Positions 1 through 64,000 of a stretch of 64,000 nucleotides of DNA are shown piece after piece. Under the pieces are notes generated by a model that was given only the letters and a program-made list of their open reading frames with translations, was not told where the DNA came from and made no database searches. Numbering within the stretch: position 1 is the stretch's first letter; each line of letters opens with the position of its first letter. Origin of the DNA: Roseomonas gilardii subsp. gilardii (GTDB lineage: Bacteria > Pseudomonadota > Alphaproteobacteria > Acetobacterales > Acetobacteraceae); NCBI RefSeq assembly GCF_023078375.1, contig NZ_CP095554.1, positions 930,001 through 994,000 of the forward strand. Reading direction: 5' to 3'. The position numbers were made by a program, and so were the translations under genes.

Positions 1-972
1 CAGGTTGAAGGCCGCCAGCAGCAGGCTGCCCGGCACATAGTCGGAGGACAGGATGTCCAGCAGCCCGTGCCGCGCCAGTTCCTCCGCCGCGATATTGCCG
101 GAATGCGAGCCGCCGCGGATCAGGTTCGGCGCACCCATCATCACGCGGATGCCCTGCGCATGGCTTTCCGCCGCTGCTTCACGGGTGGTCGGGAACTCCG
201 CGATGCCGACATGCTCCGTCACCGACTGCGCCACATCGTCCAGGGTGGTGTCGTCATGGCTGGCGAGCGCGATGCCGTGGCGCTGCGCCAGGGCGACCAA
301 GGGCGGCCGGTTGCACGCCGCACGCTCCGCGCCGGTTTCCATCCGCAGGGCGGTCAGCGCCTTCAGCTCCTCGGTGGACTTGCCGGAGCGGCGGGCATAG
401 ATGAAGTACTTCTCCAGGTCGCGGAACTGCCGTTGCCCGGGCGTGTGGTCCATCAGCGAAAGCAGGTCCACCGGGTAGCGGGCGCAGAACTTCTCCACCA
501 TCTCCACCACGTCCGGCGCCGGGATCTCGCAGCGCAGATGCGTGCGGTGCTCGGCGCGCAGCAGGTCGTCCAGCCGCGCGGCGTCGATCGCCTCCGCCAG
601 GTCGAAGAGCTCCCCACCCAGCCCGCCGCCATCGATGTCGGAGCCGGCTCGCAGGCTGTCGAAGACGGTGGTGATGCCGGAGGCCGCGATCTGCGCGTCA
701 TAGGCCAGCACGGCGCCCAGCGGGTGCCAGCGCACCTTGGGGCGCGGGATGTAGTGCGCCTCCAGATGGTCGGTGTGCAGCTCCACCAGGCCGGGGATCA
801 GCAGCGCGCCGCGCAGGTCCACGCGCCGCCCTTCGGCGGGAAGGGCGGCGCGCGGCGCGGCCCCCTCGCCGATGGCCTCGATCCGGCCATCCTCCAGGCG
901 CACCCAGCCGCGCTGCACGCGGTCGGGGAGCACGATCTCGGCATTCTCGATCAGGTCCACGGGTTCGAGCAT
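1..972 (-). CDS. phnM: PhnM, alpha-D-ribose 1-methylphosphonate 5-triphosphate diphosphatase (3' end beyond window)
   Basis: This is an amidohydrolase-family enzyme of the C-P lyase pathway. It releases pyrophosphate from ribosyl-phosphonate triphosphate before the radical cleavage step. The visible 324 codons start at ATG 970-972 with MLEPVDLIENAEIVLPDRV. A metal-binding HTDH motif lies in the segment LIPGLVELHTDHLEAH, followed by the PhnM-typical RPKVRWHPLGAV. The reading frame is open to base 1, so the C-terminal part, roughly 55 residues judged from the usual family length near 380, is missing. It lies 11 bp downstream of phnL and is the last visible gene of the phnGHIJKLM operon. PhnN and PhnP are not in the window and could lie beyond the left edge. 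Confidence 0.9.
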   Translation of the reverse strand, partial: MLEPVDLIENAEIVLPDRVQRGWVRLEDGRIEAIGEGAAPRAALPAEGRRVDLRGALLIPGLVELHTDHLEAHYIPRPKVRWHPLGAVLAYDAQIAASGITTVFDSLRAGSDIDGGGLGGELFDLAEAIDAARLDDLLRAEHRTHLRCEIPAPDVVEMVEKFCARYPVDLLSLMDHTPGQRQFRDLEKYFIYARRSGKSTEELKALTALRMETGAERAACNRPPLVALAQRHGIALASHDDTTLDDVAQSVTEHVGIAEFPTTREAAAESHAQGIRVMMGAPNLIRGGSHSGNIAAEELARHGLLDILSSDYVPGSLLLAAFNL

Positions 973-983
973 CGTCGTTCCTG

Positions 984-1722
984 TCAGGCGGCGTCGGCTT
1001 GGGGTTCGGGCGCGGCGGAGAAACGCGTGACATCCACCACGCGGCTCGCCACCGCGTCGCGCACGTCCTCGTCATGGAAGATGCCGATCATCGCCACGCC
1101 GGCGGCGGATTTGCGGCGGATCATCTCCACCACCACGGCACGGTTGCGCGCATCCAGGGAGGCGGTGGGCTCGTCCAGCAGCAGCACCGGCCGCTCGGCG
1201 ATCAGGCCGCGGGCGATGTTCACGCGCTGCTGCTCGCCGCCGGAGAAGGTGGCGGGCGGCAGGTCCCAGAGCCGTTCCGGCAGGTTCAGCGCCGCCAGCA
1301 TCTCCGCCGCGCGGCGGCTGGCGGTCTGCGCGTCGAGCCCGCCCTCGCGACCGGCGGCGGCCACGATCTCGCGCGCGCCGACACGGGGGATGACGCGCAG
1401 GAACTGCGAGACATAGCCCATGGTGGTCCGCCGCAGCGCCAGCACCCGGCGCGGCCCGGCGCTGGCGACATCCACCATCTCCTCCCCTTCGCGGATCAGG
1501 ATGCGGCCCGTGTCGCAGCGGTAGTTGCCGTAGATCATCCGCAGCAGCGAGGACTTGCCCGCGCCCGAGGGGCCGCCGAGCACGACGCATTCCCCCGGAT
1601 CGACCGAGAAGGAGACGCCGGACACGACGCCGAGCCGGGCACCCCCGCGCAGATGCAGGGTGAAGCTCTTGCCGACGCCGTCCAGCGTGACGAGGGGCCC
1701 CTGTTGTCATGGAGGAGGTCAT
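984..1722 (-). CDS. phnL: PhnL, C-P lyase ABC-type ATPase, with a frame break near its N-terminus
   Basis: PhnL is an ABC-ATPase-like subunit of the C-P lyase machinery. Walker A (GGPSGAGKSS), the signature FSGGEQQRVNIARG and Walker B (LLLDEPTASLDA) are all present, and the protein ends at 984. The ATG at 1720-1722 overlaps the phnK stop as ATGA and is the expected start, but it is in a different frame from the domain. The domain frame stays open up to 1706 and encodes LVTLDGVGKSFTLHLRGG, the expected PhnL N-terminus, with no ATG, GTG or TTG before GTG 1623-1625. Removing one base from the GGGGCCCC run at 1694-1701 joins the two as MTSSMTTGALVTLDGVGKSF. Sequencing error is the likeliest cause. 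The alternative is a short protein from GTG 1625 lacking about 28 residues. Confidence 0.82.
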
Positions 1723-2495
1723 GCCGCGAGCACCGAGGAAACCAGGAGTTGCGTATAGGGCTCGGCCGGGTCGTCCAGGACCTGGTCGGTGAGCCCGCTC
1801 TCGATCACCCGTCCATGGCGCATCACCATGATCCGGTGCGACAGCAGCCGTGCCACGGCGAGGTCATGCGTCACGATGATCACCGCCAGCCCCAGCTCCG
1901 CGACCAGCCCGCGCACGAGGTCCAGCAGCCGCGCCTGCACGGAGACGTCGAGGCCCGAGGTCGGCTCGTCCATCAGCACGAGGCGCGGATGGGTGACGAG
2001 GTTGCGCGCGATCTGCAGCCGCTGCCGCATGCCGCCGGAGAAGCTGCGCGGCGTGTCGTCCATGCGGTCGGCGCCGATCTCGACGCGGCCCAGCCAGTCC
2101 TGCGCCGTGGCGCGGATGCGGCCATAGTGCCGCGCGCCCACCGCCATCAGCCGCTCCCCGACATTGCCGCCGGCGGAAACGGACATGCGCAGGCCCTGCG
2201 CCGCGTCCTGGCGGATGAAGCCCCATTCCGTGCGCAGCATCAGGCGGCGTTCCGCCTCGCCGAGCGTCAGGATGTCACGCGCCTCGTCCTCTCCGCCGCG
2301 ATAGAGGATGCGCCCGCTGTCGGGCATCAGCTCCGTGGCGAGGCAGGAGAGCAGCGTGGACTTGCCGGAGCCGGATTCGCCGACCACCGCCAGCACTTCG
2401 CCGGCCTCCAGGTCGAAGCTGACATCGGCGCAGCCGATGCGCGGGCCGTAGCGCTTGCTCAGGCCATCGACGGAGAGGAGGGGAATGCCGCTCAT
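1719..2495 (-). CDS. phnK: PhnK, C-P lyase ABC-type ATPase
   Basis: This 258-residue ABC ATPase homologue binds the C-P lyase core complex PhnGHIJ in the studied E. coli system. It carries Walker [12 protein letters not shown] near residue 40, the signature FSGGMRQRLQIARN, Walker B LVLMDEPTSGLD and the switch His in IIVTHDLA. The ATG at 2493-2495 overlaps the phnJ stop in an ATGA junction. The stop overlaps the expected phnL start in the same way, so the three genes are translationally coupled. The length is normal for the family. Confidence 0.93.
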   Translation of the reverse strand: MSGIPLLSVDGLSKRYGPRIGCADVSFDLEAGEVLAVVGESGSGKSTLLSCLATELMPDSGRILYRGGEDEARDILTLGEAERRLMLRTEWGFIRQDAAQGLRMSVSAGGNVGERLMAVGARHYGRIRATAQDWLGRVEIGADRMDDTPRSFSGGMRQRLQIARNLVTHPRLVLMDEPTSGLDVSVQARLLDLVRGLVAELGLAVIIVTHDLAVARLLSHRIMVMRHGRVIESGLTDQVLDDPAEPYTQLLVSSVLAA

Positions 2496-3409
2496 CGCGC
2501 GCTCTCCTTCTGCACGAAGGACGGTGCTTCGCCCAGCATCGGGCCGCGATGCCCCGCCTCGCGCCGTTCCTCGCAGAAATCCGTGTCCGAGCAGACGAAC
2601 ATCCGCCCGCCCCGGTCGTCCAGCACCACCTCGTCCTGATAGGTGCCGGTGGCGCCGCAAAGAGCACAGGGCTGGCTGAACTTCTGCACCGTGAAGGGAT
2701 GGTCCTCGAAATCCAGGCTCCGCACCTGGGTATGGGGCGGCACCGCATAGATCCGCCGCTCGCGCCCCGCGCCGAAGAGCTGCAGCGCGGCGCAGTGGTC
2801 CATCTTCGGGTTGTCGAATTTCGGCGTGGGGGAAGGGTCCATCACATAGCGCCCCGCCACCTCCACCGGATAGGCATAGGTCTTGGCGATATGGCCGTGC
2901 CGCGCGATGTCCTCATAGAGTTTCACGTGCATCAGCCCGTACTCCGCCAGCGCGTGCATGCGCCGCGTTTCCGTCTCCCGCGGTTCCAGGAAGCGCAGCG
3001 GCTCCGGGATCGGCACCTGGTAGACGAGGACCTGCCCCTCGGTCAGCGGGTGCTCCGGGATGCGGTGCCGGGTCTGGATCACCGTGGCCTCCGCCGTGCG
3101 GGTGGTGGTCGCCACCCCCGCCGTGCGCTCGAAGAACTTGCGGATGGAGACGGCATTGGTGGTGTCGTCGGAACCCTGATCGATCACCTTCAGCCGGTCC
3201 TCGGGCCCCAGCACCGCCGCCGTCACCTGCACCCCGCCCGTGCCCCAGCCATAGGGCATCGGCATCTCCCGCGAGGCGAAGGGCACCTGGTAGCCGGGGA
3301 TGGCGATGGCCTTCAGGATGGCGCGGCGGATCATCCGCTTCGTGCCCTCGTCCAGATAGGCGAAGTTGTAGCCGGCGGTGCCCGCGCCGCTCTGCTGTGC
3401 CGGGGTCAT
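2492..3409 (-). CDS. phnJ: PhnJ, radical SAM carbon-phosphorus lyase catalytic subunit
   Basis: PhnJ cleaves the C-P bond of ribose-1-phosphonate-5-phosphate, releasing alkane and a cyclic phosphate. The protein has 305 residues starting at ATG 3407-3409. Near the C-terminus the sequence CALCGATG, then CSDTDFC, gives the spacing CX2CX21CX5C, which matches the unusual iron-sulfur and thiyl-radical cysteine motif of PhnJ. All four cysteines are present, so the enzyme should be catalytically competent. It overlaps both phnI and phnK by a few bases inside the core operon. Confidence 0.95.
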   Translation of the reverse strand: MTPAQQSGAGTAGYNFAYLDEGTKRMIRRAILKAIAIPGYQVPFASREMPMPYGWGTGGVQVTAAVLGPEDRLKVIDQGSDDTTNAVSIRKFFERTAGVATTTRTAEATVIQTRHRIPEHPLTEGQVLVYQVPIPEPLRFLEPRETETRRMHALAEYGLMHVKLYEDIARHGHIAKTYAYPVEVAGRYVMDPSPTPKFDNPKMDHCAALQLFGAGRERRIYAVPPHTQVRSLDFEDHPFTVQKFSQPCALCGATGTYQDEVVLDDRGGRMFVCSDTDFCEERREAGHRGPMLGEAPSFVQKESAR

Positions 3410-4518
3410 GCCGCCGCCTCCTTCCGTGTCTCCTGTGCCGCCTTCGCCTGGGCGGCGGCATGTTCCGCCCGCATCCGCCGCACCAGCTCCAGCTCCGCCT
3501 GGAAATCGACGTAGTGCGGCAGTTTCAGATGCTCGACGAAGCCGGTCGCCTGCAGGTTGTCGCAATGGGAAAGGACGAATTCCTGGTCCTGCGCCGGGGC
3601 TTTCACCTCCTCGCCCAGCTCCTCCGCCCGCAGCGCCCGGTCCACCAGCGCCATGGCCATCGCCTTGCGCTCGCCCTGGCCGAAGGACAGGCCGTAGCCG
3701 CGCGTGAACTGGGGCGACACCTGGGAGGAGCCCTTGAACTGTGTCACCATCTCGCATTCGGTGACCTCGATCTCGCCCAGCGGCACGGCGAAACCCAGCT
3801 CCTCCGGCACAAACTCCAGCTCGACCGTACCGAAGCGGATCTCGCCGACGAAGGGGTGGTTGCGGCCATAGCCGCGCTGGGTGGAATAGCCGAGCGCCAG
3901 CACGAAGCCCTCGTCGCCCCGTGCCAGGGCCTGGAGGCGGATGTCGCGCTCCGCCGGATAGGCCACCGGCGCCCGGGTCAGGTCGCCGACCTCGGCGCCC
4001 TCATCCTCGCCGCTGGACTCGATCAGCCCCTCGCCACCCAGCAGCGCCGTGACATGCGGCACGGGCTCCGCCGGATCGGCCGGGGCCTCGGCCGGGACCG
4101 GCGGCTCCAGCCCCGCCGCCAGGGCGAAGTCGATCAGCCGGTGCGTGTAGTCGAAGGTCGGCCCCAGCACCTGTCCGCCCGGCAGGTCCTTGTAGGTGGC
4201 GGAAACCCGCCGCCGCACCGCCATCGCGGCGGTGTCGATCGCTTCCGAGGCACCGAAACGGGGCAGGGTGGTCCGCGCCGCCCGCACCAGGAAGACCGCC
4301 TCGATCAGGTCGCCCCGCGCCTGCTTCAGCGCCAGCGCGGCGAGGTCGGGGTCGTAGAGCGAGCCCTCGGTCATCACCCGGTCCACCGCGAGGCGCATCT
4401 GCTCGCGGATCTGGTCCACCCCGATCTCCGGCACGGCGCGGTCGCCGCGCCGCGCATCGGCCAGCAGGCGGTGCGCATTGTCGATGGCGGCCTCGCCGCC
4501 CTTCACGGCCACATACAT
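3406..4518 (-). CDS. phnI: PhnI, C-P lyase core subunit and nucleosidase
   Basis: PhnI, with PhnG, H and L, displaces adenine from ATP with phosphonate to make the ribosyl-phosphonate triphosphate. The protein is 370 residues, a standard length, starting MYVAVKGGEAAIDNAHRLLA at ATG 4516-4518. Conserved blocks include FDYTHRLIDFALAAGLEPP and HPFVGEIRFGTVELEF. It lies 3 bp after the phnH stop and its own stop overlaps phnJ. The gene order phnG-H-I-J-K-L-M matches classic C-P lyase operons. Confidence 0.95.
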   Translation of the reverse strand: MYVAVKGGEAAIDNAHRLLADARRGDRAVPEIGVDQIREQMRLAVDRVMTEGSLYDPDLAALALKQARGDLIEAVFLVRAARTTLPRFGASEAIDTAAMAVRRRVSATYKDLPGGQVLGPTFDYTHRLIDFALAAGLEPPVPAEAPADPAEPVPHVTALLGGEGLIESSGEDEGAEVGDLTRAPVAYPAERDIRLQALARGDEGFVLALGYSTQRGYGRNHPFVGEIRFGTVELEFVPEELGFAVPLGEIEVTECEMVTQFKGSSQVSPQFTRGYGLSFGQGERKAMAMALVDRALRAEELGEEVKAPAQDQEFVLSHCDNLQATGFVEHLKLPHYVDFQAELELVRRMRAEHAAAQAKAAQETRKEAAA

Positions 4519-4521
4519 GCG

Positions 4522-5121
4522 TCAGCCCTCCGTCACGCGGGTCGAGCGCGGCAGGCCCATCACCGCGCCCGGCAGGGCCAGCAGGTGGTCGAGCCCGAGC
4601 GGGAAGCGCTTCCGGTTCCGCTTCAGCCGCGCCGCGAAGCCTTCCGGCAGGGGCGGCGTCACGCTGCGGCAGCCCTCGATCCCCGGCCCTTCCAGCAGCA
4701 GCAGCTTTCCGCCCTCCTGGCGCGGCAGGGCCAGGACCAGGGTGGTGGAGGCATCCGGATAGTCCGGCGTGCCCTGGGCGAAGCTCTCATGCGGCGGGCA
4801 GCGCACCGGATCGGCGATCAGGGCGAAGGCGGCCTCCGCCGGGTCCCGCACGATCGGCGCCCCGGTGTGGAAGCGCAGGAACTCCGCCACCGCCGGCGCC
4901 TCGGCCAGCGGAGCGTCCAGCCAGAGCGGCGCATCCGCATCCGCGAGCGCCAGGGCGATCGCCGCCAGCTCCGGCGTCAGCGGGGCCGGCACCTCCGGCA
5001 GATGGGACAGCGGTTGCAGGCTGCCGGGACGGGCCAGCGCCTCCATCACCCCACGGAACACCCGTTGTGCATCGAGGACAGGGTCGGCGAAGCCGGGCAG
5101 CAATCCGGTGACGGCGTTCAT
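4522..5121 (-). CDS. phnH: PhnH, C-P lyase core subunit
   Basis: This structural subunit of the PhnGHIJ core complex is 199 residues from ATG 5119-5121 (MNAVTGLLPGFADPVLDAQ). It has the family block FRGVMEALARPGSLQPL near residues 20-40. A much longer open frame reads in from upstream, but the ATG overlapping the phnG stop gives the normal PhnH length and is clearly the start. It is third to last in distance from the promoter and is translationally coupled to phnG. Confidence 0.93.
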   Translation of the reverse strand: MNAVTGLLPGFADPVLDAQRVFRGVMEALARPGSLQPLSHLPEVPAPLTPELAAIALALADADAPLWLDAPLAEAPAVAEFLRFHTGAPIVRDPAEAAFALIADPVRCPPHESFAQGTPDYPDASTTLVLALPRQEGGKLLLLEGPGIEGCRSVTPPLPEGFAARLKRNRKRFPLGLDHLLALPGAVMGLPRSTRVTEG

Positions 5122-5621
5122 CAGTCCTCTCCGCGCACCATGGTGAAGAAATCCACGCGGGTCGCGGCCGCCTGCCGGGCCCGCTTCGCCCGCTCGGCCT
5201 CCCGCCGCTCGGCGACGGGGCGCAGCGCGGCCTCCACGGCGGCGCGATGCGGCGCGCTCTGCCAGAGCGCATCTAGCACCGCCGCCTGCCGCGCCCGCGC
5301 CGCGTCCCGTCCCAGGAGATAGGAGAAGCCGGTCGCCCCACCCTCGACCCGCACCGCGGCGCGGGTCACCGTCGCCTCGCCGAGGTTGAAGCGGCGCCCG
5401 TCGCCCCCGGCGCGGCCCCGCACCATCACCAGCCCGGTTTCCGGCCGCCGCAGCTCCTGGACCGGCCCGGTATAGCCCACCGCCGCCAGCGCGCCTTCCA
5501 GCTCCGCCCCGGTCGCTGCGGCGCAGAGCGCCATCATCGCCTGCCGGGGGGCCTGCCGGGTGTGTGTGCCGGGGGTGGCTGGCGTTCCAGCCTGCTCTCG
5601 TGTTTCGCTCTCTCTCGCCAT
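5121..5621 (-). CDS. phnG: PhnG, C-P lyase core subunit
   Basis: PhnG is the first gene of the operon and a subunit of the C-P lyase core. It is 166 residues from ATG 5619-5621. Family blocks RRPETGLVMVRGRAGGDGRRF, LGEATVTRAAVRVEGGATGFSY and the C-terminal TRVDFFTMVRG match PhnG. The N-terminal 28 residues before MMALCAAATG are extra compared with E. coli PhnG, so a start further in is possible. The palindromic operator at 5645-5664 lies about 24 bp upstream, between this gene and divergent phnF. Confidence 0.92.
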   Translation of the reverse strand: MARESETREQAGTPATPGTHTRQAPRQAMMALCAAATGAELEGALAAVGYTGPVQELRRPETGLVMVRGRAGGDGRRFNLGEATVTRAAVRVEGGATGFSYLLGRDAARARQAAVLDALWQSAPHRAAVEAALRPVAERREAERAKRARQAAATRVDFFTMVRGED

Positions 5622-5644
5622 TGCCCGGGAGCCTCTCTGCGAAT

Positions 5645-5664
5645 ATGTCTAGTAGTATAGACAT
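5645..5664. promoter_or_regulatory. Palindromic operator between phnG and phnF
   Basis: ATGTCTAGTAGTATAGACAT has perfect 7-bp arms (ATGTCTA / TAGACAT) around a 6-bp spacer. It sits in the 85-bp divergent gap between phnG and the GntR-type gene phnF. HutC-type GntR repressors, PhnF included, bind similar short palindromes containing GTCTA. Dual repression of both transcripts is inferred, not shown. Confidence 0.75.
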
Positions 5665-5706
5665 CTCGACAAGATGAGCCAGTGACACTTCGATGATTCC
5701 GCACCG

Positions 5707-6429
5707 ATGAACGTCCCCTTCCGCCGGGGCGACGGCGTCGCCGCCTGGAAGCGCATCGCCGACGGGCTGGAGGGCGAGATCGCCGCCGGCCGCTTCCGGC
5801 GCGGCGAGCGCCTGCCCACCGAGGCCCAGCTTGCCGCCCAGCATGGCGTGAACCGCCACACCGTCCGCCGCGCCCTTGCCGCCCTGGCCGAGCGTGGCCT
5901 GGTCCGCAGCAGCCAGGGCAGCGGCACCTTCGTCGAGGCGCCGCCGCTCCGCTATCCGATCGGGCCGCGCACCCGCTTCTCCGAGATCGCCACCGCCGCC
6001 GGGCGGGAGGCGTGGGGCCGCCTCCTTTCCGTCCACGAGGTTGCCGCCGACCCCGTGCTGGCCGAGGCGCTCGAACTGCCGCCGGGCAGCCCGATCCTGG
6101 AACTCGACACGCTGCACGAGGCCGATGGCGTGCCCATTTCCACCGGCCTCACCCGCCTGCCCCTGCCGCGTTTCGCCGGCTTCGCCGAACGCTATGCCGA
6201 GACCGGCTCCATCACCCGTGCCTATGCCTCCTACGGCGTCACGGACTACCTCCGCCGCTCCACCCGCATCACCGCCCGCCCCGCCACGCCGCAGGAAGCC
6301 GAAGCCCTCGGCCTCGCTCCCGGCCGCGTCGTCCTCGTTCTCGACAGCGTCAACACCGATGCCCAGGGCCGCCCCATCCAGGCCACCCACGCCCGCTTCG
6401 CCGCCGACCGCGTCGAACTGTCGGCGTGA
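5707..6429 (+). CDS. phnF: PhnF, GntR/HutC-family transcriptional regulator of phosphonate genes
   Basis: The protein has 240 residues. The N-terminal winged helix (about residues 8-75) includes GRFRRGERLPTEAQLAAQHGVNRHTVRRALAALAERGL and SSQGSGTFV, as is typical of GntR proteins. The remaining UTRA-type effector domain holds PLPRFAGFAERYAETGSITRAY and ends ADRVELSA. Divergent placement against phnG with a palindrome in between supports local repression of the C-P lyase operon and possibly of itself. The effector is unknown; a phosphonate or phosphate intermediate is the natural guess. It converges on phnE across a structured repeat. Confidence 0.9.
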   Translation: MNVPFRRGDGVAAWKRIADGLEGEIAAGRFRRGERLPTEAQLAAQHGVNRHTVRRALAALAERGLVRSSQGSGTFVEAPPLRYPIGPRTRFSEIATAAGREAWGRLLSVHEVAADPVLAEALELPPGSPILELDTLHEADGVPISTGLTRLPLPRFAGFAERYAETGSITRAYASYGVTDYLRRSTRITARPATPQEAEALGLAPGRVVLVLDSVNTDAQGRPIQATHARFAADRVELSA

Positions 6430-6437
6430 GGGGTGAT

Positions 6438-6680
6438 TCGGCCTGGGAACCGGGAGGCCCTGCCTCCCGGACCCTTTGCTGAGAAAGGGGCCGCTCAGGG
6501 GCACAGTGTGCCCCCGGGACCCCGCCATGAGCGCTCCGCGAGGAGGAGTTATGGCCAGCCGGTCGCCATAGGGCACGACGGCGGGACGGCCCTCCTCGCG
6601 GAGCGCTCACAGGGTTCCCAGAGACCAACGTCCCTGGGCTGGGTGTCCAGAGGGACAAAGCCGCTCTGGCCCCGGCCCGA
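6438..6680. repeat. Structured intergenic repeat, copy A
   Basis: This roughly 240-bp repeat is shared with 14956-15195. It holds four successive inverted repeats: CCGGGAGG/CCTCCCGG (6450-6470), GGGGCACAGTGTGCCCC, a perfect 19-bp stem TGAGCGCTCCGCGAGGAGG (6528-6546) with its complement at 6591-6609 around a 44-nt loop, and a hairpin around CCAACGTCCCTGG. It separates the 3' ends of convergent phnF and phnE. A bidirectional termination role is inferred. The loop is inverted relative to copy B. Confidence 0.85.
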
Positions 6681-6688
6681 ACACCTCT

Positions 6689-7555
6689 TCAATGCCCCGA
6701 CGGTGCGCCGGCGATAGCGGTGCGGAGGCGGCTGGAGAGGGCGTCGATGGCGGCGACCATGACGAGGATGAGGACGACGATCATGGAGACGGCCGGCCAT
6801 TCCAGGGTGCGGATCATCTCCGACAGCATGAGTCCGATGCCGCCCGCGCCGACGATGCCGATGATGGAGGAGGAGCGGGTGTTGGATTCGAACATGTAGA
6901 GCACCTGCCCGGCGAGCACGGGCAGGACCTGGGGCAGCACGCCGTAGCGGATGCCGTGGAGCCGGTTGCCGCCGGTGGAGGCGATGCCTTCCGCCGCCTT
7001 GCGGTCCACCGCCTCGATCGCCTCGGAATAGAGTTTGCCGAAGGTGCCGATATCGGAGGTGACGATGGCCAGCACCCCGGCGAAGGGGCCGAGGCCGACG
7101 ACACTGATCCAGATCAGCGCCCAGATCAGCGCGTCCACGCCGCGGATGCCGTCCAGCGCGCGGCGGGACAGGAAGTGCACCACACGGTTGATGGTGGTGT
7201 TGCGCGCGGCGAGGAAGCCCAGCGGGATGGCCAGGATGGCAGCGAGGAGCGTGCCAAGGAAGGCGATGGCCAGAGTTTCGGCCAGGAGGCGCAGCATCTG
7301 CATGAAGCGCGCCCAGGAGCCTGGGTCGGGCGGCAGCATCAGCGTCAGGAAGTGCAGCATCTGCCCCATCCCGGCGAAGATGCGCAGCGGCGAGAGATCG
7401 AGGCGCCAGATGCTGATGGCGAAGAGCGCCAGCGCGGCGGCGGTGATCGCCAGTGCCCGGAGGCGGGAGGGCGGCATGCGCCGGAAGGCCCGCGGGTGGC
7501 GCGCGGCGAGGCCGGGAAGGTCCGCCAGCGCGGCGTTGCGGATGACGCCGCTCAT
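6689..7555 (-). CDS. phnE: PhnE, phosphonate ABC transporter permease (second)
   Basis: This inner-membrane permease of the phosphonate importer is 288 residues with about six hydrophobic segments. It has a permease coupling loop, GTFGKLYSEAIEAVDRKAAEGIASTGG, followed by YGVLPQVLP, as in PhnE. It begins at ATG 7553-7555, overlapping the stop of the upstream phnE. The two PhnE proteins, about 290 residues each, probably form a heterodimer. It is the promoter-distal gene of phnCDEE. Confidence 0.92.
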   Translation of the reverse strand: MSGVIRNAALADLPGLAARHPRAFRRMPPSRLRALAITAAALALFAISIWRLDLSPLRIFAGMGQMLHFLTLMLPPDPGSWARFMQMLRLLAETLAIAFLGTLLAAILAIPLGFLAARNTTINRVVHFLSRRALDGIRGVDALIWALIWISVVGLGPFAGVLAIVTSDIGTFGKLYSEAIEAVDRKAAEGIASTGGNRLHGIRYGVLPQVLPVLAGQVLYMFESNTRSSSIIGIVGAGGIGLMLSEMIRTLEWPAVSMIVVLILVMVAAIDALSSRLRTAIAGAPSGH

Positions 7556-8445
7556 GCCTTCTGCTCCAGTCCGATGAGGTGGTGGCGCAGGCGTTCGGTC
7601 AGCATGTCGATTGCCATCACGGCCAGGATGATCAGCAGGAGGATGGCGGAGACGTCATTGTAGTAGAACTTGCGGATCGCTTCGAGCAGGTCCTGCCCGA
7701 TGCCCCCCGCGCCGACGAAGCCCAGCACGGCGGCCTGCCGAACATTGATCTCGAAGCGCAGCAGCGCGTAGCTCGCGAAGTTCGGCAGAACCTGCGGCAG
7801 GGCGCCGAAGCGCACCGCGCTCATCCAGCCGCCGCCGGTGGAGCGGATGCCCTCGACCGGCTTCATGTCGATGTTCTCCACCACCTCGGTGCACATCTTG
7901 CCCAGCGCGCCGGCGGTGTGGATGGCGATGGCCAACACGCCCGGCAGCGCGCCGAGGCCGAAGGCGATCACGAAGATCAGCGCGAAGACGATGTCGGGGA
8001 CGGTGCGGCAGAATTCCAGCAGCCGCCGCGCCGCGCCGCGCAGCCAGCGGTTCCGCACGAGATTAGCGCTGGACACGAAGCAGAGCGCGAAGCCCGCGAG
8101 TGCCCCGAGCAGAGTGCCGACATAAGCCATCAGCATCGTGTCGAACAGCAGAAGGCCCCATTTGCGCAGGCCCCAGAACCATTCGCCCGGGTTGGTCCAG
8201 ACGCGGGCGCCGGTGCTGCTGTCCTCCAGCGTGGTGATGCGGTCGAAATAGCCGAAGAAGGCGCCGATATGCCGCCCGAGCTGGCCGGGATCGACCTCCG
8301 CCACCCAGGCGGAGAGAAGGGCGAGCGCGGCGATGACGAGGAGCGAGAGCAGGATCTGGCGGCGCGCCGCCCTGCGGCTCTGCGCGTAGTCGCCCATCAG
8401 GCTGGCGAGGCGCGGCTCCGGCAGGCGGGGCAGGGCGATGCTCAT
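7552..8445 (-). CDS. phnE: PhnE, phosphonate ABC transporter permease (first)
   Basis: This 297-residue permease has transmembrane segments beginning near ILLSLLVIAALALLSAW. The ATPase-contact loop GALGKMCTEVVENIDMKPVEGIRSTGG is followed by VRFGALPQVLPNF. Its loop is closely similar to that of the second permease, consistent with an old duplication. It lies 71 bp downstream of phnD; the gap holds a strong hairpin that could reduce permease expression relative to the binding protein. Confidence 0.92.
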   Translation of the reverse strand: MSIALPRLPEPRLASLMGDYAQSRRAARRQILLSLLVIAALALLSAWVAEVDPGQLGRHIGAFFGYFDRITTLEDSSTGARVWTNPGEWFWGLRKWGLLLFDTMLMAYVGTLLGALAGFALCFVSSANLVRNRWLRGAARRLLEFCRTVPDIVFALIFVIAFGLGALPGVLAIAIHTAGALGKMCTEVVENIDMKPVEGIRSTGGGWMSAVRFGALPQVLPNFASYALLRFEINVRQAAVLGFVGAGGIGQDLLEAIRKFYYNDVSAILLLIILAVMAIDMLTERLRHHLIGLEQKA

Positions 8446-8470
8446 GGCAGGGAAGACCTGTTCGAACGGC

Positions 8471-8501
8471 CAGGCCGCCCGGTCCGGGACCGGGCGGCCT
8501 G
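8471..8501 (-). terminator. Intercistronic hairpin between phnD and phnE
   Basis: A perfect 14-bp stem (CAGGCCGCCCGGTC at 8471-8484 with its complement at 8488-8501) closes a 3-nt CGG loop. No T tract follows, so it is more likely a partial terminator or an RNA-stabilising structure for the phnC-phnD message than a full terminator. Placement just after a periplasmic binding protein gene matches a common way of making more binding protein than permease. Confidence 0.7.
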
Positions 8502-8516
8502 TGCGGAGGGGCCGCC

Positions 8517-9437
8517 TCAGGCCTTGCGGCGGAGGCTGTCGACGAAGCGGTTCAGCTCGATGATCGGCTGGTAGGCGCTGTTGTCCACCGGCGCCCAGGG
8601 ACCGGACTTGCCGTCATAGATCTTGTCGAAGGCCGCCTTGTCCTCCGTCGGCATGGCCAGGACGGCGGTGCGGATGGCGGTGCGCAGGTCCTCCGGCAGG
8701 GTCGTGAGATAGGCCATCGGCGAGTTCACGATCTGGTCGGACTTGAAGATGATGCGGAAATCCTCCGCCTTCACCATGCCCTTGCGCGACATGCGCAGCA
8801 GGTTGCTTTCCTGCTCGTCGTTCCACCAGTTGGCGGCCATGTCCACCGTGCCCTGCTGCAGGGCGATGATGGCGTTCTCGTGGCTGCCGGTATAGACGAC
8901 CTTGCCGAAGAATTCGTCCGGCTTGATGCCCATCTTGTCGAGCGAGAAGCGCGGCACGTTGTTGCCGGAGGTGGAGTTCGGGTCCACCAGGCCGAGATTC
9001 TTGCCCTTCAGGTCCTGCACCTTCTGATAGGGCGAGTCCTTCTTCACGTAGAAGACGGAGTAGTAGCCCTTGGTGCCGTCGAGGTTGGTCTCGATGGCGA
9101 AGGCCTCGATCTTCGCGCCGGTCATCAGCGCGCGGGCGAAGGAGGAGGGGCCGTAGGAGGCGATGTGGATGTTGCCGGCGCGCTGGCCCTCGATCACCGC
9201 GGCATAGTCGTTGGCGATGCGCAGCGTGACCTTGGTGCCGAGCTTCTTCGACAGGTACTCGGTGAAGGGCGTCCAGCGGTCGATCACGCCGGAGGCGTTC
9301 TCGGCCGGGATGATGGCGAAGACCAGCTCCGGATAGGCCTTCGCCCAGGAGCTCGACTGGGCGCGGGCCAGCGAGGGCGCCGCCAGCGGCGAGGCCAGCA
9401 GGGCGCCGGCGCCGAGCAGCATGCGACGGTTCAGCAT
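8517..9437 (-). CDS. phnD: PhnD, phosphonate ABC transporter periplasmic binding protein
   Basis: The 306-residue solute-binding protein starts MLNRRMLLGAGALLASPLAA, an export signal with a twin-arginine-like start and cleavage probably after LARA. Family blocks FAIIPAENASGVIDRWTPF, NIHIASYGPSSFARAL, LVDPNSTSGNNVP and VDMAANWWNDEQ match PhnD. It delivers phosphonates to the PhnE pair. The gene lies 30 bp after phnC and before a strong hairpin. Confidence 0.93.
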   Translation of the reverse strand: MLNRRMLLGAGALLASPLAAPSLARAQSSSWAKAYPELVFAIIPAENASGVIDRWTPFTEYLSKKLGTKVTLRIANDYAAVIEGQRAGNIHIASYGPSSFARALMTGAKIEAFAIETNLDGTKGYYSVFYVKKDSPYQKVQDLKGKNLGLVDPNSTSGNNVPRFSLDKMGIKPDEFFGKVVYTGSHENAIIALQQGTVDMAANWWNDEQESNLLRMSRKGMVKAEDFRIIFKSDQIVNSPMAYLTTLPEDLRTAIRTAVLAMPTEDKAAFDKIYDGKSGPWAPVDNSAYQPIIELNRFVDSLRRKA

Positions 9438-9467
9438 GATCGGATGATCCTTGGGTCGGAGGTGGTG

Positions 9468-10295
<828 letters not shown>

Positions 10296-10422
10296 GCGCG
10301 GTCCCGTCTTCCCCTGTCGGCTGGGGCGGGTAGCGCAGGCGGATGACGCGGCTGTTTCAGGCCGATGATGGATTCATGACAGAGCCCGGGCGGAACGGTC
10401 ATCCTCCGGGCGGTGCGCGGCC

Positions 10423-11181
10423 TCAGTCCCGGAGGAAATAGGTGTAGCGGTAGACCTCGGAGAGGCCGAGGCGGGCATAGAGGTCCCGTGCCCCGGTGTT
10501 GGAGGGTGAGACCTGCAGCCAGGCGGTGGTCGCCCCCAGCCCCGCCGCCCAGGCCGCCCCGGCGGCGAGGACACGCTGGGCCAGACCCCGGCGGCGGAAG
10601 CGCGGGTCGGTCGCCACGTCGAAGATGCCGCAGAGCGACGCGTCCGCGACCATGTGCGCTCCCGCCGCCGGCACCCCGTCCTCCCGCCACAGCAGCCAGC
10701 AGCCGGGCCGGGCCAGCATGGTGGCGGCGCCAGCCTTTTCCGCGCGCCGTGCTTCGGTCTGGTATTCCGCCGTGGACAGCACGGCGAGCCAGTCCTCGGC
10801 CGGGGTGTCGAGGATCTCGACGCCCGCGCCCGCCGCCTCCGCCAGAGGGTAAAGCGGGCCGGCCATCACGCAGGCCCCGTCATGCTCCACATAGCCGCGC
10901 GCCAGCAGCGCCTGCTTCAGGCCCGGCGGGTCGAGCGGCGTGGAGCGGAAGCGGGCGGGCAGGCCCATCCGGGCGAAATCGGCCTCCATCCGGTCCAGCC
11001 GTGCCTCCAGCCCGGGATCGGGCGAGGGGTCGAGCGAGCAGGCGGCATTGGCCCGCCCCGTGCCGTTCAGGAAGCCGCGGAGCACGAAGCCTCCGTCCCA
11101 GGCCAGGCGTGGCGCCGGAACGGAGGTCAGGGCCGCGCGCTCCAGGGTCAGGACATCGATGGAGGGGGTTTCGGCGGGCAA
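10423..11181 (-). CDS. GNAT-family N-acetyltransferase
   Basis: The protein has 252 residues. The C-terminal half carries the acetyl-CoA loop FRRRGLAQRVLAAGAAWA (about residues 197-214) and LQVSPSNTGARDLYARLGL, typical of GNAT enzymes. The N-terminal half is more diverged, as in two-domain GNAT proteins. It is too long and different to be PhnO, the roughly 144-residue aminoalkylphosphonate acetyltransferase, despite lying upstream of phnC. The substrate is unknown. Confidence 0.8.
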   Translation of the reverse strand: MPAETPSIDVLTLERAALTSVPAPRLAWDGGFVLRGFLNGTGRANAACSLDPSPDPGLEARLDRMEADFARMGLPARFRSTPLDPPGLKQALLARGYVEHDGACVMAGPLYPLAEAAGAGVEILDTPAEDWLAVLSTAEYQTEARRAEKAGAATMLARPGCWLLWREDGVPAAGAHMVADASLCGIFDVATDPRFRRRGLAQRVLAAGAAWAAGLGATTAWLQVSPSNTGARDLYARLGLSEVYRYTYFLRD

Positions 11182-11294
11182 GGGAGCGTGCTCCGGATGA
11201 CGGGTGTTCCCGGCCTCTCACGAGAGGGCGGGGCTGGCAAGCGGGCCGCCGGATCGGAATCCCTCGGTTTTCCTGCAAAATCCGCGATTTCCGG

Positions 11295-11323
11295 TTGACG
11301 GATCGCACGACCCGCCTTATCTG
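11295..11323 (+). promoter_or_regulatory. Probable rho promoter
   Basis: TTGACG (11295-11300) and TATCTG (11318-11323) are separated by exactly 17 bp and face rho, whose start lies 220 bp downstream. The match to the housekeeping sigma consensus is good for such GC-rich DNA. It leaves a long untranslated leader, as is usual for rho, where autoregulation acts. Confidence 0.55.
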
Positions 11324-11456
11324 TCCCATCGCTTCCCATAGGGGTGGCGGGCCCTACGGCTTCCGCTGCTCTCCCTCCTTGCACATCGGGACATTGTCGG
11401 ACGTGCCGCTTCTCGTAAGTCGGGCGCGCCGTTCCGGCAACACAGTCGTCCTGCCC

Positions 11457-11476
11457 TTGGCCAATCGCTTGGCCAA
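11457..11476 (+). promoter_or_regulatory. Leader hairpin upstream of rho
   Basis: TTGGCCAATCGCTTGGCCAA consists of two identical 8-bp palindromes spaced by 4 bp, so RNA would fold as an 8-bp stem with a TCGC loop. It lies about 65 bp before the rho start, in the presumed leader. A role in rho autoregulation, or as a protein-binding double site, is inference. The remaining leader (11324-11542) shows no open frame I would support. Confidence 0.45.
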
Positions 11477-11542
11477 CCGCCGGCCGGACGGCTCACCGGG
11501 AAGGGTCCCGCCCTCCCTGTCGATGACGGATACGTCCGCCGC

Positions 11543-12826
<1,284 letters not shown>

Positions 12827-12849
12827 CCGGCCTGTCCGGTCTCCTTTCC

Positions 12850-12884
12850 AGCCCCGCCCGGTCCGCCTGGCGGGGCTTTTTCTT
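12850..12884 (+). terminator. Intrinsic terminator after rho
   Basis: AGCCCCGCC and GGCGGGGCT form a 9-bp GC stem around a 10-nt loop, followed by TTTTTCTTT. It begins 24 bp after the rho stop. Confidence 0.88.
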
Positions 12885-13300
12885 TGCATGCCGGCCGGGC
12901 AGGTATCTGTTTCGCCCGCTCAGGCAATATGCCGAAAAATCAGCCGCAAGAGGTTTTTGTTTCGTTTTAAGCGCATTTCATGTGCAGATTTGTCATGAAC
13001 TGACTTCAAAACAGACAGATTCGCGTTCAGGTCACGTTTTTCCGCGCGGGAAGGTACGCTTTGCCTCTCTAGCCGCACGCCATTCAGGCGCAGTCTTCCA
13101 CCCGTCGCAGCAGGAACCGGAACCCCCGCGATGCCTCGCCGCCAGCGGTGCCGGATGCCCGTCCGGAAACATGGCGGGCCGGTTTCGCTCTCCTCTCCGC
13201 CTGCCGTTCCTGGGCGCCTCGGCTCCGGTGAACGGCGGGGCCATGCGACGCAGCTTCACGGGGCGGACTGACCCACCCCGCCCAGAAGGGAAGAGCAAGG
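12885..13300. other. Long intergenic region with an AT-rich block upstream of the amidase genes
   Basis: The stretch 12930-13040 is markedly AT-richer than its surroundings. It contains TTCATG (12977-12982) and CATGAA (12994-12999) as 6-bp inverted arms with an 11-bp spacer, a possible operator. It probably holds the promoter for the small gene at 13301. I see no supportable open frame or RNA gene here. Confidence 0.35.
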
Positions 13301-13507
13301 ATGGACGAAGCCCTGGTGACGCGCGTGGCGGAGGATATCCGCCTCTGGACGGGTGTCGGACTGCCCAATGAGACCGGCCGGCAGATGGCGTCGATGGACA
13401 TCCCGAAGCTGATCGCGGATTTCGAAGCGCTGCGCGGCACGCTGCGCTTAGAGGACGAGCCTTCCTCCTTCGAGGCGGCGTTGCAGAGCTGCAAGGAGGG
13501 TGCGTGA
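13301..13507 (+). CDS. AtzG/DUF4089-like small amidase partner
   Basis: This 68-residue protein is mostly helical by composition, with LPNETGRQMASMDIPKLIADFEALRGTL and the C-terminal block EPSSFEAALQSCK. This resembles AtzG-type (DUF4089) proteins, GatC-like partners that AtzE-family amidases need for stability. The stop overlaps the ATG of the following amidase, so production is coupled one to one. A second small protein of similar kind sits before the other amidase at 16619. The assignment rests on size, motif and context. Confidence 0.7.
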   Translation: MDEALVTRVAEDIRLWTGVGLPNETGRQMASMDIPKLIADFEALRGTLRLEDEPSSFEAALQSCKEGA

Positions 13508-14952
13508 TGGACGCCGTGCCGATGGCCCCCTCCGCGGGTCTCGCCGGCCTGAGCCTCGCCGAGGCGGCCGACGCCTTCACCCGGGGTGAGGTCACGGCCA
13601 GCGCCCTGACCTTGGCTTGTCTCGACCGCATCGCCGCGCATGAGCCGGCGGTGAACGCCACCACCTGGATCGAGCGTGAGGCCGCGCTGGAGGCCGCTGC
13701 CGCCGCCGACAAGGCCCGTGCCGCCGGTGCCGCTTCCGGCCCGCTGGCCGGCGTGCCGATGGCGCACAAGGACATGTACTACAAGGCCGGCAAGCTCTCG
13801 ACCTGCGGCTCCGCCATCCGTGGCGACTTCCGCCCCGGCTACACCGCCACGGTCATCGACCGGCTGGAAGGTGCCGGCGCCATCACCATGGGCGGGCTCA
13901 ACATGGCGGAGTTCGCGCAGAACCCGACCGGTCACAACAGGCATTTCGGGGACTGCCTGAACCCCTGGAACGGCGACTACATCACCGGCGGTTCCTCCTC
14001 CGGCTCCGGCGCCGCCGTTTCCGCCCGCTTCGCCTTCATGGCGCTCGGCTCCGACACCGGCGGTTCGATCCGCCTGCCGGCCTCGGCCTGCGGCGTGGTG
14101 GGCCTCAAGCCGACGCAGACCCGCGTCAGCCGGCACGGCGTGATGCCGCTGTCCTTTTCCTGCGACAATGTCGGCCCGCTGGTACGTACCGTGCGCGACT
14201 GCGCCCGGGTGATGGGCGTCATCGCCGGGCATGATCCGAAGGACCCGACCAGTGCGAAGGAGCCGGTGCCCGATTACGAGGCCGCGCTGACCGGCGACCT
14301 GCGCGGGCAGCGCATCGGCGTGGCGGAGACGTGGTTCCTCGACGGTGCTGACCCGGACATCCTGGCTGCCTTCGAGGCTTCGCTCGACGTGCTGCGTGGC
14401 CGCGGCGCCACCGTCACGCGCATCAGGCTGCCGGTGATGGAGCAGGTGCTGACCTATGGCTCCGTCGTCAGCCGCAGCGAAGGCCCGACCATCCACGCCA
14501 ATTGGATGCGCGAGCGTCCGGGCGACTACGCCAACCATCTGAGCGGCCGCATGTTCCCGGGCTATGCCATCCCGGCCAGCTACTACATCGAGGCGCTGAG
14601 CCGACGCGGCCCGGTGCTCAAGGCTTTCTGTGACGAGGTCTTCTCGCAGGTGGATGTGCTCGCCATGCCCACCATCCCGCGCAAGATCCCGACGCGCGAG
14701 GAATGCCGCATCGACGCTGGCGATCCGGAGGCCATCCGCCGCTTCGGCCTGATCACGCAGAACACGCGGCCGATCAACTATCTCGGCCTGCCGGGGCTGA
14801 GCCTGCATTGTGGCTTCGACGACCGTGGCCTGCCCGTCGGCCTCCAGCTCGTCGGCCGCCCCTTCGCCGAGGCCCGCCTCATGACCGTCGGCGACGCCTA
14901 CCAGCGCGATACCGACTGGCACACCCGCATGCCCGAACTGCGTGCGGGGTGA
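13507..14952 (+). CDS. Amidase-signature hydrolase, AtzE-like (locus copy 1)
   Basis: The 481-residue amidase-signature enzyme has the full Ser-cisSer-Lys triad: Lys88 in PMAHKDMYY, cis-Ser163 in GGSSSGSGAAV and nucleophile Ser187 in GSDTGGSIR. Spacing matches characterised members of the family. ATG 13507 overlaps the upstream small partner's stop; a GTG one codon earlier is also possible. Pairing with an AtzG-like protein points to an AtzE-type enzyme acting on carboxybiuret-like, ureido or related amides. The actual substrate cannot be read from sequence. It converges with the second amidase across a structured repeat. Confidence 0.88.
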   Translation: MDAVPMAPSAGLAGLSLAEAADAFTRGEVTASALTLACLDRIAAHEPAVNATTWIEREAALEAAAAADKARAAGAASGPLAGVPMAHKDMYYKAGKLSTCGSAIRGDFRPGYTATVIDRLEGAGAITMGGLNMAEFAQNPTGHNRHFGDCLNPWNGDYITGGSSSGSGAAVSARFAFMALGSDTGGSIRLPASACGVVGLKPTQTRVSRHGVMPLSFSCDNVGPLVRTVRDCARVMGVIAGHDPKDPTSAKEPVPDYEAALTGDLRGQRIGVAETWFLDGADPDILAAFEASLDVLRGRGATVTRIRLPVMEQVLTYGSVVSRSEGPTIHANWMRERPGDYANHLSGRMFPGYAIPASYYIEALSRRGPVLKAFCDEVFSQVDVLAMPTIPRKIPTREECRIDAGDPEAIRRFGLITQNTRPINYLGLPGLSLHCGFDDRGLPVGLQLVGRPFAEARLMTVGDAYQRDTDWHTRMPELRAG

Positions 14953-14955
14953 TCG

Positions 14956-15195
14956 GGCGTGGCGCTCCGGGAGGCTCTGCCTCCCGGACCCTTTGCTGAG
15001 GGAGGGGCCGCTCAGGGGCATAGTATGCCCCCGAGACCCCGCCATGAGCGCTCCGCGAGGAGGGGGCTTCGACCGCCGTCGTGCCAAGTGGCGACCGGCG
15101 TGCCATCACCCTCCTCGCGGAGCGCTCATAGGGTTCCCAGGGACTAACGTCCCTGGGCGGGTGGGTTCCAGGGAGGGCAGAGCCCTCCCTGGCCC
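14956..15195. repeat. Structured intergenic repeat, copy B
   Basis: This is the second copy of the repeat at 6438-6680, in the same orientation. CCGGGAGG/CCTCCCGG, the GGGGCATAGTATGCCCC hairpin, the 19-bp arms (15045-15063 and 15110-15128) and the CTAACGTCCCTGG segment are all conserved. The final hairpin CCAGGGAGGGC/GCCCTCCCTGG is more perfect here. The 46-nt loop between the arms reads in the opposite direction to copy A. It separates two convergent amidase genes. Confidence 0.85.
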
Positions 15196-15203
15196 CGGCT
15201 GGA

Positions 15204-16619
15204 TCATTCCGCCGCGAGCAGGGCCGGGGCGGTGGCGCCCCAGGAGGCGGTGGCCTTCTCGACGACGCGGCCGGCGCGCAGCAGCGTGGCCTCCTCGAAG
15301 GGGCGGCCGACGAGCTGGGCGGAGAGCGGCAGACCGGAGGCGGAGAGGCCGGCCGGCATGGAAAGGGCCGGATTGCCCGTGACGTTGAAAGGCATGGACT
15401 GGATCGGCCAGAACACGGGCCGGTCCGGCGGGCAGTCGGCGAAGGCTGGTGCGGGGCCGAGGGCGCAGGCGGTGAGCAGGATGTCGCACCTCTTCAGCGC
15501 CTCGCGATTCACCGCGATGGAGAGCTCGCGGCGCAGGCGCTGCGCCTGGATGTAGTCCGCGCTGCTGATCGCGGCGCCGGTGACGATCCGCATGAGGAAA
15601 AGCTCGCCGTAATCCTGCGGCCGCTCGCGCAGGTCCTTCTCATGGATGGCGAAGGCTTCGGCGGTCAGGATCACGCGGCCGCAGGCGTTGAAGAGCGAAT
15701 AGTCGGGAAGCGTGATCTCCTCGACGATCGCGCCCGCCGCTTCCAGCGCCTGGCCGACGCGCTCGATCGCGTCATAGACCTCGGGCGAAAGCCCCTCGGC
15801 ATCGCGGTAGAGGTTGCGTGGCATGCCGACGCGCAGGCCGGCGACGCCATCCTCCAACCTGCTGCGCAGATCGGGCTTCGGCTTGTCGGCGCTCGCGGGG
15901 TCGAGCGGATCGAAGCCGGCCAGGAGCTCCGTGGTGATCGCGGCGTCCTCGACACTGCGCGTCAGCGGCCCGCAATGGTCAAGCGTGTAGGAGAGCGGGA
16001 AGACACCACGCCGGCTGATCAGCCCATAGGTCGGCTTGAGGCCCACCGTGCCGCAATAGGCTGCGGGGCCGCGGATCGAGCCGCCGGTGTCGGAGCCCAT
16101 CGCCATGCGCACCATCCCGGCGGCGACGGCGGCGCCGGAGCCGGAGGAGGAGCCGCCGGTGATATGGTCGGTGTTCCAGGGGTTGCGCGCGGGTGGGAAG
16201 GGGAGGTCGAAGCTCGGCCCGCCCATGGCGAATTCATGCGTCGCCAGCTTGCCCAGAAGCACGCCGCCACCTGAGGCGAGCTTCGCCGCCACGACGCTGT
16301 CCCCGGTGGGAACGTTGTCGATCAGCAGCTTGGAATGGCAGGTCGTGCGGATGCCGGCGGTGTCGTAGATATCCTTGAGCGCATAGGGGATGCCGTGCAT
16401 CGGCCCGCGGTCGGTGCCGGCGGCGAGTTCGGCATCGGCGCGCGCCGCATCGGACATGGCCCGCTCCTCCGTGACCAGCACGAAGGCATGCAGCGCGCCG
16501 TCGAGCTTCGCGATCCGGTCCAGCGCATGGCGCGTCAGGGCGGCGGAGGTCAGGCTGCCGTCGCGCAGCTTCGCCCCGGCCTCGGCGATGGAGAGGTCTT
16601 CCAGCTTCTGCTCGCTCAC
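15204..16619 (-). CDS. Amidase-signature hydrolase, AtzE/GatA-like (locus copy 2)
   Basis: The enzyme has 471 residues from GTG 16617-16619 (MSEQKLEDLSIAEAGAKLRDG). The triad is intact: Lys in GIPYALKDIYDTAG, cis-Ser in ITGGSSSGSGAAVA and nucleophile Ser in MGSDTGGSIRGPA. A longer open frame reads in from upstream, but the GTG overlapping the small partner's stop (GTGA) gives the normal length. It differs enough from the amidase at 13507 to be a separate specificity, not a recent duplicate. It diverges from the ABC importer operon, which suggests shared control and imported amide substrates. Confidence 0.87.
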   Translation of the reverse strand: MSEQKLEDLSIAEAGAKLRDGSLTSAALTRHALDRIAKLDGALHAFVLVTEERAMSDAARADAELAAGTDRGPMHGIPYALKDIYDTAGIRTTCHSKLLIDNVPTGDSVVAAKLASGGGVLLGKLATHEFAMGGPSFDLPFPPARNPWNTDHITGGSSSGSGAAVAAGMVRMAMGSDTGGSIRGPAAYCGTVGLKPTYGLISRRGVFPLSYTLDHCGPLTRSVEDAAITTELLAGFDPLDPASADKPKPDLRSRLEDGVAGLRVGMPRNLYRDAEGLSPEVYDAIERVGQALEAAGAIVEEITLPDYSLFNACGRVILTAEAFAIHEKDLRERPQDYGELFLMRIVTGAAISSADYIQAQRLRRELSIAVNREALKRCDILLTACALGPAPAFADCPPDRPVFWPIQSMPFNVTGNPALSMPAGLSASGLPLSAQLVGRPFEEATLLRAGRVVEKATASWGATAPALLAAE

Positions 16620-16819
16620 GGCGCCTGCTCCCGCGTGATGGTGTCCAGCACATAGATCCCCGCCGGCTCGGCGGCTGCGGTGCGCGGCTGGCGCAGGATC
16701 GGCATCATCTTCTGCAGGTCGCGATGGGTGGCGAGCACGCCGGCATAGCGCCCCGGCGGCAGGGTGATGCCCGCGCGTGAGAGCGCCATATCCAGTTCGG
16801 GATCGGTTTCGGTCGTCAT
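16616..16819 (-). CDS. AtzG/DUF4089-like small amidase partner
   Basis: This 67-residue protein starts at ATG 16817-16819, MTTETDPELDMALSRAGITL. The block LPPGRYAGVLATHRDLQKM and the acidic-Pro tail EPAGIYVLDT resemble the DUF4089/AtzG family, whose members partner AtzE-like amidases much as GatC partners GatA. The stop overlaps the GTG of the amidase, so the pair is translationally coupled. It is the first gene of a two-gene minus-strand unit divergent from the importer operon. Confidence 0.72.
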   Translation of the reverse strand: MTTETDPELDMALSRAGITLPPGRYAGVLATHRDLQKMMPILRQPRTAAAEPAGIYVLDTITREQAP

Positions 16820-17171
16820 GGGGAGACTCCGGCAGGGGCCTGTCAGGCCGAGGGAGGAACGGATCGACGTTACGTCCGGGCCATCGATCTGTCGCGCCCA
16901 AAGAAACGGCAGGGCTTGGGGCCCCTGCAATACTGGAAAGGCACGAAAGCCATTGTTCTGGCGGACTCGCGTGTCGCGGCATGGCGGGGGGTGCCGTGAG
17001 TCTGCCGCGCGCTGTGGCATTCCCGGCGGGAGAAATGCCGTCCCACGCGGCATGGGGCATGCCTCATCACGCTCCGCCGGTGCATGCCGTGTGTCACGCG
17101 ACATCTGGCACGGCGATTGCTGATAGCGGAATCAGAAAATCCGATCCGTCCTGCCGGGACAAGGAGAGAAG
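16820..17171. other. Divergent promoter region between amidase unit and importer operon
   Basis: The 352-bp gap must contain promoters in both directions. A strong ribosome-binding sequence, AAGGAGA, precedes the importer start at 17172. A GC-rich hairpin (GCAGGG with CCCTGC around 16910-16930) is the only other structure I note. No regulator gene is adjacent, so control of the locus is unknown. The open frames crossing it look like chance. Confidence 0.4.
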
Positions 17172-18767
17172 ATGACGGTGCCTTCCCTGCGCCTCGGTGT
17201 GTCCCTGGGCCTGATGACCGCATTGCTGGGCGCCGTGGCGCCCGCCCCCGCTTCCGCGGAAAGCGTGCTGCGCGTCGCGATGACGGCCGGCGACATCCCC
17301 TTCACCGGCGGCCTGCCCGACCAGGGCTTCGAGGGCTGGCGCTTCGTCGGCTACAACCTCTATGATTCGCTGATCCTCTGGGACCTGTCGAAAGGCGACA
17401 AGATCGCCGACATCAAGCCGGGCCTGGCCGAGGAATGGCATATTGACCCGAACAACAGCCGGCGCTGGATCATCACCCTGCGCAAGGGCGTGAAGTTCCA
17501 CGACGGCAGCGACTTCAACACGAAGTCGGTCATCTGGAACATGGAGCGCATGACCAAGGAAGGCGCGCCCCAGTTCAACGCCCAGCAATTCGCCTTCGCG
17601 CGCAGCTATCTGACCAATTTCGAGAGCGTCGAGGCGGTGGACGACAACACCGTCGCCTTCACCACCAAGCAGCCGGACAGCATCTTCCCCTACAACCTGT
17701 CCTTTCTGATGATGGTCAGCCCTGCCCGGTCGGAGGAGCTGAAGAACGACGCCAACGCCTTCGCCAAGAACCCCTCCGGCACAGGGCCTTACCGCTTCTC
17801 CCGCATGGTGCCGGGCGAGCGGCTGGAGCTGGTGCCGAACAAGGACTACTGGGACAAGGGCCGTATCCCGAAGCAGGACCGCCTCGTGCTGCTGCCGATG
17901 CCGGAGGCCTCCACCCGCACGGCCTCCCTGCTCTCCGGCCAGGTGGACTGGATCGAGGCCCCGGCACCCGACACCATCCCCCGCCTGAAGTCCTCGGGCA
18001 TGCGGGTGATCACCAACGCCTATCCGCATAACTGGGCCTACCAGCTCAATTTCGTGGACAAGCCCTTCAACGACATCCGGGTGCGGCAGGCCGCGAACTA
18101 CGCGATCAACCGCGACGATATGGTGGAGATGCTGGGCGGGGTCGCCCTGCCGGGCTATGCCACCGTGCCGCCTTCCACCGCCTATTACGGCAAGCCGGTG
18201 AAGTATGAATACAATCCGGACAAGGCCAAGGTGCTATTGAAGGAGGCGGGCTGCACCCCCTGCAACGTCACCTTCGCCATCTCCACCTCCGGCTCCGGCC
18301 AGATGCAGCCGCTGCCGATGAACGAGCTGGTGAAGGCGCAGCTCGAGGAGGTCGGCTTCAAGGTCAACCTCCAGGTCATGGACTGGAACGCGCTGCTGCA
18401 AGTGGGCCGCGAAGGTGTGGACAAGCACCACGACATCAACGGCATCAACATCACCCGCGCGACGCAGGACCCGTTCAACGGCATGTTCCGCTTCATCATG
18501 AAGTCGCAGTGGTCGCCGGCGGGCAGCAACTGGGGGCATTTCGAGGACCCGCAGCTCGACAAGCTGGTCGCCCAGGCCATGAACACCTTCGATCCGGAGA
18601 AGCGCCTGCCGATCCTGACCCAGGTCCACGAACGGATGAACGAGCAGGCCACGATGATCTGGGTGGCGCATGACCTGAACCCGCGCGCCCTCTCGCCCAA
18701 GGTGAAGGGCTTCGTGCAGGCGCAGAGCTGGTTCCAGGACCTGACGCCGGTCACCCTGCAGCCCTGA
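17172..18767 (+). CDS. Dpp/Opp-type ABC transporter substrate-binding protein
   Basis: The 531-residue family-5 solute-binding protein has a clear signal peptide, with hydrophobic LGVSLGLMTALLGAVAPA and cleavage probably after ASA near residue 29. Typical blocks include ILWDLSKGDKIADIKPGLAEEW, LRKGVKFHDGSDFN, GTGPYRFSRMVPGERLELVPN and VRQAANYAINRDDM. It captures the substrate in the periplasm for the permeases encoded next. The fold binds peptides, nickel, glutathione and various amides, so the ligand is open. It is the first gene of an eight-gene operon ending in hydrolases. Confidence 0.9.
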   Translation: MTVPSLRLGVSLGLMTALLGAVAPAPASAESVLRVAMTAGDIPFTGGLPDQGFEGWRFVGYNLYDSLILWDLSKGDKIADIKPGLAEEWHIDPNNSRRWIITLRKGVKFHDGSDFNTKSVIWNMERMTKEGAPQFNAQQFAFARSYLTNFESVEAVDDNTVAFTTKQPDSIFPYNLSFLMMVSPARSEELKNDANAFAKNPSGTGPYRFSRMVPGERLELVPNKDYWDKGRIPKQDRLVLLPMPEASTRTASLLSGQVDWIEAPAPDTIPRLKSSGMRVITNAYPHNWAYQLNFVDKPFNDIRVRQAANYAINRDDMVEMLGGVALPGYATVPPSTAYYGKPVKYEYNPDKAKVLLKEAGCTPCNVTFAISTSGSGQMQPLPMNELVKAQLEEVGFKVNLQVMDWNALLQVGREGVDKHHDINGINITRATQDPFNGMFRFIMKSQWSPAGSNWGHFEDPQLDKLVAQAMNTFDPEKRLPILTQVHERMNEQATMIWVAHDLNPRALSPKVKGFVQAQSWFQDLTPVTLQP

Positions 18768-18779
18768 GGGACATCTCCC

Positions 18780-19727
18780 ATGCTGGTCTATGTCCAACGC
18801 CGTCTGCTGGCCGTCCTGCCGATCGCGCTGGGCGTGTCCATCATCTGCTTCCTGCTGGTCTATCTGGCGCCCGGCGACCCGCTGCAGACCATGTTGCCTC
18901 CGGATGCCGATGCCGAGACGGTGGCGAAGCTGAAGGCGCTTTACGGCCTGGATCGGCCCCTGCCGATCCAGTACCTGTCCTGGCTGGGCAATGTGATGAC
19001 CGGCGATCTCGGGCGTTCCATCGCGACGGGTCGCCCGGTGCTGGAGGAGATCCTGCGCTCCCTCGGCAACACCGTGCTGCTGTCCCTGCTGGCGGTGCTG
19101 ATCGCCTTTCCGGTGGCCATCGCGTTCGGTGCCATCGCCGGCTACCGCGCCGGAAGCTGGCTGGACCGCATGGTCACCGGCACCGCCATCCTGGGCGTCT
19201 CGGTGCCGAACTACTGGCTCGGCATCGTGCTGGTGATCCTCTTCTCGGTGGAGGCGCAGCTCCTGCCTGCCTCCGGCATGGGGCCGGGCGGATCCGCCTC
19301 GATCGGCTGGAGCACCGTACCCTTCATGATCCTGCCGGTGATCACCTTGTCGATGATCCCGGTCGGCATCATCGCCCGCACCGCACGCTCCGCAATCACC
19401 GAGGTGATGGCACAGGAATTCGTCACCACGCTGCGGGCCAACGGGTTGCCGGAAAGCAAGGCGATCCGCCATGTGCTGAAGAACGCCCTGCCGCCGATCC
19501 TGGCGGTGATGGGGCTGCAGTTCGGCGCGCTGATGGGCGGCTCGATCCTGGTGGAGACGGTCTTCGCCTGGCCTGGCACCGGCTTCCTGCTCAGCAAGGC
19601 GATCCTGACGCGCGACATCCCCGTGCTTCAGGGCACCATCCTGGTGCTGGCCATGATCTTCGTGGTGACCAACCTCGCCGTCGATCTGGTGCAGACCGCC
19701 ATCGACCCCCGAATCAAGCGTGTCTGA
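18780..19727 (+). CDS. DppB-type ABC transporter permease
   Basis: The 315-residue inner-membrane permease starts MLVYVQRRLLAVLPIALGVS, followed by the DppB-typical YLAPGDPLQTMLPP. Six hydrophobic spans are visible, along with the ATPase-contact loop QEFVTTLRANGLPESKAIRHVLKNALPP. It pairs with the DppC-type permease that starts 13 bp after this gene's stop. It lies 12 bp after the binding-protein gene. Confidence 0.9.
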   Translation: MLVYVQRRLLAVLPIALGVSIICFLLVYLAPGDPLQTMLPPDADAETVAKLKALYGLDRPLPIQYLSWLGNVMTGDLGRSIATGRPVLEEILRSLGNTVLLSLLAVLIAFPVAIAFGAIAGYRAGSWLDRMVTGTAILGVSVPNYWLGIVLVILFSVEAQLLPASGMGPGGSASIGWSTVPFMILPVITLSMIPVGIIARTARSAITEVMAQEFVTTLRANGLPESKAIRHVLKNALPPILAVMGLQFGALMGGSILVETVFAWPGTGFLLSKAILTRDIPVLQGTILVLAMIFVVTNLAVDLVQTAIDPRIKRV

Positions 19728-19740
19728 GGAGAGCGGCGCC

Positions 19741-20646
19741 ATGAGCAGCACCACCGCCGGCCAGGTCTCCCCTGCGCCCGTCCCGGACAGCATCGGCCTG
19801 CCCAAGGTCCGCGGCTATTGGGGCACTGTCGGCTACCGCCTGCGCTACGACTACGTCACCATCTTCTTCGGGCTGCTCCTGCTGGCCATCATCCTGCTGG
19901 CCGTCACGGCGCCCTGGCTGGCACCCTTCGACCCCTACAAGGAAAGCATCGTCCGCCGCCTCAAGCCGCCGGGCTATATGGGCCACACGCTGGGCACGGA
20001 CGAGCTGGGGCGCGACATGCTGTCCCGTCTCCTCTATGGCGGGCGGCTGACGCTGCTGATGGGCTTCGTCCCCGTGGCCATCGCCACGGTGGTCGGCGGC
20101 GGGCTGGGCGTGCTGGCCGGCCTCGCCGGCGGCCGCGTCAACACGTTGATCATGCGGGTGATGGATGTCTTCTACGCCTTCCCCTCCATCCTGCTCGCCG
20201 TTGCCATCTCCGGCGCCATGGGCGGCGGCATCGGCAACGCCTTCATCGCCCTCTCCCTCGTCTTCATCCCGCCGCTCTGCCGGATCGCGGAAAGCGCCAC
20301 CACCCAGGTCCGCTCGCTGGACTTCGTGGATGCGGCGCGCGCCACCGGCGCCGGCATCCATCTCGTGCTCTGGCACCATGTGCTGGGCAACGTGCTCGGC
20401 CCGGTGCTGGTCTATGCCTCCGGCATGATCAGCGTCGGCATCCTGCTCGGCTCGGGCCTGTCCTTCCTCGGCCTGGGCGTGAAGCCGCCCGAGCCGGACT
20501 GGGGCCTGATGCTGAACACGCTGCGACAGTCGATCTACGTGAACCCGCTGGTCGCCGCCATGCCCGGAATCGCGATCTTCGTCACCTCGGTCAGTGTCAA
20601 CATGGTCAGCGACGGACTGCGTTCCGCCATGGATGTCCGGATCTGA
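19741..20646 (+). CDS. DppC-type ABC transporter permease
   Basis: The start ATG 19741 is chosen because GAGGAGAG at 19726-19733 is a good ribosome-binding site at the right distance. A GTG at 19720, overlapping the previous gene, is the alternative. The protein has an N-terminal DppC extension, then GHTLGTDELGRDMLSRLLYGGR, several transmembrane spans and the coupling loop SLDFVDAARATGAG. The stop overlaps the next ATG. Confidence 0.9.
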   Translation: MSSTTAGQVSPAPVPDSIGLPKVRGYWGTVGYRLRYDYVTIFFGLLLLAIILLAVTAPWLAPFDPYKESIVRRLKPPGYMGHTLGTDELGRDMLSRLLYGGRLTLLMGFVPVAIATVVGGGLGVLAGLAGGRVNTLIMRVMDVFYAFPSILLAVAISGAMGGGIGNAFIALSLVFIPPLCRIAESATTQVRSLDFVDAARATGAGIHLVLWHHVLGNVLGPVLVYASGMISVGILLGSGLSFLGLGVKPPEPDWGLMLNTLRQSIYVNPLVAAMPGIAIFVTSVSVNMVSDGLRSAMDVRI

Positions 20647-21743
20647 TGAGCATGAGCCAGACGACCCTCTCCCCTGCCCATTTCCGCGACCCGCGCGACG
20701 TCGGCGGTCCGGCGCAGCCGCTGCTGGACGTGCGCGACCTGCAGAAGCATTTCCCTCTGCGCGGCGGCGCCCTGCAACGTGTCACCGGCCATGTCCGCGC
20801 CGTGGACGGCGTCTCCTTCCGCGTCATGAAGGGAGAGACGCTGGGCATCGTGGGCGAATCCGGATGCGGCAAATCCACCCTGGCGCGGCTGCTCACCCGG
20901 CTCATCATCCCCGACAGCGGCGAGCAGATCTTCGATGGCGAGGAGGTCGCCGCGCCGCGCGGCATCTCCGTCGCCGCCATGCGCCGGCAGGTGCAGATGG
21001 TCTTCCAGGATTCCGCCTCCTCGCTGAATCCGCGCATGCCGATCCAGGGCTCCGTCGCCTTCGGCCCCATCGCCCATGGCGTGCCGAAGAGGGAAGCGCT
21101 GTCCCTGGCGCGGGAGCTGTTGCTGAAGGTCGGGCTCAATCCGGCCCTGTTCGGCCCGCGCTATCCGCATGAGCTTTCGGGCGGGCAGAAGCAGCGCGTG
21201 AACATCGCCCGTGCCCTGGCGCTGCGCCCGCGCATGGTGATCCTGGACGAGGCCGTCTCCGCCCTGGACAAGAGTGTCGAGGCGCAGGTGCTGAACCTGC
21301 TGCGCACGCTGAAGCGGGAACTGAGCCTCACCTACATCTTCATCAGCCATGACCTCAGCGTGGTGCGCTGGATCAGCGACCGCGTTCTGGTGATGTATCT
21401 GGGCCAGGTGGTGGAGATTGGCCCGGCGGAGGATCTCTATCGTGCCCCGAAGCACCCCTATACGCGGGCCTTGCTGGCCTCCCACCCCTCCATGGACCCG
21501 GATCACCGGATGGAGGAGCCGCCGCTGACCGGCGATCCGCCCAATCCGATCAACCCGCCCTCCGGCTGCCGCTTCCGCACCCGCTGCTCCTTCGCCGAGG
21601 AGGTCTGCGCCGCGAAGATGCCGCAACTGGGCAACACCGACGCGCCCGGCGCGCATTGCGCCGCCTGCCATATCCAGGACCCGGATTCGGGGCACAGCCT
21701 GGCCGGGCGGGCGGATCTCGTCGCCGCGCCATTGGTGCATTGA
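20646..21743 (+). CDS. DppF/OppF-type ABC transporter ATP-binding protein
   Basis: The 365-residue ATPase has Walker A GESGCGKSTLARLL, the signature LSGGQKQRVNIARAL, Walker B MVILDEAVSALD and the H-loop FISHDLSVV. It carries the C-terminal oligopeptide-type extension with cysteine-containing SGCRFRTRCSFAEEVC. Walker B reads DEAVSALD rather than DEPTSALD, a common DppF variant. ATG 20646 overlaps the upstream stop (TGATG). It forms the ATPase pair with the next gene. Confidence 0.9.
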   Translation: MSMSQTTLSPAHFRDPRDVGGPAQPLLDVRDLQKHFPLRGGALQRVTGHVRAVDGVSFRVMKGETLGIVGESGCGKSTLARLLTRLIIPDSGEQIFDGEEVAAPRGISVAAMRRQVQMVFQDSASSLNPRMPIQGSVAFGPIAHGVPKREALSLARELLLKVGLNPALFGPRYPHELSGGQKQRVNIARALALRPRMVILDEAVSALDKSVEAQVLNLLRTLKRELSLTYIFISHDLSVVRWISDRVLVMYLGQVVEIGPAEDLYRAPKHPYTRALLASHPSMDPDHRMEEPPLTGDPPNPINPPSGCRFRTRCSFAEEVCAAKMPQLGNTDAPGAHCAACHIQDPDSGHSLAGRADLVAAPLVH

Positions 21744-21757
21744 GGGGAGGGGGTGGG

Positions 21758-22756
21758 ATGAGCACGGCCGCACCGCTGGTCGAGGTCCAGGACCTCAATG
21801 TCCGCTTCGTGACGCGCGAAAGCACGGTGCGCGCGGTCAACGGCGTCAGCTTCTCCATGGCAGCGGGCGAGGTGCTCTGCATGCTGGGCGAGAGCGGCTC
21901 CGGCAAGAGCGTCACCATGCGTGCCCTGATGCGCCTGCTGCCGCCGAAGCGCGCGGTGATTGACGGCAAGGTCCGCATCGCCGGCCAGGACGTGCTGGCG
22001 ATGGGGGAGGGCGACCTGCGCCGCTTCCGCGGTGGCACCGTCTCGATGATCTTCCAGGAGCCGATGACCGCCTTCGACCCGGTGGCGCGGGTGGGCGACC
22101 AGATCGCCGAGGTGGTTGCCCTGCACAAGGGCGTCAGCCACCGGCAGGGACGCGCCCGGGCGCTGGAACTCTTCGACCTGGTGAAGATCCCCTCCGCCCA
22201 GCGCCGCCTCGATGCCTATCCCTTCGAGCTGTCCGGCGGCCTGCGCCAGCGCGCCATGATCGCCATGGCGCTGAGCTGCGAGCCGAAGCTCCTCCTGGCC
22301 GACGAGCCCACCACCGCGCTGGACGCCACGGTGCAGATCCAGGTGCTGATCCTCCTGCGCCGGTTGCAGCAGGAGATGGGCATGTCCGTGATCTTCGTGA
22401 CCCACGACCTGGGCGTGGCCGCCGAGATCGCCGACCGCGTGGCGGTGATGTATGCCGGCCGCGTGGTGGAAACGGGGCCGGTGCGCGAGGTGCTGCGCGA
22501 TCCGATGCATCCCTATACCGCCGGGTTGCTCTCCTCCACCGTCCACAACCAGCCGCGCGACCGCGATCTGGAAACCATCCCCGGCGCCCCGCCAGACCTG
22601 CGCAACCTGCCGCCCGGCTGCAAGTTCGCCCCGCGCTGCTCCCTGGCCACGTCGGAATGCCTGGGGGGCGAGCCCTCCGCCCGTCATCCGGCACCGGGCC
22701 GCATGGCGCGCTGCGTGCGCGTGCCCGACACCGTCCTCACCCCGGAATTCGCCTGA
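21758..22756 (+). CDS. DppD/OppD-type ABC transporter ATP-binding protein
   Basis: The 332-residue ATPase starts at ATG 21758, preceded by a purine-rich GGGGAGGGGGTGGG. It has Walker [21 protein letters not shown], signature [15 protein letters not shown], Walker [16 protein letters not shown] and H-loop FVTHDLGV. The C-terminal domain has [14 protein letters not shown], as in DppD/OppD. The gene order puts the F-type ATPase before the D-type, the reverse of E. coli dpp. The stop overlaps the next ATG. Confidence 0.9.
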
Positions 22757-23457
22757 TGCACAAGATCGCCATCCCGCAGAGCATCGTGGACCGTGTCATC
22801 GCCCGGCGCGGCACGGCGCATCCCTTCGCCGAACTCGACCCGAAGCGCACCGCCCTGGTGGTGGTGGATCTGCAGAACGGCTTCATGCGCGCCGATCTGG
22901 GCTTCGCACCGGTGCCGGCGGCGGTGGAGATCGTACCGGCGGTCAACCGCCTCGCCGCCGCCCTGCGGTGCGCGGGGGGCGAGGTCTTCTGGATCCGCAA
23001 CACCTTCAACGAGCGTTCCGCCCGGGAATGGTCGGTGATGGAGGAATTCACCCTGCCGGAACGCCGCGAGGCCCGTGCCCGGGCGATGAGCGAGGGCACG
23101 CCGGGCCATGAGCTCTGGCCGGAGCTGGAGGTGAAGCCGGAGGACACGGTGCTGCGCAAGTACCGCTACAGCGCCTTCATCCAGGGCTCCTCCGACCTGC
23201 CGCGCGTGCTGCGGGAGAAGGGGCTCGACACGGTGCTGATCACCGGCACCATGACCAATGTCTGCTGCGAATCCTCGGCGCGGGATGCGATGATGCTGAA
23301 CTTCCGCACCATCATGGTCTCGGACGCCAATGCGACCCTGACCGACGAGGAGCACAACGCCTCGCTGATCAACTTCTACGCCACCTTCGGCGATGTGCTG
23401 AGCGTGGCGGAGATCGAGGAATCGCTGGACCACGCCACCCGCAGGGCGGCCACCTGA
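22756..23457 (+). CDS. Isochorismatase-fold cysteine hydrolase (tandem copy 1)
   Basis: The 233-residue hydrolase has the family triad Asp38 (VVVDLQNGF), Lys135 (LRKYRYSAF) and Cys170 (TMTNVCCESSARDA). Members hydrolyse amide or imine bonds in small molecules; RutB and biuret hydrolase are examples of the fold. A longer upstream frame is ignored because ATG 22756 overlaps the ATPase stop. The next gene is a clear paralogue with matching blocks from the triad onward. The substrate is probably an imported amide or a product of one of the amidases. Confidence 0.85.
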   Translation: MHKIAIPQSIVDRVIARRGTAHPFAELDPKRTALVVVDLQNGFMRADLGFAPVPAAVEIVPAVNRLAAALRCAGGEVFWIRNTFNERSAREWSVMEEFTLPERREARARAMSEGTPGHELWPELEVKPEDTVLRKYRYSAFIQGSSDLPRVLREKGLDTVLITGTMTNVCCESSARDAMMLNFRTIMVSDANATLTDEEHNASLINFYATFGDVLSVAEIEESLDHATRRAAT

Positions 23458-24167
23458 TGAACCGCACGCGGATTCCGGATTTCGTCCGCCAGCGCGTGCT
23501 GGCCAAGTTCGGCACCGAGCACCGCTTCGCCGATCTCGACCCGGCGCGCACCGCGCTGGTGGTGATCGACATGCAGAACGGCTATCTCGACCCCGGTCTG
23601 GCCCATGCCTTCGTGCCGGGCGGTACGGATATCGTGCCCAACATCAACCGCCTTGCCGCCACGCTGCGTGCGGCCGGTGGTGCCGTGTACTGGGTGCAGA
23701 ACGCCTCGGACGAGGAATCCCGCGCCGAATGGACGGTGCTGGAGGAATCCGTCTCCGCGGCGCAGCGGGCCGCCCGCGTCCGCTCCATGGCGCCCGGCAG
23801 CCCGGGCCACGCCTTCTGGCCGGGGCTGGACATCCTGCCCGGTGACACGGTCGTGCCGAAATACCGCTACAGCGCCTTCATCCCCGGCGCGGCGAAGGGC
23901 GGCCCGGATTTCGCCGCCCTGCTGCGCGAACGCGGCATCGACACGGTGCTGATCACCGGCACGCTGACCAATATCTGCTGCGAGACGTCCGCCCGCGACG
24001 CGATGATGCTGAACTTCCGTGTCATCATGGTCTCGGACGGCAATGCCGCCGTGACCGACGAGGAGCACAACGCGTCTCTCATGAACATCTACCTGACCTT
24101 CGGTGACGTGATGAGCACCGTGGAACTCGAAGCCGCGATCGCCCGGCGGGCGGAGGCCGCGGCATGA
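23457..24167 (+). CDS. Isochorismatase-fold cysteine hydrolase (tandem copy 2)
   Basis: This 236-residue paralogue of the preceding gene begins at ATG 23457 in a TGATGA overlap. The triad is conserved: Asp in VVIDMQNGY, Lys in VPKYRYSAF, Cys in TLTNICCETSARDA. The C-terminal halves of the two proteins are near-identical in places (both have ARDAMMLNF and TDEEHNASL), while the segment between Asp and Lys has diverged. That pattern fits either a heteromeric enzyme or two steps on related substrates. Confidence 0.85.
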   Translation: MNRTRIPDFVRQRVLAKFGTEHRFADLDPARTALVVIDMQNGYLDPGLAHAFVPGGTDIVPNINRLAATLRAAGGAVYWVQNASDEESRAEWTVLEESVSAAQRAARVRSMAPGSPGHAFWPGLDILPGDTVVPKYRYSAFIPGAAKGGPDFAALLRERGIDTVLITGTLTNICCETSARDAMMLNFRVIMVSDGNAAVTDEEHNASLMNIYLTFGDVMSTVELEAAIARRAEAAA

Positions 24168-25162
24168 GCCGGCCGCGCGTCGCCTTCATCGGCACCGGGG
24201 GGACCATCTCCTCCCTCGGCAAGGGGCCGCTGGACACGGTGGATTACGGCTCCACCGGCAACATGATGGATGCCGAGGGCATTCTCGCCCGCTTTCCCGA
24301 GGTGCAGCTCGCCGCCGATGTCTTCCCGGTGCCGTTCAGCGCCGTGCCCAGCCCGAACATCCATTTCCCGGAATGGAAGGCGCTGGTCCTGCTCTGCGAC
24401 AAGGTCGTGACGGAGGATCCGGGCCTCGCCGGCATCGTCATCGGCCATGGCACCGCCTCGCTGGAGGAAACCGCCTATGCCCTGCACCTGACGGCCAAGG
24501 TGCCGGTGCCGGTCGTGGTCACCGGCTCGCAGCGCCCGGCCTCGGCGCTGTCCACCGATGCGGGGCTGAACCTGGTGAACGCGGTCCGCGTCGCCGCCGA
24601 TCCGGGCGCGCGCGGCATGGGCGTCATGGTCCTGCTGAACGACGAGATCCAGTGCGCGCGGGAGGTCACCAAGACCTCCACCGGCCGGATGCAGACCTTC
24701 CGCTCCCCCGATTTCGGGGTGCTGGGGCAGGCGGATGGCGACCGGGTGGTCTGGTACCGCAAGCCGCTGCGACTCGGGGCGCCGGAAACGATCTTCGACA
24801 TCCGTTCCCTCGACGCCCTGCCGCGGGTGGATATCAGCTACGCCTATGCCGGCGCCGATGGCACGGCGGTCCGCGCCTTCCTCGCCGCCGGGGCGAAGGG
24901 CATCGTGTCCGCCGGCTTCGCCCCCGGCTTCTGCGGCCCGGGCGACCTGGAGCCGCTGAAGCAGGCGGTGCAGGACGGGGTCATCGTCGTCCAGTGCAGC
25001 CGCGCCGGTTCCGGCCGCGTCTTTCCCGGCACGAAGCTGAAGGAATACGGCTTCCTCACCGGCGACAACCTCAACCCGCAGAAGGCGCGCATTCTCCTCG
25101 CCCTGGCGCTGACCGTGACGCAGGACCCCGCCGAGGTGGCGAGAATCTTCGACACCTACTGA
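24164..25162 (+). CDS. Asparaginase-family amidohydrolase lacking the canonical HGTD aspartate
   Basis: The 332-residue protein belongs to the L-asparaginase/glutaminase family. The first Thr motif (IGTGGTISS) and the Lys motif (REVTKTSTG) are present. The second signature reads GHGTASLEETAY where canonical asparaginases have HGTDTMEETAY. The catalytic Thr therefore remains, but the adjacent Asp, which holds the substrate amino group in E. coli asparaginase II, is Ala. It has no signal peptide, so it is likely cytoplasmic. It is the last gene of the importer operon. A non-asparagine amide substrate is inferred. Confidence 0.85.
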   Translation: MSRPRVAFIGTGGTISSLGKGPLDTVDYGSTGNMMDAEGILARFPEVQLAADVFPVPFSAVPSPNIHFPEWKALVLLCDKVVTEDPGLAGIVIGHGTASLEETAYALHLTAKVPVPVVVTGSQRPASALSTDAGLNLVNAVRVAADPGARGMGVMVLLNDEIQCAREVTKTSTGRMQTFRSPDFGVLGQADGDRVVWYRKPLRLGAPETIFDIRSLDALPRVDISYAYAGADGTAVRAFLAAGAKGIVSAGFAPGFCGPGDLEPLKQAVQDGVIVVQCSRAGSGRVFPGTKLKEYGFLTGDNLNPQKARILLALALTVTQDPAEVARIFDTY

Positions 25163-25283
25163 TCCAGGGTTGTGGCTTCCCGGTCTCTGCGGGTGGCCAA
25201 TCCCTTGCTGCGGTTGAGAAAAGCGGTACGCGACAGGTATTTGGCATGCTAGGCTGAGGCAAGGTCTCAGCTTGGGTTGCCTG

Positions 25284-27988
25284 ATGTCGCGTGCCGCCAG
25301 TGATCGTTACCCCGCTCCGAACGGGCGCCTGTCCGGCGCCGCCCAGCGCTTCGCCTCCCCCGCCGTGCGGGCGGCGATGCGGCGCCGGGGTGGGGAATTC
25401 CTGGGTGTGGTCCTGGGTCTCGCCGGCCTGGCGCTGGTCGTGGCGCTGATTTCCTACAACCCCGCCGATCCGTCGCTCAACACCGCCACCGCGCGTCCGG
25501 CGACGAACCTCGCCGGGCCGGTCGGCGCCATCGTTTCGGACGTGCTGCTGCAGGATTTCGGCTGGGCCGGCTGGCTGCCGGCCGCCTGCCTGCTCTGCTG
25601 GGCGCTCCGCCTCGGGACGCATCGCAGCCTGAAGCCCTTCGCCGGCCGAGTCGCCGCCATGCTCGCCGCGCTGCCGGTCCTGGCCGCGGCCGCCGTCATG
25701 GCGGGCCTGCCGGCCTGGGGCTCGGTGCACGCCGGCGGCGTCGTGGGCCCGCTGGTCCGCAACACGCTGGAGGGCACGGCCCGGAACTGGTTCGGCCCCT
25801 TCGGCGGGATGGCCGCCACTGCCGGCACCGCCATCCTCGGTCTTGTCTTCGCCTTCGTCGCGCTCGGCATTCCCCTGCTCTCCTGGCGCAAGGCGGGGGT
25901 CAGCGCCGCCCGTGGCAGCGTCGCCGCCGCGCGGGGGGCGTCTCGCTCGGCATGGAGATCTCCGAGCGCGCGGCCCGGCGCCGGGCCCGGATGGAACGGA
26001 GCGGCTCCCGGAGCTTCGGGGAGTTCCTGTCCCCCTTCCGCAACCTGGGTGGCCTCTTGTCGCGGCAGCGGCAGGCTTCGCCGGACCTGCAGCATCTCCT
26101 GAGCGCCGCCGATGCCGCCGCCGGCCGCCGCAATGCCGCCGCGGCCCGGCCTGGCCCGCGCATCCACCTGCCGCCGGAGGATGCCCCCGCCCGCCCGGCC
26201 CCGCGCCCCGCCTATTTCGAGCCGGAGGAGGATGAGGAGGGGCCGGAGGAGGCGCCGAGCCGCTCCCGGATCGCCATTCCCGGCCTGCGTCTCAGCGCGC
26301 GCCGACCGGCGGAGGAAGCCGTCCCGCCGCCCCGCCGCATCGAGCCGCGCTTCGGCCGTGCCGCGCAGCCGGAGCCGATGGAGGACGAGGACGAGACGGA
26401 CCTGCCGCCGCCCCCGCCCCGCACCGAACGGGCCGCGCCGCCGCCCCGCCGCCCGGTTCCCCCGCCGCCCCGGAACCTGCCGCCGGAGCAGTTCGCCCTG
26501 CCGCCGCTGGACCTGCTGACCGAGGCGCCGCGCCGCCGCGACAACGGCCCGACCGAGGAGATGCTGCAGAACAACGCCCGGATGCTGGAAGGCGTCCTGG
26601 AGGATTACGGCGTGCGCGGCCGCATCGTGGAGGTGCGCCCCGGCCCGGTGGTGACGCTCTACGAGCTGGAGCCCGCGCCTGGCACCAAGTCCGCGCGCGT
26701 GATCGGCCTGGCCGATGACGTGGCGCGCAGCATGTCCGTCACCGCCGTCCGTATCGCCACGGTGCCGGGCCGCAACGTCATCGGCATCGAGATGCCGAAC
26801 GCGAAGCGCGAGACGGTCTATCTGCGCGAACTGCTGGCCGACGAGGAATGGGACAGGGCGCAGGGCCGCCTCAGCCTCGCCCTCGGCAAGGATATCGGCG
26901 GCGCCCCGGTGATCGCCGACCTCGCCACCATGCCGCATCTGCTGGTCGCCGGCACGACCGGTTCCGGCAAGTCGGTGGCGATCAACACCATGATCCTCAG
27001 CCTGCTCTACCGCTATGGGCCGGATGAGTGCCGCTTCATCATGATCGATCCGAAGATGCTGGAACTCTCGGTCTACGACCGCATCCCGCATCTCCTGGCC
27101 CCGGTGGTGACGGAAAGTCCCAAGGCGATCGGCGCGCTGAAATGGACGGTGCGGGAGATGGAGCGCCGCTACCGCGCCCTTTCGCAACTCGGCGTGCGCA
27201 ACATCGCCGGCTACAACAAGAAGGTCACCGCCGCCCGCGAGAAGGGCGAGATGCTGACCCGCCGCGTGCAGACGGGCTTCGACCCCGACACGGGCAAGCC
27301 GGTCTTCGAGGACCAGCCCCTGGCGCTGGAGCCGCTGCCGATGATCGTCGTGGTCATCGACGAGATGGCTGACCTGATGGTGGTGGCCGGCAAGGAGATC
27401 GAGGCCTCGGTGCAGCGCCTCGCCCAGATGGCGCGCGCCGCCGGCATCCACGTCATCATGGCGACGCAGCGCCCCTCGGTGGATGTCATCACCGGCGTCA
27501 TCAAGGCGAACTTTCCCGCCCGCATCTCCTTCCAGGTCTCCTCGAAGATCGACAGCCGCACTATCCTGGGCGAGCAGGGCGCCGAGCAGCTTCTCGGCCA
27601 GGGCGACATGCTGTTCATGGCCGGTGTCGGCCGCATGAACCGCGTCCACGGCCCCTTTGTCTCGGATGCCGAGGTCGAGGCCATCGTCGAATACCTGCGC
27701 GAGCAGGGCGAGCCCTCCTATATCGAGGAAGTCACCGAGGTCGAGGATGACGACGCGCCCACCGCCGGCCCCGGTGGCGGCGAGGGCGGCGAGCGCGGCC
27801 TCTTCGAGCAGGCGGTGGACCTCGTGACGCGGGAGGGCAAGGCCAGCACCTCCTTCGTCCAGCGTCATCTCTCCATCGGCTACAACCGTGCCGCCAAGCT
27901 CATCGAGCAGATGGAGAAGGAGGGCATCGTCGGCCCCGCCAACCATGTCGGCAAGCGCGAGGTGCTGGTGCGCGGGAACGACGATTAG
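25284..27988 (+). CDS. ftsK: FtsK, DNA translocase, with an apparent frameshift in the linker
   Basis: FtsK links septation to chromosome dimer resolution. The N-terminal frame from ATG 25284 encodes about four membrane spans ([18 protein letters not shown] to [17 protein letters not shown]) and then drifts into nonsense after AARGAS. The motor frame, in a different phase, starts to make sense at [18 protein letters not shown] near 25945. It holds a Pro-rich linker, Walker [12 protein letters not shown], Walker [13 protein letters not shown] and a C-terminal gamma winged helix ([18 protein letters not shown]). One extra G in the G6 run at 25933-25938 joins the two frames. A TTG 12 bp earlier is an alternative start. 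Confidence 0.88.
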
Positions 27989-28003
27989 CGCCGATCACCC
28001 AGG

Positions 28004-28043
28004 GTGATGCATGGCCGGAAACCCGTTTCCGGCCATGCGTCAC
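28004..28043 (+). terminator. Strong hairpin after ftsK
   Basis: A near-perfect 18-bp stem runs GTGAT plus GCATGGCCGGAAA, loop CCCG, then TTTCCGGCCATGC plus GTCAC, with one G-T pair. It begins 15 bp after the ftsK stop and ends 25 bp before the next gene. No T run follows, so termination may be Rho-dependent, or the hairpin may shape the 5' end of the next transcript. Confidence 0.6.
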
Positions 28044-28068
28044 CGAAAGGAGCGGAGGAACCCCCGCC

Positions 28069-28704
28069 ATGCGCCGACCCACACGCCGCCTTTTCCTCGT
28101 GGCCAGCCTGCTGGCCGCCCCCATGACGCCCGCCCTGGCTCAGACGGCCACGCCACGGCTGGAGCCGAGCCGCGACGTTGCCGTCACCTACCGGACCCTT
28201 GGTGGCAAGCCGGAACCGGTCGAGGCGGAATGGCTGGCCTCCGAACGCCTGCTGCGCCTGGAACTACCCCGCCAGAATGGCTGGGGCGTGCTGGACCGCC
28301 GCAACGGCCAGGCGAAGCTGGTGATGGACAAGATGCGCCTCGTCACCGAACTTCCGGCCGAGGAATTGCAGAAGATGGGCCTGCCCGCCGATTTCGGGCC
28401 GAACACGCGCTTCACGCGTGAAGGGGTGGCGACGATCGCCGGGCTGTCCTGCACCAACTGGCGCTATGAGGAGCGCGACGCCAGCGGCCGCGCCTGTCTG
28501 ACGGCGGATGGCGTGCTGCTGCGCGCCGAAGGACAGGTCCAGGGCCGCCAGGGCGGCATCGAGGCCACCAGCGTCACCTATGCCCGCCAGGACTCGGCCC
28601 GCTTCCGCATCCCGCAGAACTACCAGACCCTGCAACTGCCCCAGGGCCTGCCGCCCGGTCTCACGCAGAACCTCCTGGGCGCCATTCCAGGGCTGAAGCG
28701 GTAG
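28069..28704 (+). CDS. Secreted hypothetical protein
   Basis: The protein has 211 residues with a signal peptide: MRRPTRRLFLVASLLAAP, cleavage probably after ALA-Q near residue 25. The start TRRLFL is loosely twin-arginine-like. The mature part is soluble, with ELPRQNGWGVLDRRNGQAKLVMD, TIAGLSCTNWRYEERDASGRACLTADG (two cysteines) and a C-terminal PQNYQTLQLPQGLP. It looks like a periplasmic beta-rich protein of unknown role (similar to DUF4412-type sequences, not certain). It follows ftsK on the same strand. Confidence 0.7.
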   Translation: MRRPTRRLFLVASLLAAPMTPALAQTATPRLEPSRDVAVTYRTLGGKPEPVEAEWLASERLLRLELPRQNGWGVLDRRNGQAKLVMDKMRLVTELPAEELQKMGLPADFGPNTRFTREGVATIAGLSCTNWRYEERDASGRACLTADGVLLRAEGQVQGRQGGIEATSVTYARQDSARFRIPQNYQTLQLPQGLPPGLTQNLLGAIPGLKR

Positions 28705-29091
28705 CGCCGGCTACGCGCTCCTGGCGTTGTTCTGTCTTCCGGGGGAAGGCTCCGCCTTCACCCCCGGACCCCCCATCCGCCAGGACGCTGCGCGCCCTGG
28801 ACCCCATTCGCTGGCTCTTGCTGACACCGGATCGCGCCGGAGAGCATGGCTCTCCGGCGACTGCGGGCGCCACCAGCACGGACAAGTTGTCTTCTTCTTT
28901 TCGGGCGCCCCGCTGATCCGTCTGCGCTCAGGGATCGGACGGCAGACTGACGGCCGCCACCAGCGTCCACGAAAGCCCGGGGTCCGGGGACCGGCTTCGG
29001 TCCCCCATCATGGTCATGGGCGGAGTGGGGGTCTCGGGGGCGAGGCAGCGCCTTGCCCCCGGCGGTCAACCACGACGAGCGACGCTTCAAC
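28705..29091. repeat. Hairpin-rich island between convergent genes
   Basis: This non-coding stretch contains at least five GC-rich inverted repeats: GGGGGAAGGC/GCCTTCACCCCC near 28740-28765, CCAGG/CCTGG, GCCGGAGAGC/GCTCTCCGGC near 28840-28860, GGGGACCG/CGGTCCCC near 28995-29012, and GGGGGCGAGGC/GCCTTGCCCCC near 29036-29060. It resembles the islands at 6438 and 14956 in layout, and GGACCC follows its first hairpin as in those, but the sequence is not the same repeat. A bidirectional terminator region is inferred. Confidence 0.6.
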
Positions 29092-30087
29092 TCAGACCGG
29101 ATCGATCGCCCCGCGTCCGGACAGCACGCTGGCGATGTTGTCCAGCGTGCGGAAGCCCATGGCGTCGCGCGTATCCACCGTGGCGCTCGCCACATGCGGC
29201 GTCAGGAAAACATTGGGCAACTCGGCGAGGCGCGTGTCGAAATCCGGTTCCTTGCGGAAGACATCGAGGCCCGCGGCGAAGAGCTGGCCGGACTTCAGCG
29301 CCTCGATCAGCGCATCCTCGTCCACCAGCGAGCCGCGCGCGGTGTTCACGAAGACGGCGCCGCGCGGCAACAGCGCGAAACGCTCACGCGTCATCAGCGT
29401 GCCCGTCTCGGCACTGGCGGGCAGGTGCAGGGACAGGATCTCCGAACGCCGCAGCAGCTCGTGCAGATCCGCGACATGCTCGGCGCCCTGCTCCAGTTCC
29501 GGCGGCAGGCGACGGCGGTTGTTGTACAGGATTTTCATGCCGAAGCCGCGCGCGCGCTGCGCCACGGCCTGGCCGATCCGCCCCATGCCGACGATGCCGA
29601 GCGTCTTGCCGCTCGGGCGCAGGCCCAGCAGGTCCGGCATGCCATAGGGCTTGCGCCAGCCCTCGCGCATCACCTGGTCGTACTCGCGCGCCCGGCGGCT
29701 GGCGTTCAGGATCAGCATCATGGCGAGGTCGGCGGTGCAGTCCGTCACCACATCCGGCGCGTTGGTCACGACGATGCCGCGTGCCTTGGCGGCCTCCACA
29801 TCCATGTGGTCGAAGCCGGCGCCGGGATTGGCGATCACCTTCAGCCAGTCCGGCATGGCCTCGGCATGGGCGGCGGTGAATTTCACCTTGGGGCCGGAGA
29901 AGAGCCCGGCGATGTGCTCCTCCCGGATCACGCGCAGCGTGGTGTCGGCATCCATGTCCGTCTCGGTGACAATGGCGTCGAACATCTCGCGGGCGCGGGC
30001 GGCGACATTGGGCGGCACCCGGCGTGCGACGAGGACGCGCGGCTTGTCCTGAGGGGACTTGTCCTGGGACGACGGGTCTTCGGTCAT
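29092..30087 (-). CDS. D-2-hydroxyacid dehydrogenase (glyoxylate/hydroxypyruvate reductase type)
   Basis: This 331-residue NAD(P)-dependent dehydrogenase has the dinucleotide motif GIVGMGRIGQAVAQRA, the catalytic Arg region NTARGSLVDEDAL and the catalytic His in LTPHVASAT. The domain layout is the usual split catalytic domain around a Rossmann fold. It interconverts a 2-oxoacid and a D-2-hydroxyacid; glyoxylate or hydroxypyruvate is most likely by similarity to GyaR-type enzymes. A GntR regulator lies 62 bp upstream on the same strand, suggesting a two-gene unit. Confidence 0.85.
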   Translation of the reverse strand: MTEDPSSQDKSPQDKPRVLVARRVPPNVAARAREMFDAIVTETDMDADTTLRVIREEHIAGLFSGPKVKFTAAHAEAMPDWLKVIANPGAGFDHMDVEAAKARGIVVTNAPDVVTDCTADLAMMLILNASRRAREYDQVMREGWRKPYGMPDLLGLRPSGKTLGIVGMGRIGQAVAQRARGFGMKILYNNRRRLPPELEQGAEHVADLHELLRRSEILSLHLPASAETGTLMTRERFALLPRGAVFVNTARGSLVDEDALIEALKSGQLFAAGLDVFRKEPDFDTRLAELPNVFLTPHVASATVDTRDAMGFRTLDNIASVLSGRGAIDPV

Positions 30088-30149
30088 GTTTCGTGCGGGT
30101 CCTTTTCGTCAGGGGTGCCGGGCGCGGCGCGGTCGATGGGCGCGGGCCG

Positions 30150-30824
30150 TCACCGGCCTGCTTCCGGAAAGGCCACGGCCAGGGAGCGCAGCGCATGGGT
30201 GCGCATCAATCGTTCGGCCCGCTCGGCCTCGCCGGTGGCGATGGCATCCAGGATGGCCTGGTGCTCCTCCAGGGCCAGCCGGGTTTCCGCCTCCCCGGCC
30301 AGGACACGCCGGCTGCCGACATGGAAATAGGCGCGCAGGGCCTGGAGGCTGCGGATCAGGAAGGCATTGCCAGTGATCCGGTGCAGCGCGGTGTGGAAGG
30401 CATCGTTGGCCCCGGCCAGCGCGGCGCGGTCTCCCTGGGCCGTCGCGGCGCGGATGGCATCGAGCCGCTGTTCCAGCACCCGCAGGTCGGCCGGGCCTGC
30501 CCGGCGGGCCGCCAGCGCCGCCGCGGCACCTTCCAGCGCCGCGCGGATACGGCCCATCTCCGCCAGCCTCGTGCTGTCCAGGGAGGACACGAAGGTGCCG
30601 CTCTTGGGGCGGGTTTCCACCAGCCCCTCGCCTTCCAGGCGGCGCAGCGCCTCGCGCACCGGCTGGGCGGAGATGCCCAGTGCGACGGCCAGCCGGCGTT
30701 CGGACAGCTTGGTGCCGGCGGCGAGGTGTCCCTCCACGATCGCATCCCGCAACCGCTCATAGGCGCGTTCCGCCAGGCTGGGCGCGGCTTCGATCTCCAG
30801 GGGGGCCAGGGATACGGGCGGCAT
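30150..30824 (-). CDS. GntR-family regulator (FadR/FCD type)
   Basis: The 224-residue protein has an N-terminal winged helix (YERLRDAIVEGHLAAGTKLSERRLAVALGISAQPVREALRRLEGEGLV, about residues 20-70) and an all-helical FCD effector domain with metal-binding His candidates (NDAFHTALHRITGN). It probably controls the dehydrogenase just downstream and itself. GAATCT (30825-30830) and AGATTC (30847-30852) form inverted arms directly upstream of the start and could be part of its operator. Confidence 0.88.
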   Translation of the reverse strand: MPPVSLAPLEIEAAPSLAERAYERLRDAIVEGHLAAGTKLSERRLAVALGISAQPVREALRRLEGEGLVETRPKSGTFVSSLDSTRLAEMGRIRAALEGAAAALAARRAGPADLRVLEQRLDAIRAATAQGDRAALAGANDAFHTALHRITGNAFLIRSLQALRAYFHVGSRRVLAGEAETRLALEEHQAILDAIATGEAERAERLMRTHALRSLAVAFPEAGR

Positions 30825-30886
30825 GAATCTACAATATCAGAAGAGCAGATTCTGTCACCTGCCCGCTGTGCTGCCCATCGCCCCGT

Positions 30887-32802
30887 TCAGGGCCGGCTTT
30901 CCATCAGTTCCTGGATGCACCGTGCCAAGTCCGCCTGCCGGAAGGGCTTGTGCAACAGCGGGTATTCCTTGGGCAGCTTGTCCAGCTCGGCATAGCCGGT
31001 CACCAGCAGCACCGGCATCCGGGGATGGGAGGCCTTCACCGTGGCGGCAAGCTCCGCCCCCGACATCAGGGGCATCGCCAGATCCGCCACCATCAGGTCG
31101 ATCCTCTCAGCCTCCAGGGTCCGGAGGGCGGAGGGGCCGTCCCCGGCCTCCAGGATCTCGTGACCGAGTTCCTCCAGGAAGGTCGCCGTCACCTCGCGCA
31201 CGGCGGGGTCGTCATCCACCACCAGGATCCTCAGCGGCCGGGTCCGCGGCAGCGGCACGGGGCCAGCCTGGCTTTCCTCCGGGCCCGGCAGGCCGGACAG
31301 CGGCAGGAACAGCTCCACCAGCGTGCCCTGCCCCAGCTCACTCTGCAGGCGGATGCCGCCACCGGACTGGCGCATGAGGCCATAGACCATGGAGAGGCCC
31401 AGCCCCGTGCCCTTGCCCACTTCCTTGGTGGTGAAGAAGGGCTCGAAGGCATGGCTCAGCACCTCCGGTGCCATGCCGGCGCCCGTGTCGCGCACCGAGA
31501 GCACGGCATAATCGCCCGGCTTCAGCTCCGGCACGTCGCCGGCCTCGACCCTGGCGCGGCCCGTGCCCAGGGTCAGCAGCCCGCCCTCCGGCATGGCGTC
31601 GCGGGCGTTGATGCAGAGGTTGAGCAGCGCCAGTTCGAGCTGACCCGGGTCCACCAGGACCGGGCCGAGATCCGGGGCGAGGTCGTGCTCGATGCGGATC
31701 AGCCCGCCCAGGGTGCGGCTGAGCAGGTCCTCCATCCCCTGGACGAGCTGGTTCGCATCCACCGGCCGCAGGTCGAGATCCCGCTGCCGGCTGAAGGAGA
31801 GCAGCCTCTGCGTCAGCCCGGAGCCGCGCTCCGCGGCGGCGATAGCGTTGCGGAGCTGCCGCTGCTGGCGGGACCCCTCGGGCGCCGTGCGCAGCGCCAG
31901 TTGCAGGTTGCCCAGGATCGCCGTCAGCAGGTTGTTGAAATCATGCGCCACCCCGCCGGCCATGGTGCCCAGCGCCTGCATCTTGTCCGCCTGGCGCAGC
32001 CGGGCCTCCAGGTTCCGGCGCTCGGTGATCTCGTGCTCCATGGTCACGAGGAAGGCGGGCGCATCCTGGCGGATCACCGGCACGCGGCTCACCGAGAACC
32101 AGCGCGTGCCGCCCTCCCGGCGCTCCTCCTCCACCGCCTCGGCGGAAGCGCGGCCGTGCAGGGCCTCCGCCTCGATCCGGGTCAGTGCCTCGGCGGCGTC
32201 GGGGGGCAGGAACTCCTGCTCGCGCCGGCCCAGGCTTTCCGCCACGCTGCGACCCATCGATTCCGCCTTGGCCGCGTTCAGCCGCACGAAACGGCCCTGC
32301 GCGTCCTTGAAGGAGAGGCGGCCGGGGGAATTGTCCAGCAGCCCGTGTAACAGGCTGCGCTCCGTTTCCAGCGCCCGCGCCAGGGCCCAGCGGTCATGCG
32401 CGCTGCCCACCAGCCCGCGCAGCGCCACGGGATCCCAGGGCTTGGGCGAATAGCCGGCGATGCGCCCCTTGTTCAGCGCGGAGACCACCGCGTCGAGATC
32501 GGCATAGCCCGTGAGCAGTAGCGCCTCGGCCCTGGTGATGCCGCGCGCCCGGGCCAGCATCTGGTCGCCGGTCATGCCCGGCATGCGCTGGTCGGACAGG
32601 ATCACCGAGACGTCCGGCTCGCTTTGCAACAGCCGCAGCGCGTCGGTGGGCGAGGTGGTGGCGAGGACGTCGTACTCGTCCTCGAACAGGTCCTGCAGCG
32701 CGGTGACGATCTCCGCCTCGTCATCCACCAGCAGGATGGTGCCCCGATGGGCGCCCCTGCGGGACCCCCATCCGCGCCCGGCTCTCCCGGAAGGCCGCTC
32801 AT
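30887..32802 (-). CDS. Hybrid sensor kinase REC-PAS-HisKA-HATPase-REC, frame break at N-terminus
   Basis: The domains in order are: receiver (ILLVDDEAEIV, phospho-Asp in ILSDQRMPG), PAS (LLDNSPGRLSFKDAQGRFVRLNAAK), HisKA with H-box MAGGVAHDFNNLLTAI, HATPase (NLCINARDA, GKGTGLGLSMVYGLM) and a C-terminal receiver (ILVVDDDPAV, Asp in MVADLAMPL). No transmembrane segment is seen. The expected ATG 32800-32802 overlaps the upstream stop but is out of frame with the receiver. One added base in the G/C runs around 32745-32770 would connect them. The only in-frame ATG (32881) would overlap the upstream gene by over 80 bp. It is the last gene of the chemosensory operon. Confidence 0.85.
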
Positions 32803-34535
32803 GCGGCGGCCCGCAGCGGCACGCTGATGGTGAAGCGCGCGCCGCCTTCCGGCGAGGCTCCCACGGCGATGTGCCCCTCATGCGCGCGCACGACGTTGTA
32901 GGCGATGGCGAGGCCGAGCCCGGTGCCGGAGCCGATCGGCTTGGTCGTGAAGAAAGGCTCGAAGATCCGCTCCCGCAGATCCTCCGGCACGCCGGGGCCG
33001 GTATCGGCGATCTCGATCACGTATTGCCCGTCCGACTCGCGCGTGGCGATGGTGATCGCTCCCTGATCCTCGATCGCGTCCGCCGCGTTGCCCACGATGT
33101 TCATCACCACCTGATTCAGCAGGGAGGGGGAGCAGAACAGCTCCGGCCTCGCATCGAACTGGCGCCGCACCACGATCCGGTTGGACAGCTTGTGCGTCAG
33201 CAGCGCCACCACCGTCTCGATCGCTTCCGGCACGTTGAGCGACTGGAACCCGCCATCCTCCAGCCGCGAGAACTTGCGCAGGTTCAGCACCAGGTCCTGG
33301 ATCCGCTTCAGGCCCAGCGTCATGGACTGCGAGCGCTGGCGCCCCTTCTCCACCAGAGCCCGCGCCTCAGCATCCGCCGCGACATGCGGGCCCAGCCGCT
33401 CCAGCACCCGCTCGACCGTGCCCTGATGCGCCAGGATGAAGGCGAGCGGGTTGTTGATCTCGTGCGCGATGCCCGCCACCAGTTCGCCCAGCGAGGCCAT
33501 CTTGGCGGCCTGCACCAGCTTGGCCTGGGTGTCGCGGAGCTGGCGGTTCGCTTCCTCCAGCTCCGCATTGGCCCGCGCCAGCGCCTCGGCCAATGCGGCC
33601 CGGGCCTCGGCGGCCACGGCCTCGGCTCGCGCATGCGCCAGCGCCAGCTCCCGCTCGCGCAGCTCGGCATCGATACGGCGGTTCTCCTCCTGCATCAGCC
33701 GGCGGCGCACCACGGTGCGGATGCGCAGCCGGATCGCCTCGGCACTGGCGGTGGCCGAGACCAGGTCGTCCGCCCCGGCCTCGAAGACCTGGGACAGCAT
33801 CTCCCGCCCCGTGCTCTCGTCATTGCCAAGGCCGACGATCTGGAAGGAAGGGCCGTCGCCCGGCCCGCTGCGCAGCGCATTCAGGCGGCGGCACAGCGCC
33901 ACACCGTCGAAGCCCGGGCTCAGCATGGCGATCACGACGCAGTCCCAGGCGGCATCCTCCGCCCGGATGGCGGCCAGCGCCTCCTCCGGCCCGGCGACGG
34001 CATGGACGGTATAGCCGTCCTGCGACAGCATGTGGCTCATCCAGGCCCGGCGGGTGGCGCTGTCCTCCACCAGCAGGATGGCGGCACGGCGGAAGGCCGG
34101 CTGCGCCTGGGAACCGGGGGCCGGTGGCGCTTCCGTGCCGCCCCGCGGCCGGCGTCGCAGCAGCGCCCGCAGCCGCAGCAGGATCACCTCCTGCTCCGCG
34201 GATTTCGGCACATAGGCATCGGCACCGCTTTCCAGCCCCTGCCGCTCCAGGTCCTGTTCCCGCGCGTTGGTGAGCATCAGCACCGGGATCGCCCGGGTGC
34301 GCAGGTTCATGCGGATGCGGCGCGAGAACTCGTCGCCGTTGATGCCCGGCAGGTGATAGTCGGCGATCACCAGGTCCGGCAGCCCGTCGTTCAGCCCGTC
34401 CAGTGCCGCCTCGGCCGTGGCCGCGCGCGTCACCGTGAAGCCCTGCTGCTCCAGCATCCGGCGCAGTTGCAGGGCCTGGGTGTCGGAATCCTCGACCAGC
34501 AGGATGCTGGCGCCGGCCGTGCTTCCGCCGCTCAT
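32799..34535 (-). CDS. CheS-like hybrid kinase REC-pseudoREC-HisKA-HATPase
   Basis: The 578-residue cytoplasmic kinase begins with two receivers. REC1 is complete (Asp59 in VIADYHLPG, Lys111). REC2 keeps the acidic pair in ILLVEDSAT but has Ala203 at the phosphorylation position (VVIAMLSPG) and lacks the conserved Lys, so it is a pseudoreceiver. A coiled coil (about 285-345, rich in Ala, Glu, Arg) leads to HisKA with His358 ([13 protein letters not shown]) and an HATPase domain ([15 protein letters not shown]). The layout resembles CheS3 of Rhodospirillum centenum, which receives phosphate from CheA3. Its place after cheB and cheA supports that role here. Confidence 0.87.
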
Positions 34536-35644
34536 GCGCCCGCCTCCGGCATGGCCAGGCGCAGCAGGCGCGGCGCGATCAGGTGCAGCGGCAGGCTCGC
34601 CGAGGAGCCGCCCATCCGCACCGCCGCCGCCGGCATGCCATAGACGACCGCGCTGCTCTCATGCTCGGTGATGGTGAAGCCGCCCTGCCGTCGCAACTCC
34701 GTCAGTCCCCTCGCTCCATCCTCGCCCATGCCGGTCAGCAGGATGCCCAGCCCCCTGGCCCCGGCGGCCTGCGCCACGGACTGGAACAGCAGATTGGCCG
34801 AGGGGCGCTGGCCGCCCACCGGCGGGCCGGCGCTGACCTGCAGCGGACCGGCCGGCGACAGCAGCAGGTGCCGGTCGCCGGGCGCCACATAGACATGGCC
34901 GGGCAGCGGCGTCACCCCGTCGCGGCCGATTTCCACCTTCAAGGGAACGAGACCGTCCAGCCAGGCTGCGAAGCCCTCCATGAAGGGCGCCCCCATGTGC
35001 TGCACCAGCAGGATCGGCGCCGGGAAGCCGGCGGGCAGGGCGCCGATTACCCGCGCCAGGGCCGGCGGCCCGCCGGTGGAGGCGGCCATGGCCACCACCG
35101 CCGGGCGCGGCGGCGTGGTCCCGGGGGCCACCGTGGGGAAGGGCTCGGGCGGCGCGGGGAGGGACGGCTCGGCGGCCCGGCCGATGGCGCGGCGCCGGAT
35201 CACCGGCACCTGGCTCATGATGAAGAGCTGGGTGCAGATCTCTTCCGCGATCGCCTCGTAGTGGCGGGAGGACAGGCCGACCGGCTTCTCCACCACGGAC
35301 AGCGCCCCGGCGCGCAGCGCGTTCATGGAGATGCGCAGCGAGGCATCCTCCACCGCATCGGCGATCACCACGATCGGTGTCGGCGTCTCCTCCATGATCC
35401 GCCGCGTCGCCTCCAGCCCGTCCATGCCGGGCAGGCGGATATCCATGGAGATGACATCGGGCCGCAGGCGCGGCAGCGACCGCAGCGCGTCCTCCGCCGA
35501 TTCCACCGCCCCCACCAGCAGCAGGCGCGGGTCGCGGGCGATGATGTGCATGAGGAGCCGGCGCACCACCAGCGAGTCCTCCACGATCATGACCCGGACG
35601 GGCCCCGCGGTCGGCACCGTCCGTCCGGAGGGGGCGCCGCTCAC
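34532..35644 (-). CDS. cheB: CheB, receptor methylesterase with receiver domain
   Basis: This 370-residue protein demethylates receptor glutamates. The N-terminal receiver (VMIVEDSLVVRRLL, Asp in VISMDIRLPGMDG, Lys in VEKPVG) is followed by a Pro-rich linker and the CheB catalytic domain with Ser in AMAASTGGPPAL, His in LVQHMGAPF and Asp in LLTGMGEDGARG. It overlaps cheA and the CheS-like gene by four bases on either side. Confidence 0.93.
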   Translation of the reverse strand: MSGAPSGRTVPTAGPVRVMIVEDSLVVRRLLMHIIARDPRLLLVGAVESAEDALRSLPRLRPDVISMDIRLPGMDGLEATRRIMEETPTPIVVIADAVEDASLRISMNALRAGALSVVEKPVGLSSRHYEAIAEEICTQLFIMSQVPVIRRRAIGRAAEPSLPAPPEPFPTVAPGTTPPRPAVVAMAASTGGPPALARVIGALPAGFPAPILLVQHMGAPFMEGFAAWLDGLVPLKVEIGRDGVTPLPGHVYVAPGDRHLLLSPAGPLQVSAGPPVGGQRPSANLLFQSVAQAAGARGLGILLTGMGEDGARGLTELRRQGGFTITEHESSAVVYGMPAAAVRMGGSSASLPLHLIAPRLLRLAMPEAGA

Positions 35645-37992
35645 AACAACTGTCCGATCGTGGCCAGGAGCTCGCGCTGGTCGAATTTCTGCTTGGTGAG
35701 ATAGGCCCCGGCGCCCAGTTCCAGGCCGCGCCGGATGTCCTCCTCATCGGCGCGGGAGGTCATCAGGATCACCGGCAGCCCGGCGAGGCGCGGATCGTTC
35801 TTGATGGCCTGGAGGAGCCCGAAGCCGTCCATCCGTGGCATCTCCACATCCGCGAGCACCAGGTCGATCACGGCTTCGCCGCCGCGCAGGAGGTTCAGCG
35901 CCTCCACGCCGTCCACCGCCAGCAGGACGCGGTAGCCCTGCGCCTCCAGGATGCTCTTCTCCAGGGTCCGGGTGGTGATGGAATCGTCTACCACCAGGAT
36001 GCCGGCGCGCTCGCCGGCTTCCGCATTTCCCGCCGGGGCGCCCGGGCGGGGCAGCAGGCCGAGCGTGTCGCCCCGGACCCCGCCGGACTGGCCCCCGGTT
36101 TCTCCCTGGGCGCCATATCCTTCGCCGGCGCCGCCCATGCCGCGCAGCCAGCGGTCCATCAGCCCTTCGGGGCGCAGCAGCGGCACCAGGCTTCCCGCCG
36201 GCAGGACCAGGCCGGAGACCAGGGCCGGGTCCAGCCCCCAGCCGCCGCCCGCGCCCATATCCGCCGCCGAGACGGGCAGTGTCCGCACGTCGGACAGAGC
36301 CTCCACCGCGAGCAGGCAGCGCCGCTCCCCGGCCCGCAGCAGGACCATGCTCAGATGGCCGGCCTCGACGGGCAGCCGGGCGCCGGGGACGCCGAGAAGG
36401 GAAGCGAGGTTCGTCACGGGCAGCATAACGTCCCGCCCGCCCCATGCGATGCGGGTGGCGAGATGGCCTTCCGCCCATTGCAGCGCCGCCTCGGGCAGGC
36501 GCAGCAGCCGTTCCACCCCATGGGTCGGCAGGGCCAAAGGATGGCCGCCGGCTTCCAGCAGCAGAACGTTCTGCCGCGTGGCGGAGAAGGGCAGGTCGAT
36601 CACCACCTCCGTCCCCCAGGGATGGCGCCGGCGCATCAGCGCATGGCCGTGCAGCGCCCGCGCCGCCTCCGCCACCACCGACAGGCCGATGCCGCGCCCC
36701 GACAGCCGGCCCACCGTCTCGGCAGTGGAGAAGCCGGGCTCGAAGACCAGGGCGAGGAGGCGGTCCTCGGCCGGAGGAGGCGCCTCGGTGCTACGGGTGG
36801 GCAGCAGGCCCTGGCGCACCGCCTGGGCCTCGATGCGCTCCAGGTCCGGCCCGGCGCCATCGTCGAAGACACGCAGCCGCAGCCGGCCGCCGCCCAGCTC
36901 GATGCGCAGCCCGACCTCGCCCCGTTCCGGCTTGCCCAGGGCCCGCCGCCGCTCCGGCGGCTCGCCCCCATGCCCCACGGCGTTGCGCAACAGGTGCAGC
37001 ACCGGGTCCTTCAGTGCCTGCAGCACGCGGCGGTCGGCCTCTGTGTCCAGGCCTTCCAGCCGCAGGGCGATCTCCCGGCCCTCGGAGCGCGCCAGGTCGC
37101 GCGTCATGGAGCCCAGGCCGCCCAGGACGGCCTCCGCCGGGACCAGGGAGATCCGCTGCACCCCCAGGCGCAGGCGGCGCGAGAGCTGCTCGGCGTTCCA
37201 GGCCGAGTCCCGGCTCTCGCGGGACAGGGCAGTGAGGTCCCGGCCGAGGCCGGCCAGTGCCAGGTCGAACTCCCGCAGGCGCGCCTCCGCGCCGTTCCCA
37301 CCGCCCGCCGCCTTCCCGGCCTCTCCGCGCATTTCCTGCCAGTTCCGGCGCAGCCCCCGCAGCCTGCGCTCCAGCCGGCGCAGCGCCTCCGCCTGCCGGT
37401 CCTGCCGCTGCAATTCCCCGGACAGTTCGTGCAGCAGGCCGGACAGGGCATCGACGCGCCCAGCCTCGACCCGCAGATACTCACCGCCCGGTACCGGATG
37501 CCGCTCGGCGGGCGCCGTTTCCGCCCCCTCGCCGGGCCGTTCCGCCTCGTCGCGCCGCACCGGCACGGCCGCCGGGACCGCCGCCTCCGCCCGGTTCTCC
37601 GGCGCGATGCCCAGCAGCGCGTCGAGCGCCGCCAGGGCGGCCGCCGGGGGCGGCGGCCCGTCCTCCCCCGGCGGGGTGGCGAGATGCGCGGCCACCTGGG
37701 TCTCGATCGCGTCCAGCCCCTGCTGCGCCACCGCCTGGGCCTGGGCATCCAGCGGCATCCCGCCTTCGCCCAGCCGGGAGAAGAGCGTTTCCAGCCGGTG
37801 CGCCAGCTCCTCCACCGCGGGCAGGTCCACCGCCCGGGCGGCACCCTTCAGGCTGTGCGCGCGGCGGAAGATGTCGCGCAGGTCCAGCGGCCGCCCGGCC
37901 TCCGCCGCCGCCAGGGCGGCACGGATGGCATCCAGGTGTTCCCGGTGCTCCACCGCGAAGGCGGCCAGCAGTTCCTGGCGGAAGTCGGACAT
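35641..37992 (-). CDS. cheA: CheA histidine kinase fused to a receiver domain (WspE-like)
   Basis: The 783-residue protein has an Hpt domain with His46 (IFRRAHSLKGAARAV), a Gly/Pro-rich linker, a dimerisation segment, an HATPase region (LLRNAVGHGGEPP, RVFDDGAGPDLE, SGRGIGLSVVAEAA), a CheW-like domain and a C-terminal receiver (ILVVDDSITTRTLEK, Asp in VLADVEMPRMDG, Lys in LTKQKFD). No CheY-binding P2 domain is evident. CheA-REC fusions are typical of Wsp and other alternative-function systems. The operon has no separate CheY, so phosphate probably flows to the fused receiver, CheB and the hybrid kinases. Confidence 0.93.
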   Translation of the reverse strand: MSDFRQELLAAFAVEHREHLDAIRAALAAAEAGRPLDLRDIFRRAHSLKGAARAVDLPAVEELAHRLETLFSRLGEGGMPLDAQAQAVAQQGLDAIETQVAAHLATPPGEDGPPPPAAALAALDALLGIAPENRAEAAVPAAVPVRRDEAERPGEGAETAPAERHPVPGGEYLRVEAGRVDALSGLLHELSGELQRQDRQAEALRRLERRLRGLRRNWQEMRGEAGKAAGGGNGAEARLREFDLALAGLGRDLTALSRESRDSAWNAEQLSRRLRLGVQRISLVPAEAVLGGLGSMTRDLARSEGREIALRLEGLDTEADRRVLQALKDPVLHLLRNAVGHGGEPPERRRALGKPERGEVGLRIELGGGRLRLRVFDDGAGPDLERIEAQAVRQGLLPTRSTEAPPPAEDRLLALVFEPGFSTAETVGRLSGRGIGLSVVAEAARALHGHALMRRRHPWGTEVVIDLPFSATRQNVLLLEAGGHPLALPTHGVERLLRLPEAALQWAEGHLATRIAWGGRDVMLPVTNLASLLGVPGARLPVEAGHLSMVLLRAGERRCLLAVEALSDVRTLPVSAADMGAGGGWGLDPALVSGLVLPAGSLVPLLRPEGLMDRWLRGMGGAGEGYGAQGETGGQSGGVRGDTLGLLPRPGAPAGNAEAGERAGILVVDDSITTRTLEKSILEAQGYRVLLAVDGVEALNLLRGGEAVIDLVLADVEMPRMDGFGLLQAIKNDPRLAGLPVILMTSRADEEDIRRGLELGAGAYLTKQKFDQRELLATIGQLL

Positions 37993-38026
37993 GCGCGCGC
38001 GGCCTTCCCGTCCGGTGGTGCCGCGC

Positions 38027-39694
38027 TCAGAGCCGGTAGCGGTCGGCCAGCGCGACGAGCTGCTGCGCGAGCTGGCTGAGGTTGCTCGCCGCCGTGTCGA
38101 GCTGCCGCGTGCTGGCCGCCGTCTGCTGGCTCGCCTGCCGGATGTTGCCCAGCGCGCCCATCACCTGCTCGATGCCCAGTTGCTGCTGGTTGGTGCTGGC
38201 CACGATCTGCTGGAAGGTCTGCACGCTTTCCTGGATGCTGCCGGTGATCTCGCGGATCGTGGCATGGGTGGTGTCGGTGCGCGCCTTGCCGGCGGAGACG
38301 CGCTTCACCGCCTCCTCCGTCAGCATCACCGAGGCGCTGATGCCGCGCTGGATGTCGCCCAGGATGGAGCGCACCTGCCCGGTCGCCTCCTTGGCCTGGT
38401 CGGCCAGCGTCTTCATCTCCGCCGCCACCACGGCGAAGGAACGGCCCTGCTCCCCCGCCGCCGCCGCCTCGATGGCGGCGTTCAGCGCCAGCAGGTGGGA
38501 GCGTTCCGAGATGTCGTTCACCGTGGCGATGATCTCGCCGATCGCCTGGGTCTTCTCGCTCAGCGACACGATGTTCGAGGCCACGGCCTCCGCCTGCTCG
38601 CGGATCGAATCCATGGCCTGCATCGTGTCGTCCACGGCGCGCAGCCCGGCGCTGCTGTTGCGCGCCGCCGCCTGGGCGGAGGTGATGACCTCCTGCGCCC
38701 GCTTGCCGATCTGCGTGCCGGTATGGGTGATCTCGTCGGCCGTGGCCGCGGTCTCCTGCACCGCCGCGAGCTGCTCCTCCACGCCCGCCGCCTGTTCCTG
38801 GGTGGAGGCGCGGATCTCCGCGGCGGCGGCGTTGAGGTTCTCGGTCACCTCCCGGCTCTGCCGGGTGAGCTGGCGCAGGCCCTCCACCATCCCGTTCAGC
38901 ATGGTACCGAGCTGGCCGATCTCGTCCTTGCCGGTGGCGGCCGCGGCGCCCGACAGGTCGCCCCGGCCGACGCGGTCGACGAACTCCATGAAGGCCGAGA
39001 GCGGCGCGCTGATGGTCCGGCGCACCAGCGCCGCCAGGATCACCCCGACCAGCACGGCGACGCCCAGCACCGCCAGCACGGAGAAGCGGCTGTCCTCATA
39101 CGTCCTGGCCACCACGGCCTGCCCGGCCGCCAGGGTTTCGTCCAACTCGGTATCGGCCTGTTGCAGGGCGGTGTCGAGCTCGTGCGACAGGGCCAGGATC
39201 GGGGCCGAAACGGCGGTCACGCCTTCCAGGTCGTTGGCGCGGATCGCCGCGAACTGCGTCTCCGTCAGGCCCCGCATCTGACCCAGGATTCCGGCGCCGC
39301 GCTCCAGGGACTGGTTCAGGCGCTGCCAGGAGCGCCGGCGCTCCTCCGAGACGGAGTTGTCGCCGAAGCGGCGGGCACGGTCGCGGGCGTCGCGGATCGC
39401 GGCCTCCGACCGGCCATGGGCCTCGTTCCAGAGCTTCTGGGAATCGTCGTCCGGCACCGGCCGGCCCAGCGTGCGCAGCAGGAAGCGCGACACCGCCGTG
39501 TTGCGCGCCTCCTGCACGGTCAGGCTCTCCGTCCGCACCGCATCGAGCTGGCGCATCATGGCGAGGTCGCGGGTGACGATGGTGTCCGTCGTGTTGCGGA
39601 CCAGGCTGAGCTGGCTCAGCCCGTACCAGCCGAGGCCGGCGAGCATCAGGATCAAGGCGACGAAGCCGAAAAGGATACGGTTGGCGATCGACAC
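38027..39694 (-). CDS. Methyl-accepting chemotaxis protein
   Basis: The 555-residue receptor has an N-terminal membrane span (residues about 7-27), a roughly 180-residue periplasmic helical sensor, a second span (SVLAVLGVAVLVGVILAALV), a HAMP domain and a long coiled-coil signalling domain. The hairpin tip reads ISERSHLLALNAAIEAAAAGEQGRSFAVVA, the conserved CheA/CheW contact. There is no C-terminal CheR-tethering pentapeptide; it ends ADRYRL. It is the only receptor in the operon, so it is the likely dedicated input of this array. Confidence 0.93.
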   Translation of the reverse strand: MSIANRILFGFVALILMLAGLGWYGLSQLSLVRNTTDTIVTRDLAMMRQLDAVRTESLTVQEARNTAVSRFLLRTLGRPVPDDDSQKLWNEAHGRSEAAIRDARDRARRFGDNSVSEERRRSWQRLNQSLERGAGILGQMRGLTETQFAAIRANDLEGVTAVSAPILALSHELDTALQQADTELDETLAAGQAVVARTYEDSRFSVLAVLGVAVLVGVILAALVRRTISAPLSAFMEFVDRVGRGDLSGAAAATGKDEIGQLGTMLNGMVEGLRQLTRQSREVTENLNAAAAEIRASTQEQAAGVEEQLAAVQETAATADEITHTGTQIGKRAQEVITSAQAAARNSSAGLRAVDDTMQAMDSIREQAEAVASNIVSLSEKTQAIGEIIATVNDISERSHLLALNAAIEAAAAGEQGRSFAVVAAEMKTLADQAKEATGQVRSILGDIQRGISASVMLTEEAVKRVSAGKARTDTTHATIREITGSIQESVQTFQQIVASTNQQQLGIEQVMGALGNIRQASQQTAASTRQLDTAASNLSQLAQQLVALADRYRL

Positions 39695-39700
39695 GCGGAT

Positions 39701-40402
39701 TCAGGCTCCCGCAGCGGAGGTGGCGGACAGGAAGGGTTGCAGCAGACGTTCGGGGTCGAGCAGGCCGAGCACCATCTCCCGCGGGCCGAGCGGTCCGGCC
39801 GGGACCAGCCCACGCCCGGCGATGGCGGCAGCGCGGTCGTCCCGCCCGCCGGATGGCGCGGCCAGGGGCTGCGGCGTGACCACGCCCAGCGCGCGGTCCA
39901 CCCGCAGGGCCACCCTCAGGGCTCCTCGCCCCGGCTCGCCACGCAGCAGCAGCAGGTGCCCCGCCGGGCCGTCCACCCCCCGGCCGGCAGGGGGTGGGGC
40001 AGGGGGCAGGGCAGGGGGCAGGCCGAGCATCGCCGCCAGGTCCAGCACCGCATAGGGCTGCCCCGCCCGGGCGAAGAACCCCAGCAACGGGGGCGACATC
40101 ACGGGCAGTCCCACCAGCGCGGTGGCCGGCTGCACGGCGAGCAGCCGTTCCAGCGGCAGGCCGTAGCATTCCCGGCCGAGCGCGCAGGCCAGGATGGGGG
40201 GGAGCGCGGCGGGAGCCACGGCGGCCCCCGCCACCCGGCTGTGGCGCGCGGCCAGCCGGGCCGCCCGTTCCTCCAGCAGGCGTGCGGCCCGGGCCTCGCT
40301 CAGCCCGCCCACCGCCGGCAGTGCCCGGGGCGCTTCCGCGAGGGCGGCCTCCCCTGGGACAGCGCCGGGGGCCAAGTCCCGTTCAGGAAATCCATGGGTC
40401 AT
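39701..40402 (-). CDS. cheW: CheW-like coupling protein with N-terminal extension
   Basis: ATG 40400-40402 (MTHGFPERDLAPGA) is preferred because it falls after the cheR stop; an in-frame ATG 51 bp upstream would overlap. The N-terminal 70 residues, rich in Ala and Arg (LSEARAARLLEERAARLAARH), precede a CheW fold (ACALGRECYGLPLERLLAVQPATALVGLP to ILVPAGPLGPREMVLGLLD). N-terminally extended CheW proteins of this kind are found in Wsp-type clusters. It lies 6 bp upstream of the receptor gene. Confidence 0.85.
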   Translation of the reverse strand: MTHGFPERDLAPGAVPGEAALAEAPRALPAVGGLSEARAARLLEERAARLAARHSRVAGAAVAPAALPPILACALGRECYGLPLERLLAVQPATALVGLPVMSPPLLGFFARAGQPYAVLDLAAMLGLPPALPPAPPPAGRGVDGPAGHLLLLRGEPGRGALRVALRVDRALGVVTPQPLAAPSGGRDDRAAAIAGRGLVPAGPLGPREMVLGLLDPERLLQPFLSATSAAGA

Positions 40403-40412
40403 GGGCCGGGCG

Positions 40413-41966
40413 TCAGGACATCGAAAGGCCGAGTTGCAGGCGGGCGAGGGCATGCAGGTTGGCAGCGGTCATCCCATCCCCCTCCTCGACAGGCGTTTCC
40501 CCCGGCAGGGCGCGGGCGATCCGGGCGGCGGTCGCGATGGCACGCCGCCCCTCCTGCCGCCGGCCGAGATCCAGCAGCAGCAGGCCGAGCTGGTAGTGCG
40601 CGGCCAGGAAGTTCCTGTCCAGATAGAGGGCGCGCCGCAGGGCCGCCTCCGCCTCCGTGGCCTGGCCCAATGCGCGGGCCAGCAGGCCGTCATAGAAGTG
40701 CGCCGCCGCCCGCATCGGGTCCTCGCGGAGGGCGGCGGCGCAGGCGGCGCGCGCCGCTTCCGTCTCGCCGCGATTGGCCAGTTCGCGAATCCGTTCGAGC
40801 GCCGTCGGACCCCCTTCGGTCGCCGGCATGGCCGGGGCGGGGGGCACAGGTTCCGGCAAGGGGAGAGGCGCCGCCATCGCAGCCCTGGCCCGGCTGGCCC
40901 CGGCCCAGACCGCTGGCACGAAAAGCGGTGCCGGATCGGCGGGGGCTTCCGGCCCCGAACTCTGCCACGGCATTTTCCATGGCTGACTCCAGGGCGGCAC
41001 GAGGGGTGTCGCACCGGCCATCTCGGGCGGGGCTGCCTCCGCGCCGGCCCCGGATGCCTCCCCGGATGCTTCCTGGCCGGATGCTTCCTGGAACGAGGCG
41101 GCGGGGCGGCGGTAAGCCACGGTGCCCGGCAGTTGCTCCACCGACAGGAAGGCGGCGAAGGCCGGGTTGGGCTCGGCATGGCCCAGCAGCATCCAGCCCT
41201 CCGGCGCCAGCCTGTCCCCCAGGGCCCGGACCAGCCGCGTCACGGTGTCCGGATGGAAATAGATCAGCACGTTGCGGCACAGGATGAGGTCGAAGCCACT
41301 CAGGTTCAGCGGCGCGGCGGGGTCCAGCAGGGAAAGGAGGTTGTGCCGCTCGAACCGCACCAGGGCGCGGAACGGCGGCCGCAGCTGCCAGCTCCGCCCG
41401 GAAGGGTCGGGCGCGAAGTCCTGCGCCCTTTCCCCGGCCGCTAGGCTGCGCAGCGCCCAGGCGCTGAAGCGGGCCTCCCGGGCCGTGGCCAGGAAGGATT
41501 CGTTGATGTCGGTACCCAGGATGCGGCAGCGCCAGCCGCCGATCTCCTTCCCGAGCAGGCGGTGCAGCAGGATCGCGATGGAATAGGGCTCCGCGCCGGT
41601 GGCGCAGCCGGCACTCCAGATCCGCAACTGCCGCGTCGCGCGGTTGCGCCGGATCAGCTCGGGCAGGATCCGTTCCTGCAACGCGGCGAACTGTTCCGCA
41701 TAGCGGAAGAAAAAGGTCTCCCCGATGGTGATCTCGGCTTCCAGCGCCGACCATTCGGCCTCCCCACCCAGGGGGTCGTCCAGGCGGCGGAGATAGGTCT
41801 CGCTGGAGGGCGAGGCCGTGGCGCGCATCCGGCGCAGCAGGCGTTCCCAGAGAAGTTCGTTCTTGTCCTGGTAGTAGAAATGCCCCGTGCGCTGGATGAT
41901 GCGGCCCTTGAGCTCAAGGAAGGCCGCGTCCGGCAGCAGCGTCGGCACGCCGGGGCGGCCGTTCAT
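40413..41966 (-). CDS. cheR: CheR-type methyltransferase with TPR-like C-terminus (WspC-like)
   Basis: The 517-residue protein starts at ATG 41964-41966 (MNGRPGVPTLLPDAAF). The N-terminal helical and SAM-methyltransferase domains include ITIGETFFFRYAEQFAALQ, IWSAGCATGAEPYSIAI and DLILCRNVLIYFHPDTV. After a Pro/Ala-rich linker (about 290-390) come two to three TPR-like helical repeats (ALREDPMRAAAHFYDGLLARALGQ, ALYLDRNFLAAHYQLGLLLLDLGR). CheR-TPR fusions are known from WspC and FrzF. It methylates the operon's receptor. Confidence 0.92.
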   Translation of the reverse strand: MNGRPGVPTLLPDAAFLELKGRIIQRTGHFYYQDKNELLWERLLRRMRATASPSSETYLRRLDDPLGGEAEWSALEAEITIGETFFFRYAEQFAALQERILPELIRRNRATRQLRIWSAGCATGAEPYSIAILLHRLLGKEIGGWRCRILGTDINESFLATAREARFSAWALRSLAAGERAQDFAPDPSGRSWQLRPPFRALVRFERHNLLSLLDPAAPLNLSGFDLILCRNVLIYFHPDTVTRLVRALGDRLAPEGWMLLGHAEPNPAFAAFLSVEQLPGTVAYRRPAASFQEASGQEASGEASGAGAEAAPPEMAGATPLVPPWSQPWKMPWQSSGPEAPADPAPLFVPAVWAGASRARAAMAAPLPLPEPVPPAPAMPATEGGPTALERIRELANRGETEAARAACAAALREDPMRAAAHFYDGLLARALGQATEAEAALRRALYLDRNFLAAHYQLGLLLLDLGRRQEGRRAIATAARIARALPGETPVEEGDGMTAANLHALARLQLGLSMS

Positions 41967-42508
41967 GACGGCGCGGCCCATTCCTCCAGGCGGCGCCGGG
42001 CCTGCGCTTCCAGCTCCGCCAGGGTGGCGCGCTCGCGCTCCATCAGCAGCCGCTCCGGCGCCAGGAGGCGGGCGAAGCCGTCGGGCAACGCGACCTCGGC
42101 CTCGGCACAGCCGTTCAGGCTCTGCTCCGCCGGCACTGCCTGCAGCCATTGCCGCGGCACCCGCACCACGTCCAGCACCCGGTCCACCAGCAGCGCGAGG
42201 CGATCCCGCCCCTCGCCGAGCAGGATCAGGTGGCGGTAGATGCCGGCCGCGGGGCTCTCCTCCGCCCGGATCTCCGCCTCCGGCTCCAGCAGGCGCGACA
42301 GGCGAAGCACGGCCACCGCCTCGCCCCCCAGGTTCAGGAAGCCAGCCAGGAGCCGTGGCAGGCCGGGCGGAGCCCAGAGGCGCGGCAGGGGCAGAAGCTC
42401 CCCGACCGCCTCCCGGCGCAGGGCCAGCCGCGTTTCCCCCACGGCGAAGAGCACCAGCTGCTCGGTCCGGGCAAGGGACAGGTTCGGATCGGACAGGGAG
42501 GCGACCAA
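41963..42508 (-). CDS. cheW: CheW-like coupling protein, first gene of the operon
   Basis: The 181-residue CheW-fold protein has EQLVLFAVGETRLALRREAVGELLPLP, LLAGFLNLGGEAVAVLRLSRLL and ALLVDRVLDVVRVP. The start is a TTG at 42506-42508 (MVASLSDPNLSLARTEQ); no ATG is available at a sensible position and the ribosome-binding site is weak, so the exact N-terminus is uncertain. The C-terminus ends with a charged helix (RERATLAELEAQARRRLEEW). A palindrome lies about 130 bp upstream at 42636-42652. Confidence 0.87.
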   Translation of the reverse strand: MVASLSDPNLSLARTEQLVLFAVGETRLALRREAVGELLPLPRLWAPPGLPRLLAGFLNLGGEAVAVLRLSRLLEPEAEIRAEESPAAGIYRHLILLGEGRDRLALLVDRVLDVVRVPRQWLQAVPAEQSLNGCAEAEVALPDGFARLLAPERLLMERERATLAELEAQARRRLEEWAAPS

Positions 42509-42635
42509 GGAAGGAAAAGGCTCCGCAGCAAGGCTGGCAGGTGGCGGATCGGCGCAGACCAGGGATCAGGCCAGCATGCCACAGACGGCCCGATGCATCC
42601 AAGGAGCCATCAGGAATCGCATTTCGTAAAATAAA

Positions 42636-42652
42636 TTCAGCCAATGGCTGAA
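42636..42652. promoter_or_regulatory. Palindrome upstream of the chemosensory operon
   Basis: TTCAGCCAATGGCTGAA is a perfect 8-bp inverted repeat around one central A, in a short AT-rich patch (GTAAAATAAA alongside). It lies between the operon's first gene and the TetR remnant. A repressor or activator site for the che operon is inferred. The rest of 42509-42749 shows no gene. Confidence 0.5.
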
Positions 42653-42749
42653 GATACGGGATGGAATATGCCCCCCGGGGGCGGCGGGAACCACCAGCGC
42701 CCAGGGGCTTCCCGCTCCGTTACGAGGCTCTGGCCGTCCGGCGCAGTGA

Positions 42750-42980
42750 TCCGGGCTGGAGGGCTATCTGGCGAAGCTCCGGCGCGGCGGAGGCTATGAG
42801 TTCGGCCTTTCGATCGAGGCCAGCCGCGTGCTGGTGGGCATGGCGCTGAGTGCCTTCCACCACGAGGTGCTGACGGGGTAGAGGGCGGAGGTCCCGGAAG
42901 CGGAACTGCAAGGCCGGATCGACCGCGCGGTGCGGATCTTCCTGAAGGGAAGCCGGGCGGAGGCGCCGCGACGCGGTTGA
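42750..42980 (+). pseudogene. Remnant of a TetR-family regulator C-terminal region
   Basis: The frame through 42756 reads EGYLAKLRRGGGYEFGLSIE, then ASRVLVGMALSAFHHEVLTG, a stop (TAG 42879-42881), and in the same frame RAEVPEAELQGRIDRAVRIF to TGA 42978. This looks like the C-terminal helices of a TetR-type regulator split by one stop codon. An in-frame TGA at 42747 blocks extension upstream, and no helix-turn-helix half is visible. It is therefore a decayed fragment. The TetR assignment rests on composition and helix pattern only. Confidence 0.5.
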
Positions 42981-43070
42981 CTGCACCCCGGCTTCCGATA
43001 AACCGCCTGCGTCCGGTGGGCTGACCCACGGGGGAGCATCATGGCCCTCCCAGGTGCCTTCCACGTCTTC

Positions 43071-43153
43071 GCGGGCGTGGTGGAATGGTAGACACAGACG
43101 ACTTAAAATCGTTAGCCTTCAATGGCTTGCCGGTTCGAGTCCGGCCGCCCGCA
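43071..43153 (+). tRNA. tRNA-Leu (anticodon TAA)
   Basis: The acceptor arms GCGGGCG (43071-43077) and CGCCCGC (43146-43152) pair fully, with discriminator A at 43153. The anticodon stem GACGA/TCGTT encloses CTTAAAA with anticodon TAA at 43104-43106. GGTTCGAGTCC gives the T arm, and the long variable arm expected of a class II leucine tRNA is present. The 3' CCA is not encoded. Confidence 0.95.
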
Positions 43154-43201
43154 TCCTCTTGGCACAGGGCGTAGCGACCGGGCTCTCCCGACCGGTTCGC
43201 C

Positions 43202-44224
43202 TCACACCGCGCCGGGTCCGTGCCCTTCCTCTCCGGGGCGGCTCCAGTGGAACATCAACTCGTGCTTGTTGTAGACGCCGTGGGTCAGGCGGGCGCCGGG
43301 GATGGCGGCGAATTCGGCCGCCGTGTCATGGTCCGTGCTGCCCTGGAACTTGATGGTGCAGAGCATGTGCCGCGCCTTGCCGGCCTCGATCCAGCGCCGC
43401 ACCAGTCCCAGCAGCCGGGCCGGATAGCAGATCACGTCGCTCAGCAGCCAGTCCACCTCCGGATGCGTGCGCGGGTCCAGGCCGAAGGCGCTTTCCTGGC
43501 GCACGGAGACGCCGGGCATGGCGGCCACGCGCGGGTCGAGCGGGGCCTTGTCCACCGCCACCACGCGTGCGCCCAGTTTCGCCAGCGCCCAGGTCCAGCC
43601 ACCGGGACAGGCGCCGAGGTCGAGGCAGGAATCGCCCGGCCCGGGCCAGTGGCGGGCCGCCAGGAAGGCTTCCCAGAGCTTCAGATAGGCGCGGCTGGGC
43701 GGCCCCTCGTGGTCCTCCACCAGCACCGGCGCGCCGGTGGGATAGGGGCTGGTCTTTTCCGGGCTGGCCAGCATCAGCTCCGGGCGCAGCAGCGTCCATC
43801 CGCCCAGCGGCGCGGTGGGGACGGGGGCGGGAAAGGCCACGGGCCTCGCCTTGACCGGAGGCAGCGCCGCCTCGATCAGCGCGGCGCGGCGATGGTTCCC
43901 CGTGGAACACAGGGCCCAGTTGCGCTGGATGGCGCGCAGCGCGCTGGCCGCCCCCTTGATCGAGGGGACCGGCAGGAGGCGGGGCGCCGTCCAGACATCC
44001 AGCGCCCAGGGACACGTCACCGCCGCATCGGGCGAAAGCGCCAGTTCCCCCTGCCAGCCCGACAGGCGGACACCAGCCCGGCGCAGCGTTTCCGTCAGGT
44101 CCGCCTCGAAGCCCGGATGCGCGCGGTACACGGCCCGGACCCCGGCATGGCTCTCGGGCGGCAGAGCGGGATCGGCCGGTGCACCCGCTGGAACGGGAGG
44201 TGACGGGGCGCGGGAGAAGGTCAT
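43202..44224 (-). CDS. FtsJ-like SAM-dependent methyltransferase, RlmM-type
   Basis: The 340-residue protein starts at ATG 44222-44224 (MTFSRAPSPPVPAGAP). An N-terminal THUMP/ferredoxin-like region (VRAVYRAHPGFEADLTETLRRAGVRL) precedes the FtsJ-type methyltransferase domain with SAM motif CLDLGACPGGWTWALA. A K-D-K-E catalytic set is visible in RAYLKLWEA, DWLLSDVICYP, CTIKFQGS and NKHELMFHW. RlmM, which 2'-O-methylates 23S rRNA C2498, has this layout, so an rRNA target is likely. A long open frame upstream of the ATG is chance. Confidence 0.8.
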   Translation of the reverse strand: MTFSRAPSPPVPAGAPADPALPPESHAGVRAVYRAHPGFEADLTETLRRAGVRLSGWQGELALSPDAAVTCPWALDVWTAPRLLPVPSIKGAASALRAIQRNWALCSTGNHRRAALIEAALPPVKARPVAFPAPVPTAPLGGWTLLRPELMLASPEKTSPYPTGAPVLVEDHEGPPSRAYLKLWEAFLAARHWPGPGDSCLDLGACPGGWTWALAKLGARVVAVDKAPLDPRVAAMPGVSVRQESAFGLDPRTHPEVDWLLSDVICYPARLLGLVRRWIEAGKARHMLCTIKFQGSTDHDTAAEFAAIPGARLTHGVYNKHELMFHWSRPGEEGHGPGAV

Positions 44225-44449
44225 GAGGGGGCCATTAGCCCGGCGGGCCGCCGCCGTCAGCCCGCCAGATCGGTCCGCCGGCAGAACCCGCCGCAAGCCC
44301 GGCGGGCGAGGCAGGAGAAGGTCAGGGACGCCATCGCGCGCGAAGTGCCGCGGCCCGGAGCAACCGCGCGGCCGTCCTGCTCGTTCTGCTCCCGGTCCGG
44401 CAACGCGCTCCCATCGCCCGGACCGGGGGCAGAACGAGGTTTCGGTGAC

Positions 44450-45517
44450 ATGCTGCGCAGGATCTGGGCTCTGATCACGGATACGGTAAGCGGCTACATC
44501 GCCGATTCCTGCCTCAGCCGCGGCGCCTCCATCGCCTACTACACCATCTTCTCCGTGGCGCCGCTGATGATCATCGCCACCGCCATCGCCGGCTTCTTCT
44601 TCGGCGAGGAAGCGGTGCGCGGCGCCCTGGACGACCAGTTGCGCGGTCTGGTCGGGGAGCAGGGCGCCGCCACCATCCAGGACATGGTCAAGGGTGCCAG
44701 CGACAGCACCAGCGGCACCATCGCCACCGTGGTCGGCCTCGTGACCCTGCTGCTGACCGCCAGCGGCGTGTTCGGGGAGCTCCAGGGCGCGCTCAACGCC
44801 ATCTGGAAGGTCGAGCCGGATGCCGACGAGGACACCACCGAGACCGTCAGCCGCCTGGTGCGCGCCAAGGCCGCCAGCATGGGCCTGGTCGCCGCCACCG
44901 GATTCATCCTGCTGGTCTCGCTGGCGGTCAGCGCCGGCATCTCCGTGCTCAGCACCTGGCTGCAGGGCCGGCTGCCCGAGGTCACGCTGCTGATGTCGCT
45001 GATGAACTTCGTGATCTCGCTGGGGATCATCACGCTGCTGTTCGGCGCCATGTACAAGATCCTGCCGGATCGCCGCCTGCCCTGGCGCGATGTGGCGATC
45101 GGTGCCTTCACGACCGCGCTGCTCTTCACGATCGGCAAGTCGCTGATCGGCTGGTACCTGGGCAGCAGCAACATGGCGACGACCTATGGCGCGGCCAGTT
45201 CCGTGATGATCGTGCTCCTCTGGGTCTATTACTCCTCCCAGATCTTCCTGCTGGGGGCCGAGTTCACCCGTGCCTATGCCGGGCTGGAAGGCAGCCAGCA
45301 GCATGCTCCCGTGCCGGCCGATCCGAAGGCGGCGGGGCGGAAGATCGCGGCTCCGGCGCCCGCTTCGAGCGTCGTCCAGCCGGCCCCGCTGGTCACGCGG
45401 GAAGGCGCCTTGTGGCGCGTGGCGGGCGTGCTGGGCGTCACCCTGGCGGCCGGACGCGAGATCCGGCACGGGCGCCGCCCCTGGCTGGGCCTGTTCCGCC
45501 GCTCGGCGGGCGGCTAG
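44450..45517 (+). CDS. YihY/virulence factor BrkB family inner-membrane protein
   Basis: The protein has about 355 residues from ATG 44450 (MLRRIWALITDTVSGYIADS). It has six hydrophobic spans and family blocks SRGASIAYYTIFSVAPLMII, TASGVFGELQGALNAIWKV and ASSVMIVLLWVYYSSQIFLLGAEFTR. The last 75 residues are a soluble Ala/Pro-rich tail. The function of the family is not settled. An in-frame ATG 105 bp upstream is less likely because it falls in a GC-rich region unlike the family. It is transcribed away from the methyltransferase gene. Confidence 0.88.
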   Translation: MLRRIWALITDTVSGYIADSCLSRGASIAYYTIFSVAPLMIIATAIAGFFFGEEAVRGALDDQLRGLVGEQGAATIQDMVKGASDSTSGTIATVVGLVTLLLTASGVFGELQGALNAIWKVEPDADEDTTETVSRLVRAKAASMGLVAATGFILLVSLAVSAGISVLSTWLQGRLPEVTLLMSLMNFVISLGIITLLFGAMYKILPDRRLPWRDVAIGAFTTALLFTIGKSLIGWYLGSSNMATTYGAASSVMIVLLWVYYSSQIFLLGAEFTRAYAGLEGSQQHAPVPADPKAAGRKIAAPAPASSVVQPAPLVTREGALWRVAGVLGVTLAAGREIRHGRRPWLGLFRRSAGG

Positions 45518-45553
45518 GGGCGCCCTTCCTGCATTCCTGCCTGTCGTGCTTTT

Positions 45554-45587
45554 GGCCTGGGGAAAGGCGGCGCCTCTCCCCGGGGCC
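45554..45587. terminator. GC-rich hairpin between convergent genes
   Basis: GGCC-GGGG-GGCG and CGCC-CCCC-GGCC form an imperfect stem (45554-45587) in the 99-bp gap between the converging BrkB and DUF3325 genes. A short T run precedes it on the plus strand, which would serve as a T tract only for minus-strand transcription in complement form. Weak evidence. Confidence 0.35.
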
Positions 45588-45616
45588 AGTCATCCGGGGG
45601 CCGGTTCGGGGGCCGG

Positions 45617-45961
45617 TCAGATCAATGCCGGCAGCAGGGCCGAACCGATCAGGGCCACGACGGCCGGGGCGATCACCAGGCGCGGGGCATAGGACAGCAG
45701 CAGCGCCAGCATCAGCGCGGCCGCGGTCAGAAGGCCGGTCCAGAGCGTGATGCCGGGCCCGGCCCCGTGGGCGAGCGATACCGGCAGGAGCGATGCCGCC
45801 AGCAGCAGCCATCCACCCCAGGCAAGGCCGTGCCGCCGGCGTGGCGGGATCCGCCGCACCCCGAAGACCTGCTCATGATGGCGCTCCATCGCGAGGCAGA
45901 GCCCGGCAAAGCCGGCATAGGCTAAAGCGAAGCTCAGGGGGACAAAGCTCAGCCCGGTCAC
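45617..45961 (-). CDS. DUF3325-type small membrane protein of iron cluster
   Basis: This 114-residue protein is almost entirely hydrophobic with about four spans: FVPLSFALAYAGFAGLCLAM, GLAWGGWLLLAASLLPVSLA, LWTGLLTAAALMLALLLSY and LVIAPAVVALIGSALLP. The start is GTG 45959-45961, overlapping the stop of the PepSY gene (GTGA). DUF3325 proteins commonly accompany PepSY-membrane proteins and TonB siderophore receptors. The role is unknown, probably as part of an inner-membrane iron uptake or reduction complex. Confidence 0.75.
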   Translation of the reverse strand: MTGLSFVPLSFALAYAGFAGLCLAMERHHEQVFGVRRIPPRRRHGLAWGGWLLLAASLLPVSLAHGAGPGITLWTGLLTAAALMLALLLSYAPRLVIAPAVVALIGSALLPALI

Positions 45962-47541
45962 GATCCGGCCTCCGCCGGGAGGGCTTCCGCCGTGGGGCGA
46001 CGCTGCGCGGCCCGTCGCCGTGGGGGCGTGGCCTGGTGCCGTGCCACCTTCCAGGCGATGGCGCCCAGGCCCAGGCCGAGCGCCAACAGGCCGAGGTCGA
46101 ACCAGACGCGCACCCAGTCCCCCGCCGCCAGGGTCTCGGTCAGGGGGCGTTGCCCCAGCAGCAGGTTCCCAACCGGCAGGGCGGCGAAGAGCAGGGCCGC
46201 GAGGGTGAACTGCTCCACCCAGCCCCGCCGCCCACGCCGCAGCAGCGGATGCAGGCAGCAGGCGCCCCAGGCGAGGAAGAAGGCATGGATCTCCCACTCG
46301 GCACGCCCGGCCATGTCGGCCGGCAGCAGCCGGTTGGCCCAGAAGTAGGCCGCCATGGCCACGGGCAGGCCGCCGATGGCCGCGAGGTTCAGATGCTCGA
46401 CCAGCCGCGTGCCGAAGCCCGGCTTGCCCTTCTTCGCGGCCTGCTGCCGCTGCTTGACCGCCCAGAGCAGGCAGCCCGTGGCCACCATCGTCGTACCGGC
46501 GAGGCCGGACAGGATGAACAGGCCGCGCAGCAGGGGGCCCGCGAAACGGCCGAGATGCAGGCCATACATCACGCCGCGTGTTTCCATCACGGCGCCGGAC
46601 TGGTCCTGGACGGAGATCAGCTTGCCGGTCGCGCCCTCGAAGAGCAGGCTCTGCATGGCGGTGGAGATGCGGTCGGCATCCCGCCGGACGAGCTGGATCG
46701 TGGCGCTGGCGTCGCCGGCATTGCTCACCGTGATGCGCCCCACCTCCCCGCCCTGCCAGCGCTGCCCGGCCTGTTCCAGCAGGGGCGCCAGCGGCACGAG
46801 GGGCGCTGCCTGCCCGGATGGCCGGAGCGCGGGCGGGTTGCCGAAGAGTTCGGCGTTGAAGGCGTTGCGGCCCTCGGGATAGGTGCGGTCGATGCCCCAG
46901 GGCATGAGCATCAGCATGAAGATCACCAGGCCCGTGTAGGTGATCATCAGATGGAAGGGCAGCGCGAGCACGGCGCCGAGATTGTGCGCGTCGAGCCAGG
47001 AACGATGGCCCTTGCCGGGGCGGAAGGTGAAGAAGTCGGCGAAGATGCGGCGATGGGTGATGACCCCGCTGACGATGGCCACCAGCATGAACAGCGTGCA
47101 GAAGCAGATGATCCATCGTCCCCACAGCACGCCGATGTAGTGCAGCTCGAAATGGAAGCGGTAGAAGAAGTCGCCGCCCATGGTCTTCCGCATCTCGACC
47201 GGCTGCCCGGTGGCCGGATCGAGGAGCTCGCTCTGGAAGCCGCGGCCGGAGGCCGCCGGGGCCCGCCAGAAGACGCGGGTCACGCCTTCCCGCGCATCGG
47301 GCAGCGTGATGAACCAAGCGGGCGAGCGGGGCGCCTTGGCCTCCAGATAGGCCACGGCGGCGATGGCCGCGTCCGGGGCGCTGGTGCTGGAACGCGCGAT
47401 CTCAGGCCGCATCCAGTAGGAGATCTCGGGCCGCAGATAGGCGGCCGTGCCGGTCAGGAAGACAGCGAACAGGACCCACCCGACCAGCAGGCCCGACCAG
47501 GTGTGCAGCCAGGCCATGCACTGGCGGAATCCCTCCTTCAC
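45958..47541 (-). CDS. PepSY-associated transmembrane protein (iron-uptake reductase-like)
   Basis: The 527-residue protein starts at GTG 47539-47541 (MKEGFRQCMAWLHTWSGLLVGW), whose GTGA overlaps the DUF3649 stop. ATG at CMAWLHTW is a later alternative. The first span carries the family HTWSGL motif and RPEISYW follows. A large periplasmic loop comes next, then spans around ICFCTLFMLVAIVSGVITHRR, HNLGAVLALPFHLMITYTGLVIFML (with His residues able to bind heme) and a C-terminal set of spans. Related proteins assist reductive release of iron from siderophores at the inner membrane. Confidence 0.85.
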   Translation of the reverse strand: MKEGFRQCMAWLHTWSGLLVGWVLFAVFLTGTAAYLRPEISYWMRPEIARSSTSAPDAAIAAVAYLEAKAPRSPAWFITLPDAREGVTRVFWRAPAASGRGFQSELLDPATGQPVEMRKTMGGDFFYRFHFELHYIGVLWGRWIICFCTLFMLVAIVSGVITHRRIFADFFTFRPGKGHRSWLDAHNLGAVLALPFHLMITYTGLVIFMLMLMPWGIDRTYPEGRNAFNAELFGNPPALRPSGQAAPLVPLAPLLEQAGQRWQGGEVGRITVSNAGDASATIQLVRRDADRISTAMQSLLFEGATGKLISVQDQSGAVMETRGVMYGLHLGRFAGPLLRGLFILSGLAGTTMVATGCLLWAVKQRQQAAKKGKPGFGTRLVEHLNLAAIGGLPVAMAAYFWANRLLPADMAGRAEWEIHAFFLAWGACCLHPLLRRGRRGWVEQFTLAALLFAALPVGNLLLGQRPLTETLAAGDWVRVWFDLGLLALGLGLGAIAWKVARHQATPPRRRAAQRRPTAEALPAEAGS

Positions 47542-47882
47542 GGCGCATTCCCCTGAAGCAGGAGCAGCCCCAGCAGCGGGGCCGCCACGATGGCGAGGCC
47601 GGTCCAGGCCCGCAGGGCCGAGCGCGCGGCGAAGACCCATACGACCGCTCCGGCATACACGGCGAAGCTTCCCATCATCCCCGCCAGCACCGCATCCATG
47701 CGTGCCATGGGCAGCATGGCCACGGTGGTGGCGAAGAGGGCGGACAGGGCGTAGCCGCCGGGCAGGGCCGCCAGGACGCGCAGGAGGATATCCAGCCTGC
47801 GGCGCCCCTCCGGCCCCATCCCCCGGACGGGCCGCAGCCAGGAGGCGGACAGAAGGGTTCCGCCCTGCCGCATCGCTGCCAT
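47538..47882 (-). CDS. DUF3649-type small membrane protein of iron cluster
   Basis: The 114-residue protein begins at ATG 47880-47882 (MAAMRQGGTLLSASWLRPV), 2 bp after the receptor stop. It has three hydrophobic spans (GGYALSALFATTVAMLPMAR, VLAGMMGSFAVYAGAVVWVFAA, GLAIVAAPLLGLLLLQ). Small proteins of this type sit between TonB siderophore receptors and PepSY-membrane proteins in many proteobacteria. The role is unknown. Confidence 0.75.
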   Translation of the reverse strand: MAAMRQGGTLLSASWLRPVRGMGPEGRRRLDILLRVLAALPGGYALSALFATTVAMLPMARMDAVLAGMMGSFAVYAGAVVWVFAARSALRAWTGLAIVAAPLLGLLLLQGNAP

Positions 47883-47884
47883 GG

Positions 47885-50170
47885 TCAGAAACGGTACCGG
47901 ATGGAGCCGGTGACCGTGCGGCCATAGCCGTACCAGCACCAGGCATAGCCATAGCAGCTCGCGACATAGCGCGTGTCGGCGAGGTTGCTGATGTTCACCG
48001 CTGCCTGCATGCCCTTCAGCTCCTGCATCGCCTGGCCCAGATCGTAGCGCAGGGCGGCGTCGAACAGCGTCACGCCCTTCACCTTGAAGGTGTTGGCGTC
48101 ATCGCCCCAGCTCGGGCCGAGGTAGCGCACGCCGCCGCCGAGCCCGAGCCCGGACAGGAAGCCGCTTTCCGCCGGCACGGTGTAGTCGAGCCAGGCCGAG
48201 GCGGTGTGCTTCGGCTGCGCATAGGGCACCTTGCCCTGCAGGCTCACCACCGGCCCGGTCGAGCCCGGCACCGCCGGATAGATGCCGTAGTCCCGGCGCG
48301 TCGTGGTGTTGCTCTTGGTGTATTCGATGTCGAGATAGGCATAGGCGGCGGTGAAGCTCAGCCCGTTCCTCAGCTCGCCCTTGGCCTCCAGCTCGACGCC
48401 GCGCGAGCGCGTCTCGCCCGCCTGCACGCTGTAGTTCGGGTTGACGGGATCGGTGGTCAGCACGTTCTGCCGCAGCAGGTCATAGACCGCGGCGCTGAAC
48501 AGCAGACCGCTGCCCGGCGGCGCATAGCGCAGACCGGCCTCGTACTGGCGGGAGGAGATGGGCTCGAAGGGCCGCAGGAGGCGGTCCGTGCCGCTCGTCG
48601 GCTCGAAGCTCTCCGTGTAGCTGACATAGGGCGCGAGGCCGTTGTCGAAGAGGTACACGGCCCCGGCGCGGCCGGTCCAGGCGTCGTTGGTCTGGCGCGG
48701 GTTGCTGGTCAGCCGGCCCGTCGCCACCGAACGGTTCTCGGTGGTGGAATCGTACCAGTCGCGCCGCCCGCCGAGCAGGACGACCAGCTTGCCGAGCTTC
48801 AGCTGGTCCTGGAGATAGATGCCGCTCTGGTTGGTGCGCTGGCTGGCATAGGTGCTGAAGCCCGGCCAGACCGTGTTCTGCCCGCTGTAGATCGGGTCGA
48901 ACAGGCTCTGCCGCCGGATCGTCGCCCCCGCTGGCGTGTTGTAGAGGGCGGAGCCGGTATAGGTGTCCTGCAGGATGCGCGTGTAGTCATAGCCGGCGAG
49001 GACCGTGTGCTGCACCGGCCCCGTGTCGAAATTCGCCTGGATCTGGTTGTCGATGTTGAAGACGTCGAAATCCGCGTCCGTGCCGTAGACCGAGCGGACC
49101 GTCTGCGTCATGTCCGGCGTCACCGCCGAGCCGTAGAGGCTGCGGTACTCGCCCTTCGTGTGCATGTAGCGGAAGTTCTGCCGCATCGTGAACACGTCGT
49201 CGATCCGGCGTTCCGCCAGATAGCCGATCTGGTAGTGCTCGCGGTTCAGCCGCTCGAAATCCGGGTCGCCGTCATAGTAGCGCATGCGGATGCGCCCGTT
49301 CGGGTTGGGCAGTGCCGAGCCCCAGGCGGGCACGCCGCCATAGGAACCGCCCTCCGGGTCGCGCTGGTAATGGCCGAGCAGCGTGATCCGTGTGTCGGCA
49401 TCCGGGCGCCAGGTGAGCGAAGGGGTGAAGAAGTAGCGCCGCACCCGCGTCTCGTCGAGTTCGCCGTCGCCCTCGGCATAGGAGCCGATGAAGCGTCCGA
49501 GCCATTCCCCCCGCTCGTCCAGCCTGCCGCTGACATCGCCGGCGAAGCGGACATAGTCGCGCGTGCCCGCCTGCAGCAGCACCTCCCTGATGCGCTCCTC
49601 GGTAGGCCGCTTGCTGATGGCGTTGATCAGCCCGCCGGGCGGCGTGCTGCCGAACAGCACCGAGGCCGGGCCGCGCAGCACGTCGATCCGTTCCAGGCGA
49701 TAGGTGTCGAGGCTGGGATTCGCATCCCGCCCGCCGGCCAGGCGCAGGCCGTCCAGGAACTGCGTCGGGGAGTAGCCGCGAATCGTCATCTGGTCGAGCC
49801 GCACGGCCGCCGAGCCGCGCGTCTCCGGCACCACTCCCGCAGTGTAGCGCAGCGCCTGGTTCATGTTCTGCGCATCGCGCGCCCGGATCTCGTCGGCGGT
49901 GATCACGGAGATCGACTGCGGCGTCTCGATGATCGGCGTGTCCGTCTTGGTGCCGGAGGCACTGACCCCGGCCACGAAGCCGCGCACCGGGCTGGAGCCG
50001 GTCTCCGTCCGGCCTTGCACGGTAACCTCCGGCAACGTCACGGCAGAGCCGCCGGCGCTTTCGGTTTCTTGCGCCTGCGCAAGGTTCACGGGAATGGCGA
50101 CGGCGGCCAGCAGGACGAGCGGAGAGACGCTGCTGCCTTTGCGGCAGAGCGTGATGGAGCGGCGAGGCAC
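47885..50170 (-). CDS. TonB-dependent siderophore receptor
   Basis: The outer-membrane receptor has about 761 residues. The start is set at GTG 50168-50170, after the Fur box and behind GGGGAAG; the longer frame would translate through the operator. A signal peptide follows (SPLVLLAAVAIPVNLAQAQ). The TonB box region is TLPEVTVQG, the plug domain holds IETPQSISVITADEIRARD, IRGYSPTQFLDGL and PASVLFGSTPPGGLIN, and the 22-strand barrel ends with the outer-membrane sorting Phe (TGSIRYRF). The plug and barrel are of the FhuA/FpvA type. Heads a four-gene iron operon. Confidence 0.93.
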   Translation of the reverse strand: MPRRSITLCRKGSSVSPLVLLAAVAIPVNLAQAQETESAGGSAVTLPEVTVQGRTETGSSPVRGFVAGVSASGTKTDTPIIETPQSISVITADEIRARDAQNMNQALRYTAGVVPETRGSAAVRLDQMTIRGYSPTQFLDGLRLAGGRDANPSLDTYRLERIDVLRGPASVLFGSTPPGGLINAISKRPTEERIREVLLQAGTRDYVRFAGDVSGRLDERGEWLGRFIGSYAEGDGELDETRVRRYFFTPSLTWRPDADTRITLLGHYQRDPEGGSYGGVPAWGSALPNPNGRIRMRYYDGDPDFERLNREHYQIGYLAERRIDDVFTMRQNFRYMHTKGEYRSLYGSAVTPDMTQTVRSVYGTDADFDVFNIDNQIQANFDTGPVQHTVLAGYDYTRILQDTYTGSALYNTPAGATIRRQSLFDPIYSGQNTVWPGFSTYASQRTNQSGIYLQDQLKLGKLVVLLGGRRDWYDSTTENRSVATGRLTSNPRQTNDAWTGRAGAVYLFDNGLAPYVSYTESFEPTSGTDRLLRPFEPISSRQYEAGLRYAPPGSGLLFSAAVYDLLRQNVLTTDPVNPNYSVQAGETRSRGVELEAKGELRNGLSFTAAYAYLDIEYTKSNTTTRRDYGIYPAVPGSTGPVVSLQGKVPYAQPKHTASAWLDYTVPAESGFLSGLGLGGGVRYLGPSWGDDANTFKVKGVTLFDAALRYDLGQAMQELKGMQAAVNISNLADTRYVASCYGYAWCWYGYGRTVTGSIRYRF

Positions 50171-50190
50171 TGAAACTTCCCCAGCTATGC

Positions 50191-50209
50191 AACAATGATT
50201 ATCATTCTC
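50191..50209. promoter_or_regulatory. Fur box
   Basis: AACAATGATTATCATTCTC matches 16 of 19 positions of the classic Fur consensus and contains the perfect core palindrome AATGATTATCATT (50194-50206). It lies 21 bp before the receptor GTG, so it must overlap the promoter or leader of the iron operon. It could also affect the divergent DUF805 gene, 186 bp away. Confidence 0.9.
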
Positions 50210-50394
50210 ACATAACACGTATGTCACTTCTGTCCATGAGAGAATGTCGAATGGATGGATCTTCGATGACCAAAATGTCAGTTGCGGGCGGAGGGACAGG
50301 CGGGACGCCGGCGAAGACGCATCGGCAGGCCCGTACAGCGTGCGGTTGACCCTCCCGGTGATTTGGCCGACGAGCCGTCAGGCCGGAGGGAATC

Positions 50395-50844
50395 ATGTTT
50401 CTGCTGCGCTGGATCAGCTTCCGCGGGCGCCTGTCGCTCGGACGCTACTGGATGACCTACATCCTGCCGCTCTTCGCCCTGTACTGGCTCTTCGTGGGGC
50501 TGGATGCGGCGATCTTCGGGGCGCCCTCCTGGCAGCCGGTGCCCTCGCCCGTCCCGGCGGTGCAGGCGGCGGAGGTCTGGCGCTTCGAGCAGCGCTACGT
50601 CTTCTATCCCGGCGGCCCGATCACCGGCCTGTGGCTCTGGCTATCCTGGTTGCCCGGTCTCGCCGGCATGACCAAGCGGTGGCACGACAGGGGCCGCAGC
50701 GGCTGGTGGAACCTGCTTCTGCTGGTCCCTGTCATCGGCTGGATCTGGCTGTTCATCAGCCTGTGCTGCCGCGACGGCACCCGGGGCCCGAACCGCTACG
50801 GCCCCGATCCGCTGGAGGTCCCCGCCCAGGCGGCGCGGGGATAG
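50395..50844 (+). CDS. DUF805-type membrane protein
   Basis: This 149-residue inner-membrane protein starts at ATG 50395, with a CGGAGGGA ribosome-binding site. The family block SFRGRLSLGRYWMTYILPLFALYWLF is followed by a loop, spans around GPITGLWLWLSWLPGLAGM and WWNLLLLVPVIGWIWLFISLC, and the DUF805 signature KRWHDRGRSGWW. The function is not established. It diverges from the iron receptor and converges on the sulfonate monooxygenase. Confidence 0.85.
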   Translation: MFLLRWISFRGRLSLGRYWMTYILPLFALYWLFVGLDAAIFGAPSWQPVPSPVPAVQAAEVWRFEQRYVFYPGGPITGLWLWLSWLPGLAGMTKRWHDRGRSGWWNLLLLVPVIGWIWLFISLCCRDGTRGPNRYGPDPLEVPAQAARG

Positions 50845-50875
50845 GGCAGGGCGGATCGCCGCCCCGCCGCGCTCC

Positions 50876-52057
50876 TCAGCCCTTCTTCTCCACCGTGGTC
50901 ATGAAGGCGCCGCCGCCGTTGACGAGGCTTGGCCCTTCCAAGCCGGGGCCGCGCCGCGTGGAAAGGTTCAGCAGCGGGAAGAGCAGATCCGCCACGCGAT
51001 ACGCTTCCTCCAGATGCGGGTAACCGGAGGCGATCAGCGTGTCGATGCCGAGCGCCTGATACTCGCGAATCCTCGCCGCGACCGTTTCCGGATCGCCGAC
51101 CAGCGCCGTGCCCGCGCCGCCGCGGACCAGGCCGACGCCGGCCCAGAGGTTCGGCGCGATCTCCAGCCTTTCGCGCGAGCCGCCATGCAGCGCCAGCATC
51201 CGCTTCTGGCCGACGCTGTCGCTCTCCTGCGCCAGCTTGCGCTGCGCCGTGGCGATGGTGTCGTCCGACAGGTGGCGGATGAGGCGGCGCGCGGCATCCC
51301 AGGCTTCGCCTTCGGTTTCCCGCACGATCAGGTGCAACCGGATGCCATAGCGCAGACTGCGGCCCAGGGCGGCGGCCCGGCTCCGCACATCCGCGATCTT
51401 CTCGGCCACGGCCGCGACGGGCTCTCCCCAGCTGAGGTAGGCATCGGCCTGGGCGGCTGCCAGCGCATGGGCTGCCGGCGACGAGCCGCCAAAGTAGAGC
51501 GGCGGGTGCGGGCGCTGCACGGGCGGGAAGGCCAGCCGCCCGCCCTGCGAGGAAAGATAGGTCCCCTCGTGCCGGACCGTTTCCCCGGCCATGAGGCCGC
51601 GCCAGATCGTCAGGAAATCATCCGCCTGGGCGTAGCGTTCGTCATGGCCCAGGGTGAGCCCGTCGCCGGCGAGGTCGGCGGGGTTGCCGCCGCAGACGAC
51701 ATTGGCCATCAGGCGGCCCCCGGTGAGCCGGTCCAGCGCCGCGTATTGCCGTGCCGCCTCGCCCGGCAAGGTCAGTCCGGGACGCAGCGCCACGAGGAAG
51801 CGCAGGCGCTCGGTGAAGGGGGCGATGGAGGCTGCGGTGACGAGCGCATCCTCGCAGCCATTGCCGGTGGGCAGCAGCACGCCGCTGTAGCCGAGCTGGT
51901 CGGCCGCCTGGGCGATCTGGCGCAGGTAGCGGTTGTCCACCACGCGGTGGCCCTTCTCGGTGCCGAGATAGGAGCCGTCCCCGCCGGAGGGCAGGAACCA
52001 CATCAGGTCCAGCGGTGTCGCCCCGGCACGGCTGTCGGCAAAGGGTTCGGCGTTCAT
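50876..52057 (-). CDS. ssuD: SsuD, FMNH2-dependent alkanesulfonate monooxygenase
   Basis: The enzyme releases sulfite from alkanesulfonates with reduced FMN and O2. The 393-residue protein matches SsuD along its length: [92 protein letters not shown] and [21 protein letters not shown]. No flavin reductase (SsuE) gene is in the window, so reduced flavin must come from elsewhere. It overlaps the stop of the upstream binding-protein gene. Confidence 0.95.
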
Positions 52058-53046
52058 GGGCGGGCTCCGGCGATCTGGCGGGGCGGCGTCCAGACGGCGA
52101 CGCGGATCTCGATCCGCCGCGGGATGATGCGCAGCGCGGCGAAGCTGTCGGCGATGGCCTGCTGCTGCGCGATGATGGTGTCGTCCATCGCCTGCACGGC
52201 ATAGACGCCCCGCGCGGCGGCGACGCGCTGCACGGCCAGCGGCACGCCCGTGACCTCCGCCATGATGCGGGCGAGGTCGTCGGGGTTCCGTGCCGCCCAG
52301 TCCGCCGCCTCGTTGACGGCGCCGAGCAAGGTGAGGAGCGTGTCGGCGTCCCGATCGGCGAAGGCACGGCTGGCCAGGAAGAAGCTGTTACTCGGGGCAA
52401 GGTTCTCGGCCGTCGTCAGGACGCGTGTCTCGGGCTCCTGCTGGGCGATGGCGAAGAAGGGGTCCCAGATGGCCCAGGCATCGATGCTGCCCTGCCGGAA
52501 CGCCGCCGCCGCGTCGGAGGGCTGCAACTGCACCGCCTGGATGTCGCCGGGGCCGAGGGAGACCGAAGCCAGGGCGCGGACCACGAAGTTATGGGCGCTC
52601 GACCCCTTGGTGAAGGCCAGCCGACGGCCTTTCAGGTCCCCCAGGCTCCGAATGGCCGAATCCTTGCGCACGAGGATCGCGGAATTGCGGCCGCTGACGG
52701 GCTGGCCGCCGGCATAGAGGAGATCCGCGCCGGCGGCCTGGGCGAAGATCGGGGGCGTGTCGCCGGTCGCGCCGAAATCCACGGCACCGGCGTTCAGCGC
52801 TTCCAGCATCGGCGGGCCGGAGGGGAATTCGATCCATTGCGCGGGGATGTTGAGCGCCTCCAGCCGTCGCTGCTGGCGGAGGATCACGAGCGATCCGTTC
52901 TTCTGGTAGCCGATGCGGACCGGCGTGGCGGCGCGCGCCGGGGAGGGTGTCAGAAGGGTGGGCGCCGCCAGAGTGGAAGCCAGCGCGGGACCGGCCAGAA
53001 GGCCGAAACGGCGCCGGGAAAGCCTCGATGTCACATCCGTCTCCAC
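52054..53046 (-). CDS. ssuA: SsuA-like sulfonate-binding protein (first)
   Basis: The 330-residue periplasmic binding protein starts at GTG 53044-53046 with a twin-arginine signal ([20 protein letters not shown]), cleavage probably after ARA. Blocks [52 protein letters not shown] and [18 protein letters not shown] match SsuA. It is coupled to ssuD. The 255 bp upstream, separating it from the oxygenase gene, could hold a promoter of its own. Confidence 0.92.
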
Positions 53047-53301
53047 GTCTGGTTCAGCCCACCGCCCGGTATGGGCCTTCGGCGCTGGGCGTCATGCCCC
53101 AAGGGCTACAGGGACGGAGGCGGGATTTCCATGAACGGCGTTTTCAAACTTCGTGCTGTGCAAAGCAAAATCGATGCGCGCGGAAGCGTGCGGGAGAGTT
53201 TTCTTCCGGCCTGGATCGCGTGGGCTCCGCGGGATCGCCGGGCGCGGTGGCGAAAGGCGGGCGCCGGGGCTCCGGAGGGGGCCACGGCGCCCGCTCCGGA
53301 G

Positions 53302-54348
53302 CTACGGCTGCAACAGGTCGGCGTGGTAGCGCCGCGCCACATCGGGATGCGAGCGAAGCCGTCCCTTCAGGTAGTTGGCGCCGACGTTGCGGAAGAGCGG
53401 GTTCTCCGGATCGCTGGCCGGCCCCTTGGCCTCCGCGGCCAGTTCCGGCGGAAGGTCGAGCAGCGGCACGGTGGCATCCAGCCGCGCACCGAGGAAGAAG
53501 GCCACGGAATAGCGGTCCCGCCCCACCTTCGGGCTCACGACACGATGCACCGTCGCCTTCAGATAGCCATTGGAGGCGAGCTCCAGCAGCTCGCCGATAT
53601 TGACCACGAAGGTGCCGGGGCGCGGCACGGCCTCGACCCAGCCATTCTCCGTTTCCACCTGCAGGCCGCCCGTATCGTCCTGGAGCACGAAGGTCAGCAG
53701 CCCGCTGTCCTTGTGCGGCCCCACGCCCTGCGCCGCGTCATCCGTCAGCCGCGCCGGATAGCGGATGATCTTCATCGTCTGATTCGGATTCTCCCGGTAG
53801 ATCGGCGCCAGGGCATCCGGATCGCCGACCAGCGCCTCCGTGAACGCCTGCACGAGGCGGATGGCGACCCGAGTCAGCTCCGACTGCCATTGCAGAAGCA
53901 GGGGGCGGAGTTCCGGCAGGGCCTTGTCGGGCCAGAGATTGGGGCCCTGGAGGCGTGCCCAGGGCGGCGAGTCCGGCCCGATGGGCAGCGCCTCGCGCTC
54001 CGAATGCACGTCGAACTGCTCCCGCCAGTCCGGGCGGCCACGTGTCAGTTCCAGTCCGGCGCGGTTGTAGCCGCGGAAATGCGGCGAGTGGATCATCTGG
54101 ACCTTCAGCTTCTCGGCCTCCGGCAGGGCGAAGAAGCGCCGGGAGATGTCGCGCACCTCCGCTTCCAGCGCCTCGGACACACCGTGCCCCGAGAGGTAGA
54201 AGAAGCCCACCTCCCGCGCGGCATGGCGCAGCTCCGCGAGAAAGGCGGCACGCTCCTCCGGCGTGCCGTCGAGGCGGCGAAGATCGAGGAGAGGCAGGTC
54301 CGGCCTGGGGATGGCCGGAACGGTGTCGACTTCGTCTGTGAAGGACAT
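53302..54348 (-). CDS. Fe(II)/2-oxoglutarate-type oxygenase, isopenicillin N synthase family
   Basis: The 348-residue non-heme iron oxygenase has iron ligands His212 and Asp214 (GPHKDSGLLTF) and His268 (ATVHRVVSP), and the substrate-anchoring Arg279-x-Ser281 (DRYSVAFFLGARL). The N-terminal DIOX_N-type region is VGFFYLSGHGV. Family members oxidise diverse small molecules. Lying between metY and ssuA-ssuD suggests an organosulfur or sulfur amino acid substrate, possibly making a compound that releases sulfite or sulfide. That role is inferred. Confidence 0.85.
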   Translation of the reverse strand: MSFTDEVDTVPAIPRPDLPLLDLRRLDGTPEERAAFLAELRHAAREVGFFYLSGHGVSEALEAEVRDISRRFFALPEAEKLKVQMIHSPHFRGYNRAGLELTRGRPDWREQFDVHSEREALPIGPDSPPWARLQGPNLWPDKALPELRPLLLQWQSELTRVAIRLVQAFTEALVGDPDALAPIYRENPNQTMKIIRYPARLTDDAAQGVGPHKDSGLLTFVLQDDTGGLQVETENGWVEAVPRPGTFVVNIGELLELASNGYLKATVHRVVSPKVGRDRYSVAFFLGARLDATVPLLDLPPELAAEAKGPASDPENPLFRNVGANYLKGRLRSHPDVARRYHADLLQP

Positions 54349-54372
54349 GTCGCGTTTCCCTTTCTGTTTCCG

Positions 54373-55686
54373 TCAGGCGGCTTCCGCCAGCCGGCCGGCG
54401 GCATCGAGGCCCTGCGCCAGATCGGCCAGGAGATCCACCGGGTGTTCCAGCCCGATCGAGAGCCGCACATAGCCCGGCGTCACGCCTGTCAGGACCTGCT
54501 CCTCGGCCGAAAGCTGGCTGTGGGTGGTGCTGGCCGGATGGATCGCCAGGCTGCGCGCGTCGCCGATATTGGCGACATGGTAGAACAGTTTCAGGGCGTC
54601 GATGAAGCGGCGCCCGGCGTCGAGGCCCCCCGCCAGCTCCAGCCCGACAAGGCCGCCGAACCCGCCGCGCAGGACGCGCTCGGCCCGGGCGCGGGCCTCT
54701 CCGTTCTGCAGGGAGGGATGGATCACCCGCGCCACCTCCGGGCGGCGCGACAGCCACTGCGCCACCACGGCGGCCGTTTCGCTGTGCCGCCGGATGCGCA
54801 GGGGCAGCGTCTCGACGCCCTGGAGGATCTGGAAGGCGTTGAAGGGCGAGAGCGGGGCGCCGAGATCGCGCTGGACCGAGGAGCGCAGCGCCGCCAGATA
54901 GGGGGGCACGCCGAGCTGCGGTGCCGCCTGGGTCCAGACCGTGCCGTGGTAGCTCGGGTCGGGCGTGTTGAGGGCCGGCTGCCGTTCCGGCACCGCGCGC
55001 CAGTCGAAGCGCCCGCCATCCACCACGGCGCCGGCGATGCTGGTGCCATGGCCGCCGAGATACTTGGTGGCGGAATAGATCACGATGGCCGCCCCGTGAT
55101 CCAGCGGCCGGGCCAGCAGGGGCGCGGCGGTGTTGTCGAGGATCAGGGGAATGCCGAGCGGCCGCCCGATCGCCGCGACCTCGGCGATCGGGAAGACGAC
55201 CAGCTTCGGATTGGGCAGGGTCTCGCCATAATAGGCGCGCGTGCGCTCGTCGGTGGCGCGGCGGAAGTTCTCCGGCTCCGCGGGATCGACGAAGCGCGTC
55301 TCGATGCCGAAGCGTGACAGGGTGTTGGCGAAGAGGTTCCAGGTGCCGCCATAGAGGTCGGTCGAGGAGACGATGTTGTCCCCCGCCCGCGCCAGCGCCA
55401 GCACCGAGAAGGCGGAGGCCGCCTGTCCCGAGCCGAGCGCCAGGGCCGCGGCGCCGCCCTCCAGCGCGGCCAGGCGCTGCTCCAGCGCATCGACCGTCGG
55501 ATTGCCGGTGCGGGAGTAGATGTAGCCGAGCTGTTCCAGCCCGAAGAGGCGGCGCGCATGTTCGCTGCTCTCGAACTGGTAGGAGGTGGTCTGGTAGATC
55601 GGCACCGCCACCGCGCCATGCGTGGGGTCGGCACGCCAGCCGCCATGCAGGGCCAGGGTGTCGGGATGCAGGGAAGGCTCGGACAT
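54373..55686 (-). CDS. MetY-type O-acetylhomoserine sulfhydrylase
   Basis: The 437-residue PLP enzyme starts at ATG 55684-55686 (MSEPSLHPDTLALHGGW). It belongs to the Cys/Met metabolism family: VPIYQTTSYQFESSEHA, YSRTGNPTVDALEQRLAALE, PLP Lys in VIYSATKYLGGHGTSI, and YVRLSIGLEHPVDLLADL. It would fix sulfide onto O-acetylhomoserine to give homocysteine, completing assimilation of sulfur released by the monooxygenases. A longer frame upstream is chance. It sits between binding-protein and oxygenase genes. Confidence 0.88.
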   Translation of the reverse strand: MSEPSLHPDTLALHGGWRADPTHGAVAVPIYQTTSYQFESSEHARRLFGLEQLGYIYSRTGNPTVDALEQRLAALEGGAAALALGSGQAASAFSVLALARAGDNIVSSTDLYGGTWNLFANTLSRFGIETRFVDPAEPENFRRATDERTRAYYGETLPNPKLVVFPIAEVAAIGRPLGIPLILDNTAAPLLARPLDHGAAIVIYSATKYLGGHGTSIAGAVVDGGRFDWRAVPERQPALNTPDPSYHGTVWTQAAPQLGVPPYLAALRSSVQRDLGAPLSPFNAFQILQGVETLPLRIRRHSETAAVVAQWLSRRPEVARVIHPSLQNGEARARAERVLRGGFGGLVGLELAGGLDAGRRFIDALKLFYHVANIGDARSLAIHPASTTHSQLSAEEQVLTGVTPGYVRLSIGLEHPVDLLADLAQGLDAAGRLAEAA

Positions 55687-55697
55687 CGGGATCTCCT

Positions 55698-56663
55698 TCA
55701 GCCCTGGGTGGAAGGAAGGAGGCTGGTGTCGATCGCCTCCCGGACGTCGAAGCGGCGGGACACGATGCCGTAGGTGGCGCTGCGGTCCACGGCCTCCTGG
55801 AACTCCCGCAGCAGGGCTTCGTCGAAGGGCACCGCGCGCGTGTTGTTCACCGCATAGGCGCGTTCGACCACCGCCTCCGGCTGCCGCGTCAGGCGTGCCG
55901 TGACCTGGGCGTATTCCCGCAGGTTTCCGCCGGCCCATGCCCAGCCCTGGCGGTTGCGCGCGACGAAGTCGGCGAGGAGCGGCCGCTTGTCGCGCAGCGC
56001 GGTCTCGCTGGTGGCCAGGAAGCTGGCGCTCGGGGTCAGGCCGCGTGCATCGGCCAGGACCCTCGCGCCGAACTGCAGCACCTCCAGCGAGGTGAAGGGC
56101 TCCCAGACCGACCACGCATCGATCGCGCCGGAGCGGAAGGCGAGCGCCGCCTCCGCCGGCAGCAGCCAGGCGATCTTCACCTCCTCCGGCGCGACGCCAT
56201 GGGCCTCAAGGATGCGGAGCAGGGAGTAATGGGTCCAGCCACCGCGCGCCGCCGCGACGCGCCGGCCACGGAGATCGGCGACGCTGCGGACCGGCCCGTC
56301 GCCCCGCACCACGATGTTCTGCGACGCGCCATCGGAGCGCGTGGCGCCGACGGCCTTGATCGGCGCGCCATTGGCGTAGACGGAAAAGAAGTTGAGGTCG
56401 CCCATCGAGCCGATGTCGATGGCATCGGCGTTCAGCGCCTCCAGCAGCGGCTGGGCGGCGGAGAACTCGCTCCAGGCGATGCGGTAGGGCAGGTCCCGGG
56501 TCACGCCCGAAGCCTCGAAGAGCGATTGCAGCCCCCCTTTCTGGCTGCCGGCGCGAAGCGTGCCGGCCGGGGCGGCGCGCAGCACCGCGGGGGCGGCCAG
56601 CAGGGCGGCGGAGGCGGCGACGAGGCCGCGGCGGGACGCGATCATCCTGTTCTCGCCCCTCAC
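55698..56663 (-). CDS. SsuA-like sulfonate-binding protein (second)
   Basis: The binding protein is 321 residues from GTG 56661-56663, which overlaps the monooxygenase stop; ATG 56643-56645 (MIASRRGLVAASAALLAAPA) gives a cleaner signal peptide. Blocks SEFSAAQPLLEALNADAIDIGSMGDLNFF and AFRSGAIDAWSVWEPFTSLE identify an SsuA/TauA-type protein. It differs from the other two binding proteins of this locus, so ligand ranges probably differ while they share one SsuBC core. Confidence 0.88.
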   Translation of the reverse strand: MRGENRMIASRRGLVAASAALLAAPAVLRAAPAGTLRAGSQKGGLQSLFEASGVTRDLPYRIAWSEFSAAQPLLEALNADAIDIGSMGDLNFFSVYANGAPIKAVGATRSDGASQNIVVRGDGPVRSVADLRGRRVAAARGGWTHYSLLRILEAHGVAPEEVKIAWLLPAEAALAFRSGAIDAWSVWEPFTSLEVLQFGARVLADARGLTPSASFLATSETALRDKRPLLADFVARNRQGWAWAGGNLREYAQVTARLTRQPEAVVERAYAVNNTRAVPFDEALLREFQEAVDRSATYGIVSRRFDVREAIDTSLLPSTQG

Positions 56664-57766
56664 TCGGCCGCCACGGTGCGGACCGGGACGCTCAGGCGGC
56701 GCCTGTCCTGCGCCTCCGCCAGTTCGCGCAGCAGCGGGATGAGTTCGCGCCCGTATTCGACGGCATCCGGCAGCGGGTCCCAGCCGCGCAGGATGTAGTG
56801 GCTCACCCCGAGTTCCCGGTAGCGCAGCATGGCACGCGCGACCTGCTCCGGCGTGCCGACCAGGGCGGTGCTGTTGCCGCGCCCGCCCAGCACCCCGGCC
56901 ATGGCGGTCCAGAGCCGCTCGTCCAGCACCTCGCCGCGCTGCGACAGGGCGACGAGGCGCTGGGAGTTCACCGCCTGGCCGGCGGGGATCAGCCCGCTGC
57001 CGCCGGCCCGTTCCAGCTTGGCCAGGGCGCGCTCGCGGATATGCCGGGCACGGTCCCAGGCCTCGGCCTCGGTGGCGCCCAGGATCGGGCGGTTGGACCA
57101 GGAGAAGGCCAGCTCCCGCCCCTGCGGCAGGCCGGCGCGCAGCCGTGCCAGCATGGCCGCGGTCTCGGCCAGTGGCTCGCCGAACAGGGCGTAGACATCG
57201 GCATGTTTCCGCGCGACGTGGAGCGCGGCATCCGAGGCGCCGCCAAAGAAGATCGGCAGCTTGGGCTGGATCGGCCGCACATCGGACCAGGCCTGCTCGA
57301 CCGAGTAGAACTCGTCCACATGGTCGAAGGGTTCCGTGGCGGTCCAGGTCTTCCGCACCACCTCCAGGAACTCGTCGGTGCGGCGGTAGCGTTCGGAATG
57401 GCTGGCATGGTCGCCATCCTTGCGCTGGTCGGCATCCTCGCCGCCGGAGATCACATGCAGGGCCAGGCGGCCGCCGGTCAGGTTCTCCAGCGTCGCGATC
57501 TTGCGCGCCGCCAGGGTGGGCGAGACGAAGCCCGGCCGGTGCGCCAGCAGGAAATGGATGCGCCTGGCCACCGAGGCGGCATGGGCCAGGACCAGGAAGC
57601 CGTCCGCGGCATTGGTCCAGTAGCCGGCCAGGACGCGGTCGAAGCCGGCCTGTTCATGCGCCAGGGTGATGCGTTCGATGAAATCGGGCTGCACGGCGGG
57701 GCCGCTCGGCGCCTCCAGGTCGGAGGTCGGGCGGGCCCAGATCATGCCGGTGATGTGCAGGCTCAT
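56660..57766 (-). CDS. LLM-class flavin-dependent monooxygenase, SsuD-like
   Basis: The 368-residue TIM-barrel flavin monooxygenase starts at ATG 57764-57766 (MSLHITGMIWARPTSDLEA). Characteristic blocks are AHEQAGFDRVLAGYWTNAADGF, RRIHFLLAHRPGFVSPTLAARKIATLENLTGGRLALHVISGG and KLPIFFGGASDAALHVARKHADVY. It is related to but clearly distinct from the SsuD at 50876. A dimethyl-sulfone, methanesulfonate or other sulfonate range is possible. It lies 184 bp beyond a small candidate reading frame and ssuB. Confidence 0.85.
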   Translation of the reverse strand: MSLHITGMIWARPTSDLEAPSGPAVQPDFIERITLAHEQAGFDRVLAGYWTNAADGFLVLAHAASVARRIHFLLAHRPGFVSPTLAARKIATLENLTGGRLALHVISGGEDADQRKDGDHASHSERYRRTDEFLEVVRKTWTATEPFDHVDEFYSVEQAWSDVRPIQPKLPIFFGGASDAALHVARKHADVYALFGEPLAETAAMLARLRAGLPQGRELAFSWSNRPILGATEAEAWDRARHIRERALAKLERAGGSGLIPAGQAVNSQRLVALSQRGEVLDERLWTAMAGVLGGRGNSTALVGTPEQVARAMLRYRELGVSHYILRGWDPLPDAVEYGRELIPLLRELAEAQDRRRLSVPVRTVAAE

Positions 57767-57954
57767 GCTGCGGTGTTCCTCATAGGGCGTTGGCGGTGCG
57801 GGGCGTGGCTGCGCGGGGGCGCCCGGCGATGGGCGCGCTTCCCCGGCATGGGCCACCCGGGCCTCTGGGCCGTCTGGCCTTCAGCCGGGGCGGCCGCGCC
57901 GACATCGCGGCCGGGGCGCGAATCCGCGGCCTGGGCCGGGGAACGCCAGTGGGC

Positions 57955-58071
57955 TCACCGCCCGGCCACCACGGAGGTGCGCGGGGCCTCGCCGGGGATG
58001 AGGCCCAGGAGGTTCAGGCCGGCGAGGAACAGGCCCAGCAGCAGGAGGCTGCGCCAGACGATGCCGGTCAT
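57955..58071 (-). CDS. Candidate 38-residue membrane micropeptide in the sulfonate operon
   Basis: ATG 58069-58071 to TGA 57955 encodes MTGIVWRSLLLLGLFLAGLN followed by LLGLIPGEAPRTSVVAGR. A single hydrophobic helix (about residues 4-25) precedes a short polar tail, a plausible single-pass membrane protein. It lies on the operon strand, 41 bp after the ssuB stop. The ribosome-binding site is poor and I recognise no family. The 188 bp between it and the monooxygenase hold an 8-bp inverted repeat CGGCCGCG/CGCGGCCG (57891-57913) and nothing else I can support. Confidence 0.35.
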   Translation of the reverse strand: MTGIVWRSLLLLGLFLAGLNLLGLIPGEAPRTSVVAGR

Positions 58072-58111
58072 GACGGATGGCCCGGGGCACTGTTCCTTTG
58101 GGGCCGCACCG

Positions 58112-58915
58112 TCAGCCCTCCAGCCCCAGCAGGCCCAGGGCCTCGCGCCGCAGGGCGACGAGATGCGGGTCGTCGCGATGCCGGGGATAGGGGCGGTCCA
58201 CCACCAGCTCCGCCGTGATGCGCGCCGGGCGGGGGCTGAATACCACCACGCGCTGCGCCAGGATCAGCGCTTCCTCGACATCATGCGTCACCAGCAGCGC
58301 GGTGAGGCCGGAACGCTGCCACAGGCGCACCAGCTCCGCCTGCATCGACAGGCGGGTGAGGCTGTCGAGCTTGCCCAGCGGCTCGTCGAGCAGGAGCAGG
58401 CGCGGGTCGTTCACCAGGGCGCGCGCCAGGGCGACGCGCTGGGACATGCCGCCGGAGAGCTGGTGCGGATAGGCGCTCTCGAAGCCCGTCAGCCCGACGA
58501 GGTCGATGGCCTCCTGCACCCGGTGGCCCTGGCGGCGCAGCAGGCCACGCGCCTCCAGCCCCAGCGCGACATTGGCCCGCACCGTGCGCCACGGATAAAG
58601 CGTCGGGTCCTGGAAAACCAGGACGCGGGACGGGTCGGGCGCGCTGATCGGCACGCCGTCGCCCAGGACCTGCCCCGAGACGGGCGCGTCGAGCCCGGCC
58701 AGCAGCCGCAGCAGCGTGGACTTGCCGCAGCCCGAGGGGCCGAGCAGCGCCACGAACTCGCCCGGCCGCACGGACAGGGACACGTTGTCCAGCACCGGCA
58801 GCGGTTGGCCTTCGAGCTGGAAGGCCTGGCTGGCATGGCGGACCTCCACCGCCATGCCCTCGACCAACCCCGGGTCGCGCTCCGTCGCCGGAGCCTCGCG
58901 AAGCGCCGCGCTCAC
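58112..58915 (-). CDS. ssuB: SsuB, sulfonate ABC transporter ATP-binding protein
   Basis: The 267-residue ATPase starts at GTG 58913-58915, overlapping the ssuC stop. It has Walker A GPSGCGKSTLLRLLAG, signature LSGGMSQRVALARAL, Walker B LLLDEPLGKLDSL and H-loop LVTHDVEEAL. The N-terminal 25 residues are an extension. It is the only nitrate/sulfonate-type ATPase in the locus, so it probably serves all three binding proteins. Confidence 0.92.
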   Translation of the reverse strand: MSAALREAPATERDPGLVEGMAVEVRHASQAFQLEGQPLPVLDNVSLSVRPGEFVALLGPSGCGKSTLLRLLAGLDAPVSGQVLGDGVPISAPDPSRVLVFQDPTLYPWRTVRANVALGLEARGLLRRQGHRVQEAIDLVGLTGFESAYPHQLSGGMSQRVALARALVNDPRLLLLDEPLGKLDSLTRLSMQAELVRLWQRSGLTALLVTHDVEEALILAQRVVVFSPRPARITAELVVDRPYPRHRDDPHLVALRREALGLLGLEG

Positions 58916-59913
58916 CACCGCACCGTCCCCTTCTGCCAGGCGAGGAGCCGGTCGCGGCCCTTGAAGAGCAGCGTCACCAGCGTGGAGCACATCAGCGCCA
59001 TCAGCAGCAGCGCCGCATACATGTTGCCGTAGGCGGCCCAGCCCTGGGCCCATTGCAGGTACCAGCCGAGGCCAGCCTTCACGCCCAGCATCTCCGCCAC
59101 CACGAGGACGGAGAAGGAGGCGCCGAGGCCCATGAAAAGGCCGACGAAGACCTGCGGCAGCGTCGCCGGCACGGCGACCTTGAGCACGAGGAAGGTCTGA
59201 CTGGCACCCAGCGTGCGGGCGATGTCGTAATAGGCCTTGTTGACGCCCGACACGCCGGACCAGGTGAGTACCGTCACGGGGAACCAGGTCGCCAGCGCGA
59301 CGAGGAAGGTGCTGGCGCTGCCGCTGGTCGGAAAGGCGAAGAAGGCGATCGGCAGCCAGGCCGTGGCGGGCAGCGGCCCGATCAGCCGCAGCACCGGATG
59401 CACCCAGTAGCCGATGGCGCGCGACCAGCCGAGCGCCACGCCCGCCACGAAGCCGGCCGCGGCGCCGATGGCATAGCCGCTGACCAGCAGCCAGAGCGAA
59501 CGCAGCACGCTCTCGCCCAGCCGTGGCCAATCCTCCAGATAGACCTCCAGCAGCCCCTGCGGCGAGGCGAAGAAGGGCAGGGGAAGCAGGGCGAGCTTGG
59601 CGGTCAGCAACTCCCAGGCGATCAGGGCCAGAGGCAGGACGGTGAGCCAGGGCCCGGCCGCGCGCAGCTTCTCGCCAGCCCTGCCGAAACGGGTGCCCAG
59701 CAGGGTGGAAAGGAGCAGCGCGACGCCCAGAAGCGCGGCACCCAGGGCGAGTTCACGCGTCTGGCCGACCTCGATGGCATCCTCCGGCACAGCGATGACG
59801 GCGGCGGCGGCGATCCAGGCGAGGCCGGCCAGGAGGCCGCGCCCCCAGGAGCCGGTCCTGCCGGTGTCGAGCGGGGCGTCGCTGGCCCCGGCGATGGCGG
59901 CGCCGCTCATCAC
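58912..59913 (-). CDS. ssuC: SsuC, sulfonate ABC transporter permease
   Basis: This 333-residue permease is longer than E. coli SsuC because of an N-terminal pair of spans (GRGLLAGLAWIAAAAVIAV, ALGAALLGVALLLSTLLG). The core has GYAIGAAAGFVAGVALGWSR, PATAWLPIAFFAFPTSG and coupling loop VNKAYYDIARTLGASQTFLVLKVAVPATLPQ. It overlaps both neighbours by a few bases. Confidence 0.9.
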   Translation of the reverse strand: MMSGAAIAGASDAPLDTGRTGSWGRGLLAGLAWIAAAAVIAVPEDAIEVGQTRELALGAALLGVALLLSTLLGTRFGRAGEKLRAAGPWLTVLPLALIAWELLTAKLALLPLPFFASPQGLLEVYLEDWPRLGESVLRSLWLLVSGYAIGAAAGFVAGVALGWSRAIGYWVHPVLRLIGPLPATAWLPIAFFAFPTSGSASTFLVALATWFPVTVLTWSGVSGVNKAYYDIARTLGASQTFLVLKVAVPATLPQVFVGLFMGLGASFSVLVVAEMLGVKAGLGWYLQWAQGWAAYGNMYAALLLMALMCSTLVTLLFKGRDRLLAWQKGTVRW

Positions 59914-61025
59914 GCCCCCAGCACGTCGGCGGTGACGCGCTCGGCGAAGCGCCTGGGATCGGTACCGGCGCGCATCACCCCGACCGACTTCAACTCCTCC
60001 GCATAGAGCTCGATCTCCTGCCGGATCGCGCGGCCGGCGGGATGATGGCCATGGGTATGGCTCCGCATCATGGCGATCAGGTCGTCGCGGCTGGTGCTGG
60101 CCGGGGCGTAGGTCAGGAAGGTGTCCACCGCCACCGAGGGGTCATGGGCGGCGAGGTCCTGCGCCTCCAGCAGGGCGCGCGTGAGCGCGGCGGCCACCTG
60201 CGGCTCGTTTTTGACCAGGGCGCCGCTGACGCCGATGATGCAGCAGGCGCGGTCGGCCCATTCGCCGGACAGGTTGGTGGCGACCTCGACCAGCTTCCGG
60301 TCGCGCTGCAGCAGCCAGGCGATCGGGTCGCCTCCGGACACGGCCTGCGCCTCGCCACGCTCCAGCGCCAGGCCGAAGACATGGGCCGGAAAGACCTTCC
60401 AGGTGACGTCGCGATCCGGGTCGATGCCACGCCGCTTCAGCAGCATGGAGAAGAAGTTCTTGTCGGCGCCGCCCATATCGGCCGTGGCGATGGTCTTGCC
60501 ACGCAAGGAGCCGACATCGCCCGTGACCCCGGCGGCGGGGTCGCCGATCAGCCGCATGCAGCCGCCATGCGTGCCGCCGGTGATCTTCACGTCGAAGCCC
60601 ATTTCCAGCGGCTTGAGCCAGCGCAGCGCCATGCCGACGCCGGCATCCGCCTTGCGTGTCGCGATCGCCTCCAGCAGCGCCTCGGTGGACGAGCCGAAAT
60701 TGACGAACTCGACCTCCAGCCCATGCTTCGCCAGGATGCCCTGCTTCTGCGCCACCGCGACGGGCGAGGTGCAGATGGCGGTCGCGTTCCAGGCGAGCGT
60801 CAGCTTGCGCAGGGCGGTGCCGGGCGCGGCGCCCGGCGCGCTGGCACGGCAGATCGGGGTGCCGCGAAGCAACGCATCCAGCGCATCGGAAGCACCGCCG
60901 GCACGGGGCGCGAACCCCATCAGCGGCAGCGACAGGCCGGCAAGGCCCATGGCGCCCAGCAAGGCCCGCCGATCCGGACGGATGGGACCATCACCCCGGG
61001 CCCGGCCCTTCGAACTTCCCGACAT
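59910..61025 (-). CDS. SsuA/NMT1-like sulfonate-binding protein (third), first gene of the operon
   Basis: The 371-residue binding protein has a twin-arginine-type signal, PDRRALLGAMGLAGLSLPLM, so it probably folds before export. Blocks include AVAQKQGILAKHGLEVEFVNF, STEALLEAIATRKADAGVGM, KTIATADMGGADKNFFSMLLKRRGIDPDRD and RGEAQAVSGGDPIAWLL. His-rich HTHGHHP near residue 320 is unusual and might bind metal. It directly precedes ssuC-ssuB and follows the inverted-repeat promoter region. Confidence 0.88.
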   Translation of the reverse strand: MSGSSKGRARGDGPIRPDRRALLGAMGLAGLSLPLMGFAPRAGGASDALDALLRGTPICRASAPGAAPGTALRKLTLAWNATAICTSPVAVAQKQGILAKHGLEVEFVNFGSSTEALLEAIATRKADAGVGMALRWLKPLEMGFDVKITGGTHGGCMRLIGDPAAGVTGDVGSLRGKTIATADMGGADKNFFSMLLKRRGIDPDRDVTWKVFPAHVFGLALERGEAQAVSGGDPIAWLLQRDRKLVEVATNLSGEWADRACCIIGVSGALVKNEPQVAAALTRALLEAQDLAAHDPSVAVDTFLTYAPASTSRDDLIAMMRSHTHGHHPAGRAIRQEIELYAEELKSVGVMRAGTDPRRFAERVTADVLGA

Positions 61026-61047
61026 CCTCTGACCCTCTAAACATCAC

Positions 61048-61073
61048 TGATTCTCGCGTTAATTAGAGAATCA
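61048..61073. promoter_or_regulatory. Inverted repeat upstream of the sulfonate operon
   Basis: TGATTCTC (61048-61055) and GAGAATCA (61066-61073) are perfect 8-bp arms around GCGTTAATTA, in a short AT-rich patch 23 bp upstream of the first operon gene. The arm length and AT-rich centre suit a LysR- or GntR-type regulator of sulfur-starvation genes. No such regulator is adjacent. Confidence 0.55.
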
Positions 61074-61203
61074 CGATTTCAGATAGTCAAAAGGATGCTG
61101 GTTCGTAGTTCGCGGCTCTTCTGGAAGATCCGTCCCCGGATGGCCGGCCGTGGAGAATGTCCCGCCCCTGGCCGGCGGCGCGAGCAACCGGGCCGTCGCC
61201 ATT

Positions 61204-62283
61204 CTAGCCGATGCGATTGCCCTGCGCGGCGTCGAAGAAATGCAGGCGGGCCGGATCACCGGCGACGCTCACCGTATCGCCCGCGCGGACGCCGCTGCCG
61301 CGCGGGAATTCCAGCGTCAGGTTGCGCTCCCCTTCCAGGCCGAGATAGCCGAAGACCTGGCTGCCCAGATGCTCCACCAGGGTCAGCCGCCCCGAGAACC
61401 ATGCGCTGTCCTCGTCGCAGGGGAAGAGATCCTCCGCCCGGATGCCCATCACGGCGGGACCGGCGGCGGGCACCGGGGCGGGCAGGCGGATCGGGCGCGC
61501 GGCGCCGGCGGGCATCGCCATGCTTGAACCGGTGTCGTCCCGATGGAGGTCGCAGGGCATGGTGTTCATCGTCGGGCTGCCGATGAAGCGGGCGACGAAC
61601 AGCGTGTCGGGGCGGTGATAGAGGTCCAGCGGCGCCCCGACCTGCTCCATCCTGCCGCCGTTCATCACGACGATCCGGTCGGCCAGCGTCATCGCCTCCA
61701 CCTGGTCATGGGTGACGTAGATGGTCGTCGCCTTGAGGCGCCGGTGCAGCTTCGCGATCTCCAGCCGCATCTCGACGCGCAGCGCGGCATCGAGGTTGGA
61801 CAGGGGTTCGTCGAAGAGGAAGGCATCCGGGTGACGCACGATGGCGCGCCCCATCGCGACGCGCTGGCGCTGCCCACCGGAGAGCTGCGCCGGGCGCCGG
61901 TCGAGCAGGGATTCGATCTTCAGGATGCCGGCGGCACGCCTGACCTCCGCCTCGATGCCGCCGGGCGGCTGGTTCCGCATCTTCAGGCCGAAGCCCATGT
62001 TCTCGGCCACGCTCATATGCGGGTAGAGCGCATAGTCCTGGAAGACCATGGCGATGTTGCGCTCGCCGGGTGGCAGGTGGCCGATGCTGCGGCCGCGGAT
62101 GCTGAGATCGCCGGCGGTGATCTCCTCCAGCCCGGCGATCATCCGCAACAAGGTGGACTTGCCGCATCCGGAAGGGCCCACCAGCACGATGAACTCGCCG
62201 CTCTCGATCTCCAGCTCCACCTGCTGGAGCACGTTCAGGGCGCCATAGTCCTTCCGGATGCCACGCAGCGTGATGGCCGCCAT
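61204..62283 (-). CDS. UgpC/MalK-type ABC transporter ATP-binding protein
   Basis: The 359-residue ATPase starts at ATG 62281-62283 (MAAITLRGIRKDYGALNVLQ). It has Walker [19 protein letters not shown], signature LSGGQRQRVAMGRAIVRHP, Walker B FLFDEPLSNLDAALR and a C-terminal TOBE regulatory domain (VMGIRAEDLFP). This is the carbohydrate/glycerol-phosphate importer class (CUT1). No permease or binding-protein genes accompany it, so it is an orphan here. It diverges from a GntR regulator and esterase. Confidence 0.9.
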   Translation of the reverse strand: MAAITLRGIRKDYGALNVLQQVELEIESGEFIVLVGPSGCGKSTLLRMIAGLEEITAGDLSIRGRSIGHLPPGERNIAMVFQDYALYPHMSVAENMGFGLKMRNQPPGGIEAEVRRAAGILKIESLLDRRPAQLSGGQRQRVAMGRAIVRHPDAFLFDEPLSNLDAALRVEMRLEIAKLHRRLKATTIYVTHDQVEAMTLADRIVVMNGGRMEQVGAPLDLYHRPDTLFVARFIGSPTMNTMPCDLHRDDTGSSMAMPAGAARPIRLPAPVPAAGPAVMGIRAEDLFPCDEDSAWFSGRLTLVEHLGSQVFGYLGLEGERNLTLEFPRGSGVRAGDTVSVAGDPARLHFFDAAQGNRIG

Positions 62284-62367
62284 GGAACTTCCCTCCTGGC
62301 CGGGCGGGGCCTGATTCCATGCCGGAACCACCCCGACCGGCCATTTCGTTGTTGCCTGTCTTGTGTA

Positions 62368-62389
62368 ATATCAATAATGATATTGATAT
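62368..62389. promoter_or_regulatory. Palindromic operator between ugpC-like gene and gntR
   Basis: ATATCAATA (62368-62376) and TATTGATAT (62381-62389) are perfect 9-bp arms around ATGA, in a 128-bp divergent gap. It ends 22 bp before the GntR start. The symmetry and AT-richness suit an FCD-type GntR autoregulatory site that could also control the ATPase gene. Confidence 0.65.
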
Positions 62390-62411
62390 CGAGTGACAAG
62401 GAGTTTCGGCC

Positions 62412-63104
62412 ATGGGCGAGGCGGTCCTGGCGCCCCCGAGCCGGGGCGTAACCCGGGGAGGGGCTGGCAAGGCGTCCCTGCCCTTCATGGCGCTGAAGCG
62501 GCAGATCATGCTGGGCGAGCTGGAGGCCGGGCAGGTGCTGACGGAACTCGACCTCGCCAGCCGCTTCTCCTGCAGCCAGGGCACGGTGCGGGAGGCGCTG
62601 CTCCAGCTCCAGGAGGAAGGGCTCGTCCAGCGCAAGGGCTATCGCGGCACCCAGGTCTCCGCCTGCACGACGGATGAGGCGGTGGAGATGTTCCATATCC
62701 GCCAGGCGATCGAGACGCGCGGTATCCGCCGCGCCATGCGCCACCCTTCGCGCGACCTCGTGCCCGACCTGCGCGCCCTGATGCGGCGGATGGAGGAATC
62801 CGCCGAAGGCGGGGACGAGCTGGAGCTCGCCGCGCTCGACCGGGATTTCCACCGCCGCCTCTTCGCCGAGGCTGGCCTCGCCGCGCTGGACCCGATCCTG
62901 CACCGCTGCCTGGTGCACAACCACCGCTACAAGATCTCCCGCAGCCTCGGCCCGCGTGACCTGCGCCAGACCGCGCTGCGCCACGAGGCCATCATCGCCG
63001 CCATCGCGCAGGGCGACACCGAGGCGGCGGCGGCGGCCCTGCGGCACCACATCGCCACCATCGTCGACCTCGGCCCGAACATCTTTCCGGACAGCGCCCC
63101 ATGA
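62412..63104 (+). CDS. GntR-family regulator (FCD type)
   Basis: This 230-residue regulator has the winged helix MALKRQIMLGELEAGQVLTELDLASRFSCSQGTVREALLQLQEEGLVQRKGYRGTQV (about residues 27-82) and an FCD domain with metal-ligand His candidates (DRDFHRRLFAEAG, LRHEAIIAAIAQGD). ATG 62412 follows AAGGAG. The stop overlaps the esterase ATG (ATGA), so the two are coupled. It probably binds the palindrome just upstream. Confidence 0.9.
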   Translation: MGEAVLAPPSRGVTRGGAGKASLPFMALKRQIMLGELEAGQVLTELDLASRFSCSQGTVREALLQLQEEGLVQRKGYRGTQVSACTTDEAVEMFHIRQAIETRGIRRAMRHPSRDLVPDLRALMRRMEESAEGGDELELAALDRDFHRRLFAEAGLAALDPILHRCLVHNHRYKISRSLGPRDLRQTALRHEAIIAAIAQGDTEAAAAALRHHIATIVDLGPNIFPDSAP

Positions 63105-64000
63105 GCGACCTCTCCAGCGAACTGGCCCCGGAGATGCGGGCCCTGGCGGAGCGTGTGGCGGCGGAGGATGGGCCGCAGCCGGACACCACCACCCTGCCGC
63201 CGGCCGAGGGGCGCGCCCTGGCGGCCCGGCTGGCGGAGCGGTGGAACCGGAACCTGCCGGCTATGGCCGAGGCGCGCTGGGCCGTGGTCCCGGCCGATCC
63301 CGCGCTGGGCACGCCGGAGCAGGAGCTCCTCGTGCTACGGCCGGAACAGGCACGTCCCGGCGCCATCCTCTTCGTCCATGGCGGCGGCTTCGCCTTCTGC
63401 GACGCGCGCACCCATGAACGCTGCGCCCGTGGCCTCGCCATCGCTTCCGGCCTGCCGGTGATCCTGCCGAACTACCACCTCGCGCCCGAGCATCCGTTTC
63501 CCGCCGGGCTGCGCGACGTGGTCGCGGCGCGCCGGCGGGCCTTCGCCGCCTCCGGCCTGCCGGAGGGGCCGCTGCTTCTCGCGGGGGATTCGGCGGGCGC
63601 CAACCTCGCCTTGGCCTCCGAGCTCCATGAGCAGGCGGCGGGTGAATCCCCGGCCGCGGCGCTGCTGCTTTTCTACGGGGTCACGGATGCGGATTTCGGC
63701 ACGGAATCCTACACCGTCTTCGCCGATGGCCCCGGGCTGACGCGCGCGAAGATGCAGCGTTACTGGAATTTCTACGTCGCCGACTGGGATCGGCGCCGCG
63801 ACCCGCTCGTGGCCCCGCTGCACGCCCCCGAGGCCGCGCTGCGCAACCTGCCGCCGATGCACCTCATGGCCGCCGGGATCGATCCGCTGCTGAGCGACAC
63901 GCTGAACTTCGCCGCCCGCCTTCGCGCCCTGGGCCGGGCGGAGGAGGCGACGGTGGTGCCCGGCGTCGTGCACGGCTTCCTGCAGATGTCGGAGCACCTG
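63101..64000 (+). CDS. Alpha/beta hydrolase of the HSL esterase family (3' end beyond window)
   Basis: The visible 300 residues contain the oxyanion motif FVHGGGFAFCD, the nucleophile Ser in LAGDSAGANLAL, the acid in MAAGIDPLLSDT and the probable His in PGVVHGFLQ near the right edge. These are the hormone-sensitive-lipase family marks. Only the C-terminal tail is missing. It hydrolyses a carboxylester or possibly an amide; the substrate is unknown. The gene is coupled to the GntR regulator, which probably responds to the substrate or product. Confidence 0.85.
   Translation, partial: MSDLSSELAPEMRALAERVAAEDGPQPDTTTLPPAEGRALAARLAERWNRNLPAMAEARWAVVPADPALGTPEQELLVLRPEQARPGAILFVHGGGFAFCDARTHERCARGLAIASGLPVILPNYHLAPEHPFPAGLRDVVAARRRAFAASGLPEGPLLLAGDSAGANLALASELHEQAAGESPAAALLLFYGVTDADFGTESYTVFADGPGLTRAKMQRYWNFYVADWDRRRDPLVAPLHAPEAALRNLPPMHLMAAGIDPLLSDTLNFAARLRALGRAEEATVVPGVVHGFLQMSEHL

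Follow-up and report, generated by a model that had tools for sequence, protein, structure and literature searches.

Two copies of a repeated hairpin element, copies A and B, occur in the window, by which we mean the whole stretch of 64,000 nucleotides that was analysed. The question raised by copy B is how the loop of a long hairpin could come to be reversed relative to its counterpart in copy A while the surroundings of the two loops keep one orientation. Such a reversal was claimed in an initial annotation of the window, and comparison of the two copies confirms it: positions 6558-6584 of copy A align with the reverse complement of positions 15073-15099 of copy B, with 24 of 27 positions matching and no gaps, and the three mismatches make up the central triplet. 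The flanks of the two copies also lie in the same orientation, as had been stated. Other details required adjustment. Arms of 19 bp had been ascribed to both copies, which is correct for copy A, but those of copy B are two base pairs longer. The inverted, ungapped match holds, but the block described as 34 nucleotides with about five mismatches is better drawn as 27 nucleotides with three, inside a loop of 44. Outside this core the match is weaker, and the entire loops reach an identity of 0.73 after reversal, with gaps. Copies A and B are in fact among the weaker reversed pairs; other pairs are 95-100% identical once reversed. Chance similarity and palindromy of the loops were both ruled out, as the loops score low against their own reverse complements, and 2000 loop shuffles gave a best identity in either orientation of 0.52 on average and 0.67 at most.

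The reversed loop is part of the central hairpin in a repeated element of about 250 bp that is apparently non-coding, a nested palindrome of five hairpins in the order outer, inner, central, inner, outer. The central hairpin is long; its arms of 18-21 bp are near-invariant and enclose a loop that is variable and about 40 bp in length. Copy B as a whole spans 14950..15206 and was placed, in orthologous group 9, by sequence, flank orthology and Pfam neighbours; apart from its central arms, neither the element nor its parts are assigned a strand. From left to right, copy B consists of an outer hairpin at 14967..14987 (CCGGGAGGC-TCT-GCCTCCCGG), an inner hairpin at 15015..15031 (GGGGCAT-AGT-ATGCCCC, with paired variants seen elsewhere by eye), the left arm of the central hairpin at 15044..15064 (plus strand, 21 bp), the 44-nucleotide central loop at 15065..15108, assigned to orientation 2 by loop alignment, the right arm at 15109..15129 (minus strand, 21 bp), a second inner hairpin at 15136..15157 (CCCAGGGAC-TAAC-GTCCCTGGG) and a second outer hairpin at 15168..15192 (CCAGGGAGGGC-AGA-GCCCTCCCTGG). 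The arms were defined from sequence, and the inner and outer hairpins from sequence and RNA folding; the predicted fold of positions 14941-15210 has an energy of -186.7 kcal/mol (z -8.8). Copy A, identified from the same kinds of evidence and assigned to orthologous group 5, has approximate ends at 6440..6685. Its central hairpin (6528..6609) is formed by 19-bp arms at 6528-6546 and 6591-6609, with a loop at 6547-6590 that sequence and loop alignment place in orientation 1; here, too, no strand is assigned.

According to Pfam, copy B is flanked by two convergent amidase-family genes (13504-14952 and 15204-16640 of the window) and copy A by a convergent pair encoding a GntR/UTRA regulator and an ABC-transporter permease. 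A simple ORF heuristic places at least 8 of the 14 elements in this genome between convergent genes. Judging solely by its position and fold, the element is probably a structured 3′-end element. At the gathering threshold, Rfam recognizes one tRNA in the window, and the element matches no curated family; a scan for consensus intrinsic terminators in the region of copy B (14900-15260) found none. A coding origin appears unlikely, the open reading frames that overlap the element being mechanical.

The genome to which the window belongs (G000; 4.62 Mb in two contigs) was compared with other genomes of its genus. Searching G000 with copy B gave 28 matches that correspond to 14 elements, the remaining 14 matches being the same elements detected on the opposite strand through their palindrome. 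Sites resembling the central arm with up to three mismatches number 50 in G000, versus 39 for a control in which the pattern was read backwards; with up to two mismatches there are 29, of which 28 form the arm pairs of the 14 elements. A search for stand-alone modules in 464 kb of G000 located the arm and inner-hairpin patterns only in the window copies, and outer-hairpin-like sites twice outside them (L098 and L105). Strong matches are found in 3 of the 15 genomes of the genus (G000, G006 and G011), and a fourth genome has one weak match. The exact arm pattern gave no matches in viral contigs, nor did plasmids match the element. Some copies are incomplete: L060 and L061 of G006 are truncated, and by eye we recognized half-shells that lack the central hairpin, L045 of G011 being a left half and L098 of G000 a stretch similar to a right half. 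In four copies (L039, L044, L056 and L053), an inner or outer hairpin has a second hairpin nested in its loop. As to genomic position, 13 of the 14 elements of G000, and likewise of G011, are in the dnaA-distal half of the main contig (C1); GC skew in 20 sampled stretches of G000 was too noisy to place the origin or terminus. One of these stretches, at 3080001-3100000 of C1 (L110), has a GC content of 0.51, compared with 0.68-0.73 in the other 19, and is likely a genomic island.

The orientation of the loop relative to the surrounding shell was called by alignment for 41 loops, 14 in each of G000 and G011 and 13 in G006. These counts leave out the duplicate-like or truncated copies L050, L060 and L061 as well as L045, a remnant without a loop. 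Relative to the flanks, the two orientations occur in a ratio of 8:6 in G000, 7:7 in G011 and 3:10 in G006, or 4:9 in the last if L055, a tie, is assigned to orientation 1 as in a later call. Pairs of loops in opposite orientations are, once reversed, as alike as pairs in the same orientation: mean identities for reversed opposite, same-orientation and unreversed opposite pairs are 0.687, 0.682 and 0.547 in G000, 0.728, 0.719 and 0.544 in G011, and 0.694, 0.679 and 0.559 in G006. Moreover, in G000 and G011 alike, 8 of the 14 copies (16 of 28 in total) have a reversed loop as their closest match within the genome. Both results imply that orientation is unlinked to the ancestry of the loop. Aligning more copies and scoring their orientation had been proposed in the initial annotation, and with the loops related and their orientation not tracking loop ancestry, the outcomes it had named as contrary to its claim were not seen.

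Individual pairs make the pattern plain. The loops of L038 and L033, at loci 8 and 3 of G011, match at 39 of 40 positions after reversal, and their flanks match in the same orientation at 59 of 60 positions on either side. An inverted spacer with arms and flanks in place is seen likewise between the loci L066 and L072, L141 and L139, and L193 and L194, as well as in the orthologous pair L071/L032. Identical loops are also shared between distant loci of G011 (L033 with L036, and L037 with L043), and genome-specific variants of the shell recur, by eye, at several loci. In G006, five loci (L049, L050, L051, L054 and L057), two of them near contig ends, have near-identical loops, and synteny is broken at L050/L051, which could possibly reflect either an assembly collapse or a real rearrangement.

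Grouping of loci by blastn of their flanks gave 14 that are common to at least two genomes, including groups 4 and 12, which are unmatched in G000, plus two that were seen only in G000. The latter two sites (L065 and L070) hold different genes in the relatives, and so offer no clean empty site and no target duplication. Between G000 and G011, 12 loci can be compared, and at 5 of them (loci 2, 3, 5, 10 and 11) the loop is oriented differently relative to the shell. Locus 2 is the cleanest of these, and the sole clean orthologous case of opposite loop orientation at a fixed locus: the loops of L071 (G000) and L032 (G011) match at 38 of 39 positions when one is reversed versus 23 of 47 when it is not, each arm matches at 24 of 24 positions, and the flanks match in the same orientation at 56 of 60 and 57 of 60. 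Loop identity after reversal is 0.825 at locus 3 and 0.78 at locus 10, but at loci 5 and 11 it is only 0.62 and 0.61, so that inversion there is indistinguishable from replacement.

Whole elements can be turned as well. With the neighbouring genes as reference, the element is reversed at 4 of the 14 common loci, i.e., at locus 5 in G011, locus 8 in G006, locus 9 in G000 and locus 13 in G006. A fifth case, locus 3 in G006, was recognized by eye; it involves the truncated copy L061, which our arm-anchored script had labelled unreversed. Copy A represents locus 5, and the whole of copy B, at locus 9, is inverted with respect to its orthologues in both G011 and G006. This inversion of whole elements and the sharing of loops between loci had escaped the initial annotation. 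What it had proposed, namely inversion across the arms by a site-specific or slippage process, is upheld to the extent that both orientations recur, including at the orthologous locus L071/L032, and replication slippage fits better than a site-specific reaction.

A covariance model built from the central 151 positions, with rough calibration and 10 candidates scored per genome, has matches at E<=0.001 in 46 of 299 genomes of the bacterial family, distributed over 22 of 102 genera. Inspection by eye of 17 loci of other genera (L119-L135) and of 20 stretches from four genomes indicated that the architecture of the shell is kept and that the arms and loop of the central hairpin vary from one genus to another. 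Six of the 17 loci have a central loop of 3-5 bases, so flipping would not be visible in them. Longer loops do occur in both orientations outside the genus. In genome G230, for which 40 of 59 first-look candidates were scored and 30 loci returned, the ratio is 14:11 in 25 parsed copies, with two uncertain (L172 and L176, at contig ends and of ambiguous frame). The draft assembly of this genome is fragmented (480 contigs, 86% complete), and its single copies call for care. The loops of its copies L141 and L139 are exact reversals of one another (27 of 27 positions), and their flanks match at 49 of 60 and 49 of 61 positions as read versus 38 of 63 and 38 of 61 if turned. Several G230 copies (among L136-L143) have, by eye, CTT-rich tracts after the outer hairpins on both strands, resembling a bidirectional terminator.

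In genome G241, 12 parsed copies have orientations in a ratio of 9:3. The loops of L193 and L194 are again exact reversals (29 of 29), with flanks matching at 55 of 62 and 55 of 63 positions as read versus 48 of 62 and 43 of 63 if turned; these shells are partly palindromic, and their flank identities are 0.89 and 0.87 as read and 0.77 and 0.68 turned. By eye, at least two kinds of central hairpin, unrelated to each other, occupy similar shells in G241 (L144 and L145 versus L146-L150). Genome G314, of the same genus as G241, has the inverted loop motif in 6 of 24 copies by eye; a script count of 16:6 (identities 0.745/0.707, arms 42/43) was set aside, since L231 and L235 had been dropped, L241 placed on the wrong hairpin, and L250 and L251 given weak frames.

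The best explanation, to which we give about an even chance, is that loops are inverted by template switching at hairpins, in combination with gene conversion between copies. At a stalled fork, the nascent strand copying the first arm would switch to the complementary arm on the opposite strand, copy the loop in reverse and switch back at the far arm, which would leave the stem unchanged and the loop reverse-complemented. Turning of the whole element could occur by the same process or by recombination across the outer inverted repeats, and ectopic gene conversion would spread versions of the loop between loci. That conversion must also act follows from the loops common to several loci. From the observed patterns, i.e., the two orientations, the reversed loops, the whole-element inversions and the shared loops, we infer the flip in place and the template-switch step with its strand and timing. 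Interstrand template switching is described, in the portions of the sources available to us, as producing both spacer inversion and homogenisation of arms (PMC8604942, PMC8794818), though the spacers given in those portions are far shorter than 40 bp.

Template switching would explain why inverted loops sit on intact stems across differing arms, and also why changes in the arms are matched outside the genus of the window. There, deviations are matched in both arms in 15 of 15 cases in G241, 13 of 15 in G230 and 32 of 35 in G314 (counted in 19 of its 24 copies, with L231, L235, L241, L248 and L251 left out). In the genus of the window, by contrast, none of 45 deviations in 41 copies is matched, including those in the outermost A/G column at the arm edge. 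Within the interior arm columns of G000 and G011, the figure is 0 of 10; the rare changes are one-sided, and the arms are nearly fixed. This contrast between the genus of the window and other genera is the strongest point against any single simple account. Two further observations speak against template switching: near-invariant arms with drifting loops would also be expected from a sequence-specific protein, and the ratios in G241 (9:3) and G006 (4:9) are not close to 1:1.

The main rival question is whether conversion alone yields the flips. Another copy could pair in inverted register via the arms and donate a reversed loop or hairpin by ectopic recombination or gene conversion, with no inversion in place, and we regard this as possible but rather unlikely. 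It would accord with the loops shared by distant loci of G011 and with the recurrent genome-specific shell variants, and loops at orthologous loci exceed cross pairs in similarity by only a small margin (0.754 vs 0.710, permutation p 0.03). Even locus 2 has a potential source, as L044, which lies 7 kb from L032 in G011, carries the L032 loop in the other orientation (38 of 39) and could thus have been the donor. However, pairing in inverted register would involve only the arm of about 20 bp, whereas the flanks of L038 and L033, at 59 of 60 on both sides, favour the direct register, and the loop of L071 has no close second copy in G000, the best reaching 0.80.

Inversion by a recombinase that recognizes the arms, which would make the element a strict miniature invertible segment, is improbable in our view. 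Its appeal is that the arms are near-invariant over 41 copies in three genomes while the loops vary, that the central arm contains an 8-bp palindrome (GAGCGCTC), and that genes for tyrosine recombinases (PF00589) are present in all three genomes of the genus (6, 18 and 14 matches). On the main contigs, however, none of these genes is closer to an element than 49 kb (G000) or 38 kb (G011), and we see no sign of a working switch. In addition, 26-44 bp would be a very small spacer from which to form a synaptic loop. One dedicated site-specific invertase is also at odds with the finding of reversed loops in genera whose arms, by eye, appear unrelated. The least probable account is that the central hairpin is a mobile cassette entering the shell in either orientation, its arms and loop turning together: the unrelated central hairpins in similar shells of G241, the half-shells and the nested hairpins could be read in this way, and with perfect arms a turned cassette looks like a turned loop, but G000 has no stand-alone central hairpin (all but one of its 29 closest arm-like sites being paired arms of elements), no complete shell without a hairpin was seen, and the Y1 (RAYT-type) transposase domain PF01797, present in 5 of 14 control genomes, is absent from all three genomes of the genus.

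A more far-reaching reading, which we put forward tentatively and with some doubt, is that in this nested-palindrome class, matched in 22 genera of a single alphaproteobacterial family, the orientation of hairpin loops is continuously reshuffled in living cells. If this is true, one genome could hold twelve or more inversion clocks, each independent of the others and each keeping a record of template switching at replication forks. Inversions of this kind have mostly been deduced from isolated events in which the spacer is a few bases long. The loops parsed here number 12 to 25 in a single genome, measure about 26-44 bp and occur in both orientations, and orthologous loci are available in sister genomes; the rate, strand bias and arm-length dependence of inversion would be directly measurable from long reads. 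There is also a warning, in that matched changes in bacterial hairpins can stem from copying errors and not from selection on RNA.

What is new is that the loops of a dispersed bacterial repeat family are present in both orientations, and this in several genera; a literature search, with most subscription journals outside its coverage, gave no description of the element or of inverted loops in dispersed repeats of bacteria. The element nevertheless has points in common with several known systems. Like MITEs such as the Correia elements of Neisseria, it is a small dispersed inverted repeat, but we do not class it with them because the two G000-only sites gave no clean empty site or target duplication, and its inner loop inversion is distinctive. 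Inversion of whole Correia elements is stated in the accessible part of PMC10969869, which cites a 2017 paper; PMC2649163, as far as available, speaks of large rearrangements only. REPINs, which are REP doublets, resemble the element in being dispersed intergenic hairpins with conserved ends, a less conserved spacer and compensatory changes, according to the available part of PMC3116915, but they are tied to RAYT transposases, and the element has five hairpins and is not classed as a REPIN given that the three genomes have no RAYT. That part of PMC3116915 contains no analysis of how loops are oriented. CGTC repeats are reported, in the accessible text of PMC3733652, to be missing in Acetobacteraceae. 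Nor is the element classed as a site-specific invertible segment, since no linked tyrosine recombinase was found on the main contigs of G000 and G011.

Template-switch mutations, known from yeast genes, rRNA and microRNA hairpins and including loop inversions in bacterial rRNA (in the portions available of PMC8604942 and PMC8794818), share with the element the inverted spacers; the homogenisation of arms is paralleled in G241, G230 and G314, but not in the genus of the window. As given there, those spacers involve 2-5 substitutions in yeast and are typically 4 nucleotides, up to 7-8, in rRNA, compared with about 40 bp here, and the mutations are scattered events, whereas here a whole repeat family occurs in both orientations. 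The element works like hairpin-loop inversion, which is described for minute inversions of chloroplast hairpins (trnH-psbA and others) in the accessible part of PMC2903610: within plant species, segments of 25-27 bp are inverted between flanking repeats of at least 18 bp and, as in the element, the stem is kept and the loop inverted, homoplasiously. The inversions covered there sit in chloroplast spacers, whereas the element described here is a dispersed bacterial family that adds whole-element inversion and the sharing of loops between copies.
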